This document shows, piece by piece, positions 1 to 64,000 of a stretch of DNA of 64,000 bases. Location of the stretch: assembly GCF_001654835.1 (NCBI RefSeq), contig NZ_LXEP01000022.1, positions 1 to 64,000 of the forward strand, read 5' to 3'. A model generated the notes under the pieces. That model ran no database searches. It saw only the letters and a program-made list of their open reading frames with translations, and was not told the DNA's origin. Source of the DNA: Buttiauxella gaviniae ATCC 51604 (GTDB taxonomy: Bacteria > Pseudomonadota > Gammaproteobacteria > Enterobacterales > Enterobacteriaceae). A program made the position numbers and the translations under genes. Every line of letters starts with the position of its first letter. Within the stretch, counting starts at the first letter, position 1.

Positions 1-50
1 TAAAAAAATTATGCCTGCTTAATCAGCGGGCTTAATAATAAGCGTTATTT

Positions 51-126
51 AGGGGCGTAGCTCAGTTGGTAGAGCACCGGTCTCCAAAACCGGGTGTCGC
101 GAGTTCGAGTCTCTCCGCCCCTGCCA
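51..126 (+). tRNA. trpT: tRNA-Trp (CCA anticodon)
   Basis: A complete 76-nt cloverleaf with encoded CCA at 124-126. The acceptor stem pairs AGGGGCG with CGCCCCT, the anticodon loop reads CTCCAAA (anticodon CCA), and the T-loop is GTTCGAGTC. In E. coli trpT is the distal tRNA of an rRNA operon next to hdfR, and the same neighbour follows here, so the rRNA genes probably lie just left of the window. Confidence 0.97.
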
Positions 127-133
127 TATAATG

Positions 134-162
134 ATCCTTTGCTTCGGCAAAGGATTTTTTTT
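134..162 (+). terminator. Intrinsic terminator after trpT
   Basis: A 9-bp stem, ATCCTTTGC/GCAAAGGAT, closed by a TTCG tetraloop and followed by a run of eight T. It ends the upstream rRNA/tRNA transcription unit. Confidence 0.92.
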
Positions 163-205
163 GCCTAAAATTCCTCAAATTATCCCTCAAATCTATAAAA
201 GCGCA

Positions 206-1030
206 TTACTGCGCCATAAGTGGTGTCTTTAATAACTCTTTGATTATGTTTTGTTTATCGCTATTTTGTAGCCAGATTGCATACAAAGGGCGCGAAAGTA
301 TATTTGTATCGGGTACCTGGTAAATTCCTTCGCATTCTTTGGCCCATTCGATGGGTAAAAATGAACAACCATTGAGCGGTGCCAACAATTTATAGGCTAT
401 TTGTGCTGAGCTAGTCGTTAGAACTGGAATGCTATCATTGTTGATAAGGCCCGCTTCATGCTGTTGAAAATCAGGACCCCACTCCAGACGTAAATACGTT
501 AACCCTGTTTTTGAGCTTTGTTGTGAAGAAGAAAATAGTGCCAGGTTAAAATGCCCTAATAACTGGCATGAAAATTCGTCCATCTTTGGCGATTCTGTCG
601 TGATCAGCAGATCAAGCTGACGTTCATGCAATTGTTTAACTAGCGACTGGCGTTGGGAAATACGGGCTTCAAATTGAAGACCTTTGTGCTGTTGATACAG
701 TGCAACAAGCCATTCAGAAAGCATGCATTCCCAAAGTGAGGAACTAGCACCAATCGTTAGCTCATTGTGCTGAGATGTGTTGGAAACTTCTTTTTTGGCA
801 GCGAGCCAGGTATTCATGAGGTTTTCTGCATAAGGCAACAAACGCTCACCTGCTGTCGTCAGGCGAATATTATTACGATGACGAGTAAAAAGATTCACGC
901 CGAGTTGATTCTCTAATTGACGAATTCTGAAGCTAACTGCTGATTGCGTTAGATAAAGAGCCTCTGCAGCCCGCCCAAAATGCCGCGTTCGGCTCACTTC
1001 AAGAAACGTTTTTAATAATTCAGTATCCAC
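206..1030 (-). CDS. hdfR: LysR-family regulator HdfR
   Basis: LysR-type transcriptional regulator of 274 aa. Its N-terminal winged HTH (about residues 1-60, beginning [19 protein letters not shown]) is almost identical to E. coli HdfR, and an effector-binding domain follows. In E. coli HdfR represses flhDC and activates gltBD. The start is GTG, with a purine-rich AGAGAG just upstream on the minus strand. The C-terminal half is clearly more diverged than the HTH, and the protein is a few residues shorter than the 279 aa I recall for E. coli. It is divergent from maoP with a 119-bp gap, as in E. coli. Confidence 0.95.
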
Positions 1031-1076
1031 AACTCTCTCCCAAAAAAAATTTGTCGTTATGATTTAAATGTTTTGT

Positions 1077-1104
1077 TTGACGCTCTGTCAAGCGTAACTA
1101 ATAC
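1077..1104 (+). promoter_or_regulatory. Probable maoP promoter with inverted repeat
   Basis: TTGACG (1077-1082) and TAATAC (1099-1104) are separated by 16 bp, a good sigma70 promoter upstream of maoP. The -35 region overlaps a short inverted repeat, TTGAC-GCTCT-GTCAA (1077-1091). The E. coli chromosome-organising site maoS lies in this same hdfR-maoP gap. I cannot tell whether this repeat is maoS. Confidence 0.6.
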
Positions 1105-1149
1105 TCCGCGCCATAAATAGCTCGACCAAGAGAATTAGGAGCGTGCAGG

Positions 1150-1488
1150 ATGGCGGAAAGCTTTACGACGACTAATCGGTTTTTCGATAATAAACATTAT
1201 CCGCGCGGGTTCGCTCGCCATGGTGATTTCACCATCAAAGAAGCCCAGTTATTAGAGCGCCATGGTTATGCGTTCAATGAGCTGGATCTTGGCAAGCGTG
1301 AGCCTGGTACTGAAGAGGAAGTTCTGTTTGTAGCTGTATGCCGTGGTCAACGTGAGCCGGTGACAGATGCAGAACGTGTGTGGAGCAAGTATATGACGCG
1401 AATTAAGCGTCCTAAACGTTTCCATACCCTCTCCGGTGGCAAGCCGCAGGCGGATGCGGTTGAAGACTATACCGACAGTGATGATTAA
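1150..1488 (+). CDS. maoP: Ori macrodomain protein MaoP (YifE)
   Basis: A 112-aa DUF413 protein, nearly identical to E. coli MaoP/YifE from start ([10 protein letters not shown]) to the acidic end (EDYTDSDD). In E. coli MaoP, together with the cis site maoS, confines long-range interactions of the Ori macrodomain. It has no catalytic motif or membrane segment. An AGGAG precedes the ATG. It stands alone, ends at a bidirectional terminator shared with yifB, and is preceded by its own promoter. Confidence 0.95.
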
Positions 1489-1489
1489 T

Positions 1490-1516
1490 AAAAATGGGGC
1501 GAAAGCCCCATTTTTT
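1490..1516. terminator. Bidirectional terminator maoP/yifB
   Basis: AAAAATGGGGC-GAAA-GCCCCATTTTTT is a GNRA-capped hairpin with A and T tracts on both sides, so it can end both convergent genes. Its right end overlaps the yifB stop codon (1515-1517). Confidence 0.92.
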
Positions 1517-3035
1517 ATCCTGTTAACTGTTGTAGGTGAATGAGTAATCGGTCAATCGCCCGATAGCTCAATGCTTCTAGAAGATGTTCCCTCTGTATCT
1601 GTTTGTGTTCCTGAATATCTGCAATTGTTCGTGCAACTTTTAATAATCGATGCCATGCACGCACCGACAACCCCAACTTCGCCAATGTCTCTTCAAGCCA
1701 CATGGCATCATTGTGCTCAATGGCACAATGTTTTCTGATTTCATGATTATCCAGTCTCGAATTTAACTTTTGCTGTCTATCATACTGTCGCTGTTGTGTA
1801 GCGATGACTCTTGCTCTTACGTCTGCGCTACTTTCGCTGCTTACACCGGGATTACTTAGCATTCCCGGTGGCGGAAGTGGGATCTCTGTGGATAAATCAA
1901 ATCTATCAAGAAAAGGCCCTGAAAGGCGGCTAAGGTAGCGCAGCGTTTGTTCGGGTGTGCAGCGATTATGCTTACCTTGATAGTGACCTGTTGGACTTGG
2001 GTTCATAGCTGCCAGAAGTTGAAAATTGGCAGGGTAGCTAATTTTTGCACGGGTACGGGAAATATGAATTACCCCTGATTCTATAGGCTCGCGTAATGCG
2101 TCAAGCACACGGCGTTCAAATTCCGGGAGTTCATCGAGAAATAACACACCGTTATGTGCCAGAGAAATTTCACCGGGTCTTGGAATTGAACCTCCACCAA
2201 CCATTGCACTCAGTGAAGCGCTATGATGAGGCGCTCTGAATGGGCGCTGGCGCCACTGTTGCTGTAAAGAATGTGGATTGACCAGGCTTAGAATGGCTGC
2301 ACTCTCCAGTGCTTCACCGTCGCTTAAAGGGGGGAGTAAAGTATTCAGGCGGCTGACCAGCATGGTTTTACCCGTTCCTGGAGGGCCAATGAGTAATAGG
2401 TTATGCCCACCAGCCGCGGTGATCTCTAGCGCTCGCTTCCCCTGAGACTGACCAAAAATTTCATTAAGGTCTTGCCGATATTCAATGTGTTGCTGCTGTC
2501 GTTTTTCTGGAGCTGATAATTCGGCTCTGCCTTCAAGGAATGCGCAGACTTCAGTGAGGTGGTTTGCAATAAGGCAGCCAGCTTGTGTTATCAAACTAAG
2601 TTCAGCGGAGTTTTCATCTGCAACGATTATTTTCTTCCCTGATTTTAAAGCCTCCATAGCAGATGAAATTGCGCCAGGGACGCCTCGTAAAGCCCCAGTA
2701 AGCGCGAGTTCACCAACGAACTCATATTCACTTAACTTATCAATAGAGAGCTGCTCAGACGCTGCCAGCAATGCGAGAGCAATAGGTAGGTCATACCTGC
2801 CGCCTTCCTTAGGAAGATCTGCCGGCGCGAGATTTATCGTGATTTTCCGGGCCGGGAAAGTATAGCCACTGTTGATGATGGCACTTCGTACTCTGTCCCG
2901 AGCTTCACGGACAGTGGTTTCTGGTAAACCCACAAGGGTTAAACCTGGTAACCCTTGGCTGATATGAACCTCTACGGTGACCAATGGGGCTGCAATGCCT
3001 AATGCTGCCCTTGTATTAACAACTGCCAGTGACAT
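1515..3035 (-). CDS. yifB: Mg-chelatase-like AAA+ ATPase YifB (ComM-like)
   Basis: A 506-aa protein of the YifB/ComM family. It has an N-terminal Lon-protease-like ChlI domain (about 20-140), a magnesium-chelatase-type AAA+ core with Walker A GPPGTGKTML and Walker B VLFLDELPEF, and a C-terminal Mg-chelatase domain. In Vibrio and Haemophilus, ComM is a hexameric helicase that promotes branch migration of incoming DNA during transformation. The role in enterobacteria is unclear. Full length, no damage seen. It is monocistronic and convergent with maoP. Confidence 0.95.
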   Translation of the reverse strand: MSLAVVNTRAALGIAAPLVTVEVHISQGLPGLTLVGLPETTVREARDRVRSAIINSGYTFPARKITINLAPADLPKEGGRYDLPIALALLAASEQLSIDKLSEYEFVGELALTGALRGVPGAISSAMEALKSGKKIIVADENSAELSLITQAGCLIANHLTEVCAFLEGRAELSAPEKRQQQHIEYRQDLNEIFGQSQGKRALEITAAGGHNLLLIGPPGTGKTMLVSRLNTLLPPLSDGEALESAAILSLVNPHSLQQQWRQRPFRAPHHSASLSAMVGGGSIPRPGEISLAHNGVLFLDELPEFERRVLDALREPIESGVIHISRTRAKISYPANFQLLAAMNPSPTGHYQGKHNRCTPEQTLRYLSRLSGPFLDRFDLSTEIPLPPPGMLSNPGVSSESSADVRARVIATQQRQYDRQQKLNSRLDNHEIRKHCAIEHNDAMWLEETLAKLGLSVRAWHRLLKVARTIADIQEHKQIQREHLLEALSYRAIDRLLIHLQQLTG

Positions 3036-3390
3036 CGCTCTTTCCTCTTGGGTGAACTTTTATCCTGTCAGCTTGCTAATAGTGCATAAAGAGGTGAAAT
3101 AATGTTCTTCGTAATGCCTTCCAGACTTTCGGGTGAGATTTCTTTTTTGAAAATAATTCTGCGATGAGCTTCGCAAAAGATTTATTTCTGGAAGATTTTT
3201 TGGCAATAGAGATAAGAAATCGCACTATATGAAATATTTTCACTATCTCGTTATTTGCTGAAAACAAATAGTTTTTCTGCCAGCCAATTTTTTCAGCCTC
3301 TGTTTCAATATAAAAAATTCTTGTGCTTTTAACTGACTCTGTGATAACTCTGTAGGTATTACTTCGAACAAGTAGACAGAATAAACAAAC
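3036..3390. other. AT-rich yifB-ilvL intergenic region
   Basis: 355 bp without a convincing gene. It is much richer in A+T than its flanks (3080-3330 especially) and must hold the ilvL promoter and the upstream activating (IHF-type) region known for ilvGMEDA in E. coli. I did not find a consensus promoter. The best pair is TTAACT (3329-3334) with TAGGTA (3353-3358), at a long 18-bp spacing. A 63-codon minus-strand reading frame (3076-3267) is lysine-rich but matches nothing I know. Confidence 0.5.
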
Positions 3391-3489
3391 ATGAAAGCCC
3401 TTCTACGAGTGATTAGCCTGGTCGTGATTAGCGTGGTGGTGATTATTATCCCACCGTGCGGGGCTGCACTTGGAGAAAGAAAGGCTTAA
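3391..3489 (+). CDS. ilvL: ilvGMEDA leader peptide
   Basis: A 32-codon leader peptide that starts MKALLRVISLVVIS and contains 15 Leu/Val/Ile residues. It matches E. coli IlvL apart from the second residue (Thr to Lys) and the C-terminus (GERKA instead of GRGKA). Ribosome stalling at the Ile/Val/Leu codons when charged tRNAs are scarce prevents formation of the downstream terminator (3512-3543) and lets transcription enter the operon. It is too short to have another role. Confidence 0.97.
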   Translation: MKALLRVISLVVISVVVIIIPPCGAALGERKA

Positions 3490-3511
3490 AAATCAAGCCT
3501 GAATCGAAAAG

Positions 3512-3543
3512 AACCCCCGCACCGAAAGGTCCGGGGGTTTTTT
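3512..3543 (+). terminator. ilvGMEDA attenuator terminator
   Basis: A GC-rich hairpin, AACCCCCGCACC-GAAA-GGTCCGGGGGTT, followed by T6. It lies 22 nt after the ilvL stop codon, which is the classical attenuator position. Confidence 0.95.
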
Positions 3544-3575
3544 GTTGGGCAAAGAAACTCGGAGAGAAACAGATG

Positions 3576-3626
3576 ATGCGTTACAGAATAAAATGCTGTT
3601 TCTCCGATAATGCGACGGGGAACTAA
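3576..3626 (+). CDS. ilvX: Small protein IlvX
   Basis: A 16-codon [19 protein letters not shown], that ends 2 nt before the ilvG start. E. coli IlvX (recalled as MNNSTKFCFSRFRTGN) has the same length and position, and shares the CFS core and the TGN end. A GGAG at 3561-3564 is a ribosome-binding site; the ATG at 3573 just upstream gives a 17-aa form and fits the RBS spacing better. The tight spacing suggests translational coupling to ilvG. The function of IlvX is unknown. Confidence 0.75.
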
Positions 3627-3628
3627 CT

Positions 3629-5275
3629 ATGAATGGTGCACAGTGGGTGGTACATGCGTTGCGAGCGCAGGGTGTAGAGACAGTTTTCGGCTATCCGGGC
3701 GGCGCAATCATGCCAGTCTACGATGCATTGTATGACGGTGGGGTCGAACATTTGCTCTGCCGCCATGAGCAAGGCGCAGCAATGGCAGCCATTGGTTATG
3801 CTCGTTCTACAGGAAAAACAGGCGTTTGCATCGCGACTTCCGGGCCGGGCGCAACCAACTTGATAACAGGCCTTGCCGATGCGCTGTTAGATTCCGTTCC
3901 CGTTGTTGCCATCACAGGCCAGGTAGCCGCTCCGCTGATTGGCACTGACGCATTTCAGGAAGTGGATGTTTTAGGTTTGTCCCTCGCATGTACCAAGCAC
4001 AGTTTCCTTGTTGAATCATTCGATGATTTACCTCGCGTCCTTGCAGAAGCCTTTGAAATTGCAAACTCTGGCCGTCCGGGTCCCGTGTTGGTGGATATCC
4101 CTAAGGATATTCAATTAGCACAAGGCGATCTGGAGCCGTGGTTATCGACTGTTGAAGATGATTTTGAAATGCCGCACGCCGAGCTGCAACAGGCACGCGA
4201 AATGATAGCGAATGCCCGCAAACCGATGTTGTATGTCGGTGGCGGAGTGGGCATGGCTCAGGCGGTTCCGGCATTGCGTGAGTTTATCGCTGTCACCAAT
4301 ATGCCTTCTACTGTCACGCTGAAAGGCTTGGGCGCGGTTCCGGCAGAAAACCCGTTTTATACCGGCATGTTGGGAATGCACGGCACAAAAGCGGCTAACC
4401 TTGCGGTGCAAGAGTGCGACTTGCTGATTGCCGTTGGCGCACGTTTTGACGACCGTGTTACCGGCAAGCTGAATACCTTTGCCCCCCACGCGAAAGTGAT
4501 TCATATGGATATCGACCCGGCAGAGCTGGGTAAATTGCGTCAGGCCCATGTTGGGTTGCAGGGGGATTTAGCCCAATTATTACAGGCGCTGCAACAACCG
4601 CTGGATATCGTTGAATGGCAGCAAGAAGTTGCCACTTTACGGGCAGCAAACCCATGGCGCTATGATCATCCCGGTGAAGCCATTTTTGCCCCGTTATTGC
4701 TGAAACAAATCTCTGACCGTAAGCCGCAGGAATGTGTTGTGACTACCGATGTCGGCCAGCACCAGATGTGGACAGCCCAGCATATGTCATTTACCCGCCC
4801 GGAAAATTTTATCACTTCCAGTGGCCTGGGAACGATGGGCTTTGGTCTGCCCGCAGCTGTAGGCGCACAGGTAGCCCGGCCGAACGATACGGTTATCTGT
4901 ATCTCGGGTGACGGCTCATTCATGATGAACGTTCAGGAGTTGGGCACCGTAAAACGAAAACAGCTACCGCTCAAAATCGTTTTACTGGATAACCAACGTT
5001 TAGGAATGGTACGCCAGTGGCAGCAGATGTTTTTCTCAGAACGTTATAGCGAAACCAACCTCTCCGATAACCCTGATTTCCTCATGCTGGCCAGTGCCTT
5101 CGGTATCCCAGGCCAACACATCACTCGTAAAGACCAGGTAGAAGCCGCCATCGACACGATGCTCAATAGCGATGGCCCATACATGCTTCACGTCTCGATA
5201 GATGAGTACGAAAACGTCTGGCCGTTGGTGCCACCAGGTGCCAGTAACTCACAAATGCTGGAGAAATTATCATGA
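3629..5275 (+). CDS. ilvG: Acetolactate synthase II large subunit IlvG, intact
   Basis: Acetohydroxyacid synthase II catalytic subunit, 548 aa. It condenses two pyruvates to acetolactate, or pyruvate with 2-ketobutyrate to acetohydroxybutyrate, using ThDP, FAD and Mg2+. The activating Glu lies in [10 protein letters not shown] (about residue 47), and the ThDP-binding GDGSFMMN...LLDNQ stretch starts at about residue 427. Unlike the frameshifted gene of E. coli K-12, this frame is open throughout, so the valine-resistant isozyme II should be active. It overlaps ilvM by 4 bp (ATGA), which suggests coupled translation with its regulatory subunit. Confidence 0.98.
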
Positions 5276-5529
5276 TGCAACATCAGCTCGCAGTAACGGC
5301 CCGTTTTCGTCCAGAAACGCTGGAGCGCGTGTTACGCGTCGTGCGCCATCGTGGTTTTCAGGTGTGTTCTATGAACATGGTCACGGTGGGGAACACTGAC
5401 GATATTAATATTGAATTGACCGTTGCCAGCCTGCGCCCAGTCGAATTACTGTTTAGTCAATTAAGCAAACTGGTTGACGTTGGTCGCGTCGAAATCCAGC
5501 AACAAACAACACAACAAATCCGCGCCTGA
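5272..5529 (+). CDS. ilvM: Acetolactate synthase II regulatory subunit IlvM
   Basis: An 85-aa ACT-domain small subunit of AHAS II (start [20 protein letters not shown]). It stabilises and activates IlvG. The beta-alpha-beta pattern and VCSMNMV core match E. coli IlvM, though the C-terminal tail (after VDVGRVEIQ) differs. It overlaps the ilvG stop codon by 4 bp and lies 19 bp before ilvE, in the ilvXGMEDA operon. Confidence 0.96.
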
Positions 5530-5548
5530 GCGCAGAAGGAAGAGAACA

Positions 5549-6481
5549 ATGACGACGAAGAAAGCTGATTACATCTGGTTCAATGGAGAGATGACGCCGT
5601 GGGGCGAAGCAAAGGTCCATGTAATGTCCCATGCGCTGCATTACGGCACATCGGTCTTTGAAGGTATCCGTTGCTATGAATCTCACATTGGTCCAGTGGT
5701 GTTCCGCCATCGTGAACACATGCAGCGTTTGCGTGATTCAGCAAAAATCTATCGTTTCCCTGTATCACAAAGTGTTGATGAGCTGATGGAAGCTTGCCGT
5801 TCTGTTATCCGTAAAAATAACCTGACCAGCGCATATATCCGCCCGCTGGTGTTTGTGGGTGACGTCGGTATGGGCGTTAACCCGCCAGACGGTTACACCA
5901 CTGATGTGATCATCGCAGCCTTCCCATGGGGTGCATACCTCGGCGCAGAAGCGCTGGATCAAGGGATCGACGCAATGGTTTCCTCATGGAACCGTGTGGC
6001 ACCAAACACCATTCCAACAGCAGCGAAAGCTGGTGGTAACTACCTTTCTTCCTTGCTGGTTGGCAGCGAAGCGCGCCGCCACGGTTATCAGGAAGGTATC
6101 GCGCTGGATGTGAACGGTTACTTGTCAGAAGGTGCGGGCGAAAACCTCTTTGAAGTGAAAGATGGCATTCTGTTTACCCCTCCGTTCACCTCTTCCGCGC
6201 TGCCGGGCATTACCCGTGATGCCATTATCACTCTGGCTAAAGACCTGGGTATCGAAGTGCGTGAGCAAGTGTTGTCTCGCGAATCACTCTACCTGGCGGA
6301 CGAAGTATTTATGTCGGGTACCGCCGCTGAAATTACGCCAGTCCGTAGCGTAGACCGCATTCAGGTAGGTGAAGGTCGTTGTGGCCCGATCACCAAACGC
6401 ATTCAACAGGCATTCTTTGGCCTGTTCACTGGCGAAACCGAAGACAAATGGGGCTGGTTAGATCAGGTCAACCCTAAGTAA
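5549..6481 (+). CDS. ilvE: Branched-chain amino acid aminotransferase IlvE
   Basis: PLP-dependent fold-type IV aminotransferase, 310 aa. It catalyses the last transamination to valine, isoleucine and leucine with glutamate as donor. The PLP lysine is K160, within AAKAGGNYLSS. The start MTTKKADYIWFNGEM matches E. coli, with AAGGAAGAG upstream. An in-frame GTG/ATG further left would overlap ilvM and is not supported. It is followed 61 bp later by ilvD. Confidence 0.98.
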   Translation: MTTKKADYIWFNGEMTPWGEAKVHVMSHALHYGTSVFEGIRCYESHIGPVVFRHREHMQRLRDSAKIYRFPVSQSVDELMEACRSVIRKNNLTSAYIRPLVFVGDVGMGVNPPDGYTTDVIIAAFPWGAYLGAEALDQGIDAMVSSWNRVAPNTIPTAAKAGGNYLSSLLVGSEARRHGYQEGIALDVNGYLSEGAGENLFEVKDGILFTPPFTSSALPGITRDAIITLAKDLGIEVREQVLSRESLYLADEVFMSGTAAEITPVRSVDRIQVGEGRCGPITKRIQQAFFGLFTGETEDKWGWLDQVNPK

Positions 6482-6542
6482 AAAAATAACCAGGTGGATG
6501 GTGATGACCGTCCCCTCGACAGACAGACTGGAGTAAATAAGC

Positions 6543-8393
6543 ATGCCTAAGTACCGTTCAGCCACTACCACCCATGGCCGTAATATGGCGGGTGCCCGCG
6601 CATTGTGGCGCGCAACCGGGATGACCGATGATGATTTCGGCAAGCCAATTATTGCGGTAGTTAACTCCTTTACGCAGTTCGTGCCAGGCCACGTTCACCT
6701 GCGCGATTTGGGTAAACTGGTTGCCGAACAAATCGAAGCATCTGGCGGTGTGGCGAAAGAGTTCAACACCATCGCGGTGGATGATGGTATCGCCATGGGC
6801 CACGGTGGCATGCTTTATTCTCTGCCGTCACGTGAGCTTATCGCTGACTCCGTTGAATACATGGTGAACGCGCACTGCGCCGACGCGATGGTTTGTATCT
6901 CCAACTGCGACAAAATCACCCCAGGGATGTTGATGGCCTCTTTGCGCCTGAACATTCCGGTTATTTTTGTTTCCGGCGGCCCGATGGAAGCCGGGAAAAC
7001 TAAACTCTCTGACCAAATCATCAAGCTTGACCTGGTTGATGCGATGATTCAGGGCGCTGACCCGAAAGTGAGTGACGAACAAAGCGAGCAGGTAGAACGC
7101 TCTGCATGCCCAACCTGCGGCTCTTGCTCCGGTATGTTCACCGCGAACTCCATGAACTGTCTGACCGAAGCGCTGGGCTTATCCCAGCCGGGTAACGGTT
7201 CTCTGCTGGCAACGCACTCAGATCGCAAAGAGCTGTTCCTGAATGCCGGTAAACGCATCGTCGCCTTGACCAAACGTTATTACGAGCAGGATGACGAAAG
7301 TGCTCTGCCACGTAGCATCGCCAGCAAAGAAGCGTTTGAGAACGCCATGACGCTGGATGTTGCGATGGGCGGTTCAACAAACACAGTTCTGCACTTACTC
7401 GCTGCAGCTCAGGAAGCAGAACTTGATTTCACCATGACTGATATCGACCAGCTTTCCCGTAAAGTCCCGCAGTTGTGCAAAGTTGCGCCGAGCACCCAGA
7501 AATACCACATGGAAGATGTGCACCGCGCGGGTGGCGTCATCGGTATTTTGGGCGAGCTGGATCGAGGTGGCTTGCTGCATCGTAATGTGAAAAACGTGCT
7601 CGGGCTGACGCTGACACAAACGCTGGAACAGTACGATGTCATGCTGACCAAAGACGAAAGCGTGAAAAGCATGTTCTCCGCAGGCCCGGCCGGTATTCGT
7701 ACCACGAAAGCATTCTCACAATCTTGCCGCTGGGATTCTCTGGATGTTGATCGTCAAAACGGTTGTATCCGCTCGAAGGAACATGCATACAGCCAGGAAG
7801 GTGGTTTGGCTGTGCTGTACGGTAACTTCGCCGAAAACGGCTGTATCGTGAAAACGGCTGGTGTAGACGATGAAAGCCTGGTATTCCGCGGGCCTGCAAA
7901 AGTTTACGAAAGCCAGGATGATGCGGTTGAAGCAATCCTTGGTGGCAAAGTGGTAGCGGGCGATGTCGTTGTTATTCGTTACGAAGGGCCAAAAGGCGGG
8001 CCGGGCATGCAAGAAATGCTTTACCCAACAACCTTCCTGAAATCTATGGGTCTGGGCAAAGCGTGTGCCCTGGTTACCGATGGGCGCTTCTCCGGTGGTA
8101 CTTCCGGTCTTTCTATCGGCCACGTTTCTCCGGAAGCAGCAAGCGGTGGCAATATCGCGCTGATTGAAGATGGCGACATGATTGCGATTGATATCCCGAA
8201 CCGTGGGATCCAACTGCAACTGAGCGATCAGGAAATGGCCGCTCGTCGTGAAGCGCAAGAAGCTCGCGGTGACAAAGCTTGGACGCCACGTGCGCGTGAA
8301 CGCCAGGTTTCCTTCGCTCTGCGCGCTTACGCAATGCTTGCCACCAGTGCCGATAAGGGCGCGGTGCGCGATAAAAGTAAGCTTGGAGGCTAA
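6543..8393 (+). CDS. ilvD: Dihydroxy-acid dehydratase IlvD
   Basis: Fe-S dehydratase of the IlvD/Edd family, 616 aa, full length. It converts dihydroxyisovalerate and dihydroxymethylvalerate to the 2-keto acids used by IlvE. Cluster cysteines are visible in [10 protein letters not shown] (about residue 122) and in the [11 protein letters not shown] segment (about residues 192-202). GGAG precedes the ATG. The stop codon overlaps the ilvA start region (TAATGATGG), which implies coupled translation. Long open frames on the opposite strand over this gene reflect codon bias. Confidence 0.98.
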
Positions 8394-8395
8394 TG

Positions 8396-9940
8396 ATGGC
8401 CGAGTCACAACCGCTACCTGACGCCCCTTGTGGGGCGGAATATCTGAGAGCCGTTCTGCGTGCTCCGGTTTACGAAGTCGCGCAAGTTACCCCATTGCAG
8501 AAGATGGAAAAACTGTCGTCACGTCTGGATAACGTCATTCTGGTAAAACGTGAAGACCGCCAGCCAGTGCACAGTTTCAAACTGCGTGGCGCATACGCGA
8601 TGATTGCCGGGCTGAACAGCGAACAAAAAGCCAGTGGTGTGATTACCGCTTCTGCGGGAAACCATGCTCAGGGTGTTGCGCTTTCCTCAACACGTTTAGG
8701 CATCAAGTCTCTGATTGTCATGCCCGTGACTACGGCGGATATCAAAGTGGATGCGGTCCGCGCGTTTGGTGGTGAAGTATTGCTGTACGGCGCGAACTTT
8801 GATGAGGCGAAAGGTCGTGCCATCGAGCTTTCGCAGCAACAGGGGTTTACCTACGTGCCTCCGTTCGACCACCCGGCAGTCATTGCCGGGCAGGGCACGC
8901 TGGCGCTGGAACTGCTGCAGCAAGATGCGCATATCGACCGCATTTTTGTTCCGGTCGGCGGCGGTGGTCTGGCAGCGGGTGTGGCGGTGCTTATCAAACA
9001 GCTGATGCCGCAAATCAAAGTGATCGCCGTTGAAGCGGAAGATTCTGCCTGTTTGAAAGCGGCACTCGATGCGGGCAAGCCGGTTGATTTGGCGCGCGTC
9101 GGTTTGTTTGCTGAAGGTGTTGCGGTTAAGCGTATCGGCGATGAAACATTTCGTTTGTGTCAGGAATATCTCGACGACATCATCACGGTTGATAGCGATG
9201 CTATCTGTGCTGCTATGAAAGATTTATTCGAAGATGTTCGCGCGGTCGCTGAACCGTCTGGCGCTCTGGCGCTTGCGGGGATGAAAAAATATATCCAGCA
9301 GCACCAGATTCGTGGTGAGCGCCTTGCACATGTTCTTTCTGGTGCGAACGTTAACTTCCACGGCCTGCGCTACGTTTCTGAGCGCTGCGAACTGGGCGAA
9401 CAACGTGAAGCACTGCTGGCGGTCACCATTCCTGAGCAGCAAGGCAGCTTCCTGAAATTTTGCCAGGTACTCGGTGGGCGTTCGGTCACTGAGTTTAATT
9501 ACCGTTATTCCAGCTCGGCGGAAGCCTGCATCTTCGTCGGTGTCCGTTTGACTCGTGGTTTGGAAGAACGCCGCGAAATCATCGAGCTACTTAACGAAGG
9601 TGGTTACGGTGTTGTCGATTTGTCTGATGACGAAATGGCGAAACTGCACGTGCGTTACATGGTGGGCGGGCGCCCGTCTAAACCACTGCGTGAGCGGCTT
9701 TATAGCTTCGAATTTCCGGAGTCACCGGGCGCTTTGCTGAAATTCCTGCAAACGCTCGGCACGCACTGGAATATTTCGTTGTTCCATTATCGCAGCCACG
9801 GCACGGATTATGGTCGCGTACTGGCGGCGTTCGAGCTGGGCGACAATGAGCCGGATTTTGAAACCCGACTCAATGAGCTGGGCTACGATTGCCACGATGA
9901 AACCAGTAATCCGGCGTTCCGCTTCTTCCTTGCGGGTTAG
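8396..9940 (+). CDS. ilvA: Threonine deaminase IlvA
   Basis: Biosynthetic threonine ammonia-lyase, 514 aa. It makes 2-ketobutyrate for isoleucine and is inhibited by isoleucine and activated by valine. The N-terminal PLP domain carries K62 in HSFKLRGAYA and the glycine loop VGGGGLAAG, and two C-terminal ACT-like domains start at about residue 335. I chose the second ATG (8396, MAESQPL), which aligns with E. coli; 8393 would add one Met. The 3' end overlaps the convergent ilvY stop by 4 bp. Confidence 0.97.
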   Translation: MAESQPLPDAPCGAEYLRAVLRAPVYEVAQVTPLQKMEKLSSRLDNVILVKREDRQPVHSFKLRGAYAMIAGLNSEQKASGVITASAGNHAQGVALSSTRLGIKSLIVMPVTTADIKVDAVRAFGGEVLLYGANFDEAKGRAIELSQQQGFTYVPPFDHPAVIAGQGTLALELLQQDAHIDRIFVPVGGGGLAAGVAVLIKQLMPQIKVIAVEAEDSACLKAALDAGKPVDLARVGLFAEGVAVKRIGDETFRLCQEYLDDIITVDSDAICAAMKDLFEDVRAVAEPSGALALAGMKKYIQQHQIRGERLAHVLSGANVNFHGLRYVSERCELGEQREALLAVTIPEQQGSFLKFCQVLGGRSVTEFNYRYSSSAEACIFVGVRLTRGLEERREIIELLNEGGYGVVDLSDDEMAKLHVRYMVGGRPSKPLRERLYSFEFPESPGALLKFLQTLGTHWNISLFHYRSHGTDYGRVLAAFELGDNEPDFETRLNELGYDCHDETSNPAFRFFLAG

Positions 9941-10830
9941 TGGTTGCCGGGCAGTAATTTCCAGAACGCATGTACAAGCGGCTCATTGAGCCGCTTTTTT
10001 TGTACGCAAACGCCCAGCTCAAACGGCTCGGCTTCATCGTTTCGTTCCAGCACCTGTACGCGGTTACGAACGGGCTCCGGGCTATTTTCCAACACGATTT
10101 CAGGTATCAATGCTACGCCGCAGCCGAGTGCCACCATCGAAACCATCGCCTCATGGCCTGCAACCGTTGCATAAATAAACGGGTTACTGATTTTTTGACG
10201 GCGGAACCACAACTCGATACGGCGGCGCACTGTCCCCTGATCCGGCAGAATAAATGGCACTTTTGCCCAGTCCGGGTCTGGTTGATTCACCTGCGCACGA
10301 ACTGGGCAGGGCAGTGCTGGTGCGATCAGTGCAACCGATAAATGGTCCAGAATCGAGAATGCGACGCCTGGTGGCAATGTTTCCGGCTTACCGGCAATGG
10401 CAAGATCGGCTTCGTCAGAATCTACTTTCTCTACCGCATCGGCGGCATCGCCTGTGGTCAGTTTGATCTCCACATTTGGATGTTCAGCACGGAATCTATC
10501 GAGAATGGGTGGTAAATGACTATATGCGGCGGTGACGGAGCAAAAAAGATGTAGCTCGCCGGAAAGCGATGGCCCTTCCTGGCCGATGGTGTGGCGCATT
10601 TGCTGATACTGCAAAAGCGTGTGCTGGGCGAACTGTTTAAGTTGCTCTCCGGCCTCGGTCAGCGTCACGGTGCGGTTATCGCGTAAAAACAAGGGTTGAC
10701 CTAAATCCTCTTCGAGGCGCTGGATCTGGCGCGAAAGCGTCGACGGGCTGACGTGCATCGCGCGTGCGCTCCTGCCGAAATGGCGACTTTCAGCAAGGTG
10801 GATAAATATTTTCAGGTCGCGTAAATCCAT
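9937..10830 (-). CDS. ilvY: IlvY, LysR activator of ilvC
   Basis: LysR-family activator, 297 aa. The HTH (about residues 1-60) includes SRHFGRSARAMHVSPSTLSR, and an inducer-binding domain follows. With acetolactate or acetohydroxybutyrate it activates ilvC and represses itself. The start MDLRDLKIF matches E. coli; the two extra upstream codons (MT) were rejected. It is divergent from ilvC across a 166-bp control region. A rho-independent terminator serving ilvGMEDA lies within its 3' coding region. Confidence 0.97.
   Translation of the reverse strand: MDLRDLKIFIHLAESRHFGRSARAMHVSPSTLSRQIQRLEEDLGQPLFLRDNRTVTLTEAGEQLKQFAQHTLLQYQQMRHTIGQEGPSLSGELHLFCSVTAAYSHLPPILDRFRAEHPNVEIKLTTGDAADAVEKVDSDEADLAIAGKPETLPPGVAFSILDHLSVALIAPALPCPVRAQVNQPDPDWAKVPFILPDQGTVRRRIELWFRRQKISNPFIYATVAGHEAMVSMVALGCGVALIPEIVLENSPEPVRNRVQVLERNDEAEPFELGVCVQKKRLNEPLVHAFWKLLPGNH
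9976..10001 (+). terminator. ilvGMEDA terminator embedded in ilvY coding sequence
   Basis: AAGCGGCTC-ATT-GAGCCGCTT followed by T6 (total T run of seven) reads as an intrinsic terminator on the plus strand, about 36 bp after the ilvA stop. It lies wholly inside the last 22 codons of ilvY, where it encodes KRLNEPL on the minus strand. Confidence 0.85.
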
Positions 10831-10996
10831 GGTCATCAGCCCTTGTTCCTACGTTGCATAAATTGCAACGTCACGTTGTTAATATATCAATTTAAGCAAC
10901 ACATTTCCTGTCATATAGTGAGTTCATTATCGCAAGCAAGACACGGCTGGCGAACCTTATAAAAGCACAACACAACGACTACGGAGTACCACCACG
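10831..10996. promoter_or_regulatory. ilvY-ilvC divergent control region
   Basis: A perfect inverted repeat, ACGTTGCA-TAAAT-TGCAACGT (10851-10871), fits the IlvY operator next to ilvY. A second, weaker GTTG...CAAC pair (10875-10900) may be the ilvC-proximal operator. The ilvC promoter is TTTAAG (10891-10896), 17 bp, TATAGT (10914-10919). The poor -35 hexamer fits an activator-dependent promoter. Confidence 0.75.
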
Positions 10997-12472
10997 ATGG
11001 CTAATTATTTCAACACTTTGAACCTGCGTCAGCAGTTGGCGCAACTGGGTAAATGTCGTTTCATGGCGCGTGCAGAATTCGCCGATGAAGCAAGCTACCT
11101 CAAAGGCAAAAAAGTCGTCATCGTCGGTTGTGGCGCACAAGGCCTGAACCAGGGCCTGAACATGCGCGACTCTGGTCTGGATGTTGCTTATGCTCTGCGT
11201 GCTGAAGCTATTGCTGAAAAACGCGCTTCATGGCGTAAAGCGACAGAAAATGGTTTTAAAGTTGGCACTTACGAAGAACTGATCCCACAAGCGGATCTGG
11301 TTGTTAACCTGACGCCAGACAAACAGCACTCTGCGGTTGTTAAGGCTGTTCAGCCGATGATGAAAGACGGTGCAGCATTGGGTTACTCCCACGGTTTCAA
11401 CGTGGTTGAAGTTGGCGAGCAAATCCGTAAGGACATCACCGTGGTGATGGTTGCGCCAAAATGCCCGGGTACTGAAGTTCGTGAAGAATACAAACGTGGT
11501 TTCGGTGTACCGACTTTGATTGCGGTTCACCCGGAAAACGATCCAAAAGGCGAAGGCATGGCCATCGCTAAAGCCTGGGCTGCGGCAACTGGCGGCCACC
11601 GTGCGGGCGTTCTGGAGTCTTCCTTCGTGGCAGAAGTTAAATCTGACCTGATGGGCGAACAAACTATTCTGTGTGGCATGCTGCAGGCCGGTTCTCTGCT
11701 GTGCTTCGACAAGCTGGTGGAAGAAGGCACTGACCCTACATATGCAGAAAAACTGATTCAGTTCGGCTGGGAAACCATCACCGAAGCGCTGAAACAAGGC
11801 GGCATCACGCTGATGATGGACCGTTTGTCCAACCCGGCGAAAGTCCGTGCTTATGCGTTGTCTGAACAACTGAAAACCATCATGGCTCCATTGTTCCAGA
11901 AACACATGGACGACATCATCTCCGGCGAATTCTCTTCCGGCATGATGGCTGACTGGGCAAATGACGATAAGAACCTGCTGACCTGGCGTGAAGAGACCGG
12001 CAAAACTGCCTTCGAAACCGCGGCGCAGTTTGACGGTAAGATTTCTGAGCAGGAATACTTCGATAAAGGCGTTCTGATGATCGCAATGGTGAAAGCGGGC
12101 GTTGAGCTGGCGTTCGAAACCATGGTTGATGCGGGCATCATCGAAGAATCAGCTTACTACGAATCTCTGCACGAACTGCCGCTGATTGCGAACACCATCG
12201 CTCGTAAGCGCTTGTACGAAATGAACGTGGTTATCTCTGACACGGCTGAATATGGCAACTACCTGTTCTCTTACGCAGCAGTGCCATTGCTCAAAGAGTT
12301 CATGACCACTCTGCAGGCAGGCGATCTGGGTAAAGAAATCCCAGCCGGTGCGGTTGATAACGCGCAACTTCGTGATGTTAACGAAGCGATTCGTAACCAC
12401 GAAATCGAAACCGTTGGCAAGAAACTGCGTGGCTACATGAAAGATATGAAGCGTATTGCTGTAGCTGGTTAA
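10997..12472 (+). CDS. ilvC: Ketol-acid reductoisomerase IlvC (class II)
   Basis: NADPH-dependent acetohydroxyacid isomeroreductase, 491 aa, the long class II form of enterobacteria with duplicated C-terminal knotted domains. The Rossmann motif is [14 protein letters not shown] at about residues 36-49, followed by the [19 protein letters not shown]-phosphate region. It isomerises and reduces acetolactate to dihydroxyisovalerate. Transcribed alone from an IlvY-activated promoter. The final A of its TAA stop is also the first base of an ERIC element. Confidence 0.98.
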
Positions 12473-12598
12473 TACCCCGTCGTCTTTCGATTCGCCGCTG
12501 TGTTGGCGGCGCTCGTACACCTCAGTCACATACTTGTCTATGCTCCCGGGGCATTACTCACTTGCCGCCTTGCTGCAAATCGAAATCCATAGGGGTAT
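12472..12598. repeat. ERIC (IRU) element, full length
   Basis: A 127-bp imperfect palindrome between ilvC and ppiC, with terminal inverted repeats ATACCCC (12472-12478) and GGGGTAT (12592-12598). The internal segments CTCAGTCACATAC, CCCGGGGCAT and TTGCCGCC read as the ERIC core in minus orientation. 127 bp is the family's standard length. The left end starts inside the ilvC stop codon. Confidence 0.85.
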
Positions 12599-12611
12599 AG
12601 CATTGATACAG

Positions 12612-12644
12612 GCCCGGTAAGCTTAACGCTACCGGGCTTTTTTT
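12612..12644. terminator. Terminator ilvC/ppiC
   Basis: GCCCGGTA-N10-TACCGGGC followed by T7. It lies between convergent ilvC (plus the ERIC copy) and ppiC, at the end of the latter's coding region. Confidence 0.9.
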
Positions 12645-12924
12645 AGTTGCGGTATAACACTTTGATGATGTGGTATCCGAACTGCGTGTGCAGCGGGCCA
12701 TATGGCTCCAGCAGCGGGCAGGAAAACACCACTTTATCGAACGCCGGAACCATCTGGCCCTGACGGAATTCACCTAAGTGACCACCTTTTTTACCTGATG
12801 GGCAGGTGGAATGCTTTTTAGCCAGTTTCTCAAAGTCGCCGCCAGCTTGAAGCTGCGCCAAAATTTCCTGAGCCAGTTTTTCTTCCTTAACAAGGATATG
12901 CAATGCTGCCGCGGTTTTTGCCAT
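12643..12924 (-). CDS. ppiC: Peptidyl-prolyl cis-trans isomerase C (parvulin)
   Basis: A 93-aa single-domain cytoplasmic parvulin, beginning [15 protein letters not shown] and ending [12 protein letters not shown], collinear with E. coli PpiC. The parvulin signature [17 protein letters not shown] is present. It isomerises prolyl bonds in protein folding. It has no signal peptide. Position between ilvC and rep matches E. coli. Confidence 0.97.
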
Positions 12925-13044
12925 GATAGTGCCTTGAGTGAAATTGATTACGCTCGCTATACTACCACGCTGTTTTTCCCCTTCGTACCTCCAGTTACTG
13001 CGGGGATACCTTCGTTTTTATCCTGACTTCATTGAGTGACCTTT

Positions 13045-15066
13045 ATGCGTTTAAACCCTGGCCAACAACAAGCCGTCGAATTTGTCACAGGACCTTGCCT
13101 GGTCCTGGCGGGCGCTGGTTCCGGCAAAACGCGTGTTATCACCAATAAAATGGCGTATCTGATCCGCGAATGCGGTTATCAGGCTCGCCATATAGCCGCC
13201 GTGACCTTTACCAACAAAGCGGCGCGTGAGATGAAAGAACGTGTGGCGCAAACGCTTGGGCGCAAAGAATCACGCGGTCTGTTGATCTCAACGTTCCACA
13301 CGTTAGGGCTTGAGATAATCAAACGTGAGTTTGCCGCTCTCGGCATGAAGTCTAACTTTTCGTTGTTTGATGACACTGACCAGACAGCGTTGCTAAAAGA
13401 ACTGACTGAAGGTTTGCTCGAAGACGATAAAACGTTATTGCAACAGTTGATCTCTACGATCTCGAACTGGAAAAACGATCTGATGACCCCGTCGCAGGCC
13501 GCGGCGCAGGCGAAAGGAGAACGCGACCGAATTTTTGCCCACTGTTATGAGCTTTACGATACGCATCTGAAATCGTGCAACGTACTGGATTTTGACGATC
13601 TGATTTTGCTGCCAACGCTGCTTTTACAGCGCAATGAAGAAGTGCGCGAGCGTTGGCAAAACCGCATCCGCTATTTGCTTGTGGATGAATACCAGGACAC
13701 CAACACCAGCCAGTACGAACTGGTGAAGCTGCTGGTGGGCGCGCGAGCAAGGTTTACCGTAGTGGGCGATGACGATCAGTCGATTTACTCCTGGCGCGGC
13801 GCACGGCCACAAAACCTTGTTTTGCTAAGCAAGGATTTCCCGGCACTTCAGGTCATTAAGCTTGAGCAGAATTACCGTTCTTCCGGGCGCATTCTGAAAG
13901 CGGCAAACATTTTGATCGCCAATAACCCTCACGTGTTCGAAAAGCGGCTGTTTTCGGAGCTGGGTTACGGTACCGAATTAAAAGTGCTGACCGCGAACAG
14001 TGAAGATCATGAAGCTGAGCGCGTTACTGGCGAGCTCATTGCCCATCACTTCATCAATAAGACCAACTACAAAGATTACGCCATTCTCTATCGTGGGAAT
14101 CACCAGTCGCGCGTGTTTGAAAAAATGCTGATGCAAAACCGCATTCCTTATCGTATTTCTGGTGGTGCGTCGTTCTTTTCACGTCCTGAAATCAAAGATT
14201 TACTGGCTTATCTGCGTGTGCTGACCAACCCAGATGATGACAGTGCATTTATGCGGATTGTGAATACACCGAAACGTGAAATTGGCCCGGTTACGATGCA
14301 AAAACTCGGTACCTGGGCAACGCAGCGTAATAAAGGTTTATTTGGCGCAAGTTTTGATATGGGTTTAAGCCAAACGCTAAATGGTCGTGGCCTGGAGTCG
14401 TTACAGCGTTTTACTCATTGGTTACGCGATGTAGCAACACTTGCTGAGCGCGAACCTATCGCAGCGGTACGTGATTTGATTCACGGCATCGACTACGAAA
14501 GCTGGTTGTATGAAACATCCCCCAGTCAGAAAGCTGCCGAAATGCGTATGAAGAACGTTAACCTGCTTTTTAGCTGGATGACGGAAATGCTGGAGGGTTC
14601 AGAAATTGATGAGCCGATGACGCTTACCCAAGTTGTCACCCGCTTTACGCTGCGCGATATGATGGAACGCGGCGAGAGTGATGAAGATACAGATCAGGTG
14701 CAATTGATGACCCTTCATGCCTCGAAAGGGTTGGAGTTCCCGTACGTATTTTTAGTCGGGATGGAAGAGGGTATTTTGCCGCATCAGAGCAGTATCGACG
14801 AAGATAATATCGATGAAGAGCGCCGCCTGGCTTACGTGGGGATTACTCGTGCGCAGAAAGAGCTAACCTTCACGCTTTGCAAAGAGCGACGTCAGTATGG
14901 TGAATTGATCCGCCCGGAACCGAGTCGTTTCTTGCTGGAATTGCCACAAGATGATTTGCAGTGGGAGACGGAACGCAAAGTAGTTTCTGCGGAAGAGCGG
15001 ATGACAAAGGGGCAGAGTAATGTCGCCAACATCCGTGAAATGCTGGCAAAAGCGCGTAAAAGCTGA
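13045..15066 (+). CDS. rep: ATP-dependent DNA helicase Rep
   Basis: SF1A 3'-5' helicase, 673 aa, which clears proteins ahead of the replication fork and interacts with DnaB. Motif I is GAGSGKTR (about residues 22-29), motif II is VDEYQDTN, and [19 protein letters not shown] and the [14 protein letters not shown] motif follow in order. The start MRLNPGQQQ aligns with E. coli; an upstream ATG adding three codons was rejected. It ends 1 bp from the convergent gppA. It is a paralogue of uvrD in the same window. Confidence 0.98.
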
Positions 15067-15067
15067 G

Positions 15068-16552
15068 TTATTTAATTATTAAATGCCAATGGACATAACT
15101 TTGCCACAGGCTTTCTTGTGCAAGCAGTTCAGCACCTAGAGGGTGGCATTCCAGCCACTTTTCTGGAAGCTCGAGATTTAAGGTTTCACCTTCAACGTTT
15201 AGCGCAATTTCCGGCAAGATATCGTCCCGACGGCGGCTGGCGAAGATAATAGCCAGGCGTAACAAGCGACAGAGATGTTCCGCAATACGAGGTGGTACGG
15301 CGTTTTGCTGGTGGAGAGAAGAGAGATCGACTGGGTTTGTCTGGTTCAACATTAGCGTTGCCAGCAGCTTTTTCTGCGCTGGCGTATATCCCGGAAGATC
15401 GAGGTTCTTCACCAGGTAGGCAGCATGTTGCGGCGCCTGTTTGAAATCGACACTCAGTCCAACTTCATGAAGTAACGCCGCGCTGCTGAGCATTTCTATG
15501 CTGAGAGGCGTTAGGCTCCATGCATCTCTTAACTGTGTGGTGAAGGCTAATGCTAATTGTTGAACGCGTTCTGCCTGGCCGGTATCCACCATAAAGCGAC
15601 GCTGGATATTACGTACGGTACGGCTTCTGATCTCTTGATTAACAGTCAGATGCAGCATTCCGTAAACCAGTCCTTCACGCAAAGCTCCGCCAGCGAGCGT
15701 CATACAGTCAATTGATAACTCTTCGAATATCGCAATCAAAATGGCGAGGCCGCTAGGGAATACCAAGGCTCTTTCTAGCGTTAAACCTTCAATCTCTAAT
15801 TCTTCAAGACGCCCGCATTGAATCGCGCGTTGCTTCAACTGCTGGAGTTTTGCAAGCGTAATGCGCTCATCCATTCCTTGCGCCATCATGATTTCTTGCA
15901 GTGCTTGCACGGTACCTGACGCACCGACACACACTTTCCAACCGTGATGTTTTAACCGGTCGCAAATCGGCCTGAGAACTTCTTTTGCAGCACTTTCGGC
16001 AGCATCGAAGTTTTCTTTGGCAAGATTTCGGTCACTAAAAAAACGCTCAAGCCAGGTCACACAACCCATTGATAAGCTAAAGAGTGCGGTGGTTTGCGCC
16101 CCCGAGCCGGTAACCAGTTCTGTACTAGCACCACCGATATCAACCACTAAGCGTTGATCGGCACCGCCTGTTGTATGGGCAACACCCTGATAAATCAGGC
16201 GTGCTTCTTCTTCACCATGGATAATTTGCACCGGACAGCCAAGGATTTTTTCAGCCTGCTGGATGAATTCGCTGGCATTGGTGGCAAGACGGAGTGTCGC
16301 GGTTGCGACAACACGAATTTGGTTTTGAGGAATATCTTGAAGACGTTCAGCGAATAAGCGCAGGCATTGCCACCCGCGCTCCATTGCTTCACGTGAAAGC
16401 GTATTATCGCTGCTTAAACCAGCAGCAAGGCGTACTTTTCGCTTAATCCTGGCAAGGGTTTGTATGCTCCCTGCCACCTCACGTACAACCAACATATGAA
16501 AGCTATTAGAGCCTAAATCTATTGCAGCATACAGCGAGGTGGAGCTGAGCAT
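15068..16552 (-). CDS. gppA: Guanosine pentaphosphatase/exopolyphosphatase GppA
   Basis: Ppx/GppA phosphatase, 494 aa, which converts pppGpp to ppGpp in the stringent response. The actin-like ATPase fold shows [15 protein letters not shown] at the N-terminus and [11 protein letters not shown] at about residue 150, followed by a C-terminal HD-like helical domain. The stretch near residues 335-360 (between [12 protein letters not shown] and [12 protein letters not shown]) differs from E. coli, but length is unchanged. It follows rhlB in the same direction with a 6-bp gap, so they are probably cotranscribed. Confidence 0.97.
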
Positions 16553-16558
16553 AAATTT

Positions 16559-17830
16559 TTAACCTGTGCGACGGCGATTACCACGAGGAGCGCCACCATT
16601 ACGGCGAGGACCGTTACCCGGACGGGCGCGAGTCAGACGCTTCGGTGGAGGAAGTTCGCTTAACAGTGCTTCAGTTTTGTACTTGCTGACTGGAATTGAG
16701 TGACCAATGTAAGTCTCAATTGCAGACAGGTTCAACGCATAGTCTTCACACGCAAGACTAATGGAATGACCACTTTCGCCAGCACGACCGGTACGGCCAA
16801 TACGGTGAACGTAATCTTCGCAGTCATCAGGAAGATCGTAGTTGAAAACGTGTGTCACTAACGGGATATGCAGACCGCGAGCGGCAACATCGGTTGCAAC
16901 GAGAATATCCAGATCGCCACGGGTGAATTCTTCAAGGATGCGCAGACGTTTTTTCTGAGCAACATCGCCAGTTAACAGACCAACGCGGTGGCCGTCTGCT
17001 GCAAGGTGACCCCAGATATCTTCACAACGGTGTTTCGTGTTGGCAAAGATGATGGCGCGATCTGGCCACTCTTCTTCGATGAGAGTTTGCAGCAAACGCA
17101 TTTTCTCTTCGTTAGAAGGGTAGAACAGCTCTTCCTGGATACGGTGACCGGTTTTTTGCTCCGGCTCGACTTCCACGTATTCCGCGTTGTTCATTTGCTC
17201 GAATGCCAGTTCACGCACACGGTAAGAGAGTGTGGCAGAGAACAGCATGTTCAGGCGTTGAGTAACTGGCGGCATACGGCGGAACAACCAGCGAATATCT
17301 TTAATAAAGCCCAGATCGTACATGCGATCGGCTTCATCCAGCACCACAACCTGAATTGCGCCTAAGTTAATGTGGTTTTGCTTGGCATAATCAATCAAAC
17401 GACCAGTTGTGCCGATAAGAATATCAACACCGCTTTCCAGCACTTTAAGCTGTTTATCGTAGCCGTCGCCACCGTACGCCAGGCCGAGTTTAAGGCCGGT
17501 CGATTGTGCTAGTGGCTCTGCATCAGAGTGAATTTGGACTGCCAGTTCACGAGTCGGCGCCATAATTAAGGCACGCGGCTGGTTCACCTGGCGATTCTCT
17601 GGAACCGGGTGAGAGAGTAAATAATGGAACGTTGACGTTAAAAACGCCATCGTTTTGCCAGTACCGGTTTGCGCCTGCCCTGCAACGTCACGATTCGCCA
17701 GTGTCAGCGGTAGTGCCAGTGCCTGAATAGGGGTGCAGTTATGGAACCCTTTATTTTCAAGGGCTTCAATCACCTTAGGGTGCAGTGCGAAGTCGGAAAA
17801 CTTCTGTTCGGTCAAATGTGTTTTGCTCAT
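16559..17830 (-). CDS. rhlB: DEAD-box RNA helicase RhlB
   Basis: A 423-aa DEAD-box helicase of the RNA degradosome that unwinds RNA for PNPase and RNase E. The Q motif is [13 protein letters not shown], motif I is AQTGTGKT, motif II is DEAD ([14 protein letters not shown]), motif III is SAT, and motif VI is [11 protein letters not shown] basic, glycine/arginine-rich tail ([13 protein letters not shown]) ends the protein. It is divergent from trxA. Confidence 0.98.
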
Positions 17831-17948
17831 AGTGTGGTAGAATATCAGCTAACTATTGCTTTACGAAAGCGTATCCGGTGAAATAAAGTCAACCTTAAGT
17901 TGGTTAATGCTACACCAACAAGGTAGACATAATCCTGCGGAGTAGAAC

Positions 17949-18278
17949 ATGAGCGATAAAATTATTCACCTGACTGACGACAGTTTCGACACGGACGTGC
18001 TAAAAGCTGATGGGCTGATCCTGGTTGATTTCTGGGCAGAGTGGTGTGGTCCATGCAAGATGATCGCCCCGATTCTTGATGAAATCGCTGATGAATATCA
18101 GGGCAATCTGACCGTTGCTAAACTGAATATCGATCAGAACCCGGGCACTGCACCAAAATATGGTATCCGTGGTATCCCAACTCTGTTGCTGTTCAAGAAC
18201 GGTGAAGTGGCTGCGACCAAAGTTGGCGCGCTGTCCAAAGGCCAGTTAAAAGAGTTCCTCGACGCTAATCTGGCATAA
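17949..18278 (+). CDS. trxA: Thioredoxin 1
   Basis: A 109-aa cytoplasmic thioredoxin with active site WCGPC (C33 and C36) and the cis-proline in [11 protein letters not shown]. It reduces ribonucleotide reductase, methionine sulfoxide reductase and PAPS reductase. It starts [20 protein letters not shown], with CGGAG upstream. It is divergent from rhlB and upstream of rho, as in E. coli. Confidence 0.98.
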
Positions 18279-18636
18279 TGGAATCTCAGCCGGTGCGTGC
18301 GTAGTTCGCAATTTTTTGTGAGCTGCTGGACGCCCGGCGTCAGTCATGCTAAGTTACTTTTACTGCATTTAGAACTTGTCTTGTAGTTTGAATCTTTGTA
18401 ATACCCAATGCTTCCAGTTTCCCTTCACTAAGACGCTGTTTTACAGTGAACATACGGTCGCATAATCGATTTCGGGCGTATCACCCATTCCGTCGTGTCG
18501 TTTCAGTTCTGCGTTTTTCCTATGACCAGGCAGCGATAAGACATGTGGTGGTGGCCATTAAACAGGCATGGATGATCCTGCCATACCATTCACGATACAT
18601 GTTCGAGATTTACCCCGAGTTTAAGAACCCACCATT
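18279..18636 (+). promoter_or_regulatory. rho leader region
   Basis: 358 bp between trxA and rho. In E. coli this leader gives Rho-dependent autoattenuation. Here it contains the decayed RhoL coding stretch (18452-18545). A 64-codon frame with a GTG start (18446-18640) also crosses it, and its TGA overlaps the rho ATG. Just after trxA a weak hairpin with a T run (TGCG-TAGTT-CGCA then T6, near 18305-18323) may be the trxA terminator. Confidence 0.5.
18452..18545 (+). pseudogene. rhoL: rhoL leader-peptide remnant (frame broken)
   Basis: One frame (18469-18525) encodes ISGVSPIPSCRFSSAFFL followed by TGA, clearly matching E. coli RhoL (ISGSSLNPSCRFSSAYSP as I recall it). The expected start codon is ATA, the N-terminal codons are in another frame, and a TAA precedes the homologous segment. 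The C-terminal TRQR part is in a third frame and ends in TAA where E. coli has Lys. The DNA is conserved, but no single RhoL-like peptide can be made. Confidence 0.5.
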
Positions 18637-19896
18637 ATGAATCTTACCGAATTAAAGAATACGCCGGTTTCTGAGCTGATTACTCTCGGCGAAAATATGG
18701 GGCTGGAAAACCAAGCCCGTATGCGCAAGCAGGACATTATTTTCTCCATCCTGAAGCAACATGCTAAGAGTGGTGAAGATATCTTTGGTGACGGTGTACT
18801 GGAGATATTGCAGGACGGATTTGGTTTCCTCCGCTCTGCAGACAGCTCCTACCTCGCCGGTCCTGATGATATCTACGTTTCTCCCAGCCAAATCCGCCGT
18901 TTCAACCTCCGCACAGGGGATACCATCTCCGGTAAGATTCGCCCGCCGAAAGAAGGTGAGCGTTACTTTGCACTGCTGAAAGTTAACGAAGTCAACTATG
19001 ACAAGCCGGAAAACGCGCGTAACAAAATCCTGTTTGAAAACTTAACCCCGCTGCATGCTAACTCTCGTTTACGCATGGAACGTGGTAACGGTTCTACCGA
19101 AGACTTAACTGCACGTGTACTGGATCTGGCATCGCCAATCGGTCGCGGTCAGCGTGGCCTGATTGTGGCTCCGCCGAAAGCCGGTAAAACTATGCTGCTG
19201 CAAAACATCGCGACCAGCATTGCTTACAACCACCCAGATTGTGTGTTGATGGTTCTGCTTATCGACGAACGTCCGGAAGAAGTGACTGAGATGCAACGTC
19301 TGGTTAAAGGTGAAGTTGTTGCTTCTACCTTTGATGAGCCAGCATCCCGCCACGTTCAGGTTGCCGAGATGGTTATCGAGAAGGCGAAGCGTCTGGTTGA
19401 GCATAAGAAGGACGTTATCATTCTTCTCGACTCCATCACTCGTCTGGCTCGTGCGTACAACACCGTTGTACCTGCATCAGGTAAAGTATTGACTGGTGGT
19501 GTGGATGCTAACGCACTGCATCGTCCAAAACGCTTCTTCGGTGCTGCACGTAACGTAGAAGAGGGTGGTAGTCTGACTATCATCGCTACAGCGTTGGTTG
19601 ATACCGGTTCTAAAATGGATGAAGTGATCTACGAAGAATTTAAAGGTACCGGCAACATGGAACTGCATCTGGCGCGTAAAATCGCTGAGAAGCGTGTGTT
19701 CCCTGCTATTGACTACAATCGTTCAGGTACACGTAAAGAAGAGTTGCTTACTACCCAGGAAGAACTGCAGAAAATGTGGATCCTGCGTAAAATCATCCAC
19801 CCAATGGGTGAGATTGATGCAATGGAATTCCTCATCAATAAGTTAGCGATGACGAAAACCAACGAAGACTTCTTCGATATGATGAAGCGCTCGTAA
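18637..19896 (+). CDS. rho: Transcription termination factor Rho
   Basis: A 419-aa hexameric RNA-dependent ATPase. An N-terminal helical domain ([15 protein letters not shown]) and a cold-shock-like primary RNA site (about 50-125) are followed by the ATPase core with Walker A PPKAGKTM (about 179-186) and [14 protein letters not shown]. Length and sequence are essentially those of E. coli. The ATG overlaps the stop of an upstream 64-codon frame. There is no strong Shine-Dalgarno sequence. Confidence 0.98.
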
Positions 19897-19913
19897 GTAA
19901 CAAAAACTCGGGG

Positions 19914-19940
19914 AACGCCACGCTTAGACGTGGCGTTTTT
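19914..19940 (+). terminator. rho terminator
   Basis: AACGCCACG-CTTAGA-CGTGGCGTT, a 9-bp perfect stem ending in five T, lies 17 bp after the rho stop codon. Confidence 0.93.
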
Positions 19941-20009
19941 CATTTCTGGTATATACGATATAGCTGTAATGATCACGGTTAAGCACTAACTGTGGCAAGG
20001 AATGCCATC

Positions 20010-20099
20010 ATGTTATTTACAGCAATGCTTGAAAGGTGTTGTTCGAATAATAATCAGTCTGTTCAAGGATTAGATGTATATAACCATTGGACGGGGTAG
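20010..20099 (+). CDS. Possible 29-aa upstream ORF before wecA
   Basis: A 29-codon frame starting MLFTAMLERCCSNNN, with AAGGA 8 nt before its ATG, ends 49 bp upstream of the wecA start. I recognise no homologue. It could be a leader peptide of the wec operon or chance. The surrounding 250 bp between rho and wecA must hold the wec promoter, which I could not pin down. A short hairpin (ACTTC-AAA-GAAGT at about 20101-20113) follows it. Confidence 0.25.
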   Translation: MLFTAMLERCCSNNNQSVQGLDVYNHWTG

Positions 20100-20148
20100 A
20101 CTTCAAAGAAGTTGTCCTTGACCTTTTATTTTGCAGAGAGCTTGCACT

Positions 20149-21240
20149 GTGAATTTAATCACCGCTGGAACTGACCTGGTTTGTATTTTTTTATTCACCA
20201 CCATTTTTCTTTTTTTTGCTCGCAAAGCGGCGAAAAAAATCGGTCTGGTAGACAAACCCAATTTCCGTAAACGCCACCAAGGACTGATTCCTTTAGTCGG
20301 GGGTATCTCTGTCTACGCCGGGATCTGCTTTACTTTCCTTATCGCTAATTACTATATCCCACATGCATGGCTTTATTTGATGTGTGCTGGTGTGCTGGTG
20401 TTTGTCGGTGCACTGGATGACCGTTTTGATATCAGTGTAAAAATTAGGGCTTCGATTCAAGCTTTAATCGGTATTGTGATGATGGTGGTCGGAAAATTGT
20501 ACCTGCTCAGTCTCGGGTATATTTTTGGCTCCTGGGAAATGGTTCTTGGCCCCTTTGGTTATTTCTTAACCTTGTTTGCAGTTTGGGCCGCAATAAATGC
20601 TTTCAACATGGTTGATGGTATTGACGGTCTACTGGGGGGACTTTCTTGCGTCTCCTTTGCGGCAATGGGGATTATCCTTTATTTCGATGGGCAATTGAGC
20701 CTGGCCATGTGGTGCTTCGCAATGATTGCCGCCATTCTGCCTTATATTCTTTTAAACCTTGGGATACTGGGTCGTCGCTATAAAGTTTTTATGGGTGATG
20801 CGGGGAGTACTCTTATTGGTTTTACCGTCATCTGGATCTTGCTTGAAACTACGCAGGGTCAAACCCATCCTATTAGCCCTGTCACCGCATTATGGATTAT
20901 TGCCATTCCATTGATGGATATGATTGCCATCATGTATCGCCGGCTACGCAAAGGTATGAGCCCATTCTCCCCAGATCGCCAGCATATTCACCACTTGATT
21001 ATGCGCGCCGGCTTTACTTCTCGACAGGCATTTGTGCTGATCACCGCAGCGGCAGCTCTTCTGGCGTCAATTGGTGTTGCGGCTGAATACATACACTCCA
21101 TTCCAGAGTGGGTGATGTTGGCATTATTCTTGCTTGCATTTGTTCTCTATGATTACTGTATCAAACGAGCCTGGAAAGTTGCTCGTTTTATAAGACGTCA
21201 TAAGCGTCGGCAACGTAGAAATACCAGCAGTATTTCTTAA
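20149..21240 (+). CDS. wecA: UDP-GlcNAc:undecaprenyl-phosphate GlcNAc-1-P transferase WecA
   Basis: A polytopic inner-membrane enzyme, 363 aa, of the WecA/MraY family. It makes the first ECA (and often O-antigen) lipid intermediate. Conserved sites are LDDRFDIS (Asp pair, about residue 90), NAFNMVDGIDGL (about 153-164), FMGDAGSTLIGF, and the cytoplasmic loop HIHHLIMRAG. GTG start with GAGAG upstream; it aligns with E. coli MNLL at VNLI. First gene of the ECA operon. Confidence 0.96.
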   Translation: MNLITAGTDLVCIFLFTTIFLFFARKAAKKIGLVDKPNFRKRHQGLIPLVGGISVYAGICFTFLIANYYIPHAWLYLMCAGVLVFVGALDDRFDISVKIRASIQALIGIVMMVVGKLYLLSLGYIFGSWEMVLGPFGYFLTLFAVWAAINAFNMVDGIDGLLGGLSCVSFAAMGIILYFDGQLSLAMWCFAMIAAILPYILLNLGILGRRYKVFMGDAGSTLIGFTVIWILLETTQGQTHPISPVTALWIIAIPLMDMIAIMYRRLRKGMSPFSPDRQHIHHLIMRAGFTSRQAFVLITAAAALLASIGVAAEYIHSIPEWVMLALFLLAFVLYDYCIKRAWKVARFIRRHKRRQRRNTSSIS

Positions 21241-21263
21241 TTCTGAAAGTAGTCGGGGAAGTG

Positions 21264-22313
21264 ATGAAACAAAACGTGCCAGGAAGTAATCCGGGAATGG
21301 TGGACAACGAGTTGGACATTCGTGGTTTATTCCGGACACTGTGGCAAGGAAAGCTGTGGATTGTTGGTCTGGCAGTGTTATTTGCAGCCATTGCATTCAT
21401 CTACACCTTCTTTGCCAAGCAGGAGTGGAGTGCTAATGCGATAACTGATCGCCCGACAGTTAACATGATGGGTGGGTATTATTCGCAACAGCAATTCCTA
21501 CGTAATCTTGATGCTAAAGCTAATATGGTTTCCGTCGATCAGCCTTCGGTGATGGATGAAGCCTATAAAGAGTTCATCATGCAATTATCTGCATATGATA
21601 CTCGTCGTGACTTTTGGCTACAGACCGACTATTACAAACAGCGTCAGGTTGGCAACAGTAAAATTGATGCCGCATTGCTAGATGAACTAATTGATAATAT
21701 TCAATTTTCAGCTGGCGATGCCACACGCAATATCAGCGATAGCGTGAAACTAATTGCAGAAACAGCTGCTGATGCGAATAACTTGCTGCGCCAGTACGTC
21801 GCTTTTGCCAGCCAGCGTGCTGCGAGTCATCTTAACGAAGAACTAACGGGCGCCTGGGCTGCTCGTACAATCCAGATGAAAGCGCAAGTTAAGCGTCAGG
21901 AAGCAGTGGCTCAGTCAATTTTTGACCGCAAAGTGCACAGTGTGGAACAAGCGCTGAAGATTGCGCAGCAGCAAAATATTGCAAAGAGTGAAACAGAAGT
22001 TCCCGCCGACGAGTTACCTGATTCTGAAATGTTCATGTTAGGACGCCCTATGCTGCAAGCTCGTCTTGAAAGCCTGCAAGCTGTCGGTCCTAGTTACAGC
22101 ATCGACTACGACCAGAATCGAGCCATGCTGGCGACTTTGAACGTGGGGCCAACGCTTGACGCGCGTTTCCAGACATATCGCTATTTACGTACCCCTGAGG
22201 AACCTGTGAAGCGTGATAGTCCACGCCGGGCATTCTTGATGATTATGTGGGGTATGGTTGGGGCCCTGATTGGCGCGGGTGTGGCATTAGCCCGCCGTCC
22301 AAAATATTTGTAA
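21264..22313 (+). CDS. wzzE: ECA chain-length regulator WzzE
   Basis: A 349-aa polysaccharide co-polymerase (PCP-1). One TM lies near the N-terminus (about 33-55), then a large periplasmic coiled-coil domain (60-315), and a C-terminal TM (about 322-343) preceded by the proline-rich PEEPVKRDSPRR motif. It sets the repeat number of ECA made by WzyE. The ATG at 21264 has GGGGAA upstream; the GTG at 21261 is an alternative. A strong terminator follows it. Confidence 0.95.
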   Translation: MKQNVPGSNPGMVDNELDIRGLFRTLWQGKLWIVGLAVLFAAIAFIYTFFAKQEWSANAITDRPTVNMMGGYYSQQQFLRNLDAKANMVSVDQPSVMDEAYKEFIMQLSAYDTRRDFWLQTDYYKQRQVGNSKIDAALLDELIDNIQFSAGDATRNISDSVKLIAETAADANNLLRQYVAFASQRAASHLNEELTGAWAARTIQMKAQVKRQEAVAQSIFDRKVHSVEQALKIAQQQNIAKSETEVPADELPDSEMFMLGRPMLQARLESLQAVGPSYSIDYDQNRAMLATLNVGPTLDARFQTYRYLRTPEEPVKRDSPRRAFLMIMWGMVGALIGAGVALARRPKYL

Positions 22314-22324
22314 CGCCCTTACCC

Positions 22325-22358
22325 GGTGAAGGCTCGATGGACGGCCTTCACCTTTTTT
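22325..22358 (+). terminator. Intrinsic terminator inside the wec cluster (wzzE-wecB)
   Basis: A perfect 9-bp stem, GGTGAAGGC/GCCTTCACC, with a 10-nt loop and immediately followed by T6. It lies 12 bp after the wzzE stop and 17 bp before the wecB GTG. It has every feature of a rho-independent terminator, yet genes of the same pathway continue on both sides. Confidence 0.85.
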
Positions 22359-22375
22359 AACAAAAGAGAATTGCT

Positions 22376-23509
22376 GTGAAAGTGTTAACTGTTTTTGGCA
22401 CGCGCCCGGAAGCTATTAAAATGGCTCCTCTGGTTGATGCGTTGGCAAAAGACGCGTTTTTTGACGCAAGAGTATGCGTGACCGCGCAGCATCGCGAGAT
22501 GTTGGATCAGGTGCTGAATTTATTTTCTATCGAGACGGATTATGATTTAAACATCATGAAACCGGGGCAGGGGCTTACGGAAATTACCTGCCGCATTCTC
22601 GAAGGATTGAAGCCTATACTTGAGTCATTCAAGCCTGATGTTGTTCTGGTTCATGGTGATACTACGACTACAGTTGCCACTAGTCTTGCCGCATTTTATC
22701 AGCGGATTCCTGTAGGACATGTTGAAGCAGGTTTGCGCACTGGTGATTTGTATTCTCCGTGGCCGGAAGAGGCAAACAGAACTCTGACCGGGCACTTGGC
22801 TCTGTATCACTTCGCCCCAACCGAGAATTCTCGACAAAACTTATTACGCGAAAATATCAGTGACAATAAGATATTCGTCACCGGTAACACTGTGATTGAT
22901 GCGCTGATTTCTGTTCGCGATCGCGTACTTGCGGATGATGCTTTGCATAGCTCTCTGGCGCAGTGTTATCCGTTCCTGGATAGCAGCAAAAAGCTGATTT
23001 TGGTCACTGGCCACCGCCGTGAAAGTTTTGGTAATGGCTTTGAGCGGATTTGCCATGCACTGGCGCAGATTGCCAAAGAAAACAGTGATGTCCAGATTGT
23101 TTATCCTGTGCACCTGAACCCGAATGTCAGCGAACCTGTGACGCGCATTCTGGGGGATGTCAAAAATGTGGTGCTGATTGACCCGCAAGAATACTTACCG
23201 TTTGTCTATTTGATGAATCATGCATACCTGATTCTTACCGACTCTGGTGGCATCCAGGAAGAAGCACCATCACTGGGTAAACCCGTGCTGGTGATGCGTG
23301 ATACGACAGAGCGCCCGGAAGCGGTTGATGCAGGCACCGTTCGTTTGGTCGGTACGGATACACAAGAAATTGTTCGCCAGGTTACGCGCTTGTTGAAAGA
23401 CGAAGATGAATATCAAGTTATGAGTCGTGCTCATAATCCTTATGGTGATGGCAAGGCTTGTGAGCAAATTTTGGCTGCATTGAAGAAAAATCAGGTGACA
23501 CAACAATGA
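22376..23509 (+). CDS. wecB: UDP-GlcNAc 2-epimerase WecB
   Basis: Non-hydrolysing UDP-N-acetylglucosamine 2-epimerase, 377 aa, which makes UDP-ManNAc for WecC. Family motifs are [12 protein letters not shown] at the N-terminus, [18 protein letters not shown] and [17 protein letters not shown] near residues 287-303. GTG start with AGAG upstream. It overlaps wecC by 4 bp (ATGA). Confidence 0.97.
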
Positions 23510-24768
23510 GTTTTGCAACCATCTCTGTGATTGGTCTGGGTTATATCGGATTGCCAACCGCGGCAGCATTTGCGTCTAAACAGCAAAATGTCGTCGGTAT
23601 TGATATCAACCAGCATGCGGTAGACACCATTAATCGTGGTGCAATTCACATTGTTGAGCCAGATCTGGATAAGGTGGTTAAAGCGGCGGTGGAAGGTGGG
23701 TTCTTGCGCGCTAGTACCCAACCAGTTGAAGCAGATGCTTATTTAATTGCAGTACCAACGCCCTTCAAAGGCGATCACCAACCTGACATGGTTTTTGTCA
23801 AAGCAGCGGCGGAATCCATCGCTCCGGTACTTAAGAAAGGTGCGCTGGTGATTCTGGAGTCCACCTCGCCAGTCGGTTCTACCGAGCAAATGGCGGGTTG
23901 GTTAGCAGAGCTTCGCCCTGACCTGACATTCCCACAGCAGGTTGGTGAAGCGGCAGATATTAATGTCGCCTACTGCCCGGAACGCGTACTGCCGGGTCAG
24001 GTGATGGTTGAGCTTATCAAAAACGATCGTGTTATTGGCGGTATGACGCCAGTTTGCTCTGCTCGTGCCAGCGAACTCTACAAAATCTTCCTTGAAGGCG
24101 AGTGCGTGGTGACGAATTCCCGCACTGCTGAAATGTGCAAGCTGACGGAAAATAGCTTCCGCGATGTGAATATTGCCTTCGCAAATGAGCTATCCCTGAT
24201 TTGTGCCGATCAAGAGATCAACGTCTGGGAGTTGATTCGTCTGGCTAATCGCCATCCGCGAGTCAATATTTTGCAGCCAGGACCGGGCGTGGGTGGGCAT
24301 TGTATCGCGGTAGATCCGTGGTTCATCGTTGCTCAAAACCCTGAACAGGCACAGCTGATTCGTACGGCGCGCGAAGTTAATGATGGTAAACCACACTGGG
24401 TAGTAAACCAGGTGAAAGCTGCTGTCGCTGATTGCCTTGCTGAAACCGGCAAGCGTGCCAGTGAAATTACCATTGCCTGCTTTGGCCTTGCGTTTAAACC
24501 GAATATTGATGACCTGCGTGAAAGCCCGGCTATGGAAATCGCTGAGCTCCTCAGCACCTGGCATAATGGTAAAACGCTGGCTGTTGAGCCAAACATTCAC
24601 CAGTTGCCGAAAAAATTGGTCGGTAGTTGTGAATTAGCTTCTATTGAAGATGCTCTTCAACAGGCTGATGTGTTGGTGATGCTGGTTGATCACCATGCCT
24701 TCAAAGCCATTCCTGGTTCGCAAATTCAGCAAAGCTGGATTGTTGATACCAAAGGGGTCTGGCGCTAG
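23506..24768 (+). CDS. wecC: UDP-ManNAc 6-dehydrogenase WecC
   Basis: NAD-dependent four-electron nucleotide-sugar dehydrogenase, 420 aa, converting UDP-ManNAc to UDP-ManNAcA. The Rossmann motif is [16 protein letters not shown] (about residues 8-23), and the catalytic Cys lies in [13 protein letters not shown] (about residues 261-273). In E. coli its end overlaps rffG. Here it stops at TAG (24766-24768) and wecD follows 25 bp later. Confidence 0.97.
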
Positions 24769-24793
24769 GTTCTGCCCAAGGTTGGTGAAGCCA

Positions 24794-25483
24794 ATGAAGA
24801 CTTGCTCTATTCCTGTTCACGCAAGAATTGAATCTCTTAACTGGGAGAATCAGTTCTTTGCGGTGAACAGCGCTATCGTTCGTTTTGACGATGCAGCCTC
24901 CTTGCTTACCCCGCAAAGCCTTGATGCGTATTCCCGCGTGCAGGCGAAAATCCCTGCTCAGCGGACCGATTGGCTTGATGGTTTGCAGCAGCTTGGTTTT
25001 CAGCTGGTTGAAGGGGAAGTTGATCTTGCTCTACAGCCTGGCATACAAAATGCAGCACTTTCTGTCGAGTTAGCCACAAGCGCTGACATTCCTGTATTGC
25101 GGGATTTAGCCGCTAGAATTTTCACACAAAGTCGGTTTCGTGCACCTTGGTATCAACCTGCTGACAGCGGCCGTTTTTACGCCCAATGGGTTGAGAATGC
25201 GGTGCTAGGTAGTTTTGATCACGAGTGTCTGTTGTTAAAAGACGCAGGGGCGATACAAGGCTTTGTGAGCATGCGCCAACTTAATGAACGTGAAGCGCGT
25301 ATTGGCTTACTGGCGGGACGAGGCGTTGGTGCTCAGCTCATGGACGCCGCGCGTTTTTGGTGTCAACTGCGGGGGCTACAAACACTCCGCGTGGCAACAC
25401 AAACCAGCAATACCGCAGCTTTACGACGTTATATTCAAAGCGGTGCCACTATAGAAAGCACCGCCTTCTGGTTATACAGGTGA
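24794..25483 (+). CDS. wecD: dTDP-fucosamine acetyltransferase WecD (RffC)
   Basis: GNAT-family N-acetyltransferase, 229 aa, which acetylates dTDP-4-amino-4,6-dideoxygalactose to dTDP-Fuc4NAc. The acetyl-CoA loop is visible as [15 protein letters not shown] near residue 175. [15 protein letters not shown] aligns with the E. coli N-terminus, so I place the start at ATG 24794 (MKTC), with AAGG upstream. A frame extension into wecC was rejected. Its immediate upstream neighbour should be rffH, which is absent. Confidence 0.93.
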
Positions 25484-25487
25484 AAAA

Positions 25488-26618
25488 ATGATTCCATTTA
25501 ATGCTCCGCCAGTTGTAGGCACGGAAATCGAATACATGCAGGCTGCAATGGGCAGCGGCAAACTCTGTGGTGACGGCGGCTTCACGCGTCGTTGCCAGCA
25601 ATGGATGGAGCATCGCTTCGGCAGCAAAAAAGTACTGCTCACCCCTTCCTGTACTGCATCGCTGGAAATGGCCGCGTTACTGTTGAATATTGAACCCGGC
25701 GATGAAGTGATTATGCCGAGTTATACCTTTGTTTCTACTGCCAATGCTTTTGTGTTGCGTGGTGCAAAAATCGTCTTTGTCGATGTGCGCCCGGACACCA
25801 TGAATATTGATGAAAAGCTGATTGAAGCGGCAATTACTGAGAAGACTCGCGTGATTGTGCCCGTTCATTACGCCGGTGTAGCCTGCGAAATGGACACCAT
25901 CATGGCGATTGCGGACAAACATAATCTGTTTGTGGTAGAAGATGCCGCACAGGGCGTGATGTCGACCTACAAAGGCCGCGCACTGGGTTCAATTGGTCAT
26001 ATCGGTTGCTTCAGCTTTCATGAAACCAAAAACTACACGGCAGGTGGTGAAGGTGGCGCGACACTGATTAACGACCCATCGTTGATTGAGCGTGCAGAAA
26101 TCATTCGTGAGAAGGGCACTAACCGTAGCCAGTTCTTCCGTGGCCAGGTGGACAAATATACCTGGCGTGATATTGGTTCAAGTTACTTGATGGCCGATCT
26201 CCAGGCTGCTTATCTTTGGGCGCAACTGGAAGCGGCAGAAAAGATTAACCAGCAGCGTCTGAAGCTGTGGCATACCTATCATGATGCCCTGGCTCCGTTG
26301 GCAAAAGCCGGGCGTATCGAACTGCCGTCTGTTCCAAAAGACTGCGTGCAGAATGCGCATATGTTTTATATCAAACTACGTGATATCGAAGATCGCAGCG
26401 CTCTGATTGCGTATTTGAAAGAGGCGGAAATTCTGGCTGTGTTCCACTACATCCCACTGCATGGCTGCCCAGCCGGTGAGAAGTTTGGTTACTTCCATGG
26501 CGAAGATCGTTTCACTACTCAAGAAAGTGAGCGCCTGCTGCGCTTGCCGCTGTTCTATAACTTATCTCCTGCGAACCAACGTACTGTCATTAATACGTTG
26601 TTAAGCTTCTTCTCCTGA
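25488..26618 (+). CDS. wecE: dTDP-4-keto-6-deoxyglucose aminotransferase WecE
   Basis: PLP-dependent sugar aminotransferase of the DegT/DnrJ/EryC1 family, 376 aa. It transfers the amino group from glutamate to dTDP-4-keto-6-deoxyglucose. The PLP lysine lies in SFHETKNYTAGGEGG (near residue 180), and the VEDAAQG motif binds the pyridine ring. Its substrate normally comes from RffH and RffG, whose genes are missing from the cluster. It starts 4 bp after wecD and ends 1 bp before wzxE. Confidence 0.97.
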   Translation: MIPFNAPPVVGTEIEYMQAAMGSGKLCGDGGFTRRCQQWMEHRFGSKKVLLTPSCTASLEMAALLLNIEPGDEVIMPSYTFVSTANAFVLRGAKIVFVDVRPDTMNIDEKLIEAAITEKTRVIVPVHYAGVACEMDTIMAIADKHNLFVVEDAAQGVMSTYKGRALGSIGHIGCFSFHETKNYTAGGEGGATLINDPSLIERAEIIREKGTNRSQFFRGQVDKYTWRDIGSSYLMADLQAAYLWAQLEAAEKINQQRLKLWHTYHDALAPLAKAGRIELPSVPKDCVQNAHMFYIKLRDIEDRSALIAYLKEAEILAVFHYIPLHGCPAGEKFGYFHGEDRFTTQESERLLRLPLFYNLSPANQRTVINTLLSFFS

Positions 26619-26619
26619 T

Positions 26620-27870
26620 ATGTCGCTTGCTAAAGCCTCAGTGTGGACCGCCGGGTCCACGCTGGTAAAAATTGCTGCCGGTTTGCTGGTGGTGAAGTTG
26701 CTTGCGGTGGCATATGGGCCGAGCGGAGTCGGGCAGGCGGGAAACTTCCGTCAGATGGTTACCGTATTAGGCGTGCTTGCCGGGGCGGGAATCTTCAACG
26801 GCGTGACCAAATACGTCGCGCAGTATCACGATCAGCCCGAGCAGTTACGCAAAGTCATCGGTACTTCATCGGCCATGGTATTGGGCTTCTCAACGCTATT
26901 GGCGATCATCTTTGTTGTCGCCGCGAAGCCAATCAGTCTGGGTCTGTTCGGGCATGAAAATTACCAAGGGTTAGTACGCCTGGTGGCGTTAGTGCAGATG
27001 GGCATCGCCTGGGCGAACTTGTCTTTAGCCATTATGAAAGGGTTTCGTGATGCTGCCGGTAATGCGCTGGCACTGATTGGCGGCAGTATCATTGGTGTCA
27101 TTGCCTATTACCTCTGCTATCGCCTCGGCGGCTATCAAGGCGCGTTGTTGGGCCTGGCGTTAGTGCCTGCACTGGTGCTCATTCCTGCGGGGATTATGCT
27201 AGTTCGCCGCGAACATGTGCCGCTTAGTTATCTGAAACCGCATTGGGATAAAGTGTATGCCAGCAGCCTTGGCAAATTCACCATCATGGCGCTAATCACG
27301 TCGGTGACACTGCCGGTGGCTTACGTGATGATGCGAAATTTGCTGGCGGCCCACTACAGCTGGGATGATGTCGGTATTTGGCAAGGGGTGAGCAGCATTT
27401 CCGATGCTTATCTGCAATTCATCACCGCCTCGTTTAGCGTTTATCTTTTGCCAACGCTTTCGCGCTTAACCAGCAAACATGACATCAGCCGTGAGATTGT
27501 TCGCTCCCTGAAGTTCGTTTTGCCCGCGGTTGCTCTGGCAAGTTTCACCGTCTGGCTGTTGCGCGACTTCGCCATCTGGCTGCTTTTCTCGCATAAATTT
27601 ATTGCGATGCGCGATCTCTTCGCCTGGCAGTTGGTAGGTGATGTACTGAAAGTCGGCTCATATGTGTTTGGTTATCTGGTGATAGCGAAAGCATCGCTAC
27701 GCTTCTATGTTTTGACTGAAATCAGCCAGTTTGCGTTGTTGACTGGTTTTTCACATTGGCTTATACCTGCGCACGGTGCTTTAGGGGCTGCTCAGGCTTA
27801 TATGGCAACGTATATTATTTATTTCACGCTCTGTTGCAGCGTTTTCCTCATTTATCGTAGACGAGCATGA
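26620..27870 (+). CDS. wzxE: ECA lipid III flippase WzxE
   Basis: A MOP/MATE-superfamily polysaccharide flippase with about 12 TM helices, 416 aa. It moves the undecaprenyl-PP-trisaccharide across the inner membrane. [18 protein letters not shown] at the N-terminus and [11 protein letters not shown] match E. coli WzxE. It overlaps wecF by 4 bp. Confidence 0.96.
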
Positions 27871-28946
27871 CAACACTGATTCACATTTTGGGATCGGATA
27901 TCCCGCATCATAACCAAACGGTGCTGCGCTTCTTCAATGATGCTCTGGCTGCCTCAAATCCGCATGCGCGCCAGTTTATGGTGGTTTCGAAGGACGACTC
28001 AATATTGTCCTCTTTTCCGACGCTTGCCGTGACACTCTATCCAACGAAAAAAGCATTGGCGCAGGCCGTTGTAGCAGCAGCTCGTGCCAATCGCCAACAA
28101 CGCTTTTTCTTCCACGGCCAGTTTAATAGCTCACTGTGGATTGCGTTGCTAACTGGCGGCTTGAAACCGGCTCAGATGAACTGGCACATTTGGGGCGCTG
28201 ACCTTTACGAGGCCTCAAAAAGCTTCAAGTTTCGGGCGTTTTATTTGTTGCGGCGCATTGCGCAGGGGCAAGTGGGGAGAGTATTCGCTACACGAGGTGA
28301 CCTGAATTATTTCCATGAGCGCCACCCAAAGGTTCCAGGTGAGTTAATTTACTTTCCGACGCGTATGGACCCCTCTCTAAATACCCTTGCCAACACTGAA
28401 GAAAAAGTTGGAAAAATGACGTTTCTGGTAGGTAACTCCGGCGATCATAGCAACCAACATACTGCAGCATTAAAAGCGATTCATGCACAATTTGGTGACT
28501 CGGTACGCGTGGTAGTACCGATGGGCTATCCAACTAACAACGACGCTTATATCAATGAAGTTGAGCAGGCTGGACGTGCGCTATTTAGTGAAGAAAACCT
28601 CCATATCCTGAAGGAAAGTATGGCCTTTAATGATTATCTGGCTCTTTTGCGCCAGTGTTCGCTGGGCTATTTCATTTTTGACCGCCAGCAAGGTATTGGC
28701 ACACTTTGCTTGCTGATTCAGGCGGGTATTCCTTGCGTGCTGAGCCGTAAAAATCCGTTCTGGCAGGATATGACTGAACAGCATATTCCCGTGCTTTTTG
28801 CCGGCGATACGCTAAACGAGCAGATCGTTCGCGAAGCGCAGCGTCAACTACGCTTACTAGATAAGCAACAGATTGCTTTCTTTAACCCTAATTATATCGA
28901 CGGCTGGAAGCGGGCGCTGGACGTAGCATCAGGAGAAGCCGCATGA
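27867..28946 (+). CDS. wecF: Fuc4NAc transferase WecF (RffT)
   Basis: GT56-family glycosyltransferase, 359 aa. It adds Fuc4NAc from dTDP-Fuc4NAc to lipid II to give ECA lipid III. It begins [25 protein letters not shown], and [11 protein letters not shown] and [17 protein letters not shown] match the family. Cytoplasmic or membrane-peripheral, with no TM segment. Coupled by 4-bp overlaps to wzxE and wzyE. Confidence 0.96.
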
Positions 28947-30319
28947 GTTTGCTAGAGTTTGGCGGTTTATTTGCGGTCTGGTTTTTATCAGTGATGTTCA
29001 TTGGTATTTTAACGTACCAGGAATTCCGCCGGGTGCGTTTCAATTTTAATGTGTTCTTCTCATTACTATTTCTGCTGACATTTTTCTTTGGTTTTCCCTT
29101 CACCTGTACGCTGGTGTTTCGTTTCGGGGTCTCGGTTGTACAGGCAGATGTGCTACTGCAAGCGCAACTCGCTGCCGTCTGCTTCTACGGTATTTACTAT
29201 GTCGCCTACAAAACACGGCTGCGGGAGAAACGAACTACAGAGGTTCGGCGTCAGTTGTTTACTATGAACCGTGTTGAAACTCATCTGGCGTGGGTAATGC
29301 TGATGGTGGTGGCGCTGGTAAGTGTTGGCATCTTCTTTATGCATAACGGTTTCTTACTGTTTAAGTTGCACTCATATAGTCAGATCTTCTCCAGCGAAGT
29401 ATCGGGTGTGGCGTTAAAACGTTTCTTCTACTTTTTCATCCCTGCGATGCTGGTGGTCTATTTTCTTAAGCAAGATGGTCGAGCCTGGATGTTTTTCCTG
29501 GTGAGCACTGTGGCGTTTGGTCTGCTGACTTATATGATTGTTGGTGGGACTCGAGCCAATATTATCATCGCGTTCGCCATCTTTTTGTTCATCGGTATTA
29601 TTCGCGGCTGGATCTCGCTGTGGATGCTGGCGGCTGCGGGTGTATTTGGCATCGTAGGTATGTTCTGGCTGGCATTGAAGCGTTATGGGCTTAACGTCAA
29701 CGGAGAGGAGGCGTTTTACACCTTCTTGTACCTGACTCGCGATACCTTTTCACCGTGGGAAAATTTGGGATTACTGCTGCAGAATTACGACAAAATTGAG
29801 TTCCAGGGGCTGGCGCCCATTGTGCGTGATTTCTATGTCTTTATTCCGACCTGGTTATGGCCTGGCCGTCCGGGGATTGTCCTGAACAGTGCGAACTACT
29901 TTACTTGGGAAGTTCTTAACAACCACTCTGGCCTGGCAATTTCACCAACGTTAATTGGTTCACTGGTGGTTATGGGTGGCGTGTGGTTTATCCCATTAGG
30001 TGCAGTTGTAGTCGGGCTGATTATTAAATGGTTCGACTGGTTGTATGACCTGGGTAATCGTGAAACCAACAAGTACAAAGCCGCCATTTTGCATAGTTTC
30101 TGCTTTGGGGCGATTTTTAACATGATTGTATTGGCGCGTGAGGGATTGGACTCTTTTGTCTCCCGCGTGGTGTTTTTCATGGTTATCTTTGGTGTCTGTT
30201 TGCTGTTTGCGAAGCTGCTTTACTGGCTATTTGATAGTGCAGGGCTGATACATCAACGCCTACGCCGTTCACCGCAAGTTGTTTCTGGCTCTCAAAATGT
30301 ATCGCAGGGAATATCATGA
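28943..30319 (+). CDS. wzyE: ECA polymerase WzyE
   Basis: Polytopic ECA repeat polymerase, 458 aa, with about 11 hydrophobic segments. It joins trisaccharide units in the periplasm under WzzE control. Recognisable stretches include [14 protein letters not shown] and [18 protein letters not shown]. The C-terminal tail ([14 protein letters not shown]) is a little longer than the 450-aa E. coli protein. It overlaps wecF and wecG by 4 bp each. Confidence 0.95.
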
Positions 30320-31056
30320 CAGAACTCACGACAGCTCCTTCTTATACGATTCGTGGCTTGAGCCTACTGGGTTGGCGCGATATGCAGCATGCATTGGATT
30401 ATCTCTACGCAGGGGGCTCGCTGCGTAGCGGTACGCTGGTAGCGATTAATGCGGAGAAAATCCTCTCCGCAGAACGTGACCAGCAAGTGCGAGTGTTAAT
30501 CGATAACGCAGAATACAAATACGCTGACGGTATTAGCGTGGTGCGCTCGATTCGCAAAAAATTTCCCGGTGCCGTTGTCTCTCGCGTTCCGGGAGCCGAC
30601 CTCTGGGAAGCATTAATGCAGCGTGCAGGCGGAGAAGGTTCTCCTGTTTTCCTGATCGGTGGAAAACCTGAAATATTGGCGCAAACCGAAGCCAAACTGC
30701 GTAAACAGTGGAACGTTAATATTGTTGGTAGCCAGGATGGATACTTCAAGGCCGAGCAGCAGCAGGCTTTGTTTGAGCGTATTCGGGAAAGCGGTGCCGC
30801 TATTGTCACTGTAGCGATGGGATCGCCGCGGCAGGAGCTCTTTATGCGCGATTGCCGCAAGGTTTACCCTGATGCTCTGTATATGGGCGTGGGTGGGACG
30901 TACGATGTCTTTACCGGGCACGTGAAACGCGCTCCAAAAGTCTGGCAAAACTTGGGCCTTGAGTGGTTGTATCGCTTATTGTCGCAACCAAGCCGCATCA
31001 CACGACAAATAAAGTTGCTGCGTTATCTGGCCTGGCACTACACCGGCCGCCTATAA
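30316..31056 (+). CDS. wecG: UDP-ManNAcA transferase WecG (RffM)
   Basis: GT26 (WecG/TagA/CpsF) glycosyltransferase, 246 aa, which adds ManNAcA to GlcNAc-PP-Und to give lipid II. Conserved motifs are [26 protein letters not shown], the R-VPGADLWE segment, and [10 protein letters not shown] with [17 protein letters not shown]. Last gene of the ECA operon, followed by 157 bp and then a tRNA cluster. Confidence 0.97.
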
Positions 31057-31213
31057 AACGCCGTCGGGTATTGCGTTAAAGTGAGTTTTACGGCCAAATT
31101 TGGCTGGATAATCATCAGAATGTGCAAAGCATAACCAAATGCGCATTTTATTTAAATAAGCACTAGACAGGTGAGCATGAAGGCCGTAATATCCGACCCC
31201 GCAACGGCGCTAT

Positions 31214-31290
<77 letters not shown>

Positions 31291-31361
31291 TTGATTGAAT
31301 GGGGCCAGAGCTGCGGCGGTACTCTTCGCAAGAAGATAGTCCGCGCGAAAAGATTTACAGT

Positions 31362-31438
31362 GGTGGCTATAGCTCAGTTGGTAGAGCCCTGGATTGTGAT
31401 TCCAGTTGTCGTGGGTTCGAGTCCCATTAGCCACCCCA
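31362..31438 (+). tRNA. hisR: tRNA-His (GTG anticodon)
   Basis: 77 nt including the extra 5' G typical of tRNA-His (GGTGGCTAT). The anticodon loop ATTGTGATT gives GTG. Ends in encoded CCA. Confidence 0.97.
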
Positions 31439-31455
31439 TTTAATTTAGTGATATT

Positions 31456-31542
31456 GCGAAGGTGGCGGAATTGGTAGACGCGCTAGCTTCAGGTGTTAGT
31501 GTTCTTACGGACGTGAGGGTTCAAGTCCCTCTCTTCGCACCA
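31456..31542 (+). tRNA. leuT: tRNA-Leu (CAG anticodon)
   Basis: An 87-nt class II tRNA with a long variable arm. The acceptor stem is GCGAAGG/CTCTTCGC, the anticodon loop CTTCAGGTG gives CAG, and CCA is encoded. 17 bp after hisR. Confidence 0.97.
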
Positions 31543-31581
31543 TCTCTAAGTTGAAAGCAGTAAGAAGTGAATGCAGTATTT

Positions 31582-31658
31582 CGGCGAGTAGCGCAGCTTG
31601 GTAGCGCAACTGGTTTGGGACCAGTGGGTCGGAGGTTCGAATCCTCTCTCGCCGACCA
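31582..31658 (+). tRNA. proM: tRNA-Pro (TGG anticodon)
   Basis: 77 nt. The acceptor stem is CGGCGAG/CTCGCCG, the anticodon loop TTTGGGA gives TGG, and CCA is encoded at 31656-31658. Its last 19 nt are repeated at 31789-31807 and 31938-31956. Confidence 0.97.
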
Positions 31659-31665
31659 AATTTAG

Positions 31666-31694
31666 AAAAGACCAACCCTCGGGTTGGTCTTTTT
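31666..31694 (+). terminator. Terminator 1 of the proM repeat
   Basis: Stem AAGACCAACC/GGTTGGTCTT with T5, 8 nt downstream of the proM CCA. It should end most tRNA operon transcripts. Confidence 0.9.
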
Positions 31695-31814
31695 GCATCT
31701 GTAGTTTGAAGAGGATGAGAATCTCCGCAGGAGGTTTGAGCCGAGCGAAGCGAGACAACGTTGCTTTAGCAACGACCCGTAGGGGAATAATCCTCTCTCG
31801 CCGACCAAATTTAG

Positions 31815-31843
31815 AAAAAGCCAACCTTCGGGTTGGCTTTTTT
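31815..31843 (+). terminator. Terminator 2 of the proM repeat
   Basis: AAGCCAACC-TTCG-GGTTGGCTT with T6. Compared with terminator 1, two adjacent stem pairs have changed on both sides (GA to AG, TC to CT), so pairing is preserved. Confidence 0.9.
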
Positions 31844-31964
31844 GCATCTGTAGTTTGAAGAGGATGAGAATCTCCGAAGGAGGTTTGAGCCGAGCGAAGC
31901 GAGACAACGTTGCTTTAGCAGCGGCCCGTAGGGGAATAATCCTCTCTCGCCGACCAATTTCAAG

Positions 31965-31994
31965 AAAGCCTAACCGGCAAGGTTGGGCTTTTTT
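31965..31994 (+). terminator. Terminator 3 of the proM repeat
   Basis: AAAGCCTAACC-GGCAA-GGTTGGGCTTTTTT. The stem is kept (one T-G pair) although the loop and linker differ from units 1 and 2. Confidence 0.85.
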
Positions 31995-32337
31995 ACGTCT
32001 GCAGTTTATGGGTTTGTAGGAAAGGATGGTGCTGTGCCTGGCTCACCAGGAAAATGCGCATCATACAACCGCGTATCCCAATCCCCAGTCTCTAAATCAC
32101 GACATCATGATATTTATTGTCGCCGTTTGGTGACTCTTAACTTATTGATATAAATGAATAACGATAATTCCCGGTTTAAGTGTCTCCAAAAGGAGACGCT
32201 CTTGTCGATTTTTGAAAGGGCTGGAATAGCCAATGTGGTGCACATGTCTTCTGAGATAACATCATGAATATAAAATGATTTCAGGTTAAGGGTAATTACG
32301 AATTCAAACCTGGCATGCATCGTGCAATAATATACAT
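31995..32337 (+). promoter_or_regulatory. glmZ upstream region: sigma54 promoter and GlrR-type site
   Basis: No gene seen. TGGCATGCATCGTGCAA (32311-32327) has GG and GC 10 bp apart, the sigma54 -24/-12 spacing, 13 bp before the glmZ start. An overlapping AT-rich -10-like stretch (CAATAATATACA) could serve sigma70. TGTC-N10-GACG at 32181-32198 fits the GlrR site TGTC-N10-GACA with one mismatch. Further TGTC half-sites lie at 32203 and 32245. Confidence 0.7.
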
Positions 32338-32540
32338 GTAGATGCTCATTCCACTTCTTATGTTTGCTTAGGCTTCATAAACCCAGGAATGACGCAGAGC
32401 CGATTACGGTGCTTATCGTCCACCGACAGATGTCGTCTTTCAGACCTCATCCAACACCATGGACATAACGTTGAGTGAAGCACCACTTAGTTGTCTTAAA
32501 GACCTGTTTTGACACCTGCCAATTGGCAGGTGTTTTTTTT
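32338..32540 (+). ncRNA. glmZ: sRNA GlmZ
   Basis: A Hfq- and RapZ-dependent sRNA that activates translation of glmS (glucosamine-6-phosphate synthase). The 5' end GTAGATGCTCATTCCA, the central GAATGACGCAGAGCCG and GGTGCTTATCGTCCAC segments, and the GTTGAGTGAAGCACC region followed by AGACCTGTTTT match E. coli GlmZ. It ends in a perfect terminator, ACACCTGCC-AATT-GGCAGGTGT plus T8 (32512-32540). Its position between the proM operon and hemY is as in E. coli. The 5' end is set by homology. Confidence 0.93.
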
Positions 32541-32585
32541 GCGTGAAGGAAATGGGTAAGGGCGACAGTTATCGCCCATGGGGTG

Positions 32586-33782
32586 TTATGAATTGGGGTT
32601 GTTTTGCAGGGTTAATAGCAGGCCATCACGGCGCATCAAGGCCGCCTCTTCTGGGTTATGCAGACGATCCAGGCAATCAGCCAACCATGCATAATCAAAG
32701 GCATCAGGACGCTGTTTGAGTGCTTCACGGAAAGCATCGCTCGCTTGTTGCCATTCGCCGTGTTTCATCAGTAACTGACCGAGTGTGCTATTAAGCAATG
32801 GACGATCGCCTTGTGTCTTGATCTGCTGGCGCAGGGCTTTTTCGAGCTGTTCCGGGTTGCCTGATTTCAGACGTGGCATCAATAATATCAAACGCTCGTC
32901 GTACTGACGTTTCAGGCCATCAAGAATGATTTCCTGTGCCGCATCATGATCGTCACACTCAATAAGATGCTCCGCCATCGCGACCTGTAGCACGGTTTCA
33001 TGACGCGTCTTACGGCTTTGATTTTTCCACCAGGCTTTCAGCCCATCGTTACCTTGTTCCGCCATCGCTTGATCCATCAGGCCAATCCAGGCCTGCTGTT
33101 GAAGCGCAAGGCGGTGGGCTTCATCGCCAATCTGGACTTTGTCCATGGCGGGCAAAATGTCGAGCAGTGATCCCCATGCTCCGGTGCGGACATATGCCAT
33201 TTCCGCAAGACGCAGCACTTCAGGGTGGCGCGGAGAAATCTCCAGCAGCTTATCTACACCATGACGTGCCGCGTGGTTTTCATTGCGAGTCAATTGCAGA
33301 CGCACACGGGTAATCTCAACCGGCAGTTGGTCGTTATCTGCCAGTTCGGCTGCGCGTTCCAGATGCTGATTGGCACGAATTTCATCGCCACGCTGTTGTG
33401 CGGCTTCTGCTGCCAGTAAATAGTTCACGACTGGCTGTTCGGCATGATCGGCATTTTTCAGCATCAGCTTCTCAACTTGCTGATAGTCACCCTCTGCTAA
33501 TTTCAGCAGCGCCGCTTTAGTTTGCTTGCGCGCTCGACTGCTTTTACGCCCAACAAACCAACCACGGGTACGAGCCCCGGTACGGAAAACACGGCGCAGG
33601 ATCCATTCGATGGCAAACAACACGACCATGGTCAGGATCAAAATGATCACCAGACCAGTGACGCTGGTTTCCACGTTGTAATTATCGGTCTGGATCAACA
33701 CATAGCCCTGATGCCCGGCAAGCATTGGCCCAAGCACGATCCCGGCGATCAACAACAGAAAGAGCAATAAGACTTTAATCAT
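32586..33782 (-). CDS. hemY: Haem-biosynthesis-associated TPR membrane protein HemY
   Basis: A 398-aa inner-membrane protein. Two N-terminal TM helices (about 2-22 and 42-62) are followed by a basic stretch and a cytoplasmic or periplasmic TPR domain (about 90-390). Name apart, it is not protoporphyrinogen oxidase, and its molecular role is unresolved. MIKVLLLFLLLIAGIVLGPM matches E. coli. Last gene of hemCDXY, 2 bp after hemX. Confidence 0.96.
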   Translation of the reverse strand: MIKVLLLFLLLIAGIVLGPMLAGHQGYVLIQTDNYNVETSVTGLVIILILTMVVLFAIEWILRRVFRTGARTRGWFVGRKSSRARKQTKAALLKLAEGDYQQVEKLMLKNADHAEQPVVNYLLAAEAAQQRGDEIRANQHLERAAELADNDQLPVEITRVRLQLTRNENHAARHGVDKLLEISPRHPEVLRLAEMAYVRTGAWGSLLDILPAMDKVQIGDEAHRLALQQQAWIGLMDQAMAEQGNDGLKAWWKNQSRKTRHETVLQVAMAEHLIECDDHDAAQEIILDGLKRQYDERLILLMPRLKSGNPEQLEKALRQQIKTQGDRPLLNSTLGQLLMKHGEWQQASDAFREALKQRPDAFDYAWLADCLDRLHNPEEAALMRRDGLLLTLQNNPNS

Positions 33783-33784
33783 GC

Positions 33785-34966
33785 TTATTCTCCTTGAGTT
33801 GGCGCAGGCGCTTGTTCAGGCGCGGCAGGTTGTTCAGCGGGAGCAGTTGCGCTCGCGGCAGGTTGGGCAAGCAAATTACGCACCCGAGTCTGCATCAGCT
33901 TTTCCAGTAGAGGCTGGCTTTCCAGCGTCTGCGGCACATCCATGTTGATACTTTGCTGGCTGAGAGAGTCCAGTTCATCAAGGAAGGATTTTGTCACGCT
34001 GTCGTTGGTGTCGTAATAAGCACGAACCCATGTGGAAACATTCTCCAGCGACTGCTTATACGTCTCATCCTGGTGGCGAGGAACCGCTTGTGCCGCAACC
34101 AGCAAGCGTGAACGGATGTTCTCACGTAGATAAACATCCTGGTTTGGCGCTAACAGAGGAACTGCGGTTTCATCGCGGCGGCGAATAGTAATGAAACTAT
34201 CCATAAAGTTGTGCCAGCTTTTAGTGAGATTTTCACGCCATTCCGCCACCGTGCTGGAAAGCTCGCTACCGTCGGAATCCATCGGCGTATCGTCACTATT
34301 GTTATCCGCAAGACGTAGATTATCGACCTGATTAGAAAGCTGATTGAGCTTGAGAATAATCCCGTCGTAGTCGACCTGAGTAATTGCTGATAATGCAGAA
34401 ATATCGTCCGTTAGCGCACGGCGAACGGTTAGCAAGCTTGGATCGTTCATATCTGCGAGGCTGGCATCGGCACTTTTCAACAGTGCAGCCGCTGTGGTGA
34501 CATCCTGATCGCTCCACAATTTCCGCCCGGCCAGTTTCACCAGGAAGTCGGATTGTGCTAACAACCAGGTTTTTGCATCGCTACCGGAAATAGTGGCCAC
34601 TTTCTGCTGCACTTCATCAAGCTCACGCGCCAGATTTGCCTGCTGGCGATCCGACTCCTGGAGTGCAGTTGCCTGCTGCTTGATGGTAGTTTCCAGAGAA
34701 GCTTGCTGCTGTTCTTGTTGCTTTTGTAAAGCGGTGAGCTGCGTTGCCAGGGCATCAGTGTTGGCATTTTGCGCCGCTGCCTGATGCTTACCATAACTGT
34801 AAAGACCGCCACCTAACGCAAGTGCAATAGCAATGGCGATAGCACCCAGCGCAATTCCTGCAATCCCACTACGATTTTTTTGCGGTGGTTGTTCTGGAAG
34901 TGGCGTGCTTTCCACCGCCGGTTTGGTTTCTTCAACCATGGCGGAGGTATTATGTTGTTCCGTCAT
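33785..34966 (-). CDS. hemX: HemX membrane protein
   Basis: A 393-aa membrane-anchored protein. The N-terminus is cytoplasmic and Pro/Glu/Thr-rich, then comes one TM ([20 protein letters not shown], about 34-53), a Gln-rich coiled coil (about 70-130), a periplasmic domain, and an Ala/Pro-rich tail ([15 protein letters not shown]). It is often labelled uroporphyrinogen III methylase, but no SAM motif is seen and that function is unsupported. It differs most from E. coli in the low-complexity ends. A deleted ERIC copy lies between it and hemD. Confidence 0.94.
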
Positions 34967-34982
34967 TGTGGCGTCCCATATT

Positions 34983-35034
34983 TATACCCTTCATTCTTCA
35001 AGCTGCATTGGTGCAACTCGAATTATTTTGGGGG
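34983..35034. repeat. ERIC deletion derivative within the hem operon
   Basis: About 52 bp containing both ERIC termini (TATACCCTTCATTCTTCAAG and TGCAACTCGAATTATTTTGG) joined by TTGG, with the roughly 75-bp core missing. The two arms can pair imperfectly. It fills most of the hemX-hemD gap, so it is transcribed as part of hemCDXY mRNA. Confidence 0.75.
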
Positions 35035-35039
35035 TTGAT

Positions 35040-35780
35040 TTATTGTAACGCGCGAAGCAGCGCGTCATTGTCTGCGTTATCGGCAACCCGAATATCTTGC
35101 CAGCCCAAATCCCGGGCAAGGTCTGCCAAACGCTCACTGACAACTAACAGCCGGCAGTGTAGTAACCAGTTTTTTCGATACCATTCCGGAATGAGCGCAT
35201 AAAGTTGTTGTAGCATTTCACCGCTTGTCACGACCAGCGTTGAAACCCCACGGTCGCGCCAGCGGAAGGCTTCTTCTGTTCCGTCATAAATTCTGGCACT
35301 TCTTTGGTAGCATTCGCAGAATGTCACTTCTGCACCGCGTTCCGTCAATTTTTCACCTAAAAGTTCGCGCCCGCCGTTCCCGCGCAAAATGAGTGCCCGT
35401 TTTCCGGCAACATTCTGTAATTCAGGTAATTGTAGCAAGACTTCTGTTGTTTCCCTGTCTTGCGGATAACGAATCGGCAAATGGCTAACTGTGTGAAACG
35501 CTAAGGCAGTCGTACGCCCAATGGCAAACCAGGCAAGTTGTGAAGGCCAGGAGATACCGTTTTGGCGTAATTGCGGGTGGGCGTAATTTATGACGTGCTG
35601 CGATAATACGAACACCAGGTCGCCTTCGCTCAGGCTCGCCAGCATGCCAGGCAGTTTGTCCAGTTGCCGGCCGGGGGAAAACTCAATCAGTGGGAAGCTA
35701 TACGCCACCTGCCCCAGTGCGCGCAGTCTGCTCACTAACTCGTCCCCAGCGGGGGAAGGGCGGGTGACAAGTATCGTCAT
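35040..35780 (-). CDS. hemD: Uroporphyrinogen III synthase HemD
   Basis: Cyclises hydroxymethylbilane to uroporphyrinogen III. 246 aa, with the two-lobed family pattern: [20 protein letters not shown] at the N-terminus, and [13 protein letters not shown] with the [11 protein letters not shown] segment near the C-terminus. Sequence is moderately conserved, as usual for HemD. The start overlaps the hemC stop by 4 bp, so the two consecutive pathway enzymes are coupled. Confidence 0.97.
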
Positions 35781-36718
35781 GCCGGAGCATCTCCGTCATA
35801 AACGGCGGCCAGAATTTCGCGCGCCCCTTTATCGAGAAGTTCTTCCGCAAGGGAAACGCCCATTTCTTCGGCATCTTGCGGTTTGCCACGGCGTTCACCA
35901 CGAACCAGAATCGAGCCGTCAGGTGCGCCCACTAATGCGCGCAGCCATAACTCACCTTCTTTCAATTCAGCATAACTGCCAATTGGCACCTGGCATCCGC
36001 CCTCAAGGCGCATGTTCATGGCGCGTTCAGCACGGACGCGAATTGCAGTTTCTTCATGGTTCAGTGAAGCAAGCAGCGCTTGAGTGTGCTCGTCATCAAG
36101 ACGGCATTCGATTCCCACCGCACCCTGACCTACAGCGGGCAATGACACTTCTGCGGGTAATGCGTAGCGAATACGTGATTGCAAACCAAGACGGTTTAGC
36201 CCGGCGACCGCAAGAATAATCGCGTCGTAATCACCATTGTCGAGTTTACCCAACCGGGTGCCAACGTTACCGCGCAATGAGCGAATGACCAGGTCCGGGC
36301 GGCGCTCAGCAATCTGACACTGACGGCGGAGGCTCGAAGTGCCTACTACGCTGCCTGCGGGCAAATCATCAAGACCGGCGAAATGATTGGAAACAAAAGC
36401 GTCACGCGGATCATCACGTTCGCAAATTGTCACCAACCCTAAGCCTTCAGGAAATTCTACTGGCACATCTTTCATGGAATGCACGGCGATATCTGCGCGA
36501 CCTTCAAGAAGTGCAAGTTCTAACTCTTTGACAAACAATCCCTTGCCACCAACTTTCGCCAGTGGTGTATCAAGAATGATGTCGCCACGCGTTACCATAG
36601 GCACCAGTTCAACCGTGAGCTGGGGATGGCACGCTTCCAGGCGTTGTTTGACATAATGTGCTTGCCAGAGTGCTAATGGACTTTGGCGAGTGGCAATTCT
36701 TAATACATTGTCTAACAT
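35777..36718 (-). CDS. hemC: Porphobilinogen deaminase HemC
   Basis: Hydroxymethylbilane synthase, 313 aa, polymerising four porphobilinogens. The dipyrromethane-cofactor cysteine lies in [11 protein letters not shown] (near residue 242), and the arginine-rich [11 protein letters not shown] and [10 protein letters not shown] segments bind substrate. First gene of hemCDXY. It is divergent from cyaA across 281 bp and its start [14 protein letters not shown] aligns with E. coli. Confidence 0.98.
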
Positions 36719-36888
36719 TGCTAGTTACCGTAATTATCGTCCCTGACCATCCTACCACTCTTCAAGGAAGGCTGTCAGTTTCAACGGGTTTGCGGAAAAG
36801 AGGGACATATTTCGTATTATGGAAGATAAAGCCGGTAGGCGGAGCGGAAGTTGGCGCGTAGCGCATCTTTCTTTACGGTCAACCAGCA

Positions 36889-36940
36889 AGGTGTTAAATT
36901 GATCACGTTTCCAGCAATTCTTTGCCTTGTCGTTTATAAT
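36889..36940 (+). promoter_or_regulatory. cyaA promoter with CRP site
   Basis: TGTTA-AATTGA-TCACG (centred near 36899) is a good CRP site, and TATAAT lies at 36935-36940. In E. coli the same arrangement at cya lets CRP-cAMP repress cyaA. The hemC promoter must lie in the same 281-bp divergent region; I did not define it. Confidence 0.75.
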
Positions 36941-36999
36941 AGAGGCAACAACCGGGAAACGGGTTTTTTCGTAATACTGAAACCATCAGGCGATATGTC

Positions 37000-39555
37000 T
37001 TGTACCTCTATATTGAGACTCTTAAACAGAGACTGGATGCCATCAACCAACTGCGTGTAGATCGCGCACTTGCGGCAATGGGCCCTGCTTTTCAACAGGT
37101 CTACAGTCTTCTGCCAACATTGTTACATTATCATCACCCGCTGATGCCAGGTTACCTTGAGGGTAACGTCCCACATGGCATTTGCATCTACACGCCTGAT
37201 GAAACCCAACGCCACTATCTCAACGAACTCGAATTGATGCGCGGCATGCCGCCGCAGACAACAGAATCCGGTGAATTGCCTATCACGGGCCTCTATACCA
37301 TGGGCAGCACATCGTCCGTTGGGCAGAGTTGTTCATCCGACCTGGATATTTGGGTTTGTCACCAGTCATGGCTCGATAATGACGAGCGCCAGTTGCTGCA
37401 ACGTAAATGCAGTGTGCTGGAAAGCTGGGCCGCCTCTTTAGGTGTTGAAGTCAGCTTCTTCCTGATTGACGAAAACCGCTTCCGTCACAACGAAAGTGGC
37501 AGTCTGGGCGGCGAAGACTGTGGTTCAACACAACACATCTTGTTGCTCGACGAATTCTACCGCACCGCAGTGCGCCTGGCCGGTAAACGTATTCTGTGGA
37601 GTATGGTTCCGGGCGACGAAGAAGATCATTACGACGATTACGTAATGAGCCTCTACTCGCAGGGTGTGCTCACGCCAAACGAATGGTTGGATCTCGGTGG
37701 TTTAAGCACCTTATCGGCAGAAGAGTATTTTGGCGCAAGCCTGTGGCAACTCTATAAGAGTATTGATTCGCCTTATAAGGCGGTGCTCAAAACGCTGCTG
37801 TTGGAAGCCTATTCTTGGGAATATCCGAATACTCGCTTGCTAGCAAAAGACATTAAGCAGCGCCTGCATGATGGCGAGATAGTCTCCTTTGGGCTTGATC
37901 CGTACTGCATGATGCTGGAGCGTGTGACTCACTACCTCACGCAGATCGAAGACACTGCGCGTCTGGATTTAGTACGCCGCTGCTTCTATCTGAAAGTGTG
38001 CGAAAAACTTTCTCGTGAGCGTGCCTGTGTAGGCTGGCGTCGTGAAGTCTTAAGCCAACTGGTCAAAGACTGGGGTTGGGACGAGCCACGTCTGGCGATG
38101 CTTGATAACCGCGCTAACTGGAAAATCGACCAGGTTCGCGATGCGCACAACGAACTGCTTGATGCGATGATGCAAAGCTATCGCAACCTGATTCGCTTCG
38201 CCCGCCGTAACAACTTGAGCGTCAGTGCAAGCCCGCAAGATATCGGTGTGTTGACCCGTAAATTGTATGCCGCATTTGAAGCGCTGCCGGGCAAAGTCAC
38301 GCTGGTTAATCCGCAGATTTCCCCTGATTTATCAGAACCCAATCTGACCTTCATTCATGTGCCGCCGGGCCGTGCCAACCGTTCAGGCTGGTATCTCTAC
38401 AACCGTGCGCCAAACATGGAATCTATTGTCAGCCATCAACCGCTGGAATATAACCGTTATCTTAATAAGCTGGTGGCATGGGCCTACTTCAACGGCCTGC
38501 TGACCTCGCGCACCCGCCTGTTTATTAAGGGCAACGGGATTTGTGATTTGCCAAAATTGCAGGAGATGGTGGCTGACGTTTCGCACCACTTCCCGCTGCG
38601 TTTGCCTGCGCCAACCGCGAAAGCGTTGTATAGCCCATGTGAAATTCGCCATCTGGCTATCATCGTTAACCTTGAATATGACCCGACTGCTGCATTCCGC
38701 AATCAGGTCGTTCATTTCGATTTCCGTAAGCTGGATGTATTCAGTTTCGGGCAGCAACAGCAGTGTCTGGTGGGAAGCGTTGATCTGCTTTATCGCAACT
38801 CCTGGAATGAAGTGCGTACCCTGCATTTCAACGGCGAACAATCGATGATTGAGGCGCTGAAAACCATTCTGGGCAAAATGCACCAGGATGCTGCACCGCC
38901 TGATAGCGTTGAAGTGTTCTGTTACAGCCAGCATCTGCGTGGTCTTATCCGTACACGCGTTCAGCAACTGGTTTCTGAATGTATCGACTTCCGCTTGTCG
39001 AGCACGCGCCAGGAACCTGGTCGCTTTAAAGCGCTGCGTATTTCTGGTCAGACGTGGGGGCTGTTCTTCGAACGCCTGAGCGTTTCAGTGCAAAAACTGG
39101 AAAATGCGGTCGAGTTCTACGGGGCGATTTCGCATAACAAACTGCATGGTTTGTCGGTGCAGGTTGAAACTAGCCAGCAGGTTCAGTTGCCGCCGGTGGT
39201 AGATGGTTTTGCCAGTGAAGGGATCATTCAGTTCTTCTTTGAAGAAGCGAGTGAAGACCACGGTTTCAATATCTATATTCTTGATGAGACCAACCGCGCA
39301 GAGGTGTACCACCACTGTGAAGGCAGCAAAGAAGATTTAGTGCGTGATGTCAGCCGTTTCTACTCGTCGTCGCACGACCGTTTCACCTACGGCTCAAGCT
39401 TCATTAACTTCAACTTGCCGCAGTTCTACCAAATTGTGAAAGTGGATGGGCGCTCACAGGTAATTCCGTTCCGCACCCAGACTATTACAGCAGCGACGCC
39501 GACTAATCATGATGATAGCAATGCGCCGCTACTTCAGCAGTACAGCAACAGCTAG
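37000..39555 (+). CDS. cyaA: Class I adenylate cyclase
   Basis: An 851-aa class I adenylate cyclase making cAMP. The catalytic nucleotidyltransferase-like domain is N-terminal ([19 protein letters not shown], near residue 105), and a C-terminal glucose-sensitive regulatory domain follows from about residue 540. The start is TTG (TTG-TAC-CTC), the same rare start as in E. coli, which limits translation. The C-terminal tail differs slightly (LLQQYSNS). It overlaps the convergent cyaY by 4 bp. Confidence 0.97.
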
Positions 39556-39872
39556 CTAAAGCTAACCGGTTCACCAGCTTGCTGTGTGCAAGCTTCTTCC
39601 AGTAATGCCCAGAACTCTGCGCCGCTGCGGTCGCAAACCCACTTGTCGTCTTTCAGGTTAAAATGGTAACCGCCACTTTTGGTGGCCAGCCATACCTGAT
39701 GGAGAGGCTCCTGGCGATTGATAATAATCTTGCTGCGGTTCTCAAAACTAAGGGTCAGTACACCACCATTAATTTCGCAGTCAATATCGCTATCACCATC
39801 CCAGTCATCCAGGCGTTCTTCGATTGTTGACCACAGGCCGTCAGCTAAGCGATGAAATTCACTGTCGTTCAT
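39552..39872 (-). CDS. cyaY: Frataxin homologue CyaY
   Basis: A 106-aa bacterial frataxin that binds iron through an acidic helix ([15 protein letters not shown]) and modulates IscS-dependent Fe-S cluster assembly. [20 protein letters not shown] is the conserved sheet. Convergent with cyaA, with a 4-bp overlap, and divergent from lptM. Confidence 0.97.
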
Positions 39873-39997
39873 GTCTTTTTCCTAATTGTTCGTCTTAAGA
39901 GCAGTATACCAATAGTCGTGGATAGAAAAGAGTATTGCTTTTCGGGGATCACCTGCGATGATAGAAGGCAGAATATTGGATTACAGGCATCTCAATA

Positions 39998-40204
39998 ATG
40001 AAGAAAATTTTCTGCCCATTAGCTCTCATGCTGGCACTTTTTAGCCTTTCTGGTTGCGGCCTTAAAGGGCCTCTGTATTTCCCTCCTGCTGACGGTAAAA
40101 CCAAGCCTACATCTCAGGTCACTCCTAAGCCACAGCCGCAATCAACCACGCCTGATCGTAATAATCGTGGTACTGATAACGCACCGACTCAGGTTGTCTA
40201 CTAG
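39998..40204 (+). CDS. lptM: LPS-assembly lipoprotein LptM (YifL)
   Basis: A 68-aa lipoprotein. The signal peptide ends in a lipobox, LSGC, with the lipidated Cys at residue 20, followed by the conserved GLKGPLYFPP motif. In E. coli LptM binds the LptDE translocon and helps LptD disulphide maturation. The C-terminal half (proline/glutamine-rich) is not conserved. It lies 38 bp before dapF. Confidence 0.94.
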   Translation: MKKIFCPLALMLALFSLSGCGLKGPLYFPPADGKTKPTSQVTPKPQPQSTTPDRNNRGTDNAPTQVVY

Positions 40205-40242
40205 CAAATTATTAATAAGTAGCCGCGTATATGGAGCAGAAG

Positions 40243-41067
40243 ATGCAGTTTTCGAAGATGCATGGCCTTGGCAATGACTTTATGGTCGTCGACGCGGTGA
40301 CTCAAAACGTTTATTTCTCACCTGAACTTATCCGCCGCCTGGCCGACAGGCATCTGGGTGTGGGTTTTGATCAATTGCTGGTGGTTGAACCACCATACGA
40401 TCCTGACCTCGACTTCCATTACCGTATTTTCAATGCTGATGGCAGCGAAGTTTCACAATGTGGCAACGGCGCACGCTGTTTTGCCCGCTTTGTGCGCCTG
40501 AAGGGACTGACCAACAAACGTGATATCCGCGTCAGCACAGCCAATGGCCGCATGGTGCTCAGCGTAACGGAAGATGAGCTGGTGCGCGTGAATATGGGTG
40601 AGCCGAATTTCGAGCCATCTGCCGTGCCGTTCCGCGCAAACAAAGCGGAAAAGACCTATATTATGCGTGCCGCTGAACAAACCATTATGTGTGGCGTCGT
40701 GTCGATGGGTAACCCGCATTGCGTGATTCAGGTTGATGATGTGACTACGGCCGCTGTGGAAACGCTGGGTCCAGTCATGGAAAACCATGAGCGTTTCCCT
40801 GAGCGCGCGAATATCGGCTTTATGCAGGTCATGACCAAAGAACACATCCGTCTGCGCGTTTTTGAGCGTGGGGCCGGAGAAACTCAAGCTTGTGGCAGTG
40901 GCGCTTGTGGCGCAGTTGCCGTAGGCATCTTGCAGGGAATACTGGCGGAGCAGGTTCGCGTTGAGCTACCGGGTGGCCGCCTTGATATCGCCTGGAAAGG
41001 GCCGGGAACGCCGTTGTTTATGACCGGCCCGGCGGCCCATGTCTATGATGGATTTATACATCTATGA
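40243..41067 (+). CDS. dapF: Diaminopimelate epimerase DapF
   Basis: A cofactor-independent epimerase, 274 aa, converting LL-DAP to meso-DAP for lysine and peptidoglycan. The two catalytic cysteines are in CGNGARCFA (near residue 73) and [10 protein letters not shown] (near 217). I chose ATG 40243 ([12 protein letters not shown]), with GGAG 7 nt upstream, over the ATG at 40231. It overlaps yigA by 4 bp. Confidence 0.98.
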
Positions 41068-41768
41068 AGAACGCCGAGGAACAGCAAGAAGCCGTACTTG
41101 AACTGGATGACCGTATGGTGGCGGAGTATCTGCTACGCCACCCCGATTTCTTTATTAGAAATGCCCAGCATGTAGAACAGATGCAGGTGCCACACCCGGT
41201 GCGCGGTACGGTGTCATTGGTTGAATGGCATATGGCGCGTAGCCGTAACCACATCAATTTTCTTGAAGAAAACATGTCTCTGCTGATGGAGCAGGCGAGT
41301 GCCAACGAAGGGCTGTTCTATCGATTATTGAAGCTGCAAGGCCGCCTGGCTTCAGCCACCAGTTTGCAGGAAATGCTAAACCGCCTGCATCGTTGGGCGC
41401 GTGAAATGGGCCTTGCTGGCGCGAATGTGCGTCTTTTTGCCGATCGCTGGCGTATTGGCGCACCTTCAGATTTTACCCATCTGGCATTGAATCGACAGGC
41501 TTTCGAGCCGTTGCGCATTCAACGTCTGGGTGACAGGCAACATTATTTGGGGCCGCTCAACGGGCCTGAATTGCTTGTCGTTTTACCGCAAGCTAAAGCG
41601 ATTGGTTCAGTAGCCGTTTCTTTGATGGGAAGTGATGCCGATTTAGGTGTGCTGGTATTCAGTAGCCGCGACCCGCAACATTACCAGGAAGGGCAAGGCA
41701 CGCAATTACTGCACGAGCTGGCGCTGATGCTGCCCGATCTTCTGGAGCGTTGGGTCGAACGCGTATGA
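41064..41768 (+). CDS. yigA: DUF484 (GAF-like) protein YigA
   Basis: A 234-aa DUF484 protein. An N-terminal helical part is followed by a GAF-like domain (about 90-230). Function unknown. It sits in the dapF-yigA-xerC-yigB-uvrD cluster with 4-bp overlaps on both sides, so it is very likely cotranslated with dapF and xer[21 protein letters not shown] is the conserved segment. Confidence 0.92.
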
Positions 41769-42670
41769 CGACCTCCCCGCTGCAATCTTCGGTAGATGGC
41801 TTCCTGCGCTACCTGAAAGTTGAGCGCCAGTTAAGCCCGCTGACGTTACTCAATTATGGCCGTCAGTTGAGCGCAATAATCGACCTGGCGGGCGAGATGA
41901 AAATGGCGACCTGGCAGCAGTGTGACGCTGCATCAGTTCGTTCAATCACGGTTCGCAGCCGCAAGGCGGGTCTTGGGCCATCAAGCCTGGCATTACGTCT
42001 TTCCGCGCTCCGTAGTTTCTTCGACTGGTGTGTCAGCCAGGGCGAGCTCAAAGCGAATCCCGCAAAAGGTATCACCACCCCAAAAGCTGGTCGCCACCTG
42101 CCGAAAAATATCGATGTTGATGACGTTAATCGCCTGTTGGATATCGATATCAATGATCCACTCGCCGTGCGTGATCGCGCGATGCTGGAAGTGATGTATG
42201 GTGCGGGGCTGCGTCTTTCCGAACTGGTTAATATGGATTGTCGCCACATCGACCTGACGACCGGTGAAGTCTGGGTTATAGGTAAAGGTAGCAAAGAACG
42301 CCGCGTGCCGGTGGGGAAATCTGCAGTCCTCTGGGTTGAGCATTGGCTGGACTTGCGCGAGCTTTTTGGCCCGGACGACGACGCCCTGTTTCTCTCAAAA
42401 CAGGGGAAGCGTATCTCGACGCGTAACGTTCAAAAGCGTTTTAGCGAGTGGGGGATAAAACAGGGGCTAAACAGCCATGTGCACCCTCATAAACTGCGCC
42501 ATTCATTTGCCACGCATATGCTGGAGTCCAGCGGGGATTTGCGCGGTGTGCAGGAATTACTCGGCCACGCCAACCTTTCGACGACGCAAATCTATACCCA
42601 TCTCGACTTCCAACACTTAGCCTCAGTGTATGATGCTGCGCATCCACGCGCTAAACGAGGGAAATCGTAA
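41765..42670 (+). CDS. xerC: Site-specific tyrosine recombinase XerC
   Basis: Resolves chromosome dimers at dif with XerD and FtsK. 301 aa, with an N-terminal SAM-like core-binding domain (about 8-95) and a catalytic domain showing the R-K-H-R-H-Y set: [37 protein letters not shown] (Tyr near residue 278). I chose ATG 41765, which overlaps the yigA stop (ATGA); the ATG at 41750 is less likely. Confidence 0.97.
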
Positions 42671-43386
42671 TGCATTTTTATCGCCCATTAGGGACTATTG
42701 CCGCGCTCACTTTCGATCTTGACGACACCCTGTACGACAACCGCGAAGTGATTACGCGCACCGAACGCGAATCAATGAGTTTTGTGCAGAATTACCATCC
42801 GAAACTCAACCACCTGCAACGCCCCGATTTTTTGCGCATTCGCCATGCGTTGCGCCTCGCAGAACCCGATATTTACCACGATGTCACCGAATGGCGTCGT
42901 CGTGCCGTTGAACAAGCCATGTTAGATGTGGGCTTGTCAGTGCAAGAAGCTGCCGCTGGCACGGAGGCTTCGATGGCAAATTTTGCCCACTGGCGCAGCC
43001 AAATCGACGTGCCGCAAGAAACGCACGACACATTAGCGAAACTCGCCGAAAAATGGCCGCTGGTGGCGATTACTAACGGCAACGCCGAGCCACATCTTTT
43101 CGGCCTCGATCAGTACTTTAAATTTGTGCTGCGTGCCGGTCCTCATGGGCGTTCCAAGCCATTCAACGACATGTATCTGCTGGCTGCCGAAAAGCTGGAT
43201 GTGCCACTCAGCCAGATTCTGCATGTAGGCGATGATCTGACCACTGACGTTGCCGGAGCTATTCGCAGCGGAATGCAGGCGTGCTGGATAAACCTGCGTG
43301 ATGGTGACCTGATGCAAATTGATGACAGCCGTTTATTACCCCATCTGGAAATTTCGCAGTTGGCATCCCTCACCGCGCTGATATAA
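42670..43386 (+). CDS. yigB: HAD phosphatase YigB (FMN phosphatase)
   Basis: HAD-superfamily hydrolase, 238 aa. In E. coli it dephosphorylates FMN and other phosphates. Motif I is [10 protein letters not shown] (nucleophile Asp near residue 17), motif II is ITNG, motif III K is in GRSKPFND, and motif IV is [10 protein letters not shown]. The start ATG shares bases with the xerC stop (TAATG). Confidence 0.96.
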
Positions 43387-43397
43387 TCGTCAGAACT

Positions 43398-43413
43398 CTG
43401 TATAAAATTCCAG
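43398..43413 (+). promoter_or_regulatory. LexA box of uvrD
   Basis: CTGTATAAAATTCCAG, a CTGT-N8-CCAG palindrome, very close to the E. coli uvrD SOS box (CTGTATATATACCCAG as recalled). It is 29 bp before the uvrD start and just after the yigB stop. Confidence 0.85.
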
Positions 43414-43441
43414 TATATTTATCTCCTCAACGGCGGTGCCA

Positions 43442-45604
43442 ATGGACGTTTCTTACCTGCTCGACAGCCTCAACGATAAACAGCGCGAAGCCGTCGCGGC
43501 CACGCGTAGCAATATGCTGGTGCTGGCTGGTGCAGGAAGCGGTAAGACGCGTGTATTGGTGCATCGTATTGCGTGGTTGATTAGCGTAGAAAACTGCTCG
43601 CCGTACTCCATTATGGCAGTGACGTTTACCAACAAAGCAGCGGCTGAAATGCGCCACCGTATCAGTCAGTTGATGGGAACCAGCCAGGGTGGGATGTGGG
43701 TAGGTACTTTCCATGGTCTCGCGCACCGCTTGCTGCGTGCACATCACATGGACGCCAACCTGCCACAGGATTTCCAGATACTGGACAGCGAAGATCAGCT
43801 GCGCTTGTTAAAACGTCTGATTAAAGCCATGAATCTCGACGATAAACAGTGGCCTGCTCGCCAGGCAATGTGGTTTATCAACGGCAAGAAAGATGAAGGT
43901 TTACGCCCGCATCACATTGAAAGCTATGGCAACCCGGTCGAGCAAACCTGGCAGAAAGTGTATCAGGCGTATCAGGAAGCCTGCGATCGCGCCGGGCTGC
44001 TGGATTTTGCCGAATTGCTGCTGCGAGCCCATGAGTTGTGGCTGAACAAACCGCACATCCTTAATCACTATCGTGAACGCTTTACCAACATTCTGGTGGA
44101 CGAATTCCAGGATACCAACAGCATCCAGTACGCGTGGATTCGTATGCTGGCGGGCGATACCGGTAAAGTGATGATTGTTGGTGATGATGACCAGTCAATC
44201 TACGGCTGGCGCGGTGCGCAAGTTGAGAACATCCAACGCTTCCTGACTGATTTCCCAGGCGCACAAACCATTCGTCTTGAACAAAACTACCGTTCGACCA
44301 ACAACATTCTGAATGCCGCCAACGCCCTGATTGCCAACAACTCCGGCCGTTTGGGTAAAGAGTTATGGACCGACGGCAGCGATGGTGAACCTATTTCACT
44401 GTATTGCGCCTTTAACGAATTAGACGAAGCGCGTTTCGTGGTAAACCGCATCAAAACCTGGCAGGAAAATGGCGGTGCGCTTGAGCAATGCGCGATTCTC
44501 TATCGCAGCAACGCCCAATCACGCGTGCTGGAAGAGGCCTTATTGCAGGTTGGTATGCCATACCGCATTTACGGCGGCATGCGCTTCTTCGAACGCCAGG
44601 AAATCAAAGATGCGCTCTCGTATCTGCGCCTGATTGCTAACCGTAATGACGACGCGGCATTTGAGCGCGTGGTTAACACACCAACGCGGGGTATCGGCGA
44701 TCGCACATTAGATGTGGTGCGCCAGACATCGCGTGACCAGCAACTGACAATGTGGCAAGCCTGCCGCTTGTTGCTTCAGGAGAAAGCGTTAGCAGGCCGT
44801 GCCGCTTCTGCGCTGCAACGCTTTATGGAACTTATCGACGCGCTGGCACATGAAACCATCGACATGCCGCTGCACGTACAAACTGACCGGGTTATCAAAG
44901 ATTCAGGTCTGATGATGATGTACGAGCAGGAAAAGGGCGAGAAGGGCCAGACGCGTATTGAAAACTTAGAAGAACTGGTCACGGCAACGCGCCAGTTCAG
45001 CTATCAGGATGAAGACGAAGACCTAATGCCGCTGCAGGCATTCTTGTCTCATGCAGCACTTGAAGCCGGTGAAGGGCAGGCCGATACCTGGCAAGATGCG
45101 GTGCAATTGATGACGCTGCACTCGGCGAAAGGTCTGGAGTTCCCGCAGGTGTTTATCGTCGGCATGGAAGAGGGCATGTTCCCAAGCCAGATGTCGCTCG
45201 ATGAAGGTGGCCGCCTGGAAGAAGAACGCCGCCTGGCATACGTTGGCGTAACACGTGCGATGCAAAAACTGACGCTAACTTACGCTGAAACCCGCCGTCT
45301 GTATGGCAAAGAGGTTTACCACCGTCCATCGCGCTTTATTGGCGAACTGCCTGAGAACTGTGTGGAAGAGGTTCGTCTGCGCGCCAGCATCAGTCGTCCG
45401 GTCAGCCACCAACGCATGGGCACGCCAATTTCTGAGAATGATTCAGGCTTTAAACTCGGGCAGCGAGTGCGCCATGAAAAATTTGGCGAAGGTACGGTCG
45501 TTAATCTTGAAGGAAGTGGTGAACATAGCCGGGTTCAGGTGGCATTTCCGGGGCAGGGAATTAAGTGGCTAGTTGCGGCTTACGCACGCCTGGAATCGGT
45601 GTAA
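43442..45604 (+). CDS. uvrD: DNA helicase II UvrD
   Basis: SF1A 3'-5' helicase for nucleotide excision and mismatch repair, 720 aa. Motif I GAGSGKTR (about 29-36), Q-motif LNDKQREAVAA, motif [43 protein letters not shown] and VGVTRAMQKL appear in order. The C-terminal Tudor-like domain (about 665-720, GQRVRHEKFGEGTVV) binds RNA polymerase or UvrB. The start MDVSYLLDSL was preferred to an ATG two codons earlier. Confidence 0.98.
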   Translation: MDVSYLLDSLNDKQREAVAATRSNMLVLAGAGSGKTRVLVHRIAWLISVENCSPYSIMAVTFTNKAAAEMRHRISQLMGTSQGGMWVGTFHGLAHRLLRAHHMDANLPQDFQILDSEDQLRLLKRLIKAMNLDDKQWPARQAMWFINGKKDEGLRPHHIESYGNPVEQTWQKVYQAYQEACDRAGLLDFAELLLRAHELWLNKPHILNHYRERFTNILVDEFQDTNSIQYAWIRMLAGDTGKVMIVGDDDQSIYGWRGAQVENIQRFLTDFPGAQTIRLEQNYRSTNNILNAANALIANNSGRLGKELWTDGSDGEPISLYCAFNELDEARFVVNRIKTWQENGGALEQCAILYRSNAQSRVLEEALLQVGMPYRIYGGMRFFERQEIKDALSYLRLIANRNDDAAFERVVNTPTRGIGDRTLDVVRQTSRDQQLTMWQACRLLLQEKALAGRAASALQRFMELIDALAHETIDMPLHVQTDRVIKDSGLMMMYEQEKGEKGQTRIENLEELVTATRQFSYQDEDEDLMPLQAFLSHAALEAGEGQADTWQDAVQLMTLHSAKGLEFPQVFIVGMEEGMFPSQMSLDEGGRLEEERRLAYVGVTRAMQKLTLTYAETRRLYGKEVYHRPSRFIGELPENCVEEVRLRASISRPVSHQRMGTPISENDSGFKLGQRVRHEKFGEGTVVNLEGSGEHSRVQVAFPGQGIKWLVAAYARLESV

Positions 45605-45752
45605 GTTAGCGAAACAACTCATCGTTTTTCACGCTTTTGCTACCTTATAAATACCACCCTGGTTTATTACTCCATGGTTTCCCGTTGCGTGTTGACGCCA
45701 TATTTGTGGTGGCGTAACATGCGCGCACGATTACGCTAAGAGGACACTCGCC

Positions 45753-45809
45753 TTGGACACACCCAGTAAATACTGGCTCAATAACCTGTCATCCAGGTAC
45801 AACTTCTAA
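45753..45809 (+). CDS. corL: corL-like leader peptide of corA
   Basis: An 18-codon ORF with TTG start encodes MDTPSKYWLNNLSSRYNF, with AAGAGGA upstream. In Salmonella a short leader ORF, corL, in the corA 5' UTR controls Rho-dependent termination in response to Mg2+. Position and size fit. The TAA stop lies inside the following hairpin. A 6-codon ATG frame (45719-45739) just before it is an alternative reading. Confidence 0.6.
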   Translation: MDTPSKYWLNNLSSRYNF

Positions 45810-45837
45810 GGCTATCCTCGAATGCTGATAGCCTTAG
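45806..45837 (+). promoter_or_regulatory. corA leader hairpin
   Basis: A perfect 11-bp stem, CTAAGGCTATC/GATAGCCTTAG, with a 10-nt loop, and no T run after it. The leader ORF's stop codon is part of the 5' strand, so a terminating ribosome would melt it. It is probably a regulatory structure and not a terminator. The remaining corA leader (45605-45972) shows no other gene. Confidence 0.75.
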
Positions 45838-45972
45838 TGGTTGTCGGCGACCTCATATCTCGTATATCCCGTCGCAATGAGTCAGACTTTTTAATGGTCT
45901 GAAACCTAGTTAGTTTCTGTCTGTGTGCCAACCGAACTGTCCCTGATATTTTTTGCATTGGGAGTACCGGTC

Positions 45973-46923
45973 ATGCTGAGCGCATTTCAACTGGAAAACA
46001 ATCGTCTGTCCCGTCTTGAATTAGATGAGACCGATAACCTGAGCAATTCTGTTTGGGTTGATTTGGTCGAGCCTGAAGAGAGCGAGCGTCAGCGCGTGCA
46101 AACGGAACTTGGTCAAAGCCTGGCAACCCGCCCGGAACTGGAAGACATCGAAGCATCCGCGCGTTTCTTTGAAGACGAAGACGGTTTGCACATCCACTCA
46201 TTCTTCTTTTACGAAGATGCTGACGATCACGCAGGCAACAGCACCGTGGCATTTACCATACGTGAAGGCCGCCTGTTTACGCTGCGTGAGCGTGAATTAC
46301 CTGCATTTCGCCTTTATCGCATGCGTGCCCGCAGCCAGAACATGGTGGACGGCAATGCGTACGAATTACTGCTCGACTTGTTCGAAACCAAAATCGAACA
46401 GCTGGCAGACGAAATCGAAAACATCTATAGCGATCTCGAAAAACTCAGCCGTGTCATTATGGAAGGGCATCAGGGCGATGAATATGACGCCGCACTTTCA
46501 ACGCTTGCTGAGCTGGAAGATATCGGCTGGAAAGTCCGTTTGTGTTTGATGGATACCCAGCGCGCCCTGAATTTCCTGGTGCGTAAAGCGCGCTTGCCGA
46601 GCGGTCAGCTTGAGCAGGCACGTGAAATCCTGCGCGATATCGAATCCCTGTTGCCGCACAACGAATCGTTGTTCCAGAAGGTCAACTTCCTGATGCAAGC
46701 GGCGATGGGCTTTATCAACATCGAGCAGAACCGCATCATCAAGATCTTCTCGGTGGTATCGGTGGTGTTCCTGCCGCCAACACTTGTGGCATCGAGCTAC
46801 GGGATGAACTTTGAGTTTATGCCCGAGTTGAAACTGAGCTTCGGTTACCCGGCGGCGATTATCGTGATGATCCTCGCGGGTCTGGCTCCGTATCTCTACT
46901 TCAAGCGCAAGAACTGGTTGTAA
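45973..46923 (+). CDS. corA: Magnesium/cobalt transporter CorA
   Basis: A pentameric Mg2+ channel, 316 aa. A long cytoplasmic funnel domain is followed by two C-terminal TM helices, with the signature YGMN in [13 protein letters not shown] between them and a basic end (FKRKNWL). It is nearly identical to E. coli CorA. The start [10 protein letters not shown] (ATG 45973, GGAG upstream) was preferred over an upstream in-frame GTG. Leader control through the corL-like ORF is likely. Confidence 0.98.
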
Positions 46924-46935
46924 GATGAAAATGAG

Positions 46936-46960
46936 AAGGGAGCCGATTGGCTCCCTTTTT
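46936..46960. terminator. Terminator corA/rarD
   Basis: AAGGGAGCC-GATT-GGCTCCCTT with T5 on the plus strand, between the convergent corA and rarD. The rarD stop codon abuts it. Weaker in the minus direction. Confidence 0.9.
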
Positions 46961-47873
46961 ACTTCTGCGCGACCGCGCGCGCCGCTATCCGTGAGTTTCG
47001 CTGCGTATAAACCGCATCAAGAATAAACAACGCTAGTGCTGCCCAGATAAAGCCAAACGTCAGCAACTTATCTTTACCGATCACTTCACCGTAGAACGTC
47101 ACTGCTAGCAGGAACATCAACGTCGGGCCAATGTACTGGAAGAAACCCAGTGTCGAGAGGCGTAAGCGCGTTGCTGCTGCGGTGAAGCACAGCAATGGAA
47201 TCGTTGTTACCACGCCCGCCGCAATCAGCAGTAAATTCAGCGACATCGAGTTTTGCCCCATATGACTGGTTGAACTGTCCGCGATGCCAAACAAATAGAT
47301 AGCCGCAATTGGCAATAGCCACAGCGTTTCAACCAGCATGCCGGTTTGTGCATCAACGGCGATTTTCTTACGCACCAGTCCGTAAAACGCGAAGCTAAAT
47401 GCAAGGCCAAGAGCGATGATTGGCAGCGAACCGAATGTCCAAAGCTGAACCAGAACACCACAAGCGGCGAGGACCACGGCTACCCACTGCATTCTGCGAA
47501 AGCGCTCACCGAGGAAAATCATCCCCAAAAGCACGTTAACCAGAGGGTTGATGAAATAACCCAGGCTTGCCTCCAGCATGTGATTATTATTCACCGCCCA
47601 GATGAAGAGCAGCCAGTTACCGCCGATGAGCACTGCGGAGAGCGCCATGGCGAATACCTTTTTGCGGTTTTGACAGGATTTCTTCACCTGGGGCCACTGG
47701 CGACTGAGGCTAATTAACACCAACATAAAGAAGAACGACCAAATCACGCGGTGCGTCAGGATTTCATCAGCCGGAACATAGTGGATTAATTTGAAGTAAG
47801 CAGGCGCGATGCCCCACATAAAGTACGCCGCCAGTGCTAGTAATACGCCCTGACGGGTTTGTTTCGCATCCAT
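46959..47873 (-). CDS. rarD: EamA-family transporter RarD
   Basis: A 304-aa inner-membrane protein with about 10 TM helices (two EamA/DMT repeats). In E. coli it was named for chloramphenicol sensitivity; the substrate is unknown. It begins MDAKQTRQGVLLALAAYFMWGIAPAYFK. In E. coli K-12, yigF and yigG lie between corA and rarD. Here corA and rarD face each other directly. Confidence 0.95.
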   Translation of the reverse strand: MDAKQTRQGVLLALAAYFMWGIAPAYFKLIHYVPADEILTHRVIWSFFFMLVLISLSRQWPQVKKSCQNRKKVFAMALSAVLIGGNWLLFIWAVNNNHMLEASLGYFINPLVNVLLGMIFLGERFRRMQWVAVVLAACGVLVQLWTFGSLPIIALGLAFSFAFYGLVRKKIAVDAQTGMLVETLWLLPIAAIYLFGIADSSTSHMGQNSMSLNLLLIAAGVVTTIPLLCFTAAATRLRLSTLGFFQYIGPTLMFLLAVTFYGEVIGKDKLLTFGFIWAALALFILDAVYTQRNSRIAARAVAQK

Positions 47874-47924
47874 GAAAAGAACTCGTTGATGAATAGTGTC
47901 CTAATTGTATCAGCAATAATTACA

Positions 47925-48395
47925 TCACCCCACCATGTAGGTGGCGGTCGCACTGGCGATATGCAATTGATCTTCGTTGTGTAATTCCACGCGTGCTACA
48001 GCCACTTTGCGGCCTGCACGCAGAAGAGTGCTGCTGGCAGTGAAACGTTGGCCACGCCCTGGGCGCAGGTAATCGACGCGTAAATCGATAGTTCCCATTT
48101 TCGAGAGACGTTGGCGTAGTTCTTCTTCGCTAATACTATCGTGGCGGGTGAGCGTACTGCCCACACAAACCAGGCCTGCCGCCACATCCAGCGATGAGGC
48201 GATGACACCGCCATGCAAAATACTCTGCGCCCAGTTCCCTACCATCATCGGCTGGTTATTAAAACAAAGCTCGGCGTAATCTTTCTCGTAACGGATAAGC
48301 TCCAGCCCAAGCGCACGGTTAAATGGCATGTGGTAGACAAAAATTTCACCGACCAGTTGTAAAGCGGCTTCCGGGGTCAAAAATGGGGTAGACAT
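47925..48395 (-). CDS. yigI: PaaI-type thioesterase YigI
   Basis: A 156-aa hot-dog-fold thioesterase of the PaaI family. The [22 protein letters not shown] helix carries the active-site region (HGGV). It probably hydrolyses medium or long acyl-CoAs. I place the start at MSTPFLT (48395), which aligns with E. coli; six upstream codons are less likely. 51 bp before rarD, same direction. Confidence 0.94.
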
Positions 48396-48424
48396 GGATC
48401 GTTCCTCGATCAATACAAAATCAC

Positions 48425-48549
<125 letters not shown>

Positions 48550-48692
48550 AATGTTAATTAATTGTGTATTTTATGCTTCGCAATCGTTGATTGCTACTTT
48601 AAGAACTGTAGACCGAGCGTCCAGATTAAGAACTATGTAGAATGTGTCCCTGATAATAATTTGAAACCTTTTCTTTCAGGAGAACACCATTG

Positions 48693-49562
48693 ATGCGCAA
48701 GTATCTAGGATGGCTGATGGCGGCATGCCTGCTTCCTTCTATGGCTAACGCAGCTGAAGCGACCATAAAGCAAGTGCATGATAAACCGGCTGTGCGTGGC
48801 AGCATCATTGCGAATATGCTTCTGGAACATGACAATCCGTTCACACTTTACCCGTATGAAACTAACTATCTGATCTATACGGTGACTGATGATCTGAATA
48901 AAGAGGCGATTCGCAGTTATAACTGGTCTGATAATGCCCGCAAAGACGAAGTAAAATTCCAGCTTAGCCTCGCGTTCCCTATCTGGCGCGGTATTCTGGG
49001 GCCTAACTCAGTGTTAGGTGGCTCATATACCCAAAAGTCCTGGTGGCAGTTGTCGAACAGTGGAGAGTCTTCTCCTTTTCGTGAAACCAACTATGAATCG
49101 CAGCTTTTCCTCGGTTTTGCAACGGATGAAACCTTTGCTGGCTGGACATTACGCGACGTTGAGATGGGTTATAACCACGATTCCAATGGTCGTTCAGACC
49201 CAACGTCTCGCAGCTGGAACCGTTTATACACGCGTCTGATGGCTGAGCACGGTAACTGGATGGTTGAAGTGAAGCCGTGGTATGTAATTGGCAGCACCGA
49301 GGATAACCCGGATATCACCAAATACCTGGGCTACTACCAGTTGCGCGTTGGCTACCAGTTTGGCGATGCGATTCTGAGTATGAAAGGGCAGTACAACTGG
49401 AATACCGGCTACGGCGGCGGCGAATTAGGCTTTAGTTATCCGGTCACTAAGCACGTGCGCCTTTATACCCAGCTTTACAGCGGTTACGGTGAGTCATTAA
49501 TTGATTACAACTTTAACCAGACACGCTTCGGTGTCGGCGTTATGCTTAACGATCTGTTCTAA
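48693..49562 (+). CDS. pldA: Outer-membrane phospholipase A PldA
   Basis: OMPLA, 289 aa: a signal peptide (about 1-21, cleavage after MANA) and a 12-stranded beta-barrel. It hydrolyses phospholipids in the outer leaflet when asymmetry is lost and needs Ca2+-dependent dimerisation. Catalytic His and Ser lie in GYNHDSNGRSDPTSRSWNR. The barrel ends with phenylalanine (MLNDLF), the BAM recognition end. ATG 48693 with AGGAG upstream; a TTG one codon earlier was rejected. Confidence 0.97.
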   Translation: MRKYLGWLMAACLLPSMANAAEATIKQVHDKPAVRGSIIANMLLEHDNPFTLYPYETNYLIYTVTDDLNKEAIRSYNWSDNARKDEVKFQLSLAFPIWRGILGPNSVLGGSYTQKSWWQLSNSGESSPFRETNYESQLFLGFATDETFAGWTLRDVEMGYNHDSNGRSDPTSRSWNRLYTRLMAEHGNWMVEVKPWYVIGSTEDNPDITKYLGYYQLRVGYQFGDAILSMKGQYNWNTGYGGGELGFSYPVTKHVRLYTQLYSGYGESLIDYNFNQTRFGVGVMLNDLF

Positions 49563-49592
49563 GAAATTGGCGGTTTTTGTGGTGGGGAAAGC

Positions 49593-51419
49593 GTGACACA
49601 GGCGGAAGTAATTAATCAGGCAGTGCTGGCCAGACAGGTTTTGCAAGATACCTTTGGCTATCAACAGTTCCGCCCAGGTCAGGAAACCATCATCGAAACG
49701 GTGCTGGAGGGGCGCGATTGCCTGGTTGTCATGCCGACAGGCGGTGGCAAATCACTGTGCTATCAAATCCCGGCGCTGGTGTTTGGCGGGCTGACTGTCG
49801 TGGTTTCCCCGCTGATTTCCCTGATGAAAGACCAGGTCGATCAGTTGCTGGCAAACGGCGTTGCCGCCGCGAGCCTTAACTCCACCCAAAATCGCGAACA
49901 GCAACAAGAAGTGATGGCGGGCTGCCGTACCGGGCAGATTCGCCTGTTATACATCGCGCCGGAACGGTTGATGATGGACAACTTCATCGACCAAATCAGC
50001 CAGTGGCATTTGTCGATGATCGCGGTTGACGAGGCGCACTGTATTTCACAGTGGGGCCACGATTTTCGCCCGGAATATGCCGCATTAGGCCAACTTCGCC
50101 AACGTCTGCCGACGGTGCCATTCATTGCCTTAACTGCTACGGCTGATGACACCACGCGTGCGGACATTGTTCGTCTGCTTGGTTTGCACGACCCGCTGAT
50201 TCAAATCAGCAGTTTTGACCGCCCGAATATCCGCTACATGCTGATGGAGAAGTTTAAACCTCTCGATCAGCTGATGCGCTATGTGCAAGAACAGCGTGGG
50301 AAATCCGGCATTATTTACTGTGGCAGCCGCGCCAAAGTAGAAGACACAGCTGCGCGTCTGCAAAGTAAAGGTATCAGCGCCGGGGCTTATCACGCCGGGC
50401 TTGAACATCAGGTGCGTGCGGAAGTGCAGGAAAAATTCCAACGTGATGACTTGCAAATTGTTGTCGCGACCGTAGCATTCGGTATGGGCATCAATAAACC
50501 CAACGTGCGTTTTGTCGCGCACTTCGACATCCCGCGCAATATCGAATCCTATTACCAGGAAACTGGCCGTGCCGGGCGTGACGGCCTACCTGCGGAAGCA
50601 ATGCTATTTTACGATCCGGCCGATATGGCGTGGTTGCGTAAATGCCTCGAAGAAAAACCGGTCGGGCAATTACAGGATATTGAGCGCCATAAACTCAACG
50701 CAATGGGCGCGTTTGCCGAAGCGCAGACCTGTCGCCGCCTGGTGTTGCTGAATTACTTCGGTGAAGGTCGCCAGCAATCTTGTGGCAACTGCGATGTTTG
50801 TCTCGATCCACCGCGCCGCTACGACGGGCTGGTGGATGCGCAAAAAGCGCTGTCCTGTATTTATCGCGTCAACCAACGCTTTGGTATGGGCTATGTCGTG
50901 GAAGTGCTGCGCGGTGCCAATAACCAGCGTATCCGCGAATTACAGCACGACAAATTACCGGTTTATGGCATTGGCCGCGACCAGACCCACGAGCATTGGG
51001 TCAGCGTTATCCGCCAGTTGATTCACCTCGGTGTGGTGACGCAAAACATCGCCCAACATTCCGCATTGCAGCTCACCGCCGCGGCTCGCCCGTATTTACG
51101 TGGCGAAGAACCCTTAATGCTCGCCGTGCCGCGTATTGTGGCAATCAAATCGAAATCCAGCCCGAAAGTGTTTGGCGGAAACTACGATCGCAAGCTGTTC
51201 GCCAAATTGCGCAAGCTGCGTAAAGCCATTGCCGACGAAGAGAATATCCCGCCGTATGTGGTGTTTAACGACGCGACGCTTATCGAAATGGCCGAACAAA
51301 TGCCGATTACGCCGAGTGAAATGCTAGGCGTTAACGGTGTGGGTACGCGTAAACTGGAGCGCTTTGGGCGCGAGTTTATGGCACTTATTCGCAGCCATGT
51401 CGATGGCGAAGATGAGTAG
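49593..51419 (+). CDS. recQ: ATP-dependent DNA helicase RecQ
   Basis: SF2 3'-5' helicase, 608 aa, of the RecF pathway. Motif I is MPTGGGKSLCYQ, motif II DEAH (AVDEAHCISQWGHDFRPEY), with the RQC zinc-binding cysteines (CRR...CGNCDVC, about 380-400), a winged helix, and a C-terminal HRDC domain (about 528-605). GTG start with GGGGAAAG upstream. The end of the HRDC (HVDGEDE) matches E. coli. Confidence 0.97.
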   Translation: MTQAEVINQAVLARQVLQDTFGYQQFRPGQETIIETVLEGRDCLVVMPTGGGKSLCYQIPALVFGGLTVVVSPLISLMKDQVDQLLANGVAAASLNSTQNREQQQEVMAGCRTGQIRLLYIAPERLMMDNFIDQISQWHLSMIAVDEAHCISQWGHDFRPEYAALGQLRQRLPTVPFIALTATADDTTRADIVRLLGLHDPLIQISSFDRPNIRYMLMEKFKPLDQLMRYVQEQRGKSGIIYCGSRAKVEDTAARLQSKGISAGAYHAGLEHQVRAEVQEKFQRDDLQIVVATVAFGMGINKPNVRFVAHFDIPRNIESYYQETGRAGRDGLPAEAMLFYDPADMAWLRKCLEEKPVGQLQDIERHKLNAMGAFAEAQTCRRLVLLNYFGEGRQQSCGNCDVCLDPPRRYDGLVDAQKALSCIYRVNQRFGMGYVVEVLRGANNQRIRELQHDKLPVYGIGRDQTHEHWVSVIRQLIHLGVVTQNIAQHSALQLTAAARPYLRGEEPLMLAVPRIVAIKSKSSPKVFGGNYDRKLFAKLRKLRKAIADEENIPPYVVFNDATLIEMAEQMPITPSEMLGVNGVGTRKLERFGREFMALIRSHVDGEDE

Positions 51420-51483
51420 TAGCCAGTCTTTGCTGCAACTCGTATAGTTATTCCCCAACTAATAATCTAGCGAGTTAATTCCT

Positions 51484-52107
51484 ATGTTGATGCTATTTAT
51501 GACCGTGGCGGTTCTGCATATTGTCGCTCTGGTTACGCCTGGTCCGGATTTCTTTTTTGTCTCGCAGACAGCCGTTAGCCGTTCCCGAAAAGAAGCCATG
51601 ATGGGCGTGCTGGGTATTACCGGCGGCGTGATGGTCTGGTCTGGCGTGGCGCTGCTCGGCCTTAACCTGATCCTCGAAAAAATGGCGTGGCTACACAGCA
51701 TTATTATGGTCGGCGGTGGCTTGTATCTGTGCTGGATGGGTTATCAGATGCTGCGCAGCGCATTGAAAAAAGAAACGGTTAAGCCGACTGAAGAGGTCAG
51801 TGTTGAGCTGGCTCGCAGTGGACGCAGCTTCCTGAAGGGCCTGTTGACCAATCTCTCGAATCCAAAAGCTATCATTTATTTCGGCAGCGTGTTTTCACTG
51901 TTTGTCAGTAATGATGTTGGCAGCGCCGAGCGTTGGGGATTATTCGTCATGATTGCTCTGGAAACCTTCGTCTGGTTTACCGTGGTTGCCAGCCTGTTCG
52001 CATTGCCGCAAATGCGCCGGGGTTACCAGCGCCTTGCGAAATGGATTGATGGTGTTGCCGGTGTTTTGTTTGCCGGATTCGGCATCCACCTGATCATCTC
52101 CCGATAA
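51484..52107 (+). CDS. rhtC: Threonine/homoserine exporter RhtC (LysE family)
   Basis: A 207-aa LysE/RhtB-family exporter with about six TM helices that exports threonine. The family motif VTPGPDFFFVSQTAVSRSRK and NLSNPKAIIYFGSVFSLF are present. Convergent with its paralogue rhtB, with an ERIC element filling the gap. Confidence 0.95.
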   Translation: MLMLFMTVAVLHIVALVTPGPDFFFVSQTAVSRSRKEAMMGVLGITGGVMVWSGVALLGLNLILEKMAWLHSIIMVGGGLYLCWMGYQMLRSALKKETVKPTEEVSVELARSGRSFLKGLLTNLSNPKAIIYFGSVFSLFVSNDVGSAERWGLFVMIALETFVWFTVVASLFALPQMRRGYQRLAKWIDGVAGVLFAGFGIHLIISR

Positions 52108-52120
52108 TCCTTCCTTATAA

Positions 52121-52243
52121 ACCCAAAATAATTCGAGTTGCAGGTAGGCGGCAAGGGAGCAAATCCCCAGGAGCTTACTTGAGTAAGTGACTGGGGTTTG
52201 TGAGTGCAGCCAACACCCCTGCAACTTGAAGTATGACGGGTAT
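52121..52243. repeat. ERIC element between rhtC and rhtB
   Basis: About 123 bp. It has the diagnostic ERIC core CCCCAGGAGCTTACTTGAG (52165-52183) and AAGTGACTGGGG (52185-52196), a TTCGAGTTGCAGGTAGGCGG left arm, and a CTGCAACTTGAAGTATGACG right arm. Its right end (GGGTAT) runs directly into the rhtB stop codon, read TTA on the plus strand at 52243-52245. Confidence 0.93.
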
Positions 52244-52860
52244 TACTGGCGTGCTCCCGCAAGGAGTGCGCCAACCAACATAAACAGCGAACCAAATACG
52301 CGGTTCAACGCTTTCATCTGCTTTGGTCCTTTAATCCAGCCTGCAATACGTGTTGCAAGCCCCGCATAGCCAATCATCACAATAATATCCACCACTACAG
52401 TCGTCACACCGAGCACTAAATACTGCAACGCCTGTGGCTGGTGCGGTGAGATAAACTGCGGGAAAAGTGCAGCAAGAAAGACGATGCTTTTTGGGTTCGT
52501 CAGGTTCACAAAAATCGCGCGCTTAAACAGACGGCTGCGTGGTTGGGTGGTTGCCAGAGTATTCAAGTCCAGCGCACCCGCGGCACGCCATTGCTGAATA
52601 CCAAGCCAGACAAGATAAGCGGCACCCGCCCATTTCAAAATTTCAAAAGCCAGCAATGAGTGTGAGAACAGCGCACCCAGGCCAATCCCAACCAGCACGA
52701 TATGAATCGCAAGCCCCGTTTGCAGCCCGGCAATCGACGCGGCAGCTCCCCGATAGCCGTGGCTAATGGCGGTGGTCATGGTATTAATTGCCCCGGAACC
52801 GGGTGACAGACTCAGAATTATTGTGGTCACGAGATAGGTTAACCACCACTCAACACTCAT
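52243..52860 (-). CDS. rhtB: Homoserine/homoserine lactone exporter RhtB (LysE family)
   Basis: A 205-aa LysE-family exporter with about six TM helices, whose E. coli homologue exports homoserine and homoserine lactone. [20 protein letters not shown] is the family N-terminal motif, and [19 protein letters not shown] follows. Its stop codon abuts an ERIC element. Divergent from pldB. Confidence 0.95.
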
Positions 52861-52939
52861 GTGAAATTCCCTGATCGAACACTTTTATGCCACAATACGC
52901 TATTGTTGATGAGCGTGCTACGAATCACAAAAAAGCGAT

Positions 52940-53932
52940 ATGACTCAGCATAAAAATGGATGGTCAAACAGGGAAAACGCCTTTGCGGCTTTCACCACCG
53001 GTCCTCTGATGGACTTCTGGCGGCAGCGCGAAGAGTGTGAATTTTCAGGCGTCGACGAAGTGCCGGTACGCTATGTACGCTTTCGCGCGCAGGATCACGA
53101 TAGGGTCATTGCCGTTTGCCCTGGCCGGATCGAAAGTTACGTCAAATATGCCGAACTGGCTTATGACCTTTTCCATTGTGGGTTCGATATTTTAATCATC
53201 GACCACCGTGGGCAAGGGCGTTCCGGGCGCATGCTTTCGGACTCACATCGCGGCCATGTGGCGAAATTTAGCGACTATGTCGACGACTTTGACCGCTTTT
53301 ATCAGCACGAAGTCGCCAACGGCCCCTGGAGAAAACGCTACGCGTTAGCGCATTCCATGGGTGGCGCGATAATTACGCTGTGGCTTGAGAAAAACTCACA
53401 ATGCTTTGATGCAGTTGCACTGTGTGCGCCGATGTTTGGTATTGCCTTGCGCTGGCCTGACTGGATGGTGCGCCATATTCTTGATTGGGCGGAAGGCCAT
53501 CAGCGTATTCGTGAGGGTTATGCAATCGGAACAGGCCGCTGGCGTGCATTACCATTTAGCGTTAATGTCCTGACCCATAGTCGTGAACGTTACCGCCGCA
53601 ACCTGCGTTTTTATGCTGATGAGCCAGCATTGCGGTTGGGTGGGCCAACGAATCACTGGGTAAGAGAAGGGATACTCGCAGGAGAACAGGTTTTAGCAGG
53701 AGCCACTGCTATCACCACGCCGATTTTTATCCTGCAGGCAGAAGAGGAGCGCGTCGTAGATAACCGAGCGCATGACCAATTCTGTGAGATTCGCGCCGCG
53801 GCGGGCCACCCTTGTGAGGGGGAAACACCTTACGTCATAAACGGTGCGTATCATGAGATCCTGTTCGAAAAGGACGATATGCGGACCGAAGCGCTGAATG
53901 CCGTCATCGCCTTTTTTGACAGGCATAATTAA
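52940..53932 (+). CDS. pldB: Lysophospholipase L2 PldB
   Basis: An alpha/beta hydrolase of 330 aa associated with the inner membrane, hydrolysing lysophospholipids. The nucleophile elbow is AHSMGGA (Ser near residue 140), with a DHRGQGRSGR loop and the terminal His in NGAYHEILFE. As in E. coli the first elbow residue is Ala, not Gly. It is followed 31 bp later by yigL. Confidence 0.95.
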   Translation: MTQHKNGWSNRENAFAAFTTGPLMDFWRQREECEFSGVDEVPVRYVRFRAQDHDRVIAVCPGRIESYVKYAELAYDLFHCGFDILIIDHRGQGRSGRMLSDSHRGHVAKFSDYVDDFDRFYQHEVANGPWRKRYALAHSMGGAIITLWLEKNSQCFDAVALCAPMFGIALRWPDWMVRHILDWAEGHQRIREGYAIGTGRWRALPFSVNVLTHSRERYRRNLRFYADEPALRLGGPTNHWVREGILAGEQVLAGATAITTPIFILQAEEERVVDNRAHDQFCEIRAAAGHPCEGETPYVINGAYHEILFEKDDMRTEALNAVIAFFDRHN

Positions 53933-53963
53933 TCTGAATTTAACACCAGAGGTTCCAAATCCT

Positions 53964-54770
53964 ATGTACCATGTCGTTGCGTCTGACTTAGATGGCACGT
54001 TGCTGTCCCCTGATCACACTCTCTCCCCGTATGCTAAAGAAACGCTGAAATTGCTCACCGCTGAAGGTGTTCATTTCGTCTTTGCAACGGGTCGCCACCA
54101 TATCGACGTGGGGCAAATCCGCGATAACCTCGAAATCAAAGCCTACATGATCACCTCAAACGGTGCGCGTGTGCATGATACTGACGGTAACCTGGTGTTC
54201 AGCCACGATCTTGACCATGACATCGCTCAGGATCTGTTTGGTGTGGTGCATACCAATCAAGATATCGTGACCAACGTCTACCGTGGCGACCAGTGGTTTA
54301 TGAACCGTCACCGCCCGGAAGAGATGAAATATTTCAAAGAAGCGGTGTTCAATTACACCCTGTTTGAACCAGGCTTGCTGGAAGCCGATGGCGTCAGCAA
54401 AGTGTTCTTCACCTGTGATTCACATGAAAAACTCCTGCCGCTTGAGCAAGCGTTGCTCGCTCGCTGGGGCGACCGCGTGAATGTGAGTTTCTCCACGCTG
54501 ACTTGCCTGGAAGTGATGGCGGGCGGCGTATCGAAAGGTCACGCGCTGGAAGCGGTATCCAAAGCGATGGGCTACGGCCTGAAAGACTGCATTTCCTTTG
54601 GTGACGGCATGAATGACGCGGAAATGCTTAGCATGGCGGGTAAAGGCTGCATCATGGGCAACGCTCACCAGCGCCTGAAAGACTTACTGCCAGAGCTTGA
54701 AGTCATCGGCACCAACGGTGATAACGCGGTTCCGCATTACCTGCGCAAAATGTTCCTCGGCAAAGACTGA
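53964..54770 (+). CDS. yigL: HAD sugar/PLP phosphatase YigL
   Basis: Cof-type HAD phosphatase, 268 aa. E. coli YigL dephosphorylates pyridoxal phosphate and phosphosugars and relieves glucose-phosphate stress. Motif I is ASDLDGTLLSPDH (Asp near residue 8), motif II TSNGAR, and motif III/IV GVSKGHAL...FGDGMNDAEML. The start ATG 53964 (MYHVVAS) matches E. coli; upstream in-frame ATGs overlap pldB and were rejected. Confidence 0.96.
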   Translation: MYHVVASDLDGTLLSPDHTLSPYAKETLKLLTAEGVHFVFATGRHHIDVGQIRDNLEIKAYMITSNGARVHDTDGNLVFSHDLDHDIAQDLFGVVHTNQDIVTNVYRGDQWFMNRHRPEEMKYFKEAVFNYTLFEPGLLEADGVSKVFFTCDSHEKLLPLEQALLARWGDRVNVSFSTLTCLEVMAGGVSKGHALEAVSKAMGYGLKDCISFGDGMNDAEMLSMAGKGCIMGNAHQRLKDLLPELEVIGTNGDNAVPHYLRKMFLGKD

Positions 54771-54882
54771 TTCGTGATAAACGAGTGGTGAACTAATCAC
54801 CACTCGTCAACCAAATAGTTCAACTTCTGCACATTCCCTTCGCTACAATGAAGCATTAATCTCCCGTAGTAGAGACTTCATC

Positions 54883-55782
54883 GTGCCGTTACTGATCATC
54901 ACCACTATTCTGTGGGCCTTCTCTTTTAGCCTGATTGGCGAATACCTTGCCGGGCATGTCGACAGCTACTTTTCAGTGCTGATGCGCGTCGGGCTGGCGG
55001 CGATAGTGTTCCTGCCTTTCCTGCGCTTTAAAGGCTACAGCGCGAAAACATTGCTGCTGTATATGCTGGTGGGCGCACTGCAACTCGGCGTGATGTACCT
55101 GTTTAGCTTCCAGGCGTATCTCTACCTCACCGTTTCAGAATTCCTGCTGTTTACGGTAATGACGCCGCTTTACGTTACGCTGATTTATGACTTGATCAGC
55201 GGCAACAAGCTACGTTGGGGCTACGCATTGAGTGCCGGGCTTGCCGTGGTTGGTGCGGCGATTATTCGCTACGACAAAGTGAGCGATCACTTCTGGATTG
55301 GTCTGATGCTGGTTCAGGCGGCAAACATCTGCTTCGCCATCGGTATGGTGGGCTACAAACGGTTGATGGAAACGCGTCCGATGCCGCAACGTTGCGCATT
55401 TTCGTGGTTCTACCTCGGGGCGGCAGTCGTGGCTGTAACAGCCTGGTTTGCGTTGGGGAATCCGCACAAACTGCCGACTACTCATCTGCAATGGGGCATT
55501 CTGGTGTGGCTTGGTGTGGTGGCTTCCGGGCTGGGCTACTTTATGTGGAACTATGGCGCCACGCAGGTGGATGCGGGCACGCTTGGTATCATGAACAACG
55601 TGCATGTTCCGGCGGGGCTGCTGGTTAACCTTGCCATCTGGCAAGAACAGCCTCACTGGCCGAGTTTTATTATTGGTGGGTCGGTGATAATGGCTTCGCT
55701 ATGGGTACATCGCCATTGGGTCGCTCCGCGTTCTTCACAAACGGCAGATGCTCGCAAGCGTGTGAACGCGTCGAGCGAATAA
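54883..55782 (+). CDS. yigM: EamA-family transporter YigM (BioP-like)
   Basis: A 299-aa carboxylate/amino-acid/amine (CARB) transporter with about 10 TM helices. The E. coli protein at this locus is the biotin importer YigM/BioP. It opens [33 protein letters not shown] start with a weak RBS (AGAGA). Its last 113 bp overlap the 3' end of metR on the other strand, so the hydrophilic tail after WVHRHW is read from shared DNA. Confidence 0.9.
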
Positions 55783-56623
55783 ACGCTTCCGTTACCGGTT
55801 GGCGCTGCTCGCCATCGCGCACGGCGGCGTACAACCGGCTCCACAGTCCTTCGCCCAGGGTTTTGGTTACGACCAGACCCTGGCGCTCAACATTTTCCAC
55901 TACCCAATGTGGCAGCGCAGCAATCCCCATGCGGGCTGACACCATCTGAATCAGCAGCAGCGTGTTATCGACACTTTTCAGCGATGGGCTGACGCCTGCG
56001 GGTTGCAGGAAATGGCGCCAGATATCGAGTCGTTGGCGCTGCACCGGGTAAATCAACAACGTTTCGCTGCTCAAATCTTCCGGTTCAATACGCGTTTTGC
56101 TTGCCAGCGGGTGATCCGTTGCCAGCACCAGGCGCACTTCATAATCAAACATTGGCGAATAATGCAGACCGCTGCGCGGCAGGATGTCGGACGTTAATAC
56201 GATATCCAGCTCACTCTGTTGCAGTGCAGGCTGCGGGTCGAACGTCACGCCAGATTTGAAATCCAGATCCACCTGCGGCCAGGTTTTGTGGAAGTTTTCC
56301 AGCGCGGGCGTCAGCCACTGAATACAGCTATGGCATTCGATGGCGATGCGAAGCTGGGTCTGGTGCGGTTCGTTGCAAGCCTGCAGCGCACGGCTAATCT
56401 GCGGCAACACTTGTTCAGCCAGTTGCAACAGCACCTCGCCCTGAGGCGTAAACCGCAGTGGCTGACTTTTACGGACAAACAGGCGGAAACCCAGGCGCTG
56501 CTCCAGATCGCTGAATTGATGGGAGAGGGCCGATTGGGTTTGATGCAACGCGGCAGCCGCAGCGGCTAAAGAGCCGCAATTTCGTAACGCCTGTAGCGTC
56601 CGCAGATGTTTAATCTCGATCAT
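55670..56623 (-). CDS. metR: MetR, LysR activator of methionine genes
   Basis: LysR-type activator of metE, metH, metF and glyA, with homocysteine as effector. 317 aa. The HTH (about 1-60) includes [20 protein letters not shown], and the sensor domain has [12 protein letters not shown]. The ATG lies in a MetR operator. It is divergent from metE across 121 bp, and overlaps yigM at the 3' ends by 113 bp. Confidence 0.97.
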
Positions 56624-56718
56624 GAAAGTCCTTCAATTCGGCATGAGCAAATTGCGCTTGAGGAATATACAGTACCTGTTGATTATAGATGTGTAAACAT
56701 CTGGACGGCTAAATGAGT
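56623..56718. promoter_or_regulatory. metR-metE operator region: MetR site and Met boxes
   Basis: TGAA-AGTCC-TTCA at 56623-56635 fits the MetR site TGAA-N5-TTCA and covers the metR start codon. Tandem 8-bp Met boxes AGATGTGT, AAACATCT, GGACGGCT and AAATGAGT run from 56687 to 56718. The first two form a perfect palindrome, as expected for MetJ with S-adenosylmethionine. metE would be activated by MetR and repressed by MetJ. Confidence 0.8.
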
Positions 56719-56744
56719 CGAATAATGAATATTGAGGAAAGAAC

Positions 56745-59006
56745 ATGACGATAAAAAATCACACCCTCGGCTTCCCTCGTGTCGGCCTGCGTCGCGAACT
56801 GAAAAAAGCACAAGAAAGTTACTGGGCGGGCAGCTCCACCCAGGAAGAATTACTGGCGGTAGGCCGCGAACTGCGTGCCCGCCACTGGGACCAACAAAAA
56901 GAAGCTGGCGTGGAACTGCTGCCAGTGGGCGATTTCGCCTGGTACGATCACGTTCTGACCACCAGCTTGCTGCTTGGCAACGTGCCGGCTCGTCATCAGA
57001 ACGCGGACGGTAGCGTCGATATAGATACCTTGTTCCGTTTAGGCCGTGGCCGCGCGCCAACGGGTACGCCTGCTGCTGCCGCTGAAATGACCAAATGGTT
57101 CAACACTAACTACCACTACATGGTGCCGGAGTTCACTAAAGGCCAGCAGTTCAAACTGACCTGGACACAGCTGTTGGATGAAGTAGATGAAGCACTGGCG
57201 CTTGGCCACAACGTGAAACCTGTACTGCTTGGGCCAGTGACTTACCTGTGGCTTGGCAAAGTGAAAGGCGAGCCGTTTGACCGCCTGAGCCTGCTGCAAG
57301 ATATTCTACCGGTTTACCAGCAGGTGCTGGCGGAACTGGCAAAGCGTGGCATCGAGTGGGTGCAGATCGACGAGCCTGCTCTGGTGCTGGAGTTACCGCA
57401 AGAATGGCTCGATGCGTTCAAACCGGCTTACGACGCGCTGGCTGGTAACGTTAAAATGTTGCTGACCACTTATTTTGAAGGCGTGACGCCAAACCTGAAC
57501 ACCATTACGGCGCTGCCGGTTCAGGGTCTGCACGTCGACTTCGTCCATGGTAAAGACGATATCAACGCGCTGCATCAGCAACTGCCCGCCAACTGGCTGT
57601 TATCGGCCGGTGTGATTAATGGTCGTAACGTCTGGCGTGCTGATCTGAGCGAAAAATATCAACAATTGCAGGCGATCGTCGGTAAACGTGATCTGTGGGT
57701 CGCTTCTTCCTGTTCTCTGCTGCACAGCCCAATCGACCTAAGCGTTGAAACACGTCTTGATGCTGAAGTGAAGAGTTGGTTTGCCTTCGCGCTGCAAAAA
57801 TGTGCCGAACTGTCTTTGCTGACCGAAGCCCTGAACAGCGGCAATACTGAAAAACTGGTTGAATGGAGTGCGCCAATTCAGGCTCGCCGCCATTCACAGC
57901 GTGTCCATAATGCGGCCGTTGGCAAACGTCTGGCGACCATTACGGCGCAAGACAGCCAACGCCAGAGTGACTACGCCGATCGTGCCGTGGCACAGCGCCA
58001 GCGCTTCAATCTCCCGGCCTGGCCGACGACGACTATCGGTTCATTCCCGCAAACGACGGAAATTCGTGGCCTGCGCCTGGAGTTTAAAAAAGGTAACCTG
58101 GATGCGAATAACTATCGCACCGGTATCGCCGAACATATCAAACAAGCCGTTGCTGAACAGGAACGTCTGGGGCTGGATGTACTGGTGCATGGGGAAGCCG
58201 AACGTAACGACATGGTGGAATACTTCGGTGAGCACCTCGACGGTTTCGTGTTTACTCAGAACGGCTGGGTGCAGAGTTACGGTTCTCGCTGCGTGAAGCC
58301 ACCGGTTGTCATCGGTGATATCAGCCGCCCGGAAGCCATTACTGTGGAGTGGGCATCGTTCGCGCAATCCCTGACTGACAAACCGGTAAAAGGCATGCTG
58401 ACTGGCCCGGTGACAATTCTGTGCTGGTCATTCCCGCGCGAAGATGTGAGCCGTGAAACCATCGCCAAACAAATTGCCCTTGCGCTGCGTGACGAAGTGG
58501 CGGATCTCGAAGCGGCAGGTATCGGCATCATCCAGATTGACGAACCCGCACTGCGCGAAGGTTTACCGCTGCGCCGTTCCGACTGGCAGGCGTATCTGGA
58601 GTGGGGCGTGGAAGCCTTCCGCCTGAATGCCGCCGTGGTGCGTGATGACACACAAATCCACACGCACATGTGTTACTGCGAATTCAACGACATCATGGAC
58701 TCCATTGCCGCGCTGGATGCAGACGTGATCACCATCGAAACCTCGCGTTCCGATATGGACTTGCTGGAGTCATTTAAAGAGTTCGAATACCCGAATGAAA
58801 TTGGGCCGGGCGTATATGACATTCACTCACCGAACGTACCGAGCGTGGAATGGATTGAAGCATTGCTGAAGAAAGCGGCGGAAAGCGTTCCGGCAGAGCG
58901 CTTGTGGGTCAACCCGGACTGCGGCCTGAAAACCCGTGGCTGGCCGGAGACTCGCCTGGCACTGGCGAATATGGTGAAGGCTGCGCAGAATTTGCGTAAA
59001 GCTTAA
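56745..59006 (+). CDS. metE: Cobalamin-independent methionine synthase MetE
   Basis: A 753-aa zinc enzyme that transfers methyl from 5-methyltetrahydropteroyl-triglutamate to homocysteine. It has two homologous TIM barrels. Zinc ligands are in [10 protein letters not shown] (His and Cys near residues 641-643) and in [12 protein letters not shown] (Cys near residue 726). It starts [19 protein letters not shown], with GAGGAAAG upstream. Full length and intact, so B12-independent methionine synthesis is expected. Confidence 0.98.
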
Positions 59007-59018
59007 TAAAGTAAGAAG

Positions 59019-59038
59019 TGGGGGAATCTTTCCCCCTT
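59019..59038 (+). terminator. Possible metE terminator
   Basis: GGGGGAA-TCT-TTCCCCC followed by TTAATTAA, 13 bp after the metE stop and just before the convergent ysgA stop. The stem is strong but the T tract is interrupted. Confidence 0.6.
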
Positions 59039-59049
59039 AATTAACTGCA

Positions 59050-59874
59050 TTACTTCTTCGCACTAAAGCGTGCAAACCACGCCAGCATCCGCACCCAGCC
59101 ATCTTTGGCTGAATCTGCATGATAGCTCGGGCGGTAGTCCGCATTAAAAGCATGTCCTGCTTCCGGGTAAACGATGATTTCTGCGTTGGCATTAGCGGCA
59201 CGCAACGCATGGCGCATTGTTTCCACAGTATCCTGTGGAATTCCCGTGTCCTGCCCGCCATAAAGCCCAAGCACTGGCGCATTCAAATTGACTGCGATGT
59301 CGACTGGGTGATGCGGGGAGTTTAATGTCTTTTCGCCCACTAATTTTCCATACCAGGCCACAGCCGCTTTCAACTGCGGATTGTGTGCGGCATACAGCCA
59401 CGTTATACGGCCACCCCAACAAAACCCTGTCATCATCAAACGATGTGCATCACCACCGTTTCTTGCCGCCCAATTAGCGACGTGATCAAGATCCGCGAGC
59501 ACCTGTGCATCGGGCACTTTTGAAACCAGCTCGCTGAAAAGGGTAGGGATATCGGAATAATCATTGGGATCACCCTGGCGGAAATAGAGCTCTGGCGCGA
59601 TTGCCAGATACCCTTCCAGCGCCAGGCGGCGACAAACATCACGAATGTGTTCATGCACACCGAAAATTTCCTGCACCACGATTACAATCGGCAGCGGGCC
59701 TTCCGCCCCTTTTGGTCTGGCATGGAACGCCGGCATGTTTTCGCCCTGCGTAGGAATTGAGGTTTCCCCTGCATGAATAGCATCATCTGGGGTATGCAAT
59801 ACGGTTGAAGCAAGAGGGGAGGCCGCTGGCGCAAAATGCCCGCCCGGTGATTTACCTATATGTTCTTCTTTCAT
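59050..59874 (-). CDS. dlhH: Dienelactone hydrolase family protein YsgA (DlhH)
   Basis: A 274-aa alpha/beta hydrolase of the dienelactone hydrolase family. The triad is visible as GFCWGGRITW (Cys nucleophile), YGGQDTGIPQ (Asp) and AGHAFNADYR (His). Physiological substrate unknown. Of two close ATGs I chose 59874 (MKEEHIG), because AAGGAG lies 7 nt upstream of it and only 1 nt from the ATG at 59880. Convergent with metE, divergent from udp. Confidence 0.9.
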   Translation of the reverse strand: MKEEHIGKSPGGHFAPAASPLASTVLHTPDDAIHAGETSIPTQGENMPAFHARPKGAEGPLPIVIVVQEIFGVHEHIRDVCRRLALEGYLAIAPELYFRQGDPNDYSDIPTLFSELVSKVPDAQVLADLDHVANWAARNGGDAHRLMMTGFCWGGRITWLYAAHNPQLKAAVAWYGKLVGEKTLNSPHHPVDIAVNLNAPVLGLYGGQDTGIPQDTVETMRHALRAANANAEIIVYPEAGHAFNADYRPSYHADSAKDGWVRMLAWFARFSAKK

Positions 59875-60003
59875 TGGCATTCTCCTTACCAGAATTAGCG
59901 CAGTGCGATAACTATAGCTTTTTCCCGTTATTCTTCGAGTTGCTGGTGGATTGTTTAGTCGCCTTCTTCTCAATATCAGAACTATGTGCGCCACCCCTTT
60001 AAG

Positions 60004-60098
60004 TGTGATTTTCATCACTATTGCAGTTGAAAATAATGTAACTTGTTTGATTCAAAGTGAAATGCGTCACGAAATTCTTTGCGAGGGTTCTGTACAGT
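60004..60098 (+). promoter_or_regulatory. udp promoter with two CRP sites (CytR-type)
   Basis: TGTGA-TTTTCA-TCACT (60004-60019) and AGTGA-AATGCG-TCACG (60056-60071) are centred 52 bp apart. A -10-like TACAGT lies at 60093-60098. If transcription starts near 60105, the sites are at about -41.5 and -93.5. This is the CRP-CytR-CRP layout known for udp and deoP2 in E. coli, with CytR expected in between. Confidence 0.85.
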
Positions 60099-60144
60099 AC
60101 CCCCATTGCAATGTAAGCCAACCTATTCAATGCAGGAGTCTGTT

Positions 60145-60906
60145 ATGTCCAAGTCTGATGTTTTTCACCTCGGCCTCACTAAAAGCGATCTGCAAGGGGC
60201 AACACTTGCCATCGTCCCGGGCGATCCTGAGCGAGTTGAAAAAATCGCTGTACTGATGGATAAGCCGGTCAAATTGGCTGCCCACCGTGAATTTACTACC
60301 TGGCGTGCTGAGTTAGACGGCAAGCCAGTTATCGTCTGTTCCACCGGTATCGGTGGTCCATCAACCTCTATCGCTGTGGAAGAACTGGCACAGCTGGGGA
60401 TTCGTACTTTCCTGCGTATCGGGACTACCGGTGCAATTCAGCCACATATCAATGTTGGTGATGTTCTGGTGACAACTGCTTCTGTGCGCCTTGACGGTGC
60501 CAGCTTGCACTTTGCTCCAATGGAATACCCTGCGGTTGCTGATTTTGCATGTACCACTGCACTGGTTGAGGCCGCGAAGTCTATTGGCGCGACCACACAC
60601 ATTGGTGTGACTGCATCTTCCGATACCTTCTACCCAGGCCAGGAGCGTTACGACACCTTCTCAGGCCGTGTAGTTAACCGCTACAAAGGCTCTATGGAAG
60701 AGTGGCAGCAGATGGGCGTGATGAACTACGAGATGGAATCTGCAACACTGCTGACCATGTGTGCAAGCCAGGGCCTGCGTGCGGGTATGGTTGCGGGTGT
60801 GATTGTGAACCGTACTCAGCAAGAGATCCCGAACGCTGAGACCATGAAGAAAACTGAAAGCCATGCGGTGAAAATCGTTGTGGAAGCAGCTCGTCACCTG
60901 ATCTAG
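60145..60906 (+). CDS. udp: Uridine phosphorylase Udp
   Basis: A 253-aa hexameric nucleoside phosphorylase cleaving uridine to uracil and ribose-1-phosphate. [12 protein letters not shown] and [15 protein letters not shown] (phosphate site) and [13 protein letters not shown] (ribose site) are conserved. The start [13 protein letters not shown] has AGGAG upstream; upstream in-frame ATGs would run into the promoter. Catabolic gene under CRP/CytR. Confidence 0.98.
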
Positions 60907-60913
60907 TCCCCCA

Positions 60914-60940
60914 AAGCCGGTGCAAGCCGGCTTAATTTTT
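60914..60940 (+). terminator. udp terminator
   Basis: AAGCCGG-TGCAAG-CCGGCTT followed by AATTTTT, 7 bp after the udp stop codon. Confidence 0.85.
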
Positions 60941-61040
60941 ACGCTTTGCGTAACGCCTCGCAGTAAACTCCTTTTCATCTGGACATTTATACAGCACAAT
61001 TTTATTTTGCTAGTGTCTGGCATGGCTTGTTGGAGTGACT

Positions 61041-62447
61041 GTGGATATTTCTATTTTGTTCGGGCTCGGTATTGCGCTGGTTGGTGTTCTGACTGGTTGG
61101 TTGCTGGCAAGTTTACGAGCGGCCGGGCGGCAATCCGCACTGCATGAAGAACAAAGAGAAATCTACGGCGAACTGACTGCTGCACGGCAGGAGTTACAGC
61201 AAAACCAGCACTGGAAAGAAGAATGTGAGCAACTCAACCGTGAGCTGCGCACTCAGCTTGAAATTAACAGTGCCCAGGAAGCCGATATCCGCGAACTCTC
61301 CACACTTCTGGAACAAACCCGTCTTAATGCTGATGACAAACATCGCCAGATGCTCAACAGCGAGCAGCGCCTCAGCGAACAATTTGAAAACCTTGCCAAT
61401 CGCATCTTTGAAAACAGCGGCCGTAAAGTTGAAGAGCAAAACCGCCAAAGTTTGAATGGCTTGCTCTCGCCACTTCGCGAACAACTGGATGGTTTCCGCC
61501 GCCAGGTTCAGGAAAGCTTTGGGCAGGAAGCTCGCGAACGCCACACGCTAACTCACGAAATTCGTAACCTTCAGCAACTGAATGCGCAAATGGCGCAAGA
61601 GGCGCTCAATCTCACCAAAGCCCTGAAAGGGGATAATAAAACCCAGGGTAACTGGGGTGAGGTTGTGTTGACGCGGGTGCTGGAGGCGTCTGGCTTACGC
61701 GAAGGGTATGAATACGAAACTCAGGTAAGCATTCAGCTAGAAAATAATAGCCGCATGCAGCCGGATGTCATTGTGCGCCTCCCACAAGGCAAAGATGTGG
61801 TTATCGACGCCAAAATGACGCTGGTGGCCTATGAGCGTTACTACAACGGTGACGACGACGTAACTCGTGAAATTGCCCTCAACGAGCATATTGCAGCGGT
61901 GCGTAACCACATTCGCATGCTGGGCCGTAAAGACTATCAGCAGTTGCCTGGGCTGCGGTCGCTGGATTATGTGCTGATGTTTATCCCGGTTGAGCCCGCA
62001 TTTTTACTGGCGATCGACCGCCAGCCTGAATTGATCAGCGAAGCGCTCAGAAATAACATTATGCTCGTTAGCCCAACCACATTATTGGTGGCATTAAGAA
62101 CGGTTGCCAATTTGTGGCGTTATGAGCACCAGAGCCGGAATGCGCAACAAATTGCCGAACGTGCCAGCCGACTCTATGACAAAATGCGCCTCTTTGTTGA
62201 TGACATGTCGGCGATTGGTCAAAGCCTCGATAAAGCCCAGGATAATTACCGCCAGGCGATGAAAAAACTCTCTTCCGGGCGCGGCAATATTCTCATCCAG
62301 GCAGATGCATTTCGTGGTCTGGGCGTTGAGGTTAAACGTGAGATTAATCCTGATTTAGTCGAACAGGCCAGACTTGAAGAAGGCGATAATATCGAGCGCC
62401 ATGAGCATGAAAACGACGAAGAGAAGAATATGGAAAACAGTTTGTAG
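61041..62447 (+). CDS. rmuC: DNA recombination protein RmuC
   Basis: A 468-aa protein with an N-terminal TM (about 4-24), a long coiled coil (about 30-190), and a C-terminal RmuC nuclease-like domain (GNWGEVVLTRVLEASGL, PDVIVRLPQGKDVVIDAKM, near residues 205-260, PD-(D/E)XK-like). It limits inversions at short inverted repeats in E. coli. I chose GTG 61041 (MDISIL), aligned to E. coli MDFSI with GGAG upstream; GTG 61035 is possible. The acidic tail differs from E. coli. Confidence 0.95.
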   Translation: MDISILFGLGIALVGVLTGWLLASLRAAGRQSALHEEQREIYGELTAARQELQQNQHWKEECEQLNRELRTQLEINSAQEADIRELSTLLEQTRLNADDKHRQMLNSEQRLSEQFENLANRIFENSGRKVEEQNRQSLNGLLSPLREQLDGFRRQVQESFGQEARERHTLTHEIRNLQQLNAQMAQEALNLTKALKGDNKTQGNWGEVVLTRVLEASGLREGYEYETQVSIQLENNSRMQPDVIVRLPQGKDVVIDAKMTLVAYERYYNGDDDVTREIALNEHIAAVRNHIRMLGRKDYQQLPGLRSLDYVLMFIPVEPAFLLAIDRQPELISEALRNNIMLVSPTTLLVALRTVANLWRYEHQSRNAQQIAERASRLYDKMRLFVDDMSAIGQSLDKAQDNYRQAMKKLSSGRGNILIQADAFRGLGVEVKREINPDLVEQARLEEGDNIERHEHENDEEKNMENSL

Positions 62448-62450
62448 CGA

Positions 62451-62563
62451 GAATAACTCGAGTTGCAAGTAGGCGGCAAAGGAACAAATCCCCAGGAGCT
62501 TACTAAAGTAAGTGACTGGGGTTTGTGAGTGCAGCCAACACCCCTGCAGCTTGAAGCATAGGG
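62451..62563. repeat. ERIC element between rmuC and ubiE
   Basis: About 113 bp beginning 4 bp after the rmuC stop. It contains CCCCAGGAGCTTACTAAAG (62490-62508) and AAGTGACTGGGG, with arms CTCGAGTTGCAAGTAGGCGG and CCTGCAGCTTGAAGCATAGG. Very similar to the 52121 copy, in the same orientation. It lies in the promoter region of ubiE. Confidence 0.92.
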
Positions 62564-62621
62564 CTTTAGGGCTCATTCTGTTACACTTCACGAACATTTT
62601 TTTGGATAAGCAGGCATTGAG

Positions 62622-63377
62622 ATGGTTGAAGAATCCCAGGAAACAACACACTTTGGCTTTCGCACTGTAGCGAAGGAACAGAAGGCCGATATGGTCGCTA
62701 ATGTGTTCCACTCTGTGGCCGCAAAATACGACGTAATGAATGACTTAATGTCATTTGGCATCCATCGTATATGGAAGCGTTTCACCATTGATTGCAGTGG
62801 TGTTCGTCGTGGTCAGCGCGTACTGGACTTAGCAGGCGGAACCGGTGATTTAACCGCTAAGTTCTCCCGTCTGGTAGGTGAAACAGGCGAAGTGGTTCTG
62901 GCTGATATCAATGACTCAATGCTGAAAATGGGGCGCGAAAAACTGCGCAACATCGGTGTGGTTGGCAACGTGAACTATGTTCAGGCTAACGCTGAAGCCC
63001 TGCCATTCCCGGATAACTTCTTTGACTGCATCACCATCTCTTTTGGCCTGCGAAATGTGACAGACAAAGAGAAAGCGCTGCGTTCAATGTATCGCGTATT
63101 AAAACCAGGTGGCCGCCTGTTGGTTCTGGAATTCTCTAAACCGATTATTGAACCACTGAGCAAAGCTTACGATGCGTACTCCTTCCACATTTTGCCGCGA
63201 ATCGGTGAAATTGTTGCGCAGGATGCGGAAAGTTACCGTTATCTGGCTGAGTCTATTCGCATGCATCCTGATCAAGAAACATTGAAAGCGATGATGGAAG
63301 ATGCGGGCTTTGAAAATACCACCTATTTCAACCTGACCGCTGGCGTAGTTGCTCTGCACCGTGGTTATAAATTCTGA
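62622..63377 (+). CDS. ubiE: Ubiquinone/menaquinone methyltransferase UbiE
   Basis: A 251-aa SAM-dependent C-methyltransferase for ubiquinone and menaquinone. The SAM motif I is [15 protein letters not shown] (near residue 69), and [17 protein letters not shown] and [14 protein letters not shown] are family signatures. It starts [16 protein letters not shown]. It lies 13 bp upstream of ubiJ in the ubiEJB operon. Confidence 0.98.
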
Positions 63378-63390
63378 CAGGGAACTCGTG

Positions 63391-63996
63391 ATGCCTTTTA
63401 CACCGCTAATGACTGCCGGAATTGAAAATATTCTCAATACTTTTCTCTGGCGCGATCGGGGACTGAAAGCGGCACGTCAGCGCTTAGTGGGTAAGGTGTT
63501 ACGCGTTGAGCTCAAAGAGTTCTCTTCGCCAATTGTTCTGGTCTTTAGCGAACAGCAAATTGATGTACTGGGTCAGTGGGAAGATGAAGCTGATTGCATG
63601 GTGCTAACCGGGCTTGGCACCTTGCCTAAACTACGTGACAGGCAGCAGCTTACTGCGCTGATTCGCAGCGGTGAATTAGAGGTTCAAGGCGATCTTCAGG
63701 TTGTCCAGAATTGGGTTTCTCTGATGGATCTTGCCGAGTTCGATCCTGCTGAATTATTAGCACCTTACATCGGTGATATTGCCGCCGAAGGTATCAGTAA
63801 AGTTATCCGTGGTGGCGGTAAGTTATTCAAGAAAGGATTTACTCGTAACCAGCAATACCTGTCAGAAGCCATTACGGAAGAGTGGAAGATGGCACCGGGA
63901 TCGCTTGAGGTTGCATGGTTTGCTGAGGAAACGGCAGCAGTCGAACGAAATGTTGACGCACTCATCGCGCGACTGAACAAACTGGAGAACAAATGA
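63391..63996 (+). CDS. ubiJ: Ubiquinone biosynthesis accessory factor UbiJ
   Basis: A 201-aa SCP2-domain protein that binds ubiquinone intermediates and nucleates the Ubi complex with UbiK. It starts MPFTPLMTAGIENIL, with AGGGAAC upstream, after the ubiE stop. DRQQLTALIRSGELEVQGD and the terminal coiled coil (AAVERNVDALIARLNKLE) match E. coli YigP. In E. coli the sRNA EsrE is reported inside the 3' part of this gene. The stop overlaps the ubiB start. Confidence 0.96.
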   Translation: MPFTPLMTAGIENILNTFLWRDRGLKAARQRLVGKVLRVELKEFSSPIVLVFSEQQIDVLGQWEDEADCMVLTGLGTLPKLRDRQQLTALIRSGELEVQGDLQVVQNWVSLMDLAEFDPAELLAPYIGDIAAEGISKVIRGGGKLFKKGFTRNQQYLSEAITEEWKMAPGSLEVAWFAEETAAVERNVDALIARLNKLENK

Positions 63997-64000
63997 CGCC
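63993..64000 (+). CDS. ubiB: ubiB start (partial, cut by window end)
   Basis: ATG-ACG-CC overlaps the ubiJ stop (ATGA) and gives MTP, the first residues of E. coli UbiB, an atypical kinase-like ATPase needed for ubiquinone synthesis. Only eight bases are in the window; the call rests on gene order. Confidence 0.7.

Follow-up and report, generated by a model that had tools for sequence, protein, structure and literature searches.

Directly 3' of proM there are two tandem 149-bp units followed by a third tRNA tail. By sequence, this array is a pair of tandem tRNA-linked repeats (TLR, RtT in Rfam). Over many hosts, alignments of such units show that both the antisense strands and the tail follow the sequence of the host tRNA, and what the comparison adds to the known TLR family is, it suggests, that the inner sequence follows the adjoining tRNA. 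That antisense and tail follow the host through changes of the T-stem makes the question of TLR function a simple mutational test; the function that we discuss below is one that we infer.

The array behind proM

The array lies within a window of 64,000 nucleotides, which is the whole stretch of DNA analysed here. Its parts are the following.

31582-31658, +: proM, tRNA-Pro(TGG), the host tRNA (ARAGORN); its last 19 nt are the copied tail
31666-31693, +: terminator T1, a 13-bp stem AAAAGACCAACCC/GGGTTGGTCTTTT and then a T run (inverted repeat)
31694-31807, +: TLR/RtT unit 1, structured part (RF00391 73.4 bits; R1 82.3 bits, R1 being built with unit 1)
31710-31716, +: antisense strand a of unit 1, AGAGGAT, complementary to the T-stem 3' strand ATCCTCT (helix P1)
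31719-31726, +: antisense strand b of unit 1, GAATCTCC, which faces GGAGGTTC (helix P2)
31730-31739, +: decoy of unit 1, a split sense copy of the 5' side of the host T-arm, GGAGGTTTGA (host GGAGGTTCGA)
31740-31788, +: core hairpins of unit 1, GAGCGAAGCGAG, ACGTTGC..GCAACG and CCCGTAGGG, between the halves of the T-arm copy
31789-31807, +: tail 1, copy of tRNA-Pro nt 58-76 with CCA
31815-31842, +: terminator T2, whose stem differs from that of T1 by two compensatory changes, among others (inverted repeat; unit comparison)
31843-31956, +: TLR/RtT unit 2, structured part (RF00391 72 bits; R1 85.2 bits)
31859-31865, 31868-31875, 31879-31888 and 31938-31956, +: strand a, strand b, decoy and tail of unit 2
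31938-31956, +: tail 2, copy of tRNA-Pro nt 58-76 with CCA
31965-31991, +: T3, terminator-like, AAAGCCTAACC/GGTTGGGCTTT with one G-U pair, the array end (sequence reading; partial repeat families)

The initial annotation had the last 19 nt of proM recurring twice at 149-bp steps, and three observations bear this out: TRF gives a period of 149 bp with 2.1 copies over 31640-31957 (95% matches, no indels), a repeat search finds copies from 31640 and 31789 (149 nt, 95%) and a third 38-nt piece from 31938 (84%), and the tail AATCCTCTCTCGCCGACCA is identical at 31640-31658, which is proM's own end, 31789-31807 and 31938-31956. The terminator that was said to follow each tail copy is found as well, as the inverted repeats T1 and T2 and as the terminator-like T3, which is read from the sequence.

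The two units, reported to differ at about 8 of 149 positions, differ at exactly 8. Four of these make up the two compensatory pair changes that had been seen in the terminator stem (31670/31689 and 31671/31688 in T1 against 31819/31838 and 31820/31837 in T2), and a fifth, C to T at 31678, breaks the innermost terminator pair and widens the loop. The accompanying proposal of a selected terminator hairpin holds only in part: two pairs in one comparison speak for it, while the broader covariation sits in two other helices. The predicted fold of 31640-31957 is 3.9 s.d. lower than those of shuffles, with 0 of 100 shuffles as low.

The array is genuine, as first described. An assembly artefact has next to no probability, because the units are non-identical, differing at 8 positions, and because the proM locus of G011, a single-contig genome of the same genus, also has two units. 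Immediately 5' stand Arg-His-Leu-Pro tRNA genes, in the order of argX-hisR-leuT-proM of K-12. About 350 bp 3' of the array, at window positions 32338-32539 (+), is the GlmZ sRNA gene (RF00083, 196 bits); elsewhere in the window Rfam matches the Rev39 5' UTR and the trxA thermometer (3316-3613 and 17891-17978, +).

With 73.4 and 72.0 bits (E-values 1.5e-12 and 3.4e-12), units 1 and 2 both exceed the curated gathering cut-off of RF00391, 45 bits. The early comparison with the RTT repeat of tyrT was therefore right. The closing helix of RtT is present by sequence as AGAGGAT/ATCCTCT, and pairing between 5' strand and tail is itself a feature of the Rfam RtT consensus. TLRs are defined by 3' 18-19 bp identical to the end of the upstream tRNA or rRNA (PMC8144298); in both units the identity extends over 19 nt, and the location in a tRNA or rRNA operon is matched by the position behind the Arg-His-Leu-Pro genes. 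Since the RtT/TLR kind is already known, the proM copy is a further member and not a new family.

The description of TLRs dates from 1978 (Egan and Landy 1978; Rudd 1999, as given in PMC8144298), and in E. coli K-12 there are 22 of them at ten loci, with function stated there as not known (PMC8144298). An early claim about the tyrT repeat was later retracted (PMC8144298). Further, rtT-like elements are listed among BIMEs (PMC2965389).

A literature search found no paper on an RtT repeat at proM, so the novelty claimed for this locus stands to that extent; however, the kind is known, and in E. coli RefSeq labels an RtT sRNA behind another tRNA-Pro, as seen in two records in which it lies between eptB and dppA. 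This RtT label also stands on the ten top-ranking rows of the E. coli match list, and 5375 of 5426 E. coli genomes match the query somewhere, tRNA genes included.

Both rttR of the E. coli tyrT operon (RF00391) and the proM array consist of tandem units with a tRNA 3' end at each end, and their core hairpins are related, with covariance matches above the cut-off. In contrast, the tyrT units are 178 bp and the proM units 149 bp long, and at proM a terminator-like site stands before each unit. Using a crude hairpin-plus-T rule for such a site before the antisense of the first unit, it is present in 24/24 first units of Pro, 27/28 of Ser(GGA), 23/56 of Lys and 0/26 of Tyr. The TLRs of E. coli K-12 resemble the proM units in having 3' 18-19 bp identical to the upstream tRNA or 5S end, but at K-12 proM no tail copy or repeat was found as far as aslB. 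Another likeness is to rrA, rrB and rrF, which lie behind 5S rRNA, between two terminators and with a tail copy (PMC8144298); they differ in that the host is 5S rRNA, and the E. coli rrnB TLR is unmatched by R1 at E 0.01.

Tail and antisense strands across hosts

A search with RF00391 gave matches in 29 of 60 genomes, and R1, a model built here with unit 1 of the window included, gave matches in 31 of 148 genomes of the order; both counts include the window's own genome. Regions around matches listed (98 + 40) were analysed. Defining a unit by the last 14 nt of a tRNA recurring downstream, we obtained 177 distinct units among the matches listed, of which 142 were also matched to R1 rows; the rest are putative RtT units, and a few, for instance L183, may be something else.

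The 177 units come from eight families and stand behind tRNA-Tyr, Pro (three anticodons), Lys, Ser (three anticodons), Arg, Glu, Gln and Val. Whether other tRNAs carry the repeat was a point raised at the outset, and they do: the hosts amount to 12 tRNA species. The window genome alone has eight RtT-like places at E <= 1, four of them above the Rfam cut-off, behind Lys, Pro, Ser and possibly Arg genes; the weakest, near Arg and Ser genes, has no tail copy.

Repeats of tRNA-Ala tails (4 + 1) have another sequence and were left out. Behind tRNA-Ala(GGC) in family f16 the Ala tails recur at spacings of 84 and 200 bp at one locus (L129) and 86 bp at another (L160). Their sequence is seemingly unrelated to RtT, and they are possibly a second kind of tail-bearing repeat.

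Nearly all tRNA species of the comparative set share one unit plan. Its first element (a) is antisense to the T-stem 3' strand and to part of the acceptor; a junction, often ATGA, leads on to GAA and the antisense of the T-stem 5' strand (b). After a short loop, a decoy ending in TTCGA, a hairpin core and host nt 58/59-76 with CCA follow. As we parse it, a unit is an inverted copy of the host T-arm and then a direct copy whose T-loop is replaced by the core. Both antisense strands have two places to pair: ATCCTCT, the partner of strand a, is present in the proM T-stem and in unit 1's own tail, and GGAGGTTC, which faces strand b, occurs in the host T-arm and in the unit's own copy. The plan fails to parse 33 of the 177 units, 17 of these Lys. 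The tRNA-Arg units in L055, L101 and L190 are reduced; those of L055 and L190 keep strand a, with b and decoy absent.

In 114 of 132 distinct units the tail reproduces the host's 3' end exactly over 18 or 19 nt. Counted back from that end, none of the last 17 positions exceeds 2% mismatch to the host, but the 19th has 49% and the 20th 100%, a sharp stop that places the boundary of the copy at T-loop nt 58/59. Of the 177 units, whose hosts come in 17 variants at tail nt 69-73, 172 have the host's own letters there.

The antisense fits its own host T-stem at 8.56 of 10 stem positions, against 7.08 when hosts are permuted among 16 T-stem classes, and 0 of 20,000 permutations does as well. Taken singly, 92 of the 177 units fit their own class better than any other, 53 fit another class equally well and 32 (25 Lys) fit another class better. 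An antisense score of at least 9 is reached by 118 of 177 units and by 11 of 116 control tRNA downstreams without a tail copy, some of which include the next tRNA. An earlier score over the whole T-arm was uninformative for Pro(TGG), ranking 0/17 first, because Pro(CGG) has the same stem; it was replaced by the T-stem classes.

Individual units illustrate this dependency. Three tRNA-Ser units (L082, L092, L106) have similar cores and the T-stems GGGGG, CGGGG and AAGGG; apart from one G-G mismatch in L092 and L106, their antisense has altered in step with the stem. Tracking is also seen in the Tyr units L127 and L154 (T-stem GCTGG). It is less clean in L161, a Lys unit with the stem GAGCG and the antisense strands AAGCG and CGCTA, whose own class is not top-scoring.

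For the alignment A1, 59 representatives were taken from the 110 units kept of 132, the other 22 having a low antisense score or odd length. From it RNAalifold recovers P1 and P2 without prompting. In these helices 139 cells have changed on both sides (52 in shuffles) and 87.6% of cells are paired (at most 54.6% when slid). All 500 shuffles and the slides stay below the values observed for paired cells, double-change cells, pair types and the covariation score; related rows inflate such counts. The number of pairs with any both-side change, 11, is no better than in shuffles (9.8; 119/500 as high). Nor is there a G-U signature of selection on RNA: the non-Watson-Crick departures have no excess of G-U over mismatch-making transitions. 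We did not meet the antisense rule in the TLR literature surveyed; it may be in print in Rudd 1999, Egan and Landy 1978 or Bosl and Kersten.

The cores bear on the age of the repeats. Within the window's family (Pro, Lys, Ser, Tyr) the nearest core belongs to the same host tRNA in another genome for 121 of 122 testable units, 18 of the 177 units having been lost in core extraction. The repeats look inherited in place, and the matching to the host therefore looks like co-evolution and not fresh insertion.

Roughly 118 arrays hold a single unit, 21 hold two, 4 hold three and 2 hold four. These sizes are lower bounds, since for part of the set a later unit identical to an earlier one was not counted. 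Conservation in relatives, a point that the initial annotation had raised, is found at proM in the same-genus genomes G001, G002, G004, G008 and G010, with one unit each, and G011, with two as in the window. In G003, of the same genus, the proM TLR (at a contig end) has a decayed tail and a weakened antisense, an apparent loss in progress. The counts for G001 and G003 are lower bounds because the contigs end just behind the proM locus. Since the module was not found at K-12 proM and is decayed in G003, it is dispensable at this tRNA.

Proposed read-through and processing, and rival readings

The reading that we prefer, and to which we give an even chance, is that the TLR array is transcribed by read-through and processed at each tail. 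Units would be transcribed through T1 (and T2), and strand a would pair with the tail so that the terminal helix of the host is rebuilt with its CCA end. This helix would mimic the host end, and the host's own 3'-processing machinery would therefore cut at each tail as at the tRNA; structured RNAs of about 149 nt would be released and the read-through transcripts tidied. The same complementarity would also allow strand exchange between unit and tRNA.

We prefer read-through and processing because it has been mapped for rrB and because strand a can pair with the tail. The 5S-linked rrB of E. coli is an RNA of the type that the initial annotation had proposed, a read-through product with a host-like end on either side; it is 173 nt long, with its 5' end 3 nt after 5S and its 3' end 3 nt after the tail copy, as mapped by S1 from a plasmid; its T1 stops 87%, and the authors suggest that the tail is recognised by RNase E (PMC8144298). 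RT-PCR has also detected two RNAs of the RtT family, encoded close to tRNA genes, in Actinobacillus pleuropneumoniae (PMC4986893). Some units of our set stand inside tRNA operons (Tyr-TLR-Gly, Lys-TLR-Val) and are, by this position, co-transcribed.

What may count against processing is that P1 is predicted to be weak in unit 1 alone, where its pair probabilities are 0.12-0.15 and it falls outside the MFE; it is within the MFE of unit 2 alone. The 11 against 9.8 double-change pairs, the absent G-U excess, the 32 of 177 units that fit another class better and the dispensability of the module at proM are further points against it, and with them we still hold the balance to be about level. Processing does not explain why strand b fits the host over the unit's own copy in most hosts. 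If only processing holds, TLRs would still be a clear RNA module that co-evolves with many different host RNAs.

Quasi-palindromes are corrected by template switching. Concerted evolution at the level of DNA, with recombination or slippage homogenising the tails and template-switch correction homogenising the antisense, could produce the matching without any function. It would account for the tail identity beyond P1 and for the absent G-U signature, and it agrees with array sizes ranging from 1 to 4. However, the antisense centre reads TGA-GAA or a near variant in most units and not the exact T-loop complement, which argues against plain copying, because copying would mend a non-complementary centre; many Lys units, which have the exact complement, are the exception. 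Core elements are also conserved across families, and copying leaves retention behind the same tRNAs unexplained. We consider this account rather unlikely.

A small mobile element or the remnant of a phage attachment site, with the tail as target-site duplication, is very improbable. The att cores do resemble 18-19 bp direct repeats of tRNA 3' ends, and the boundary at T-loop nt 58/59 would suit such an origin, but the clustering of cores with their host tRNA disfavours it. As the cores follow the host tRNA across genomes there has been no recent jumping, and no recent spread within a genome is seen in the window's family, where all but one of the 122 cores are nearest the same host tRNA elsewhere. 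The longest ORF listed across the array has 92 aa. Among the best 10 of 302 matching phage-collection records, coverage of the query is 80% in 3 and about 20% in seven; the 3 are two records of Salmonella chromosomes and a 7.4-kb record without annotation that is named Salmonella phage S.Kent 1-2-1. A base-pairing sRNA or sponge is hardly more probable. Its precedent is the leuZ 3' external transcribed spacer, like the proM array a source of RNA from a tRNA operon trailer; the passages on it in PMC8144298 mention pairing with RyhB and RybB, in contrast to proM neither a tail copy nor an antisense arm. E. coli rrB binds Hfq and CsrA, but the scores of a CsrA-sponge prediction are <0.01 for 19 tRNA-linked TLRs (PMC8144298).

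Strand exchange in predicted folds

Strand b can be asked which partner it follows where host and decoy differ. With fixed columns in the 59 representatives, b fits the host only at 36, both at 6, the decoy only at 1 and neither at 1 of 44 differing positions. In a model-fitted alignment that is biased to decoy pairing (244 rows, 52 unmapped, 142 distinct units used), b fits the host only at 71/98 and the decoy only at 12/98. Most host-only positions are supplied by nt 49 (28/36 with fixed columns, 51/71 model-fitted). Per T-stem class, 8 lean to the host and 3 to the decoy in the model-fitted alignment, the latter being Lys (3 host to 8 decoy), Gln and one Ser class. L160 has a tRNA-Glu unit whose decoy has lost its copy of the T-stem 5' strand, and b still matches the host there. 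A first count over 140 positions gave 111 for the host only, 0 for the decoy only, 14 for both and 15 for neither or other. It was replaced, as a parse that maximises host pairing had biased it and had dropped the 33 unparsed units.

In the predicted MFE of proM with unit 1, which has -97.2 kcal/mol, the tRNA and the repeat have swapped strands; folded separately, the two reach -31.4 and -52.2. Strands are swapped in this way in 125 of 148 predicted folds of a tRNA with its first unit, where the unit replaces the tRNA's own 3' half (Pro 24/24, Tyr 26/26, Ser 25/30, Lys 41/56); among the others the native acceptor is kept in 5, and 18 fold in some other way. With the unit of another host the swap is found in only 4/148. 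On average the MFE lies 8.1 kcal/mol below the native-constrained fold for own units and 2.0 for foreign units. Absolute energies are not trustworthy, since in the foreign-unit controls RNAfold finds the native acceptor in only 64/148; the meaningful result of these predictions is the contrast between own and foreign unit.

These folds point to a bolder reading than processing, one that would explain more of the comparative data and draws on predicted folds, and that we put forward tentatively, as a possibility we would not bet on. In a read-through precursor the antisense of the unit would capture the T-arm and 3' acceptor strand of the tRNA, enclosing the terminator hairpin in precursors that have such a hairpin. 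The unit tail would then pair with the tRNA 5' acceptor strand. The outcome would be a CCA-ended, non-standard fold, an off or rescue state for read-through precursors. TLRs might then be, again with some doubt, strand-exchange modules for stable RNAs (tRNA, 5S), whose own 3' half is locked away while the repeat tail substitutes for it.

Strand exchange would account for the tail identity at nt 69-73, which lies beyond the counted P1 pairs (these stop at nt 68), and for the preference of b for the host (36 to 1 of 44; 71 to 12 of 98). Nearest-neighbour folding, however, ignores tRNA tertiary structure and folding order, and its baseline is poor, with the native acceptor missed in more than half of the foreign-unit controls and an MFE that is even there below the native-constrained fold. 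The 23 own precursors that do not swap, the weight of nt 49 among host-only positions and the three classes that lean to the decoy also count against it. If strand exchange is true, TLRs would act in cis on the precursors of tRNA and rRNA, as a general device for switching or rescue that co-evolves with each host RNA. A repeat family known since 1978, and in 2021 still listed as having no function, would then have a role.

Strand exchange is also what the folding predicts for E. coli rrnB 5S with its TLR, at -149.7 against -137.6 apart. This swap fold concerns the rrnB terminator pair, which is widely used on plasmids (PMC8144298). In E. coli K-12 rrnB (L209) the 5S 3' end, T1 and the TLR antisense are predicted to form one long, near-continuous hairpin.

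Follow-up and report, generated by a model that had tools for sequence, protein, structure and literature searches.

Two RtT RNAs behind proM of Buttiauxella gaviniae are tRNA-linked repeats, members of a family that appears closely fitted to its neighbouring tRNAs

Background

Why should the 3' end of a tRNA gene be repeated, at exact intervals, behind the gene itself, and what kind of RNA would such an arrangement yield? The question is raised by a locus of Buttiauxella gaviniae ATCC 51604, at which the end of the tRNA-Pro gene proM recurs downstream, each time in front of a terminator-like hairpin. We analysed a stretch of 64,000 nucleotides around it (contig NZ_LXEP01000022.1, positions 1 to 64,000), referred to as the window throughout, and compared its repeats with related sequences in other bacteria.

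A preliminary description of the locus had likened the array to the tyrT repeats of Escherichia coli and had taken such repeats to be known from tyrT only. This is too narrow, because PMC8144298 (Stenum et al. 2021) places the RtT RNAs among the 'tRNA-linked repeats' (TLRs), first described in 1978, and counts 22 of them at ten loci of E. coli K-12, with one to five units per locus, and RefSeq likewise annotates RtT behind a tRNA-Pro gene. In the same account the last 18-19 bp of each K-12 TLR are a perfect match to the tRNA or rRNA before it, and the TLRs are described as having 'no known function'. For the 5S-linked rrB of E. coli it reports an RNA of 173 nt that arises by read-through of the terminator T1 (~87% efficient), starts 3 nt beyond the mature 5S and stops 3 nt beyond the copy; its authors propose that RNase E recognises the repeat, and that rrB takes part in growth-rate-tied low-level regulation with Hfq/CsrA. 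RNA from rrA/B/F was detected in E. coli by Northern blot, and a claim that connected the tyrT RtT with the stringent response has been retracted (both according to PMC8144298).

Other reports touch on the family from different sides. Two RtT RNAs with a Northern signal are placed upstream of Asn and Lys tRNA genes in Actinobacillus pleuropneumoniae (PMC4986893), an earlier report describes a tandem GA motif in RtT (PMC7657543), and PMC12584984 mentions an E. coli mutant that lost RtT together with one Tyr tRNA. The tie of RtT to tRNA genes may not be absolute, since PMC2965389 reports rtT-like sequence in BIMEs that lie in front of protein genes.

Results

The repeat array behind proM

ARAGORN finds the tRNA genes Arg-CCG, His-GTG, Leu-CAG and Pro-TGG at 31214-31658 of the window, a cluster that we take to be of the argX-hisR-leuT-proM type. 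In E. coli K-12 the same four tRNAs (Arg, His, Leu, Pro) are found behind wecG and thrP. The last gene of the cluster, tRNA-Pro(TGG) or proM (31582..31658, on the + strand like all features of the array given below), is the source of the copies with its positions 59-76. Its last 19 nt (31640..31658) form the start of repeat unit 1 (31640-31788, 149 nt), which the repeat search reports together with unit 2 (31789-31937, 149 nt) and a third, partial copy of 38 nt (31938-31975), the start-to-start spacings being 149 and 149. As the preliminary description had it, the 19 nt return in full (19/19) at both steps, at 31789..31807, which is the start of unit 2, and at 31938..31956; the difference between the two units, given there as about 8 of 149 positions, is exactly 8 (95% identity).

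A hairpin and a T run follow each of the three tRNA ends, also as described before: terminator 1 at 31666..31693 (13-bp stem, 13/13 in the arms, fold z -4.25), terminator 2 at 31815..31842 (12/12 in the arms, z -3.74) and the final terminator 3 at 31962..31994 (14-bp stem, z -3.35). A pattern-based terminator scan listed only the third of these hairpins, and that in part; terminators 1 and 2 were not among its hits, and its total for the window (2) is at the level of shuffled sequence (mean 1.6). Differences in the terminator stem had been regarded as compensatory and hence as a sign of selection. Four of the eight differences do make up two exchanged base pairs, so this part of the claim stands. 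The stem type of unit 2 is, however, also that of terminator 1 at a paralogous Pro locus of the same genome (L002), and terminator types change places between the Pro loci of Buttiauxella species, so that, from the sequences compared, exchange of a terminator cassette accounts for the two changes better than new, independent paired mutations do.

Behind each of the first two terminators lies an RtT, or tRNA-linked repeat, RNA. The first (31694..31807) scores 73.4 bits against RF00391 and 92.2 bits against R1, a model that we built from 60 units of the host's order, chosen because they carry a local copy of the tRNA end; the second (31843..31956) scores 72.0 and 92.3 bits. Both exceed the RF00391 gathering score of 45 bits, and 35 nt separate the CCA of tRNA-Pro from the first match. 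The 5' arm of unit 1, AGAGGAT (31710..31716), complements ATCCTCT at 31790-31796, i.e. tRNA positions 59-65, in a closing helix, P1, and the arm of unit 2 (31859..31865) complements 31939-31945 by its sequence. This helix is short in the window units (7 bp, positions 59-65, AGAGGAT/ATCCTCT), and unit 1 is a variant without the last core hairpin, D. Units 1 and 2, taken whole, fold no better than shuffled sequence (z -0.49 and -0.40); the structural evidence for the RtT units comes from comparison.

Two less favoured readings of the array can be dealt with here. The tyrT repeats contain a small basic, protamine-like reading frame. Short basic frames with TTG starts run through the units of the window as well (31855-32019, +, 54 aa, and 31598-31858, +); no ATG start and no conserved frame came to light in these units, and a protein-coding role is not favoured, short basic frames being all that was found. 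That the array is an assembly artefact is unlikely to judge by the sequences, given the eight differences between its units and the arrays of two to six units in other genomes.

Further Rfam matches of the window are GlmZ sRNA (RF00083, 196 bits, 32338-32539), which lies just downstream of the array and for which this is an ordinary location, 'Rev39 5'UTR' (RF02744, 153.9 bits, 3316-3613) and the trxA thermometer (RF02773, 105.6 bits, 17891-17978).

A known family at an additional locus

The array behind proM is a pair of RtT RNAs, i.e. TLRs, and an ordinary member of a known family; the likeness to the tyrT repeats turns out to be membership. Both units match RF00391 above gathering over the whole model and differ from the tyrT RtT in having Pro instead of Tyr arms and in that the Buttiauxella Pro units lack core hairpin D. 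Like the K-12 TLRs they stand in tandem directly behind a tRNA gene, contain 18-19 nt of its 3' end and have a terminator before the unit, and two full units are inside the K-12 range per locus; host and locus are different, and proM of K-12 has no unit. There we found a terminator, but no copy with at least 14 of 18 matches within ~600 nt. What is new here is thus an RtT array at a tRNA, proM, where K-12 has none, whereas the class itself is published, and the tailored copy of the tRNA end had to be rejected as a novelty because it is already present in PMC8144298. No description of a proM-linked repeat was noticed in the literature searched, in searches that were not aimed at proM by name.

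With RrA/RrB/RrF the proM units share dual terminators that enclose a unit, ends fixed by the repeat of the 3' end, and a related core; the former are tailored to 5S, and for tRNA-linked TLRs CsrA binding is not predicted in the account of PMC8144298. The trailer RNA 3'ETS-leuZ is similarly a product of a tRNA operon trailer, but acts as a base-pairing sponge, and a copied tRNA end is not mentioned where PMC8144298 introduces it.

The copied tRNA end

In the host genome RF00391 has seven hits (four over the cut-off and three weaker), all of which follow tRNA genes. A Lys-Lys-Lys-Val-Lys cluster accounts for two of them, Val-Val-Val-Lys and Ser for one each, and Pro for three. The family was found in 85/394 genomes of the host's order, in 65/394 over the cut-off (a tally that includes the host). 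We examined 153 hits, 150 among the matches listed for the order plus the three weaker host hits. A same-strand tRNA lies upstream of 145 of them, and in 121 of these the 3' end repeats 17 nt or more of it (Pro 41, Lys 33, Tyr 28, Ser 19). Eight of the remaining 32 start inside a tRNA-Lys gene and were hence compared with the wrong tRNA or with none; the rest carry degenerate or shifted copies, mostly in the final unit of an array, lie at a contig edge, or follow no more than the 3' third of a Ser tRNA. For none of 262 hits was an opposite-strand tRNA found within 300 nt.

Over 211 distinct placed units (237 hits, 7 unplaced) the mismatch between copy and tRNA is 1-8% at positions 59-76 and reaches 46% at position 58, and identity is 0.00 at position 57: in these alignments the copy comprises tRNA positions 59-76 and has a sharp edge. 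Selected units match their own tRNA at a mean of 17.89 (111 units; L040, whose tRNA begins beyond the edge of its stretch, is left out) and 17.95 of 18 positions, compared with 11.2 for tRNAs of other amino acids. By its sequence, each unit behind proM is composed of a tRNA-end copy, a terminator and an RtT core, and the RtT ends 3' in positions 59-76 of its own tRNA.

Some loci depart from the common layout. At L086, L091, L092 and L073 the RtT follows no more than the 3' part of a Ser tRNA, and no complete tRNA is called; displacement of the tRNA end or damage to the gene may explain this. L006 (G000:C32:38392-41528) has two tandem tRNA-Ser(GGA) genes with the same terminator behind each and a Ser-arm RtT behind the second, and two tandem copies of the Pro tRNA gene, with RtT units behind the downstream one only, are present in Erwinia rhapontici (L110) and Enterobacter sp. 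Cy-643 (L114). At L001 (G000:C7:66981-70106) RtT units form the spacers between tRNA-Lys genes; they should be co-transcribed with the cluster, as there is no evident terminator in front of them.

The fitted 5' arm

The 5' arm complements the copy and varies with the tRNA: it reads GGGGAAGGAT at Tyr, CGTGCAGGAT at Lys, GAGAGGAT at Pro and GAGGGAGGG at Ser loci. In an antisense test the arm was closer to the antisense of its own tRNA than to that of the best other type in 88/109 units, and was not in 21/109. A pairing test, in which some arms are misplaced (e.g. L028, L036, L093) and the local-pairing score may be lowered by this, found the unit's own copy to beat most sampled copies of other amino acids in 95/112 and 59/80 units, and not to be the best fit for the arm in 17/112 and 21/80. 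The proposed structure, P1 included, is paired in 85.1% of cells over 60 units, against 72.7% in shuffled and 35-43% in slid arrangements, and double-change cells number 257 against 84 in shuffles. Over the family, these comparisons show, the 5' arm changes with the tRNA in such a way as to pair with the copy and thereby close the RNA. An alternative pairing, S2, in which the T-stem is re-formed around the core, covaries too; it is indistinguishable from mimicry of the tRNA, its covariation being expected if the flanks are copied tRNA, and we did not choose it.

An RNase P minihelix with a tRNA-like 5' end has an arm that pairs up to tRNA position 72. The arm of the RtT units stops at a median position of 68 and reaches 72 in 16/192 units, and in the window it covers positions 59-65 only. 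A complete tRNA-like acceptor stem cut by RNase P was therefore rejected, and 5' cleavage of the RtT by an RNase P-type cut is not supported.

Distribution among bacteria

The units behind R1 having been selected for their copy, the tests of the copy that are independent of this selection are the RF00391 survey and those tRNA classes on which R1 was not trained (Gln, Arg, Glu, Asp). Across the class, R1 finds the family in 142/369 genomes (host included). Among the matches listed, 109 class hits were examined. A tRNA precedes 93 of them (Ser 44, Gln 30, Tyr 11, Arg 6, Glu 1, Pro 1), and 17 nt or more of it recur in 84 of the 93; the remaining 25/109 are mostly contig edges, array interiors and degenerate units, and a few are without a findable tRNA. 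RF00391 itself is over its cut-off in 10/20 class loci given to it, so that what R1 finds is the spread of RtT and not a different family. Across the phylum the family was found in 60/299 genomes, a tally that includes the host and the genomes whose units trained R1; 36 of the 60 are outside the class, 32 of these in one family (f220). Of 13 phylum loci examined among the matches listed (11 from f220), 12 follow a tRNA, with Lys, Asp and Arg among the types, and each of the 12 repeats 19 nt of its tRNA. Altogether the tRNAs that bear units are of the classes Tyr, Pro, Lys, Ser, Gln and Arg, with one Glu and one Asp.

The 5S-linked core of E. coli rrnB is a weak match to R1 (22.5 bits). At this K-12 locus (L234:2229-2393) the stretch GAGTAGG, 7 nt long and 5S-like, is followed by the core and then by an 18-nt copy overlapping the 5S end; the 5S-linked core may thus also interrupt a copied 3' end, although the 7-nt stretch could be chance. 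The 5S gene of the host genome sits at a contig end, and the eight weaker R1 hits in this genome include several that are not beside a tRNA.

On the whole the family seems to range more widely, and to match each of its tRNAs more closely, than the account consulted (PMC8144298) describes: neither the fitted 5' arm nor the spread beyond the order was noticed there. No publication of a fit of arm and copy to the neighbouring tRNA was found in the literature searched, a scope outside which the original papers lay.

Variation in unit number

Most loci have a single unit per tRNA, 91/113 by Rfam hits (two to six at the other 22) and 65/78 by R1 hits (two to four at 13). In E. coli, RefSeq annotates RtT behind the tRNA-Pro gene between eptB and dppA in 4/5 strains examined. 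This gene, which we take to be proK, is followed by 0 (ESY001), 1 (K-12 AG100) or 2 (ETEC4071) full units with a period of 168 bp, and in ESY001 and K-12 AG100 a truncated unit comes next. Among 60 evenly spaced records RtT was annotated under the match in 28, was lacking in 31, and one was unrelated; 27 of the 31 unannotated records have a match shortened from 481 to 313-316 bp, i.e. by one 168-bp unit. Recombination is the most likely cause of this variation in unit number. At three E. coli proK loci (L116, L118, L119) the final, truncated RtT unit stops inside the core, and the sequence that follows it resembles a REP/BIME element. It may bear on the likeness between rtT and BIMEs that is reported in PMC2965389.

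Discussion

A model for the proM array

Judging from its sequence and from the analogy with rrB, we regard it as likely that the locus behind Buttiauxella proM is a two-unit TLR array from which read-through and processing at the copies would release RtT RNAs of ~150 nt. The units would be part of the transcript of the argX-hisR-leuT-proM type cluster, in which most polymerases would stop at terminator 1 and a fraction would read through. By the example of rrB in E. coli, the copied tRNA end would then reproduce the landmark by which transcripts are processed just downstream of a mature tRNA or rRNA 3' end, and cuts after each CCA would produce RNAs of ~150 nt with tRNA-like 3' ends, their level being tied to the transcription of the tRNA. 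Recombination between the repeats would let the unit number rise and fall. The preliminary description had envisaged read-through RNAs of about this length bounded by the repeated end, and this form comes close to what is described for rrB. RtT may be rare here, because terminator 1 looks strong. Our best guess at the role of RtT, weakly supported for the tRNA-linked members and drawn from rrB, would be growth-rate-tied low-level regulation. The function proposed for rrB may not carry over to these members, since the 19 tRNA-linked TLRs of K-12 score <0.01 as CsrA binders (PMC8144298).

Alternative explanations

At the level of the family we consider plausible, though less than probable, the reading that TLRs are an ancient, locus-fitted RNA family of the Gammaproteobacteria and at least one family outside them, in which both arms are rewritten behind a new tRNA or 5S gene and the RNA closes on the last 18 nt of its neighbour. 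A rather unlikely alternative makes the units non-functional tandem repeats, by-products of local duplication without any selected RNA, in which recombination between direct repeats and template switching between the inverted arms maintain the likeness to the tRNA gene. The exact periods by which unit number varies within E. coli would suit it, as would the shuffling of terminator types between paralogous Pro loci, the degenerate or shifted copies usual in the 3'-most unit, and the 175-bp VNTR of Salmonella that is listed in rtT RNA (PMC2658671). The sequence that follows the arm speaks on both sides: the arm continues with TTCGA, which is exact T-loop antisense, in 25/192 units, as template switching would have it, but is followed by TGAGA, which is not exact tRNA antisense, in 76/192, and frequent templated copying should erase just that. 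Mere duplication also sits badly with core hairpins that stay paired through many double changes in distant families, and with a family that is recognisable across the class.

We think it quite improbable that the core is a miniature mobile element, with the 18-bp direct repeats as att-like sites, which integrates into the T-loop of new tRNAs. The sharp boundary at positions 58/59 and the presence of a related core behind many stable RNA genes, even the 5S gene of rrnB, are what such an element would leave, and one fork of the core tree unites cores of the Lys, Tyr and Ser types, with Lys and Tyr cores from a single genus meeting in it (support 94/64, unstarred). The units are, however, only 149-224 bp apart, simple integration does not explain a 5' arm that matches the tRNA, and core type follows tRNA type: on a core tree of one family the tRNA type changes 8 times against 30.7 in shuffles. 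From this tree, which with 68 columns and 63 rows is poorly resolved and was used as a hint, the spread of the core looks mostly vertical with few switches of tRNA type. Equally improbable to us is a regulator in trans, in which a freed RtT or its antisense-like arm would pair with the tRNA, its precursor or sRNAs as a sponge. The 5' arm often largely complements the T-arm and the 3' strand of the acceptor, and 3'ETS-leuZ is a precedent for a trailer sponge (PMC8144298, introduction), yet the copy at the 3' end of its own RNA already gives the arm a partner in cis, and in the mature tRNA that strand is already occupied.

Conclusions

If the reading of TLRs as an ancient, locus-fitted family is true, the core sits inside an interrupted copy of the 3' end of its host stable RNA, and either templated homogenising of direct and inverted copies, or selection for a site that processing cannot tell from the neighbour's own, would be needed. 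With units at eight amino-acid classes of tRNA and a fit to the neighbour in most units tested, the role of RtT becomes testable by comparison, and the family would provide a set of natural replicates for the way in which 3' processing is directed by the final 18 nt of a tRNA. The array behind proM is itself one more TLR; what deserves to be followed up is how arm and copy fit their neighbour across a broader set of bacteria.
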